A stretch of 22,431 nucleotides of DNA from a virus: IMG/VR virus record IMGVR_UViG_3300025771_000214, positions 1 to 22,431 of that record; one strand, written 5' to 3'. Positions 1-22,431 of this stretch are shown in pieces; the stretch's first letter is position 1, and every line of letters starts with the position of its first letter. The notes beneath the pieces were generated by a model. The model was given only the letters and a program-made list of their open reading frames with translations. It was not told the DNA's origin and did not search any database. Position numbers and translations under genes: made by a program.

Positions 1-738
1 CAGGAGTTGCCCTAGCATAGTTAACGGTATAATTAGGTCCTGGTCTTGTCCTAGTATATTGACCATCAGAATAATTAGGACCAGGAGTTGCCCTAGCATA
101 ATTAACCGTATATGCTGGACCAGGACGTGTTCTATTATATTGACCATCACTATAAACCGGTCCTGGAGTTGCCCTAGCATAATTAACCGTATATGATGGA
201 CCTGGTCGTGTTCTATTATATTGACCATCGCTGTAATTAGGACCTGGAGTTGCCCTAGCATAATTAACCGTATATGCTGGACCAGGACGTGCTCTTGCAT
301 ATTGACCATCACTATAAACAGGTCCAGGAGTTGTTCTAGCATAGTTTGCAGCGTAATTAGGACCAGTAACTAATCTAGCAAATTGACCTCTTGTATAATC
401 AGGACCAGGGGTTGTTCTAGCAAAGTTAACAGTATATTGAGGTCCAGTTACTAACCTAGCATATTGACCCCTTTCATATTGAGGACCAGGTGTTGATCTA
501 GCATAGTTAACAGTATATTGAGGTCCAGTTATTAATCTTGCGTATTGACCATCTGAATAATTAGGACCAGGAGTTGCCCTAGCATAGTTAACAGTATATT
601 GAGGTCCAGTTATTAATCTTGCGTATTGACCTCTCTCATATTGAGGTCCAGGAGTTGATCTAGCATAGTTAACAGTATATTGAGGTCCAGTTACTAACCT
701 AGCATATTGACCTCTCTCGTATTGGGGTCCAGGTGTTG
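1..738 (-). repeat. 81-base tandem repeat array encoding 27-residue units
   Basis: Equivalent points of the unit fall at 1, 82, 163, 244, 325, 406, 487, 568, 649 and 730, a constant 81-base spacing with no insertion or deletion. Units are most alike near the left edge: a 31-base stretch is identical at 84-114, 165-195 and 246-276. Inner units read like QYERGQYARLVTGPQYTVNY followed by ARSTPGP; outer units carry SDGQYNRTRPGP instead. The array continues beyond the window. Confidence 0.95.
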
Positions 739-1747
739 TTCTAGCATATTGCCCTGTATACTGTCTAGTAAAAGATCTTCCATAACCAGCCGAGAATATT
801 CTAGTAAATTGTGCTGTATATTGTGCAGTAAATTGTCTATTAAACGATCTTGAGTAATTACCAGAAAATATTCTAGTGAACTGTCTTGCGTATTGTCCAG
901 AATATATTCTAGTAAATGATCTGCTAAAATTACCAGTAAATTGGGTGCTGTATTGAACAGAAGTTATCTCTGCTTGTTGATCAACAATATTATCAGAAAC
1001 TTGTAGCCATGTTCCAGTAACTGGTGCTGTAGCTTGAAATTTATAAGTACCAATTCCTGTAGCTACTATTCTATTTCTAAATCTGGCTGTTAATGTTTCT
1101 AATTCAGAATCTGTCATCTGAATAATTTTTGCAGTTGATCCAGACGCCTCGTATTTAATTGGTCTAATAGTGGTTGGGGCTGTATCTGATGTTTTTCTAT
1201 ATAAATTATAAGTTGTATTAACACCATCAGAAGCAGTTAAAGTGTCAGTAAATGTTGTAATGACCGACCATGTACCACCAACTGGAGCTGTAGAACTAAT
1301 ATAATATTCACCGACTGCACGGCTTGATGTATTAGCTATTTTAGATAATGTGTATGCAATTATAGATGCGTTTAAATCTGTATCGTTTTGCTGTTCTACT
1401 GAACCGGCTACATCGTATTGTAATGGTCTAACTAAACCAGTTTCTGATGCTGATGATAAATTTTGTGAAAATGTTGTTGTTACAGAGTTGGTTGTTCCAA
1501 CTGCAGGGTGTGTACCTATTGATTCAGTTCTTCTTATATCTACAAAACTACCAATGGATGAACCTATACTAATAGTATTTAAATCACCTACAAATGATTG
1601 ACTTGAATTAGCTTCGGTAGCAAACTTAACTAATATTTTATGAGAGATGTAATCCATCTCAGCATTTGACATTTCCTGAAGACCAGTAAAGTTAGTGCTG
1701 TTAGCAGCATTACCACTTGATACTTTTATTTTTAATGGATTTGCCAA
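1..1747 (-). CDS. Tyr/Arg-repeat tail fibre-like protein, partial (3' end outside window)
   Basis: This frame is open from a TTG start to the left edge, giving 582 codons and no stop. I chose TTG because AGAGG lies six bases upstream and the encoded start, MANPLKI, matches the neighbouring paralogue's MNPLKI; the nearby ATG is out of frame and stops after six codons. Residues 1 to about 260 form a globular region with repeated NPLKI/EMS-type and TGTW-type blocks. From about residue 265 the chain is a tyrosine-rich array such as QFTRIFSGNYSRSF, which becomes a strict 27-residue repeat carrying ARATPGPNY, DGQYNR and TVNYAR. It is a paralogue of the gene just upstream in the transcript. From the fibre-gene position and repetitive extended sequence I infer a virion fibre or adhesin. 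I recall similar N-terminal domains in marine cyanophage proteins; no enzyme motif is visible. Confidence 0.8.
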   Translation of the reverse strand, partial: MANPLKIKVSSGNAANSTNFTGLQEMSNAEMDYISHKILVKFATEANSSQSFVGDLNTISIGSSIGSFVDIRRTESIGTHPAVGTTNSVTTTFSQNLSSASETGLVRPLQYDVAGSVEQQNDTDLNASIIAYTLSKIANTSSRAVGEYYISSTAPVGGTWSVITTFTDTLTASDGVNTTYNLYRKTSDTAPTTIRPIKYEASGSTAKIIQMTDSELETLTARFRNRIVATGIGTYKFQATAPVTGTWLQVSDNIVDQQAEITSVQYSTQFTGNFSRSFTRIYSGQYARQFTRIFSGNYSRSFNRQFTAQYTAQFTRIFSAGYGRSFTRQYTGQYARTTPGPQYERGQYARLVTGPQYTVNYARSTPGPQYERGQYARLITGPQYTVNYARATPGPNYSDGQYARLITGPQYTVNYARSTPGPQYERGQYARLVTGPQYTVNFARTTPGPDYTRGQFARLVTGPNYAANYARTTPGPVYSDGQYARARPGPAYTVNYARATPGPNYSDGQYNRTRPGPSYTVNYARATPGPVYSDGQYNRTRPGPAYTVNYARATPGPNYSDGQYTRTRPGPNYTVNYARATP

Positions 1748-1753
1748 TACATA

Positions 1754-1758
1754 CCTCT
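1754..1758 (-). promoter_or_regulatory. Shine-Dalgarno deciding the TTG start
   Basis: AGAGG on the minus strand is followed by a six-base spacer and then TTG at 1747-1745. This spacing supports TTG over the out-of-frame ATG at 1752-1750, which lies only one base from the motif. Confidence 0.7.
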
Positions 1759-1772
1759 ATAATAATAATTTA

Positions 1773-1780
1773 TATTTATA
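1773..1780 (-). promoter_or_regulatory. T4-type late promoter box TATAAATA
   Basis: The minus strand reads TATAAATA, an exact match to the T4 late promoter -10 element, recognised in T4 by the gp55 sigma factor. It lies in the 34-base AT-rich gap just after the stop codon of the 826-residue gene. A start about six bases downstream would leave a short leader that keeps the AGAGG ribosome site. The gap is almost pure A/T, so a chance match is possible; its place in one of the few real gaps favours function. Confidence 0.5.
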
Positions 1781-1781
1781 T

Positions 1782-4262
1782 TTATGCTACTCTTAACCAC
1801 AATGTTTTTGTGGTTGAAGTGTAGTTTGATGTTACTGTTGCTCCAGTGTATTGATTATCTCTTGATCCATCATAATTAGTAGTGTATTGACCGTCACTAT
1901 AATTAGTTCCAACCACCAATCTACCATATTGACCAGCATATTGTGCTCTAGTAAACTGTCCATCATATTGAGGTCCAGTAACTATTCTAGTAAACTGTCT
2001 TGCAAATTGCTCACCTCTTAAAAATTCAACACTATAATTTCCAATAAAATTTCTAGTAAACTGGGGTGCATATTGAGGACCGTTTATTATTCTAGTAAAC
2101 TGTCTAGTATATATGCCAGCATACTGCTGTGTAAATATTCTAGTAAATTGTCTTTGATAAGTACCTGAATATATTAATGTATAATTTTCATTATATTGAG
2201 GCCCAGGAACGGTTCTAGTATATTGAGGACCAGTAACAACCCTGCCAAATTGTCTTGTAAATTGAGCTCTTGTATATTGAGGACCAGTTGTTATTCTAGA
2301 AAATTGCCTTGTATATTGAGCATCATAACCAGGCCCTGGAGTTGCTCTTGCATATGTTGGTCCAGGTGTTGATCTACCATATTGTGTTTCATATTGTGGT
2401 CCAGGTGTAATTCTAGTGTATTGTGGACCTGGTGTTGATCTAGCATAGTTAGGTCCTGGTGTTACTCTTGAATATTGAGGTCCTGTAACTAGTCTAGTAT
2501 AATTAACACTAAACTGCTCACCTCTTAAAAATCCTCTATTGTACCCAGGACCGGTATATAATACTCCTGCATATTTTAAATTACCTGAATATTGGATATT
2601 ATAAGCTAATCTGTAATAAGTGCCTCTATAAAACTGAAGGTCAGCACCATCTGGTGGAGGCGTCTTTGTTGGGGCACCAAAATATGTAAAAGCTGAGTAT
2701 GCCGCGGCAATATATGCCGCGCTTATTTCCCTATTAAAATCATACGGACCTAAATTTCTTTCATATTGTGTTGCAAATTGTCTATAATAAGGACCGAAAA
2801 GATATTCTCTGGCATACTGACTAGCATATTGTGTAGAATATGTTCTACCATATTGAGCTGAATAAGTTCTACCATATTGAGCTGAATATATTCTTCCATA
2901 TTGAGCTGAATATATTCTTGTATATTGTACACCGTATTGAGCTGAATATATTCTTGTATATTGAGCTGAATATATTCTAGTGTATTGTGATCTCGTGTAT
3001 TGTACAGAATATTGTGCAGAATATATTCTTGTAAATTGTTGAGCATATTGTGCCCCATCATAACTACCATAATAGACTGGTGAATATTGGGTTGATGGTG
3101 TTTGTCTAGTATATTGAGTACCAGCAAATGTACCACCATCTATTATTCTTGAATAAAGAGGACCGTTATAATCGGGTCCAGTAATTATTCTAGAATATTG
3201 ACCCCTTTCAAATTGACCTTCATACTGTCCACTATACACTCTTTGATATTGCACATTACCAGTGTATTGTGTTCCCACAACACCTCTTTCAAATGATCTT
3301 AAATAAGCTCTAGCAAAATTAACAGCATATTGTCCAGAATAAATTCTTGTGTATTGAGTAATATATTGTCTAGCAAATTGACCTCTTTCATATTGTGCAC
3401 TAAACTGTCTTGTAAATTGTCTTTCAAATTGTCTACCATATGTACCTGCATATGTACCAGTGTATTGAATATTTTGTATTTGAGGGTTTCTATCTGTTGC
3501 TGATCCTCTGGCTACCCAAGTGCCTGAACCAGGTGCTGATGCTTGAAAAACATACTTACCAACACCAGTAGATACTATTCTATTTCTTAATCTAGAAGTT
3601 AAACTTTGTATGTCAGCGGTTGACATTTCTCTTAATCCAAATACAGGATTAGATCTTACCACCTTTAAAGGTAATATTTCTGTAGGTGAATTATCATATG
3701 AAGTTTTTCTCCATAATTTGTAGGTTGTTTTTAATGAATCGTCGCCAGCAGCGTTTGTAACTTCATCATAAAATAAATCTTGGGCTACCCATGTACCAGA
3801 TATAGATGGAGCATTTATACTAACATAATATGATCCAGTACCAGCTGCTGTTGAATTAGCTTTAGCTATATCATCCAAACATAAACCAATAACATCGTTT
3901 ATTTCTGAATCAGTTTGATCTCTTAATTGAAAATTTGTAGCATTACCAGAAAAAGCTCCAGGCTTTATTAATGAAGTTTCTGATGCTGTAGCAACATTTT
4001 GTTTAAAAGTGTAAGTGTCGGTGTTAACTGAACCTGCATAGGGGTGGGTATTAATAGCAGCAGTAGCATAATTATCTTCAAATGTGCCAACTGAAGTACC
4101 TAATGAATCTATATTTAAATCACCAACGTAATCGCCTGAACCAGATTCGGTTGCAAAGTTTATGAGAACAGTTTTAACTGAATAGTCTAAATCAGCATTT
4201 GTAGTAACTTGAACACCGTTACTATAAAGCCCTCCTGATTTAACTATTTTAAGTGGATTCAC
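1782..4262 (-). CDS. Tyr/Arg-repeat tail fibre-like protein, 826 residues
   Basis: This is a complete paralogue of the partial gene downstream. The start is GTG, nine bases after AGGAG, which overlaps the previous gene's TAG stop. Residues 1-265 hold three related blocks, seen as NPLKIV near residue 2, LRDQTDSEI near 113 and LREMSTADI near 210, each of the last two followed by a TWVA motif. Residues 266-510 form a first Tyr/Arg array with QYTRIYSA-like units. Residues 511-545 are a non-repeat linker containing TKTPPPDGAD. Residues 546 to about 800 form a second array richer in TGPQYTR and TPGPQY. The tail ends TTKTLWLRVA. The sequence looks extended and fibrous and lies downstream of the baseplate genes, so a host-contacting fibre is likely. 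No signal peptide, membrane segment or catalytic motif is visible. Confidence 0.85.
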   Translation of the reverse strand: MNPLKIVKSGGLYSNGVQVTTNADLDYSVKTVLINFATESGSGDYVGDLNIDSLGTSVGTFEDNYATAAINTHPYAGSVNTDTYTFKQNVATASETSLIKPGAFSGNATNFQLRDQTDSEINDVIGLCLDDIAKANSTAAGTGSYYVSINAPSISGTWVAQDLFYDEVTNAAGDDSLKTTYKLWRKTSYDNSPTEILPLKVVRSNPVFGLREMSTADIQSLTSRLRNRIVSTGVGKYVFQASAPGSGTWVARGSATDRNPQIQNIQYTGTYAGTYGRQFERQFTRQFSAQYERGQFARQYITQYTRIYSGQYAVNFARAYLRSFERGVVGTQYTGNVQYQRVYSGQYEGQFERGQYSRIITGPDYNGPLYSRIIDGGTFAGTQYTRQTPSTQYSPVYYGSYDGAQYAQQFTRIYSAQYSVQYTRSQYTRIYSAQYTRIYSAQYGVQYTRIYSAQYGRIYSAQYGRTYSAQYGRTYSTQYASQYAREYLFGPYYRQFATQYERNLGPYDFNREISAAYIAAAYSAFTYFGAPTKTPPPDGADLQFYRGTYYRLAYNIQYSGNLKYAGVLYTGPGYNRGFLRGEQFSVNYTRLVTGPQYSRVTPGPNYARSTPGPQYTRITPGPQYETQYGRSTPGPTYARATPGPGYDAQYTRQFSRITTGPQYTRAQFTRQFGRVVTGPQYTRTVPGPQYNENYTLIYSGTYQRQFTRIFTQQYAGIYTRQFTRIINGPQYAPQFTRNFIGNYSVEFLRGEQFARQFTRIVTGPQYDGQFTRAQYAGQYGRLVVGTNYSDGQYTTNYDGSRDNQYTGATVTSNYTSTTKTLWLRVA
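1863..2627 (-). repeat. Second degenerate Tyr/Arg array of the 826-residue protein
   Basis: After the linker the array resumes with TGPQYTR, TPGPQY and RQFTR units in variable spacing. The TGPQY and TPGP modules are the same two that alternate strictly in the neighbour's 27-residue units, so both genes draw on one motif pool. Confidence 0.8.
2815..3000 (-). repeat. 24-base tandem repeats (QYTRIYSA-like, 8 residues)
   Basis: The plus strand repeats ATTGAGCTGAATATATTCT-like units about every 24 bases, with some 12-base phase breaks. They encode QYTRIYSA, QYGRIYSA and QYGRTYSA, so tyrosines recur every four residues. This is the most homogeneous part of the first array. Confidence 0.9.
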
Positions 4263-4274
4263 TTCCTAATTCTC

Positions 4275-7208
4275 CTACGGTGCTGGCCAAGCAACAACTC
4301 CATTAGCGTATAGAACTTGGAATGCAGCACCCCCTTCGTCTTTTAGACTTGAATGTATAGAAAGATCACCTACAACATTAGCTGAGCTACTGAATGTAGA
4401 TGCATCTGATACGGTAATACTATCTTGGAAATTCACATTGCCTTGGAAATCAGCTGTACTATTAAAATCAGCTGCACCTCCAACTTGAATAGTTGATGAT
4501 GCATTTACAAAACCAGTTACAGTGGTGTTACCTGCTGCTAATGTTTTACTGAATGTTGAATTATCAGCTACAGTTATACTATCACTAAATGCGACGTTGC
4601 CACTAAAATTACCTGTTTGACCATAAACAACATATCTTTCATTAACAGCACCTAAAGCTTGTCCGTTACTTGTAGGTTTAATACCACCACCAGATGTAAC
4701 AAGCCCGGTTAAAGATGATGTACCAGTTACAGTTAAAGTGCTTGAAAGATTTAATGTATTACCAGATATAACCCATCTGTTTGTTGTGTTACCTAATGGA
4801 ACTGTATTACCGTTTGGTATAAAACCAACTGTAGAATTACCTACCGGTGAATATACAAATAAATTTTCAATACCAGAACCATCACCAATAGTAGTTTGTC
4901 CATCTAAAGTAGCATTTGATGAAACTGATAAAGTTGTCATCGTTGCAACGTTTAATGATAATGCATTATTAGATGCAAGAGATGTTGTCCCTTGTACTTC
5001 TAAATCACCGACAATAGTAACATTATTACTAAATGTTGTGTTAGGTGATGCGGTCATTCCAGTATCAGTAATATATAATTCTCCTGATACTAAGTTTGCA
5101 GTAGCACCTGTATGTTTTAATGCAGATGTAATTGTGTTAACAGTTAAATTACCTGTTATATCTGTATTACCTGCTACAGTTAACTTACCACCAAATTGAC
5201 CTGTTGTTGTAGCATTAATAAATCCAGTAACAGTGGTATTACCTGCTGCAAGAGTTTTAGTAAATGTTGAATTATCTGCTACGGTAATTGAATCTTGGAA
5301 ATTAGTATTACCTTGAAAATCTGCAGTGCTATTAAAATCAACTGCACCATTAACCTGTAAAGTGCTTGAAACATTTGCAGTACTTAATGTAGATTTACCA
5401 GTAACATTTAATGTATTAGATAAGGTTGTAGCACCTGTTACTGAAACTGTATTTGCAAAAGTTGATGCAAGAGTAGCACTTATACCACCTGAGAAAGTAC
5501 CACCAACACCTGTAAATGATCCGTCAGTATTAATATCTCCTGAATCGTCAATTATTACGTTAACTGTTGAGTTACCAACTCTTATTTGTCCTGCATTTAT
5601 TTCTACGTTACCAACAACTACATTTGAAGAAATAACTGTATGCCCTGATACATCTAAATTAGCTCCGTTTAACGCTGTATTGCCTGCAACTGTTAATATA
5701 CCATCTAAATCAGCACCACTACTTGTTATAGTTGAATTAACTGTTGAATTACCAACTGCAATTGTTGTGGTATTAATATTAACATTAGCACCAACATTCA
5801 TACCTGATGTTGCATTAGCTACACCTGTAGTAATTAATCCTGCTTTAGCTCTTAATAATCCACCCACATTAGCAGTATTACTTAATAAAGCAGACCCTGT
5901 TACTGATATAGTATTAGAGAATGTAGCTGTATTGGTTACAGCAATAGTATTACTTAATGTAGCTGCTCCAGTAATGGTAACTGTATTGCTAAATGTAGCT
6001 GTATTAGTAACTGATAGTGTATTGCTTAATGTTGCAGCACCGGTTACTGAAATTGTATTTGATAAAGTGGCTGCACCTGTAATAGCTATTGTATTTGAAC
6101 CAACTATTTTTCCTGTTACTGTTGTATTACCAGTAATTGATGCATTACCTGAAACTGTTAATGTATTAGAAGCATTTATATCTTCTGCTTGTAAATCCCA
6201 TCTTGCGTCTGATAATCCTAATGATTTAGCATTAGCAGTTGGTACAATATTTGTATCTATCTCACCATTAATAGAAATAGTGTCTGAATTAGCATTACCT
6301 AAATCTACATCTGAATTAAATACTGCATTACCTGTTACTGTCAGCGTATTTGATACATTTACAGTATTACTATTAATGCTCCAACGGGCGTCAGAGAGAC
6401 CTAACGACAATGCGTTAGAGATAGGGTTAATGCCTGTATCTACTTCAGATACAAATGAAATAGTATCATCGTTTGCTGAACCAAATGTTACGTTTGCATT
6501 AAAAGTTGATTCGTCTGAATCAACTGTAAGTGTGTTTCCTGCTATAGTTGTGTCAGTGGTTGTACCATCGTTGTTAATATCAATAGCTGAAATTGTTGAA
6601 TTTGATTTTAATGTTACATCATTTGCAGTTAATGTAATATTATCATAATCTGATGTTAATGTGGTACCATCCATATCAACAGTTGTTGAATTTATATCTA
6701 ATGTAGTACCTGTAAAATGAACTGCAGTTGAATTAATAGAAACATTGCTTGATGTGCTATTAATATGTACGTTACTTGAAACTTGTAAAAGGGTATTATT
6801 TACGAAAGCATTGGTTGATCGTATATCAATATATGATCCGGTTGTTCTAATTGAATTAACAGTAGAATTAGAAGCAACATTAATTATATTATTTTGTATA
6901 TTTGTGTTTGAAACTATTAATAATGTATTTGAGGCTTGAACATTACCACCTCTCAATCCATTAAATGCAGCAAAAGTATTTGCTTGAATTATACCACCAG
7001 TTGAATTAACCCAAGCTTGGGTGTCTTCATTATAAACATTTGATGTAATAACAACGTTACCAGAAGTTGCACCACCAATCGTATTTTGTTGTGCAGTGAC
7101 AACAATCTCTGACATATCATAAACTAACTGATTAGTTCTTTCTACCCATGCACCAAATGTATCGGTTTGTGTAGCTACGTTAGCGGACTTGTATCTTCTT
7201 TCAGCCAT
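4275..7208 (-). CDS. Tail fibre-like repeat protein, 977 residues
   Basis: The ATG start follows AGGAA and overlaps the preceding gene's TGA by eight bases. Residues 1-50 look like the attachment segment shared by several marine phage fibres (TFGAWVERTNQLVYDMSEIV). The rest is Asn/Ser/Thr-rich short beta repeats: NST-rich segments to about 250, modules ending LGLSDARW at about 268-276 and 329-337, six near-perfect 12-residue repeats (TGAATLSNTISV type) at about 375-446, and two copies of a DSITVADNSTF/LAAGNTTVTGF cassette near the C terminus. The chain ends VLYANGVVAWPAP. Composition and repeats suggest a trimeric beta-structured fibre; the LG...RW modules resemble those of other phage tail fibres and spikes. 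No S74-type peptidase or other chaperone domain is apparent. The receptor cannot be predicted. Confidence 0.8.
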   Translation of the reverse strand: MAERRYKSANVATQTDTFGAWVERTNQLVYDMSEIVVTAQQNTIGGATSGNVVITSNVYNEDTQAWVNSTGGIIQANTFAAFNGLRGGNVQASNTLLIVSNTNIQNNIINVASNSTVNSIRTTGSYIDIRSTNAFVNNTLLQVSSNVHINSTSSNVSINSTAVHFTGTTLDINSTTVDMDGTTLTSDYDNITLTANDVTLKSNSTISAIDINNDGTTTDTTIAGNTLTVDSDESTFNANVTFGSANDDTISFVSEVDTGINPISNALSLGLSDARWSINSNTVNVSNTLTVTGNAVFNSDVDLGNANSDTISINGEIDTNIVPTANAKSLGLSDARWDLQAEDINASNTLTVSGNASITGNTTVTGKIVGSNTIAITGAATLSNTISVTGAATLSNTLSVTNTATFSNTVTITGAATLSNTIAVTNTATFSNTISVTGSALLSNTANVGGLLRAKAGLITTGVANATSGMNVGANVNINTTTIAVGNSTVNSTITSSGADLDGILTVAGNTALNGANLDVSGHTVISSNVVVGNVEINAGQIRVGNSTVNVIIDDSGDINTDGSFTGVGGTFSGGISATLASTFANTVSVTGATTLSNTLNVTGKSTLSTANVSSTLQVNGAVDFNSTADFQGNTNFQDSITVADNSTFTKTLAAGNTTVTGFINATTTGQFGGKLTVAGNTDITGNLTVNTITSALKHTGATANLVSGELYITDTGMTASPNTTFSNNVTIVGDLEVQGTTSLASNNALSLNVATMTTLSVSSNATLDGQTTIGDGSGIENLFVYSPVGNSTVGFIPNGNTVPLGNTTNRWVISGNTLNLSSTLTVTGTSSLTGLVTSGGGIKPTSNGQALGAVNERYVVYGQTGNFSGNVAFSDSITVADNSTFSKTLAAGNTTVTGFVNASSTIQVGGAADFNSTADFQGNVNFQDSITVSDASTFSSSANVVGDLSIHSSLKDEGGAAFQVLYANGVVAWPAP
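5871..6086 (-). repeat. 36-base tandem repeats encoding six 12-residue units
   Basis: Six consecutive units of the form TGAATLSNT plus three residues occupy residues 375-446 of the fibre protein. Each has a small-hydrophobic alternation typical of stacked beta-strands. Units one, two and four carry TGAATLSNT exactly, and three and five share TNTATFSNT, which suggests duplication in pairs. Confidence 0.85.
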
Positions 7209-7452
7209 TAAATTTTCCTAATAATTGTGCTAACATGTCTTTTATTTCTTTATCATTATCAGCACATAATTTTAAATCTGCTTTAATTTGTATTACATCC
7301 ATTTCAAGCTGATCAATACGAGACATTCTTGCGTTTAATTTAGCTTTTCTAGCTTTATATGCCTCTAATGCTTGTATATTAGTATTTAGCACCGCACCAG
7401 ACATATTATCTCTAACTAAAAAAGGAATGTCTGTTTTTGTTACATTTTTCAT
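7201..7452 (-). CDS. Small coiled-coil structural protein, 83 residues
   Basis: I place the start at ATG 7452 (MKNVTKTDIPF), one base past the upstream TAA stop, with GAG eight bases before it. A GTG nine bases earlier would add MHN but would use part of that ribosome site. From about residue 25 to 80 the chain is charged and heptad-like (ALEAYKARKAKLNARMSRID, then EMDVIQIKADLKL and IKDMLAQLL), which predicts a coiled coil. The stop overlaps the fibre gene start by eight bases, so the two are probably translationally coupled. I do not recognise a named family. Lying between a baseplate-associated protein and a fibre, it may be an oligomerising connector or fibre assembly factor; this is inference from position and the coiled coil only. 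Confidence 0.75.
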   Translation of the reverse strand: MKNVTKTDIPFLVRDNMSGAVLNTNIQALEAYKARKAKLNARMSRIDQLEMDVIQIKADLKLCADNDKEIKDMLAQLLGKFNG

Positions 7453-7453
7453 A

Positions 7454-9502
7454 TTATGCACTCAATGCAATAGCTCTCATATCTGCCACTCTAGGCACTC
7501 TATTAGTCTGTTCTGATGTCATAACTATTTTAACTTGGAATAATGCAAACGTTTCATGCTCTCTTCCTGATGAATCAAAATATCTTAACTTAAATGACCC
7601 ATCAGATTGTGGATATTTAAATGCTGATTGTTTTTCATCTGTATTAACTTTATAATGTAATGCATCTTGCAATGTTTTATCAGATGCAGTATCAAGTACA
7701 ACAGCTGTAGTATTAGCTGATGCTACTCTTCCTAATACATAATTAGATTTTATACCATTAGTTACTATAATTAAATCACCAGCACTATAATATGAACTTG
7801 CAGATGCAATAGCAACTGTTGTGCTTGATGATGTGGTGTTTGCTGTACCAGTTTGTTGATTAGAACTATTAATAGTTGGAATATCTGGAATTGAATATTT
7901 AAATTCTCTAATATCATTTGCATTATCTAAAGAACTAAACAGTTCGTTTTGCTCTGCAGGCTCTGTTAATAATGTCCATTGTTTATCTATAATTTTATCT
8001 GGATCATCTGATGCTGTAACCATTGCATAAACTTTTATGTCTGTGTTAGCAGGTTTATAAGAAGATACATAAACATTTAAATCTTCTGCATCTAACCCTG
8101 ATGCTAATTGAACCGTTTTTGATAAGTATTTTGATTTAGCTGCACCTTTTCCAAATAATCTTTCATTAGATATATCATTATTAATTAAGTTTTCATACCC
8201 TTGAACTATACTTATTTCAGCATCAAAAATAGGTGAAACACTCTCATTTGTTGTTTTTAATGTATTGGTTATAACTAATGATTTATTACCACCTGCAACA
8301 ACTTCGTTTGATTTACTATATACGGCTGACTCTGATCCAGTAAGTTTATTTTGAATACCATATACAATTTGACCAGTAGATGTTGTATTTAAAGCAGTTG
8401 AATTAGATATTGTCATGTTACTTACTATAGTTGTACCAGAAGGCTCTGTTCTATATAAAAATGGTTGATAACTGTTTATTACCCTGTTATCAACAGTTGT
8501 AATATCTGCACTTGCTGTTGAAATAGTACCTTTAATGGTATCACTATTAGCGAAATAAGAACCATTTGCAGCCGATGAATCTTTAAGTGTAATTTGAGTT
8601 ACTGTGCTGTTTGAATATAATCTTTGTACTCTACCTCTTGGTGTTTTAGCTGCACGACCAATAGAAAAAGATGTTCTAGGTTTACCTAATGTGGTTAACG
8701 ATGTGTCACTTTCAATTGATTTAACTATCAATACATCACTGTTATCTGTATTTGCAGTTTCTCTAAAAACAACTGTATCACCAACAGCATAATCAGATGT
8801 AAATGTTGTAGATGTGCCTGTAATTGTTGAGCTACCTTTTGTTACTGCTACATTACCAGTTGCAAACGATGAAGGTACTTTATAAACCTCTTCATCATTT
8901 CTAAATGTACCTGATATATTATTAATAGTAAAAAATTCTAAATCCCTATTAGTTAATGTAACTGTACCAGTTTTTTTAGCATTGTATATTGCTTTATACA
9001 TTCTAAATTTAAGATCTGAATCAAGTTTAGGTTCCCATGTGTCAGAAGCTGAAACAAATAATACACCATCACCCCAAGTTGAATTAACTGGAGCTCCACT
9101 ACCTATTTCATTCTCACCTTTTAAAGAATACCAAATTCTATAATCTGGTGAGCCTGCATCTGGTTTAATTGATAATGCATATTGTGAGCCAACTTTTAAA
9201 AATACTGGACCTGAAAATATTACTCTTGTAGGTACAGTAGCGTCACTAGATGTTTTAACATTTTTAGATAATAAATGTACTTTACTAAATTCTAAAACCT
9301 TTCTAGTAGGATATCCATTTTGAACTTCTCTAATATCAACATTAATCCCATATTTAGAATCTTTACCTTGAAAGAATAAATCAACAGATGATATATATAA
9401 CCCATCTGAATCAGGGCAATGCTCTGGTAATATTCTAAAAGTTTGCGCTATTGGATCATCATTTAAACTACTTTTATTATACCATTTATTTGTAGCACTC
9501 AT
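7454..9502 (-). CDS. Virion structural protein, baseplate/fibre-associated, 682 residues
   Basis: ATG follows AGGAG, which overlaps the TAG stop of the upstream gene. Residues 14-22 read NDDPIAQTF, a conserved opening I associate with marine T4-like structural proteins that accompany the DUF4815 protein. It leads into a beta-rich region (LYISSVDLFFQGK, GPVFLKVGSQYAL, YRIWYSLKGE). The middle holds Ser/Thr-rich beta segments, including TKGSSTITGTSTTFTS. The C terminus, VPRVADMRAIALSA, follows a strand pair (HETFALFQVKIVMTS) that also looks family-typical. No enzyme motif is present. The position between the DUF4815 gene and the fibres suggests a part of the outer baseplate or the fibre socket, perhaps functionally equivalent to T4 gp9-gp11. 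That equivalence is inference; I see no recognisable similarity to those T4 proteins. Confidence 0.75.
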   Translation of the reverse strand: MSATNKWYNKSSLNDDPIAQTFRILPEHCPDSDGLYISSVDLFFQGKDSKYGINVDIREVQNGYPTRKVLEFSKVHLLSKNVKTSSDATVPTRVIFSGPVFLKVGSQYALSIKPDAGSPDYRIWYSLKGENEIGSGAPVNSTWGDGVLFVSASDTWEPKLDSDLKFRMYKAIYNAKKTGTVTLTNRDLEFFTINNISGTFRNDEEVYKVPSSFATGNVAVTKGSSTITGTSTTFTSDYAVGDTVVFRETANTDNSDVLIVKSIESDTSLTTLGKPRTSFSIGRAAKTPRGRVQRLYSNSTVTQITLKDSSAANGSYFANSDTIKGTISTASADITTVDNRVINSYQPFLYRTEPSGTTIVSNMTISNSTALNTTSTGQIVYGIQNKLTGSESAVYSKSNEVVAGGNKSLVITNTLKTTNESVSPIFDAEISIVQGYENLINNDISNERLFGKGAAKSKYLSKTVQLASGLDAEDLNVYVSSYKPANTDIKVYAMVTASDDPDKIIDKQWTLLTEPAEQNELFSSLDNANDIREFKYSIPDIPTINSSNQQTGTANTTSSSTTVAIASASSYYSAGDLIIVTNGIKSNYVLGRVASANTTAVVLDTASDKTLQDALHYKVNTDEKQSAFKYPQSDGSFKLRYFDSSGREHETFALFQVKIVMTSEQTNRVPRVADMRAIALSA

Positions 9503-9510
9503 TTATTCTC

Positions 9511-12500
9511 CTATTTTAAGTATTCTCTACCAACGTAAGCTTCTCTAGATCTTCCACCACCGCCACCGGTAATAGCTGACTCTGCTTTAGACCCGGTACC
9601 AGTTGTTGTATTTGCATTAGTTGTAACAACGGTAATATCATTATTAGTATAAGGATAGTATTGATTATTACTGCTATCTTGACCTGCACCTATTGAATCT
9701 GTATTAATATAGTTATGGTAAGTATTATTCCAATAATAGTTCCAAGCATAAGTATTAGTAATATTTATGGTTGAATCTACGTCAATTGTTTGTTCTTTGT
9801 AAGTGTCCTTAGTTGTATTGAAATCAAATGTAGGCTGTCTAGTAGTTAGTGTAACATTTTCTTTTTCAACACTATAATTATATGCGTTATAATTAGCAGA
9901 CGCTGTTGAAGTTGAATCTTCTAAATCAGATAATGAACTTACATCAGCTACTACTAGTTTTCTATCACCAACTAAGAATGTCTCTTTAGGTAAATCAAAT
10001 ATTGCTTGTAATACACCATAACCATCAGAAGAAATTGCATCACCATAATCACCCCCTCTTTGAACATTTTTAGGATTTAATAGTAATGATTGACCACCTG
10101 ATGATGTTACACTATCAGCTGTACCTGGTGCAACATTAGCATTGATATCAGTATTATCAAAAAAGAAATAATGCCGTGTATCTGGTCTCAACCCATAAGC
10201 AATTATTCTAACTCTTTTTGGTCTCATAAATGGAGAGAACGAAACATCAGTGACGAAATCTCCAACTGAAGAAGTAGATTGTTCATACCCCATTGATAAC
10301 TGTTGTGTTGTTTTTAAATATGTGTCTGTAGTTGTTGTTGTGGTTGTTGTAATAGCAGTTTCAGTTGTCTTAGAAAGTGAGCCACCATACCAGCCACCCC
10401 ACCAGTCGCCATAATAGTTACCATAATAGCCGTTATAACCTTTATGTGTATAATAATTATATGCGTTATATCCTTTCCATCCCCAATAACCATAGTTATT
10501 AACGTTAGTGTCTGAAGTTACGTCTACTTCAGATTGTACGTCTGTAGATGTACCAATTTTTTCTATATTTGTTCTAGTTAATGGATAAAGTTCATTTAAA
10601 TTATCTAAAAGATCATTCATACCAGTAGAGGTATCTACAAATACATCTTTTGTGCCAACAACGGTTTCATCATACCCTGAATCATATGTTGGATTAAGTT
10701 TTATTTTACCTATAAACTTATAATATGATTCTGTACAAGGTCTATGATTTGTAGCAACACCTTGATCAATAATTAATGATTCTGTTGCTGATAAAGTATA
10801 AGCACCGTCTAATTCAATAACATTATTTGTATTTGCTACTATTAAATCAATACCTTCTTGTTTAAATCTTGGAATAAATTCTGTAGCTGTTGGGTCAATA
10901 CCAATAGAAAACTCTCTATTATTAACATCAGCTGATTTAAAGTCTGTTGCTGGATCAACTAATATACCATTTTTAAATCTATCATTACCATTAGCATCAG
11001 TAATAGCCATATTTTGTGTTTTTTGTTCTAACTGAGATAATGTGGTATAATATTCTATATTTTTTAATCTTTTATCAAGTTTAGCAATTTCTGCCATAGT
11101 ATAACGTCTTGTATTTTCTGGTGTTATAGTTATGGATTCATTTCGTCTTGAAGTTGTTCTTGTTTCTTTTGATGTTAAAGATGGGTAAGGTGGTATTACT
11201 ATTGTACCAATGTTTAATGAATTAGGTATATCTTGAGGTGGTAAAGGTTTAGAACCTGGAGTACCTCTTTTAGTTGTTAAATACCCTTGTTCATTAATTG
11301 CAAGCTTATCAATTCTACCTAGATAGTATTCATAATCAGTTGTAAATTGTTTATTAGGAGCTGCTAAAAAGTGTTCTATTGATCCAAATGATTCGATGTT
11401 GCTTGGGTTAATAGTAGCTCCAGCTTCTGTGGTTGAAAAAGCAGCGGTATTAGCAACCTGTGGTCTAATATCATATGCGTTTCTTAAATCTGCAATATAA
11501 CCACTTGGTGATTCGTATACTGGTATATCTTGAGGTTCTAATAAATCAACACCATTTGATTGATAATAACTTGATACTGTATAGAAACCTTTACCGTCTG
11601 AAGGATCATCTGCTTGTAGTACTGACATTTTAACTAATAGCCTATCATTAGCCACTAAAGTTGTAGATGTTTTTAAACTTAATTGGCTTAGTCCATAGTG
11701 TGTATCTTCAGCATTTATCTCTAATTGGAATCCAGATTTATTATCTGTATTAGTATTTGCATATGATTGATTACCTTGATATACTGCATCAACAGATATA
11801 ACATCAGGCATACCTAATGAATAAGGACCGACTATACCACCTGCATTATTAGAGCAATCTATTTTAACATAAACAGTCTTTTTAGTTTTCTTAATTGGTG
11901 TTACGTTAGCTTTTTTCTCATTATGAACAACTCTAAATGCTGATACACCAGAAGATAAATTTGATGATAAAGCTCCAGATAAATCAATAGTTGCTGTACC
12001 ACTAGAAACTGTTATAGTAACTAAATCTGTATCAACCGGTACGTTATTAGCTAAGCCACCGTGTGAAGCACCACCTAAAGTTGGTACAATAATAAATTCT
12101 CTTTTCTGTGAATTAGATAGAGAACCAGAATATGGAAATACTCCAGTTACTGATGAAACAGAAATATGATCATTATTTGCTGCTGTTACTTCTTGTTGTG
12201 TTCTAAAAATAAAGTCTGTTGATGAAGTTGACTTAATTGCTGGTCTAGGAAACTGGAATAGTCCAGTTAATAGAGGGTTTTCTTTTAATACTGCTCTACT
12301 ATTTTCTAATACTGCATCACCAGTACCCTGTCCTGAAATATGTACTGCTTTAACATTTCTAAATGCTTTACCAGCATTCATTCTTATATTAAATAAATAT
12401 AATTTGTATTGAGCTGATGATTGTCCTGGTACACCATCATGATATTCAAATCCTCTAACATGAGCTTTACCAATTTCTGTTCCAGGGGCTACAGATAAGT

Positions 12501-13728
12501 TATCACCATCAGTAGCAGAAGTACCAGCAGTATTTCTTAATGATACTTCTGAAACTGTATTAGAACTAAATGTACCAACTAGTTCATCTACTATTAAATA
12601 ATTACCTAAATTTTGTGTTATTGTTTCATCAGCACTATTAGCAAAAGCAGTTGCTTTTTGAACTGGTAATCTTGTAGTATTAAATTGTTCTGATCTATTA
12701 CCATTAACATAATGCAACCCTGGCCCAACCATTATATTAAAATGGGTTGTATTTGCTGCTATAGCCTCTGCTTGTAATTCATTTACTTTTATAGTATAAT
12801 TACCAGACTCTTCAAATGTTCGTCTTGCCATTTCATCGTTAATGACATTAAATTGTGTTGTTAACTTTTTAGCAATAGGTAAACCATTTTGGAAATCCAT
12901 AATAGATAAAAAGTTTCCATTTGATCTTGCATCTTGAGTAGGAATAGCTACTAAGTATGGGTCTAATTTTAATCTATCAGCACCCGGAGCATTTTCATTA
13001 TTATAACCAGATGCATTATCAAGTAATGATGTGTCTGAAGTTGATGCTATAATTGATTCTGTTACGTCAAAGCCAATTGAAACGTTATCAGGTGTGTTAG
13101 AATATTTTGATGCTACTACTGTATTAGATGAAACTAGTAAAAAATGTCCTTTTGAATAAATTATACCATCTGAAACATTTACAGCATAACCTTTACCAAC
13201 ACAGGTATTAGCATCTGAAACTTGTGCGCCTGCAACTGTAACAGTATATGAAGCAGTAGTAAAATCTGTGTTAGGATATATTTCTATATTCTCAGAAGTA
13301 TTAAATACTTTGTCACCGCTTGCACCAGTTGTTAAATAATCAATATAAAGAGTGGTTAAATTAGGATCTTGAGATACTAAACCATCTGCATATTCTTGAA
13401 TAATAGCAGTTACATTTGAAACCGCACCTTTAGCATACAACCCTTTATAGGTAGATGGAGCAACTGGCTGTCCGTTTGTTTGTAAATCTCCAATTTTAAT
13501 AAAATCATAATTTTGATCTAATTGAATAGAACATCCTTCAATAATAGTACCTTCTTTGTAAATATTATTACCAAATCTTTCAACCTGTTTTTGTAAAATT
13601 GTTTGAAGCTGTGTGAGCTCTCTTGCTTGTAAAGCTACTGCAGGTTTAAATAAAATACGATGAAATTTTTTATTTTCATCATAATCGTCGTAATATGGAC
13701 TTACATTAAAATTGGTATTTAAACTCAT
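9511..13728 (-). CDS. DUF4815-type large baseplate/tail structural protein, 1405 residues
   Basis: The N terminus carries the DUF4815 signature: DYDENKKFHRILF at 15-27 and LQARELTQLQTILQ at 33-46, then VERFGNNIYKEGTIIEGC. A charged helical segment, MAEIAKLDKRLKNIEYYTTL, starts at residue 878. Residues 1077-1116 are very rich in Tyr, Gly and Trp and are followed by a run of eight threonines; a second aromatic patch (TYAWNYYWNNTYHNY) lies near 1325. The beta-rich stretch between them (SPFMRPKRVRIIAYGLRPDT) looks family-typical. The C terminus has a GGGGGRSRE linker. The ATG is preceded by AGGAT overlapping the gp8 stop. In marine T4-like phages this family is a virion protein encoded after gp8. 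I take it to be an outer baseplate component; its exact place in the particle is not known to me. Confidence 0.8.
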   Translation of the reverse strand: MSLNTNFNVSPYYDDYDENKKFHRILFKPAVALQARELTQLQTILQKQVERFGNNIYKEGTIIEGCSIQLDQNYDFIKIGDLQTNGQPVAPSTYKGLYAKGAVSNVTAIIQEYADGLVSQDPNLTTLYIDYLTTGASGDKVFNTSENIEIYPNTDFTTASYTVTVAGAQVSDANTCVGKGYAVNVSDGIIYSKGHFLLVSSNTVVASKYSNTPDNVSIGFDVTESIIASTSDTSLLDNASGYNNENAPGADRLKLDPYLVAIPTQDARSNGNFLSIMDFQNGLPIAKKLTTQFNVINDEMARRTFEESGNYTIKVNELQAEAIAANTTHFNIMVGPGLHYVNGNRSEQFNTTRLPVQKATAFANSADETITQNLGNYLIVDELVGTFSSNTVSEVSLRNTAGTSATDGDNLSVAPGTEIGKAHVRGFEYHDGVPGQSSAQYKLYLFNIRMNAGKAFRNVKAVHISGQGTGDAVLENSRAVLKENPLLTGLFQFPRPAIKSTSSTDFIFRTQQEVTAANNDHISVSSVTGVFPYSGSLSNSQKREFIIVPTLGGASHGGLANNVPVDTDLVTITVSSGTATIDLSGALSSNLSSGVSAFRVVHNEKKANVTPIKKTKKTVYVKIDCSNNAGGIVGPYSLGMPDVISVDAVYQGNQSYANTNTDNKSGFQLEINAEDTHYGLSQLSLKTSTTLVANDRLLVKMSVLQADDPSDGKGFYTVSSYYQSNGVDLLEPQDIPVYESPSGYIADLRNAYDIRPQVANTAAFSTTEAGATINPSNIESFGSIEHFLAAPNKQFTTDYEYYLGRIDKLAINEQGYLTTKRGTPGSKPLPPQDIPNSLNIGTIVIPPYPSLTSKETRTTSRRNESITITPENTRRYTMAEIAKLDKRLKNIEYYTTLSQLEQKTQNMAITDANGNDRFKNGILVDPATDFKSADVNNREFSIGIDPTATEFIPRFKQEGIDLIVANTNNVIELDGAYTLSATESLIIDQGVATNHRPCTESYYKFIGKIKLNPTYDSGYDETVVGTKDVFVDTSTGMNDLLDNLNELYPLTRTNIEKIGTSTDVQSEVDVTSDTNVNNYGYWGWKGYNAYNYYTHKGYNGYYGNYYGDWWGGWYGGSLSKTTETAITTTTTTTTDTYLKTTQQLSMGYEQSTSSVGDFVTDVSFSPFMRPKRVRIIAYGLRPDTRHYFFFDNTDINANVAPGTADSVTSSGGQSLLLNPKNVQRGGDYGDAISSDGYGVLQAIFDLPKETFLVGDRKLVVADVSSLSDLEDSTSTASANYNAYNYSVEKENVTLTTRQPTFDFNTTKDTYKEQTIDVDSTINITNTYAWNYYWNNTYHNYINTDSIGAGQDSSNNQYYPYTNNDITVVTTNANTTTGTGSKAESAITGGGGGRSREAYVGREYLK
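10381..10500 (-). other. Tyr/Gly/Trp-rich patch in the DUF4815 protein
   Basis: Of 40 encoded residues, 28 are Tyr (12), Gly (11) or Trp (5), for example NYGYWGWKGY, NYYGDWWGGWYGG. It is followed directly by SLSKTTETAI and eight threonines. It looks like an inserted low-complexity segment inside otherwise ordinary structural sequence. Confidence 0.9.
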
Positions 13729-13736
13729 AAGTTATC

Positions 13737-15989
13737 CTAAAATGTTAATACTAGTTTAAAAGTTTCAGTTTGATTATTAGCTCTTTCAATAGGTGATAAG
13801 TTTTCTTTATATAATATCTCACCTGAACCTGATTTAATTTCAGGTAATGAAACACTAGTTATTTTCATTTGTGCAGCACTATTTGCTCCTGTAAAATATT
13901 TATCACCCCCAGAGACATCTGATAGTAAGAAAACATTTCTAACATCAGTTAATTCAACACTACCGTCAGAGGCACCTGGAGTTGATAAAACATATCCAGA
14001 TGCTAATGATTCGCCTTGAGTTACTTTTTCATCTTCTATTAACCCGTTACCTAATGTACCTGCATAAGATACATTAGCTGTATATTTGTGTGTTTGTCTA
14101 AATGTGGTTGTTGGTTGGGTAACTGCACTTAAAGTAGCATTACCACCAGTAAATGATATTGTATCATTAGCTAAGAAAAAGCCTCTTATATCTTTTACTT
14201 CAATATCATTACTCGCAACAGAAACAACCGTAGCTGTTGCATTTGAATTTGAACCTGTTACAGTTAATCCTGAACTAATAGCTGCAGAGTTAGCTGAAAA
14301 TGTTAAAGTACCATTTGCAAATAATGGGTCTTTAATAATACCCACTTCTCTAAAATCATTTTCACTTGATAATTTTCCAGATTCTGTATTAGCTATTGAA
14401 ACAGATACACCTATTTTATTACCAAACAATTCTGTTAATGTGTTTGATCCGTGTCCTCCTGGAGGGGATATTACTGCAATAGCTATCGCTGTATTAGTCA
14501 CGTAACTATTAGAAACTGCATTAGTCACAAAACCTGTATTACCTTGTATAGTCACATTAGCATAGGTATAATCAGAACCTACATTAATCATTTCAACATT
14601 TGCAACAACGTTAGCATTTAACGTACTATTAATTTTAGCTCTTGCTTGAGCACCACTACCATCACCAGTTATAATTACTTGAGGTCCGATACTCCATTTT
14701 GAATCAGATGCTAAATTAGTAGAAAAAGCACTAGATAATAATACTCTTTTTTCATTTGCGGTAACTATATATTCATCAATAACACCTAATTGACCAGCAC
14801 CTGTTCCTGATTCAATATAAAAAGATGATCCTTTATAAAAATCTGTGTTAGATGATAAACCATCTCCTGTTCTTGTTAATGATACTATATTAGCATAAGT
14901 GTTTGATGTAACACCTCTTATTTCATCACTAGTTGTAAAAACTCCTTGAACAGATGATATAGTTAAATGAGTACTATTAGAATCTATTATAACACCATTT
15001 GATGATCCTAATGATGCTAGAATATTAGCAGCTGCTGTATTAGACGCACCTGTAATAGTAACCGTGGGTGTACCAGTATATGATTTACCTTTAGTTATTA
15101 TATTAACACCAGTTATAGCTCCATTAGCATTAACTGATGTTATATTAGCAGTTGCATTTAAAGTTGCTGGACCAGATATTGTTAATGTATCTGATGTTGT
15201 GAATCCAGCTCCACCATCTAATATTCTAAGACTTTCTACAAATTTAGTCTCAACTTCTTCTTTAACATAACCTGTTGTATCACTGATATTGACTATAGTT
15301 TCTTGAGCACCATTTAGAGATATTAATTTAGAATCTCCTGCCACTGCAAACTCGGATACAAAGCCTTCTGCATAACCTGCGTAGCTATTACCACCATCGG
15401 TAACTTTTATTACTTGGATTGATCCGTCGATAGCATTGTTAACAACATCGTTATTCGCTACAACCGGAATATAATCGGCTGTAGCAAACTTGTCCCACGT
15501 AGCTGTTGGAATGGTATACATATATTTCCATTGATACCCATCAGACGTGGTAATATAAACTGTATCATTCGCTGACGTTTCTGTCAACGAAGGTTGTTGT
15601 GTTGAATTTGCCCCGTAATTATTATCAAGGCATTTAAATATATTATATGAACTTCCTTCCTCAACTACAACAAAAAAGTTTTCGTCGTCCAAATGAATTG
15701 CTGTATCTGAGTACATAGTATATAATGTATTATTAGCCCAATCAGTTCTTTTAACCATATGGACTACGTCGCTATCTGTAACTTGTTTACCACCTATCAT
15801 ATTACGATAAGTTTTATAATGAATATTATCTACTGATTCTTCAAAATCCGGTGGATCATTATCATCAGCAAATGGTAAATGATTACCGTAATAAAGATAT
15901 AATAATGTATTAGCAGGTTCAGTTAAAGATTCTTTAAATTGAACTGCGCTTGAAACTTTAAAATTGTAAGATATATAATTGTGTGCCAT
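13737..15989 (-). CDS. 8: Baseplate wedge subunit gp8, enlarged (750 residues)
   Basis: Both ends recall T4 gp8 (334 residues). Near the N terminus there is a similar pattern: VVHMVKRTDWANN, YNIFKCLDNN and SDGYQWKYMYTIPT (148-161), compared from memory with the T4 RRDWGD, YRCLD and GDGYVWEYLFEIP segments. Further on come SPPGGHGS, FREVGIIKDPL (546-556, like T4 FRQISIITNPL) and the C-terminal block EILYKENLSPIERANNQTET ending LVLTF. Between and around these lie long beta-rich insertions with G-x-G-Y/F-type repeats at about 198, 258, 300 and 470, which roughly double the length. In T4, gp8 bridges gp7, gp10 and gp6 in the wedge. The gene starts one base after the gp7-like stop, with only a weak ribosome site, so coupling is likely. 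Confidence 0.85.
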   Translation of the reverse strand: MAHNYISYNFKVSSAVQFKESLTEPANTLLYLYYGNHLPFADDNDPPDFEESVDNIHYKTYRNMIGGKQVTDSDVVHMVKRTDWANNTLYTMYSDTAIHLDDENFFVVVEEGSSYNIFKCLDNNYGANSTQQPSLTETSANDTVYITTSDGYQWKYMYTIPTATWDKFATADYIPVVANNDVVNNAIDGSIQVIKVTDGGNSYAGYAEGFVSEFAVAGDSKLISLNGAQETIVNISDTTGYVKEEVETKFVESLRILDGGAGFTTSDTLTISGPATLNATANITSVNANGAITGVNIITKGKSYTGTPTVTITGASNTAAANILASLGSSNGVIIDSNSTHLTISSVQGVFTTSDEIRGVTSNTYANIVSLTRTGDGLSSNTDFYKGSSFYIESGTGAGQLGVIDEYIVTANEKRVLLSSAFSTNLASDSKWSIGPQVIITGDGSGAQARAKINSTLNANVVANVEMINVGSDYTYANVTIQGNTGFVTNAVSNSYVTNTAIAIAVISPPGGHGSNTLTELFGNKIGVSVSIANTESGKLSSENDFREVGIIKDPLFANGTLTFSANSAAISSGLTVTGSNSNATATVVSVASNDIEVKDIRGFFLANDTISFTGGNATLSAVTQPTTTFRQTHKYTANVSYAGTLGNGLIEDEKVTQGESLASGYVLSTPGASDGSVELTDVRNVFLLSDVSGGDKYFTGANSAAQMKITSVSLPEIKSGSGEILYKENLSPIERANNQTETFKLVLTF

Positions 15990-15990
15990 A

Positions 15991-18900
15991 TTAACTTGTA
16001 CTTACTGTAACTCCTGTTGAGCTTAATTCTAATGTATCAGACACTCTAACTTTAATTACTTCACCAAATAATTTTGTACCTGCTACGTGTAAAATTTCTT
16101 TTAATTGATCTTCATATTTAGCTAACGCGATACCAGTTTTAACAACATATGAGTATTCTTGGTAATAATCATTATCATGTATTTTATTTACATCACTTGC
16201 AAAAGAGACTCTATCTCTCCAATAACCAGCTCCAACCCCTTGTGTTAACACGTTAGCTGTACCAGTAACAATAAACGCTGAGTTGGCAGCTGATAATTGT
16301 ACTGTATCACCATCTTCATAACCATAACCAGAATTAGTAATTTCTATAGTTTGAGCAACACCATTAGCAGTTATAACAGTTGCATTAACCACTGCGTTTA
16401 ATCCAATTGGTAGCGTCTCATCATCTTGATAAGCATAAACTACATTAGCAGTTGCACCAGAAGAAGCTCCGGTTAAAGTTGCATTCGCTACAAACGATTG
16501 ACCAAAATTTAATCTTCTTATTTTAATTTGTTCAATACCATTTACTGTGCTTATTGATTTATATCTACCGGTTGCAATTGCTGAAACTGTATTTTGAGTA
16601 ACTCCAGATGTTAATGGTACGACATTAGCTCCAGATGTTTGGGTTTGTATTGTGTATGCATCTGTAAATGTACCCACTGGATTAGATATTTTAATATGTG
16701 TGCTATTTGAAGATTCAACCACACCAGATGCATTTGTTGTTAGTTGAACTACACCTTCACCAATCGTAATTGCGTCTGAGTTAGCATTTAACGTAATACC
16801 ATTTGATGTACTGTTACTATGCTGAACTAAAAAGCCTGGTAAAGATAGAGTTTGTGTTAGATTTTCTCCAGTATTAAATGAACCTGTTCTATTATCTATT
16901 ACGCAAATTAAATCTCTTCTATTAAATCCTGCAACGTATGGATTATGCACTAATGTTACTGGATCTAAATTATAACCAGAACCCGGATTAATACCGTTTA
17001 AAGATTCAATAGTACCGATTGTGAAATTAGAAAATGTTAATGCATTATATAGTATAGTAGTTAAATCAGCTTGACCTGATTTAGGTAATCCGTATCCAAA
17101 ATCCATATTAACTGATATAGACGCTCCAGTCCCTGTTGATGTGCTTATTGATACTGATGCATTACTTAAATATTCTGTACCTGGTTCAATAATTGTTATT
17201 GAATCTACTGAACCAGAATTTGAACTATTAGCACTAAAAGATGCTGTAGCTGAAACGTTTGGATTACCACCTGAAATAGAAACTGTATCTGAATTAACAT
17301 AACCAGAACCGGCTAATAAGCTAGCACTTGAAACATTTGCAAATGCATTAACACCTTCATTAGTAATTGTTCTTCCATTTGTAAACGAACCATTAGAAAC
17401 ATTTCTTACAACTATATGAGTTGAGTTGGTTACTGTTTTAATTGTACCAACAGCACCAATTGAATTACCTGACGCTTTCATTTTAGCTACTAAAGTAGCC
17501 CCAGAGCCTGTTGATGTGGTAATAGTTATTGCTGGTACTAATTCATAATCAATACCATTATTACTTATTTCAATTCCTTGAATACCACCACTACCATCTG
17601 TTACAACATTTGCTACTGCATTAGTTGCTGCTGAACCTGTAAATACAACTGTATCAGAATTAACATAGCCTGATCCAGCATTAGTAACCACAACACTATT
17701 AACTACTAAATTACATTCAAATATATAATCACCAACTGAAAAATCACCATTAGCTGCAAATGGTGCACCTGAATTAGCTACACTGTCTATTGTTATACCA
17801 GTATCAATAGTAATAGAATCAACAAAACCAATACCTGAATTAGCTCCGTTTATAATAACATTACTGTATGGTTTGTCATCTTCTGCTGTGTTATTTGCAC
17901 CAATAATATCTGTAAATAATGTGAGCACTTCCGATGACCCTAGAGTACCAACTTCAAAGTCACCTCCAACACCAGAACCTACATTAGCTACATTAGCATA
18001 AGTATTGCTTGAACCGCCAACTAAGAATGTATAATCACCTTTATAAAATGGCTTATTATTAGCATTAATACCCGCTATAGTTGTATTACCACCAATATAT
18101 TCTCCTATGGCTGTTGTATTTGAAACTGTATCGATTGCAACATTAGTTGCTGCATTAGCTGAATAAAGATAATCTGCATCAGCAAAATTACCTTCATGGG
18201 TTATAATAGTTATAGTATTACCTGAGCCAGTTGCGACCCAATAACCATTTGCTACTATATTACCTGTTGTATTAGCACCTTGAATTTTATTACCAGAAGT
18301 ATTAGCATAAGATATAAAATCTGCATTACCAGATGTCCATGTTACTTCTGCTAAAGGTTGAGAAACGTTTTCAAATAAGAAAAAATTATCTACATTTGCA
18401 TCTGTATTAGTTATATTATTAATTACTAATGTTGCATTTGATGATAATGATCTTGTATAAGTATTAGAAACTGTATAACCATAACCACCATTAGCTAAAT
18501 TATAATCAACTCTACCAGTAGCATCAATTACAGAAGTAATTTTAGCTTTACCTTCGCCTCCTACACCACCATCAGAAATTACATCAAATTCATCTCCGAT
18601 AGCAAAATTTCTACCACCATTTACGACTGAAATACTTGACAATGATCCCACCATTTGAGGTGCATCATCTAATAAACCATCATCTGTTATAAATTCACCA
18701 GTTTCAAAATTACCTACTTTTCCGGATAAAAATAATACTGTTATTATTTTTCCTTTTATGACCTTTGTTATAACTGATTCAACAAATGCTGATGCACCTG
18801 AAGCAGAACCAGTTATCTGTTTACCTATAAATCCTTTTGTTCTATCTGATGGTGATACTTCTAAATATGTTGGTTTATACCATCTACTTTCAGAAGGTAT

Positions 18901-19281
18901 TATTACTCTTTCACTCGGTAATGTTACATCTACTTCTTCACCATATAATAATTTAATAAGCATTTCAATTGATCTAATCGAACCTTTAGATTGATATAAA
19001 TCACTAATATGCTTAAGCATAAATCTTTCATCTGAAGTTGTTTGTAATTGTGTGCCCTGTAAAAAGGTCTTTCTAAAGTGAATTAAAAAATCTGATACTG
19101 TAGAATCAATATCTCTATTTTCGTGTAAATCTCTAAGTACTTTTGTGGTTTGTCCAGATTGTTCTAACCATTCATAATATGCTAAAATAAATTGAACAAT
19201 TTCAGAATTATTTTCTTTAAAAATTTCCGGAAAATGATCTTCTACGAAATTAGAAATATGTTCTGGTACCACATGTGCCAT
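15991..19281 (-). CDS. 7: Baseplate wedge gp7-like protein, 1096 residues
   Basis: Residues 1-200 resemble, from memory, the C-terminal half of T4 gp7. EIVQFILAYYEWLEQSG (27-43), YQSKGSIRSIEMLIKLLYGE (96-115) and the following FIGKQITG match the style of T4 FEAFCEAYIQYLSDG, YSTKGIEASYKFLFKVLYNE and LVGQTIYT. The centre is a series of beta modules with G-x-G-Y motifs, such as GSGYVNSDTV twice and GYGYEDGDTV. The last 85 residues (YWRDRVSFASDVNKIHDNDY, then YQEYSYVVKTG and HVAGTKLFGEV) look like a conserved terminal domain. The position between genes 6 and 8 matches T4 gene 7. In T4, gp7 nucleates the wedge and binds gp10 and gp53. The N-terminal half of T4 gp7 appears absent. ATG lies four bases past the gp6 stop. 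Confidence 0.75.
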   Translation of the reverse strand: MAHVVPEHISNFVEDHFPEIFKENNSEIVQFILAYYEWLEQSGQTTKVLRDLHENRDIDSTVSDFLIHFRKTFLQGTQLQTTSDERFMLKHISDLYQSKGSIRSIEMLIKLLYGEEVDVTLPSERVIIPSESRWYKPTYLEVSPSDRTKGFIGKQITGSASGASAFVESVITKVIKGKIITVLFLSGKVGNFETGEFITDDGLLDDAPQMVGSLSSISVVNGGRNFAIGDEFDVISDGGVGGEGKAKITSVIDATGRVDYNLANGGYGYTVSNTYTRSLSSNATLVINNITNTDANVDNFFLFENVSQPLAEVTWTSGNADFISYANTSGNKIQGANTTGNIVANGYWVATGSGNTITIITHEGNFADADYLYSANAATNVAIDTVSNTTAIGEYIGGNTTIAGINANNKPFYKGDYTFLVGGSSNTYANVANVGSGVGGDFEVGTLGSSEVLTLFTDIIGANNTAEDDKPYSNVIINGANSGIGFVDSITIDTGITIDSVANSGAPFAANGDFSVGDYIFECNLVVNSVVVTNAGSGYVNSDTVVFTGSAATNAVANVVTDGSGGIQGIEISNNGIDYELVPAITITTSTGSGATLVAKMKASGNSIGAVGTIKTVTNSTHIVVRNVSNGSFTNGRTITNEGVNAFANVSSASLLAGSGYVNSDTVSISGGNPNVSATASFSANSSNSGSVDSITIIEPGTEYLSNASVSISTSTGTGASISVNMDFGYGLPKSGQADLTTILYNALTFSNFTIGTIESLNGINPGSGYNLDPVTLVHNPYVAGFNRRDLICVIDNRTGSFNTGENLTQTLSLPGFLVQHSNSTSNGITLNANSDAITIGEGVVQLTTNASGVVESSNSTHIKISNPVGTFTDAYTIQTQTSGANVVPLTSGVTQNTVSAIATGRYKSISTVNGIEQIKIRRLNFGQSFVANATLTGASSGATANVVYAYQDDETLPIGLNAVVNATVITANGVAQTIEITNSGYGYEDGDTVQLSAANSAFIVTGTANVLTQGVGAGYWRDRVSFASDVNKIHDNDYYQEYSYVVKTGIALAKYEDQLKEILHVAGTKLFGEVIKVRVSDTLELSSTGVTVSTS
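17100..17325 (-). repeat. G-x-G-Y repeat module, copy 2, in the gp7-like gene
   Basis: This stretch encodes GSGYVNSDTVSISGG through to STSTGTGASISVNM. It repeats, at about 70 residues, the module of the upstream copy, including the identical decapeptide GSGYVNSDTV and a closing S/T-TSTG-G-A motif. Confidence 0.75.
17480..17695 (-). repeat. G-x-G-Y repeat module, copy 1, in the gp7-like gene
   Basis: This stretch encodes GSGYVNSDTVVFTGS through to TTSTGSGATLVAKM, the partner of the copy at 17100-17325. Related single motifs occur elsewhere in this protein (PGSGYNLDPV, NSGYGYEDGD) and in gp8. Confidence 0.75.
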
Positions 19282-19284
19282 TTA

Positions 19285-21099
19285 TTATATTCTCTCTTGT
19301 AATACGTCTATTGTTATATTTTCTGCATTTAACTGTAAAATAGATTGCTTTTTAGTTTTAATATCATTATTATCCACTCTTGCATACACATTAAATGTAC
19401 CACCGACAAATGAAGGTATTAATAATGAATTAATTTCCACTAATCCAGTCGCATAATTCACAGTACCAGCATCAGACAATAATGTAACAAAATTATTTTG
19501 ATTATCTAATCTAACAATTCTAAGTTTACCAGCACCATCATCAATTAAAAATGCATTTGTCGATGTTGAATATGTAAACTGTGATGATTCAATTGCTGGT
19601 TTATATAAAGCTTTAGTTGTGATACTAGTAAAAATATCATCTGCTTTTAAGGCATTATTAAACTCAATATTATAAGATGCAGCTAAACTACTAGAAGGTG
19701 TGAATTTTTTAAATATTCTTTTTTCTAATTGTGATGATATAATACTATTATCTGCTGCATCAACAGCGGCTGTTGCTTTTGAATTCCTATAAACAACATC
19801 AAACCCATTAATATTATTATTAGCCCATGCTGTTAAAGCGTTTATAGATTTTGTTCTAATAGAAGATATAGCTTGGGTTGTTAAAGCTATATTATATGAT
19901 ACTTTACCTGTAATTTCAATATAAACAAATTCAGGTGTTATAACTTCTACATCAATACCAACAGGTGTTCTTTTCTTAAAGAAACTGCTTAATGATGATT
20001 TTAAAGTTTCTGGTACACCATCTGAATCAACTAAATCAACAGCTAATACCACTTTACCAAATTTAGGTGGTGATAATTCTTCCCCACCAAATGCTAAAAC
20101 ATTTTGAATATTTGGATACTCTTTTTGAGCTAATATTTTATAATCATTTGCAGTAACAGCTCTCTCTTGAACTTGGAATGCTCTCGGTGCATTAAATTTA
20201 ATATCTTCAACTGATTCAGCTGCTGCACCGCCTGCTGAATTAGCTACTGTTGTTACTATTACGTTTGAGTACCCACCTATAGATTCACTTGATGTGAATA
20301 CTTTACCGTTATTACCATTAGCCCCAGTTGCAGCTCTATATTTAATTTCTATAATATTACCAACAGAAGGCTTTTTACCAAATACACCATCACCGAAAGT
20401 AATTCTGAATTTATCATCTTTAGCTGGTTCTAAGAAATAACTATTTGAAGATGCGCTTAAACCAAATAATGTATCAGCTTTAGACCATAAAGTTCTAACT
20501 GATGATGTGTTAGAAGCTCTTACTGTTACAGTTAAATGTCTAGTATCAACATTATTGTTAGTAATTTCTGCTATAAAATTGTTAGCAGTATCAACAGCAA
20601 AGAATTCTTCTACTATTAACCCTTCGTATAATTCGACATTAGATGCAATATATTCTACACCACCTGTTGCATTAGTTGAAGGTCTAATTATTGTATCGTC
20701 TTGAACTGAAAAAGTTTTAGTAACACCATCAATAGATGTTGAAAATTTTGTCCATTTATTTAAGGTTATTGATCCAGGGCTGTCTGTAGGAATTACTTTT
20801 ACATTAACTATAGCTTTAGAAGATTGTACTGATCGGGGAACATAATTTAATTCTTTTGCATGAGAAATTATACTATCTTTTATTTGTGCTGTATCTAGAA
20901 ACATTTCGTTTGCTAGCATATTAATATAAAAATTATTTAAATAAGTATTGTATGATAGTACATCTAATACAGTATTAATATTTGACCCTTCATAGTCATA
21001 ATCTTTAATACTGGAATTACTTCTTAAATAATTAATTAAATTATCCTTTATAGTAGTAAAATCTAAACTAACTACTGATGTTGCTGAATTTGCTGCCAT
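19285..21099 (-). CDS. 6: Baseplate wedge subunit gp6, 604 residues
   Basis: This is the T4 gp6 / baseplate J-type protein, close to the usual length of about 600-660 residues. The N-terminal helical part (FTTIKDNLINYLRSN at 14-28, LNNFYINMLANEMFLDTA at 54-71, and LNYVPRS at 85-91) matches the family style. FGDGVFGKKP lies at 235-244. The family hallmark (ESVEDIKFNAPRAF, then ERAVTANDYK, within 295-321) is clear. In T4, gp6 dimers form the inner baseplate ring around the hub and bind gp25 and gp53. The ATG shares its first base with the gp25 TAA stop, with AGGAT upstream, so the two subunits are translationally coupled. This is one of the most secure calls in the window. Confidence 0.93.
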   Translation of the reverse strand: MAANSATSVVSLDFTTIKDNLINYLRSNSSIKDYDYEGSNINTVLDVLSYNTYLNNFYINMLANEMFLDTAQIKDSIISHAKELNYVPRSVQSSKAIVNVKVIPTDSPGSITLNKWTKFSTSIDGVTKTFSVQDDTIIRPSTNATGGVEYIASNVELYEGLIVEEFFAVDTANNFIAEITNNNVDTRHLTVTVRASNTSSVRTLWSKADTLFGLSASSNSYFLEPAKDDKFRITFGDGVFGKKPSVGNIIEIKYRAATGANGNNGKVFTSSESIGGYSNVIVTTVANSAGGAAAESVEDIKFNAPRAFQVQERAVTANDYKILAQKEYPNIQNVLAFGGEELSPPKFGKVVLAVDLVDSDGVPETLKSSLSSFFKKRTPVGIDVEVITPEFVYIEITGKVSYNIALTTQAISSIRTKSINALTAWANNNINGFDVVYRNSKATAAVDAADNSIISSQLEKRIFKKFTPSSSLAASYNIEFNNALKADDIFTSITTKALYKPAIESSQFTYSTSTNAFLIDDGAGKLRIVRLDNQNNFVTLLSDAGTVNYATGLVEINSLLIPSFVGGTFNVYARVDNNDIKTKKQSILQLNAENITIDVLQERI

Positions 21100-21494
21100 T
21101 ATCGTATCCTACTTAGTACGAACTCGGTCGTGAATTCGCCTTGATCTCCTATTATATTATAAGTTATATAACAATTGTATGCATTTCTATCTGGATCAGA
21201 TTCAATTATAACGTCTATTAATTGACATCTTGGTTCAAAATTTTCAATTGTTTTAATTATAGCTTCTTTTAAGTTATATGCTGTTTGAGGTGTATCTAAT
21301 TCAAATAATAAAGACCTTATATTTGAACCAAGTGTTGGTTGAAAAGGTCTTTCATAGAAATCAGTTTGTAATAAATTTTTTATAGATTGTTCTACAGCAT
21401 TTTCATTAGTTAACAATAATAAATCATCAGTAGCTGGATTAACAGCGAGATCTGATCTTATATCTGAATGTATTGTTAAAGTATTTCTAGCCAT
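21099..21494 (-). CDS. 25: Baseplate wedge subunit gp25, 131 residues
   Basis: This is a member of the gp25/GPW family, and 131 residues is the usual length. Seen directly are SDLAVNPATDDLLLLTNENA (14-33), IKNLLQTDFYERPFQPTLGS (38-57) and the conserved EPR motif at residues 87-89 within NFEPRCQL. The EPR motif is the family signature, involved in the gp6-gp25 core bundle that triggers sheath assembly and baseplate change. The gene is overlapped by the gp6 start. A 20-base gap separates it from the preceding gene. It has no strong Shine-Dalgarno, only an A-rich leader, which is odd for such a conserved subunit. Confidence 0.95.
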   Translation of the reverse strand: MARNTLTIHSDIRSDLAVNPATDDLLLLTNENAVEQSIKNLLQTDFYERPFQPTLGSNIRSLLFELDTPQTAYNLKEAIIKTIENFEPRCQLIDVIIESDPDRNAYNCYITYNIIGDQGEFTTEFVLSRIR

Positions 21495-21499
21495 ATCTT

Positions 21500-21507
21500 T
21501 ATTTATC
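21500..21507 (-). promoter_or_regulatory. Possible late promoter box GATAAATA
   Basis: GATAAATA in the 20-base gap before gp25 is one mismatch from the T4 late TATAAATA and fits the looser NATAAATA form reported for T4-like marine phages. The expected start, about six bases on, would fall at or next to the gp25 ATG and give a leaderless message, which weakens the call. Confidence 0.22.
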
Positions 21508-21514
21508 TACCATT

Positions 21515-22207
21515 CTAGAATGTAATTGGGAAATCTAACTTAGATGTAATCTTATCTACATCATCTGTTAAATTATTAACATCTATTTGGATGTTCTTTA
21601 ATTGCTCAAACGATTTTTGTTGATTGATCGATGCTTGTAATTTTGCAGCAGTCTCTTGTACTGCATCTGCACTTATTAGTGTAGCTGGATCTGGAAGTTT
21701 TAATGCATCTATTTCAGGTGCGGTTGCAGGTATGCCTTTTTCAATTAACTTACCATCAACCTTTTCAATATTAGGTACTAGTTTACATAAATTGTCTAAA
21801 TCGATTTTACCGTTTAATATATCACTTTTCAATGCATCTAAATTAACATCTGGAAATTTATCTTTTAATGATTCTAAATTTTTTAATGCTGCTGCTTTAT
21901 CTAAAGGGTTATTACTTTTTAATTTATTAAGTACGGATTTAATCTCTCCTTGCAGACTAAGTTCAGGTAATTTTAATTCGGGTAATTTTAAATCAGGTAG
22001 TTCTGGTAATGATGGTAATTCTATTTTAGGTAACATCTCTTTTAAGCTACCACCAAGTTCGGATAATTTACTGTCTAGAGTACCTCCCAGACTATTAATA
22101 TTATCAAATAAACCTGAAGCACCTGACGTTAACCCATTAAGGGTGTCTTTAAGACCTGCCGCTTTATCTTTTAACGCAGTTAAGCCTGCCCCTGGACCGC
22201 ATGCCAT
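21515..22207 (-). CDS. Virion structural protein between spike and gp25 genes, 230 residues
   Basis: The ATG is nine bases after a perfect AGGAGGT, the strongest ribosome site in the window. The protein opens MACGPGAGLTALKDKAAGLK, a start I recall from proteins encoded here in marine T4-like phages, where they are called virion structural proteins. Residues 1-58 are small-residue-rich amphipathic helix. Residues 59-85 are a proline-rich segment (ELPSLPELPDLKLPELKLPE). The remainder is probably helical, with leucine-rich segments and a C-terminal coiled-coil-like stretch (SFEQLKNIQIDVNNLTDDVD). There is one internal cysteine besides Cys3. I cannot assign a T4 equivalent. Its place between the spike and gp25 genes suggests a hub or wedge component. 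MACGPG is not a lipobox, because no hydrophobic signal segment precedes the cysteine. Confidence 0.75.
   Translation of the reverse strand: MACGPGAGLTALKDKAAGLKDTLNGLTSGASGLFDNINSLGGTLDSKLSELGGSLKEMLPKIELPSLPELPDLKLPELKLPELSLQGEIKSVLNKLKSNNPLDKAAALKNLESLKDKFPDVNLDALKSDILNGKIDLDNLCKLVPNIEKVDGKLIEKGIPATAPEIDALKLPDPATLISADAVQETAAKLQASINQQKSFEQLKNIQIDVNNLTDDVDKITSKLDFPITF
21953..22033 (-). other. Proline-rich PEL/PDL segment
   Basis: Residues 59-85 of the 230-residue protein carry prolines at 60, 65, 68, 71, 76 and 81, with the pentad PELKL repeated back to back. This should be a stiff extended strand rather than a helix. Confidence 0.8.
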
Positions 22208-22210
22208 TTA

Positions 22211-22431
22211 TTATGTACCTCCTGTTGGTGGATCAGAATCAACTTTTGTACCACCTGTATCATCATCGTCAACTTTATGTAGATGTGAATTTAATGTTAC
22301 GGTTGTATCAGTAATATTACCAGAAACAACATCAATAGATCCAGTATTATAATCAATTGTACCGGTTGTAGCATCTATATCTTGAGTTGCTGCTGTTATT
22401 GTTTGAGTAGCCACAACGTTTATTAATTGAT
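22211..22431 (-). CDS. 5: Baseplate spike (gp5/gpV-like) C-terminal fragment, partial (5' end outside window)
   Basis: The frame is open from the TAA at 22211 to the right edge, giving 72 full codons. A GTG at 22414 could start a 67-residue protein, but no Shine-Dalgarno precedes it and the frame stays open upstream, so I treat this as the C-terminal end of a longer protein. The chain shows short beta repeats (TAATQDIDATTGTIDYNTGS, IDVVSGNITDTT) like the triple-stranded beta-helix spikes of gp5 and gpV. It then has NSHLHK, an H-x-H motif of the kind that binds a metal ion at the apex of P2-type spikes, and a Gly/Asp/Pro-rich end. The position upstream of gp25 and gp6 fits the marine T4-like order. 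The lysozyme domain of T4 gp5 cannot be assessed here. Confidence 0.6.
   Translation of the reverse strand, partial: QLINVVATQTITAATQDIDATTGTIDYNTGSIDVVSGNITDTTVTLNSHLHKVDDDDTGGTKVDSDPPTGGT

Follow-up and report, generated by a model that had tools for sequence, protein, structure and literature searches.

A tyrosine- and arginine-rich repeat protein of a T4-like phage is probably a tail fibre folded as an equal-armed hairpin

The 826-residue protein encoded at positions 1782-4262 (minus strand) of a 22,431-base virus fragment contains a long array of tyrosine and arginine that almost certainly leaves a single base domain and returns to it, so that both chain ends lie in the base and the tip lies in the middle of the chain. 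By analogy, the array protein is probably a phage tail fibre. We consider it likely that the whole describes a tail-associated fibre, built as an equal-armed antiparallel hairpin, with a three-module base on the tail. The topology rests on two independent computations: the predicted structure of the two chain ends, and the arm lengths and positions of breaks in the array across relatives.

The array gene and its neighborhood

The fragment, hereafter the window (the whole stretch of DNA analyzed), has a GC content of about 33%. Its minus strand harbors gp25-, gp6-, gp7- and gp8-like baseplate wedge genes and large tail proteins, as well as a small virion structural protein, a 977-residue tail-fibre-like protein, the array protein and a truncated paralog of the latter. 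The gp6 homologue is 34-38% identical to counterparts in Caulobacter, Sinorhizobium, Pelagibacter and Stenotrophomonas phages and about equally distant from all, and the virus is, therefore, taken to be a T4-like phage. The start codon of the array gene is GTG, closely preceded by an AGGAGA-type site, and the gene sits directly after the baseplate wedge and tail-fibre-like genes. As context, its upstream neighbor (4275..7208, minus strand) encodes the 977-residue protein, which is rich in N, T and S and weakly matches the tail fiber protein phrog_25747 (E 0.0016); large tail-type genes are also found upstream of the array gene in several relatives. The paralogous gene (2..1747, minus strand) encodes a base domain and an array of the same type, with an N-terminal region 42% identical to that of the 826-residue protein; 582 residues are visible before the window edge cuts it short of the tip. 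Tandem pairs of array genes are likewise present in L015, L016 and L018. Elsewhere in the window (10375-10494, minus strand), a very aromatic patch, YGYWGWKGYNAYNYYTHKGYNGYYGNYYGDWWGGWYGG, lies within a 1,405-residue DUF4815 tail protein.

The original prediction had drawn attention to positions 1863-3467, equivalent to residues 266-800, as a region with aromatic residues at four-residue spacing and arginine in between, and both properties are borne out. Between residues 266 and 815 there are 65 lag-4 pairs of aromatic residues (Y/F/W), compared with 22.4±3.8 in composition-preserving shuffles (n = 2,000, maximum 36). Consecutive aromatics are exactly four residues apart in 62 of 111 cases, the next most common spacings being nine (17) and five (12). 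The nine-residue spacing corresponds to Y-x-R-x-x-P-G-P-x-Y and the five-residue spacing to Y-E-R-G-Q-F, both of which interrupt the four-residue rhythm. The residues most commonly following an aromatic are T, S or A at +1, R at +2 and Q at +3, and the array as a whole contains 82 Y, 29 F and 53 R, with only 2 K and no H. Beyond what had been predicted, conserved N- and C-terminal parts flank the array, and a unique segment occupies its midpoint.

A family with a variable array and conserved ends

A profile of the N-terminal region identified 79 IMG/VR loci. Complete members begin with N-terminal modules totalling about 260 residues, continue with an aromatic array and close with a conserved C-terminal pattern, T-x-x-L-W-[LVI]-R-[VTI]-A, which in a cyanophage-like branch reads L-Y-V-R-V-A. 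The length of the array is very variable, ranging from about 55 to 2,900 residues. Among 50,697 phage records the family was found only in Phage C48C1, a search in which low-complexity masking by BLAST may hide others. The C48C1 protein (OQ984149, Kyanoviridae), a 3,347-residue "hypothetical protein", has the same N-terminal modules, aromatic array and downstream gene cassette and ends in YTLYVRVA; it is four times the length of the window protein and carries several globular insertions. The loosely similar Y-T-G arrays of marine cyanophages that the original prediction mentioned are present in this phage.

The window proteins have no match in PHROGs or Pfam (E≤0.01) and none in the PDB (E≤10), and searches with family members returned nothing below 0.07 in PHROGs or below 0.18 in the PDB; the family alignment as query likewise produced nothing usable. 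Scattered Pfam matches in family members (the best being Gly-zipper at 2.9e-4, in 3 of 25 members) look compositional and were rejected, and the collar domain PF07484 was absent among family members in the Pfam search. Foldseek/VIA comparisons with both AF2 models gave low scores only (perforin-2 P2, Z 5.6; T4 gp11, Z 2.4); low-confidence array strands fill the match list of the window model, which renders that list uninformative on the base. Literature on this family was not found among open-licence PMC papers on tyrosine-rich fibres, tetrapeptide-repeat fibres, or glycogenin together with phage. Judged by these sequence searches, this is a real repeat architecture that is undescribed, having no match in Pfam, PHROGs or the PDB. 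This part of the original prediction is supported.

Several other proteins share features of the array. A second kind of tyrosine-array protein, encoded at L009:2423-5989, L044:6558-9986 and L008:1-2343, has no base modules and possesses a Gp38-type glycine-rich adhesin end (PF05268, E 8.8e-13 in L009); its gene immediately precedes the hairpin gene. When the L009 and L044 proteins of this kind were scanned for mirror symmetry, no clear midpoint emerged. A structural protein of Synechococcus phage S-RIM2 (L092:9417-15155) contains an NVTG/TGN tetrapeptide array (NVTGNLTGN) with the same four-residue rhythm, but with aliphatic rather than aromatic residues at the key position, and it has neither the base modules nor an LWxRxA end. 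A match to the tail protein of Aeromonas phage BUCT552 (L012:1-3587) was discarded: that protein ends in a short tandem repeat, PYNLRxxxQAELLA, which is unrelated to the array.

The array is predicted to be inserted into the base domain

Residues 1-248 (3519..4262, minus strand) form a base domain of three tandem modules of about 90 residues, the third of which is incomplete in this part of the chain, as delineated by AF2, HHalign and the 79 loci. The N-terminal modules are mutually homologous in HHalign comparisons (module 2 with module 3, E 8e-16; module 1 with module 2, E 1.5e-7). Modules 1 and 2 each finish in a β-hairpin, the second strand of which resembles TTYLWQKT in module 2. Module 3, by contrast, has only its first hairpin strand before the array, and the missing second strand is supplied by the last strand of the protein. 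The outgoing strand of this hairpin, from which the array departs, comprises residues 249-266 (3465..3518, minus strand; AF2 strand 249-267), and the returning strand that would complete module 3 comprises residues 805-826 (1785..1850, minus strand; AF2 strand 805-824) and ends in the conserved TLWLRVA.

With the family alignment, AF2 models the base domain at a pLDDT of mostly 80-95. The C-terminal strand reaches 86-96 in both a 388-residue relative and the window protein, the last 16 residues of the latter's strand being at 91-95. As read from strand positions and lengths in the models, the C-terminal strand matches the pre-array strand in length, with 231-251 pairing with 365-386 in the relative and 249-267 with 805-824 in the window protein. 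When the C-terminal strand alone was aligned with module 2 by HHalign, the expected residues were matched (ttyLWqKT/tiLWlRt), without significance. The arms themselves have a pLDDT of about 30 as a monomer in both models, and AF2 consequently gives no fold for them. Structure prediction thus indicates that the array is an insertion into module 3 of the base. Because the last strand completes this module, the array starts and ends at one place and would then be an antiparallel hairpin.

Equal arms and a tip at the midpoint

In a hairpin array, the tip has to be the residue equidistant along the chain from two paired base residues. According to the window model, residue 249 should face approximately 824 and residue 267 approximately 805, so that paired residues sum to about 1073. 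This leads to a simple midpoint rule, the position of the module-3 GTW plus the protein length, divided by two, which was derived from the window model (247 + 826) and then applied to relatives. Many relatives carry a short tip motif, Y-x-[LPRI]-[FY]-[YF]-[SAG]-G, which interrupts the four-residue rhythm. In 34 of 35 non-redundant relatives with the motif (348-847 residues), its center is no more than 1.5 residues away from the midpoint given by the rule, against 0.83 relatives expected by chance. Measured from the first aromatic to the last, the two arms have the same length in 25 of the 35, with pairs such as 30/30, 32/32, 48/48, 52/52, 60/60, 78/78, 142/142, 228/228 and 274/274; larger differences vanish, L050 excepted, once the arms are measured in the base register rather than from the automatically assigned start of the array. 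The one relative with its tip motif off the midpoint, by 10 residues, is L050:9749-11230, an offset that might reflect a recent unbalanced indel or an error of assembly.

The window protein is without the short tip motif of these relatives. Its midpoint of 536.5 falls inside the unique segment YFGAPTKTPPPDG. The irregular midpoint segment as a whole, SAFTYFGAPTKTPPPDGADLQF (residues 523-544; 2631..2696, minus strand), is the longest irregular stretch of the array, at a fraction of 0.50, and would be the distal tip. It separates arm 1 (residues 267-522; 2697..3464, minus strand) from arm 2 (residues 545-804; 1851..2630, minus strand), both defined by the lag-4 aromatic excess and the array bounds. 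A 1,506-residue relative in L015 has a similar segment, YFGPPTFFPPPDQDG, at its own midpoint of 871.5. Among the longer or motif-less relatives (up to 3,138 residues), nearly all midpoints lie in or beside a non-array segment, L019 and C48C1 being among a few borderline cases. In a test that does not depend on the rule, 16 of 31 members have their longest irregular stretch at 0.50±0.03 of the array; relative to a uniform position p is 4e-12, a value that is only nominal because the members are related. Equal arms and a midpoint tip are, therefore, shown computationally across the family. The position of the tip speaks for the topology and not for receptor binding.

Mirrored breaks and register between the arms

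In several branches, six-residue steps such as Y-V-G-T-S-A-Y break the rhythm, and the distances of these steps from the base agree between the two arms, often exactly (19, 41, 63 in one arm and 19, 41, 63 in the other; 31, 53 and 31, 53; 215, 249, 283, 314, 340 and 215, 253, 288, 318, 344). L028, L044 and L009 share the same set of breaks, with those of L009 all lying 232 residues further out in both arms, and in related proteins of 540-755 residues the number of breaks climbs from five to eight in both arms together. The agreement does not extend to all proteins: in some members with many six-residue steps these are unmirrored, and in the window protein the five- and nine-residue breaks are not mirrored across the midpoint. 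A search for mirrored breaks in its subgroup found none. In that subgroup (L018, L016, L015), the nine-residue PGP elements tend to oppose plain four-residue stretches of the other arm; their overlap across the midpoint totals 116, where 224 would be expected (p 0.003 for seven related proteins together, the effect being weak in each singly).

In the longest relatives, the antiparallel register of aromatics between the arms is 0.91 at offset 0, over an array of 2,863 residues, and 0.00-0.02 at ±2. The arms would thus face each other aromatic to aromatic, which is consistent with the earlier suggestion that the aromatics occupy one face of a β-strand. The longest arrays are also mirror-symmetric in glutamate and Thr/Asn content, with an E correlation in L009 of 0.73, as opposed to -0.75 in the parallel sense. 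A DNA inversion cannot yield a mirrored order of residues in a protein, and selection on structure would be the simplest cause.

Proposed architecture and its alternatives

Taken together, the proposed architecture is one in which the three N-terminal modules form a base seated on the tail, and the chain exits the β-hairpin of module 3 as arm 1, turns around at its distal end (residues 523-544, approximately), and returns as arm 2, each residue of which pairs with one in arm 1 (i+j about 1073), before its last strand completes module 3. The arms would be in β conformation throughout, with the aromatics at every fourth residue pairing cross-strand along one face and Arg, Thr/Ser and Gln/Asn between them. 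By analogy with T4 gp37, the protein would probably be a trimer, and the tip would reach and bind the host surface. Each arm has about 270 residues; at a rise per residue between 2.3 Å (as in gp37) and 3.3 Å (a strand at full extension), the window protein might have a reach of roughly 60-90 nm, and its longest relatives one of about 330-470 nm.

The needle of T4 gp37 is the closest known parallel. There, D11 forms an insertion in the collar domain D10; residues 882-931 and 960-1009, 50 residues each, make up the stem, the tip (932-959) lies between them and binds LPS and OmpC, and the C-terminus is back in the base (PMC6957217). The rise of this needle is about 150 Å per ~64 residues, as calculated from its length (PMC3004832). 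The array protein resembles it in having an elongated stem inserted in a base that holds both chain ends (here by AF2 prediction), equal arms and a central tip. It differs in its aromatic four-residue rhythm, its base modules appear to be of another kind, and there is no detectable sequence relation. The arms are also far longer, at about 265-270 residues in the window protein and up to about 1,430 in relatives, compared with 50 in gp37. Moreover, gp37 has His-x-His iron sites, whereas the window array has no His; in view of the missing sequence match and histidines, the protein was rejected as a gp37 homologue.

A linear trimeric shaft with the C-terminus as its distal tip is the commonest layout of phage fibres, and the position of the gene after baseplate and tail-fibre genes would suit it. 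Yet a linear shaft would not lead one to expect equal arms and a midpoint segment, and the C-terminal strand is confidently predicted to complete a base module, making this layout extremely improbable. The original proposal of a fibre made from residues 266-826 stands in part: the protein is probably a fibre, but a single linear shaft is not supported, the final ~20 residues being assigned to the base and the array extending outward and returning. A β-solenoid, with each four-residue unit forming one side of a stacked coil, is equally improbable; short regular aromatic repeats often stack inside solenoids, but such a fold needs no equal arms, mirrored breaks or midpoint tip, and AF2 predicted none for the monomer.

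The composition of the array (Y, R, G, Q, N, S) and its pLDDT of about 30 would also suit a disordered loop of Tyr/Arg stickers, tethered at either end, that sticks or condenses without adopting a defined fold. This is very improbable, since residue-exact equality of the arms and mirrored breaks over hundreds of residues would not be selected in disorder. Finally, the out-and-back topology might be correct for a protein that decorates the capsid or neck, or serves as a spacer on the tail, rather than being a receptor-binding fibre, a view favored by the base fold having no clear structural match and by the two paralogs in tandem. The baseplate and tail-fibre-like genes preceding the array gene in the window, and the large tail-type genes upstream in several relatives, argue against such a role, which we regard as unlikely. 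The tail-fibre hairpin remains the preferred reading.

A linked enzyme cassette

Directly downstream of the array genes are three genes in a fixed order (for example, L009:13993-15358 and L036:15030-16856), encoding a protein of about 140-215 residues, then a glycosyltransferase resembling GT8, and finally a 2OG-oxygenase-like protein, a candidate protein-oxidizing enzyme. The cassette follows the array gene in 57 of 57 loci with room downstream, and, in reverse, an array is upstream in 67 of 67 oxygenase-like loci with room (from the 80 closest matches). The window ends before the position of the cassette, and in this phage its genes would lie beyond the edge. The first protein is chaperone-like by its size and place only. 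The glycosyltransferase has an invariant DxD and a best Pfam GT8 match of E 3.5e-6 (2 of 17 members), and the top 17 PDB matches to its family profile are glycogenin-1 chains, all weak (best E 0.023). The oxygenase-like protein, for which Pfam and the PDB gave no match, has invariant W-H-x-N, H and R-x-T motifs, with Asn replacing the acid of HxD/E...H...RxS/T. Among the phage records, relatives of both enzymes occur in C48C1, in addition to one weak oxygenase-like match.

Glycogenin glucosylates its own tyrosine; the resemblance to glycogenin (GT8) concerns the linked glycosyltransferase only, through the PDB matches and the DxD. The linkage of GT8-like and oxygenase-like genes makes modification of the array plausible, and in most of the family the array is perhaps modified by the putative glycosyltransferase and the oxygenase-like enzyme. 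A more far-reaching version, which is possible although doubtful, is that these proteins constitute a new class of fibre with a hairpin stem of cross-strand tyrosine ladders, hundreds of nanometres long in the longest relatives, in which a dedicated glycogenin-like enzyme would glycosylate Tyr or neighboring residues and the oxygenase of the same operon would hydroxylate them, yielding a sugar-coated fibre of tunable length.

Implications

What had been a puzzling low-complexity repeat becomes a precise architecture, in which the topology of the chain can be read from sequence because the arms stay equal to the residue. Ignoring the C-terminal strand would lead to misannotation of the whole family. 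The out-and-back needle of T4 gp37 is extended here by more than one order of magnitude in arm length, and fibre length may evolve by matched changes in both arms, as in the 232 residues added to each arm in L009. The strictly linked enzyme cassette further suggests that aquatic phages carry modified fibres.
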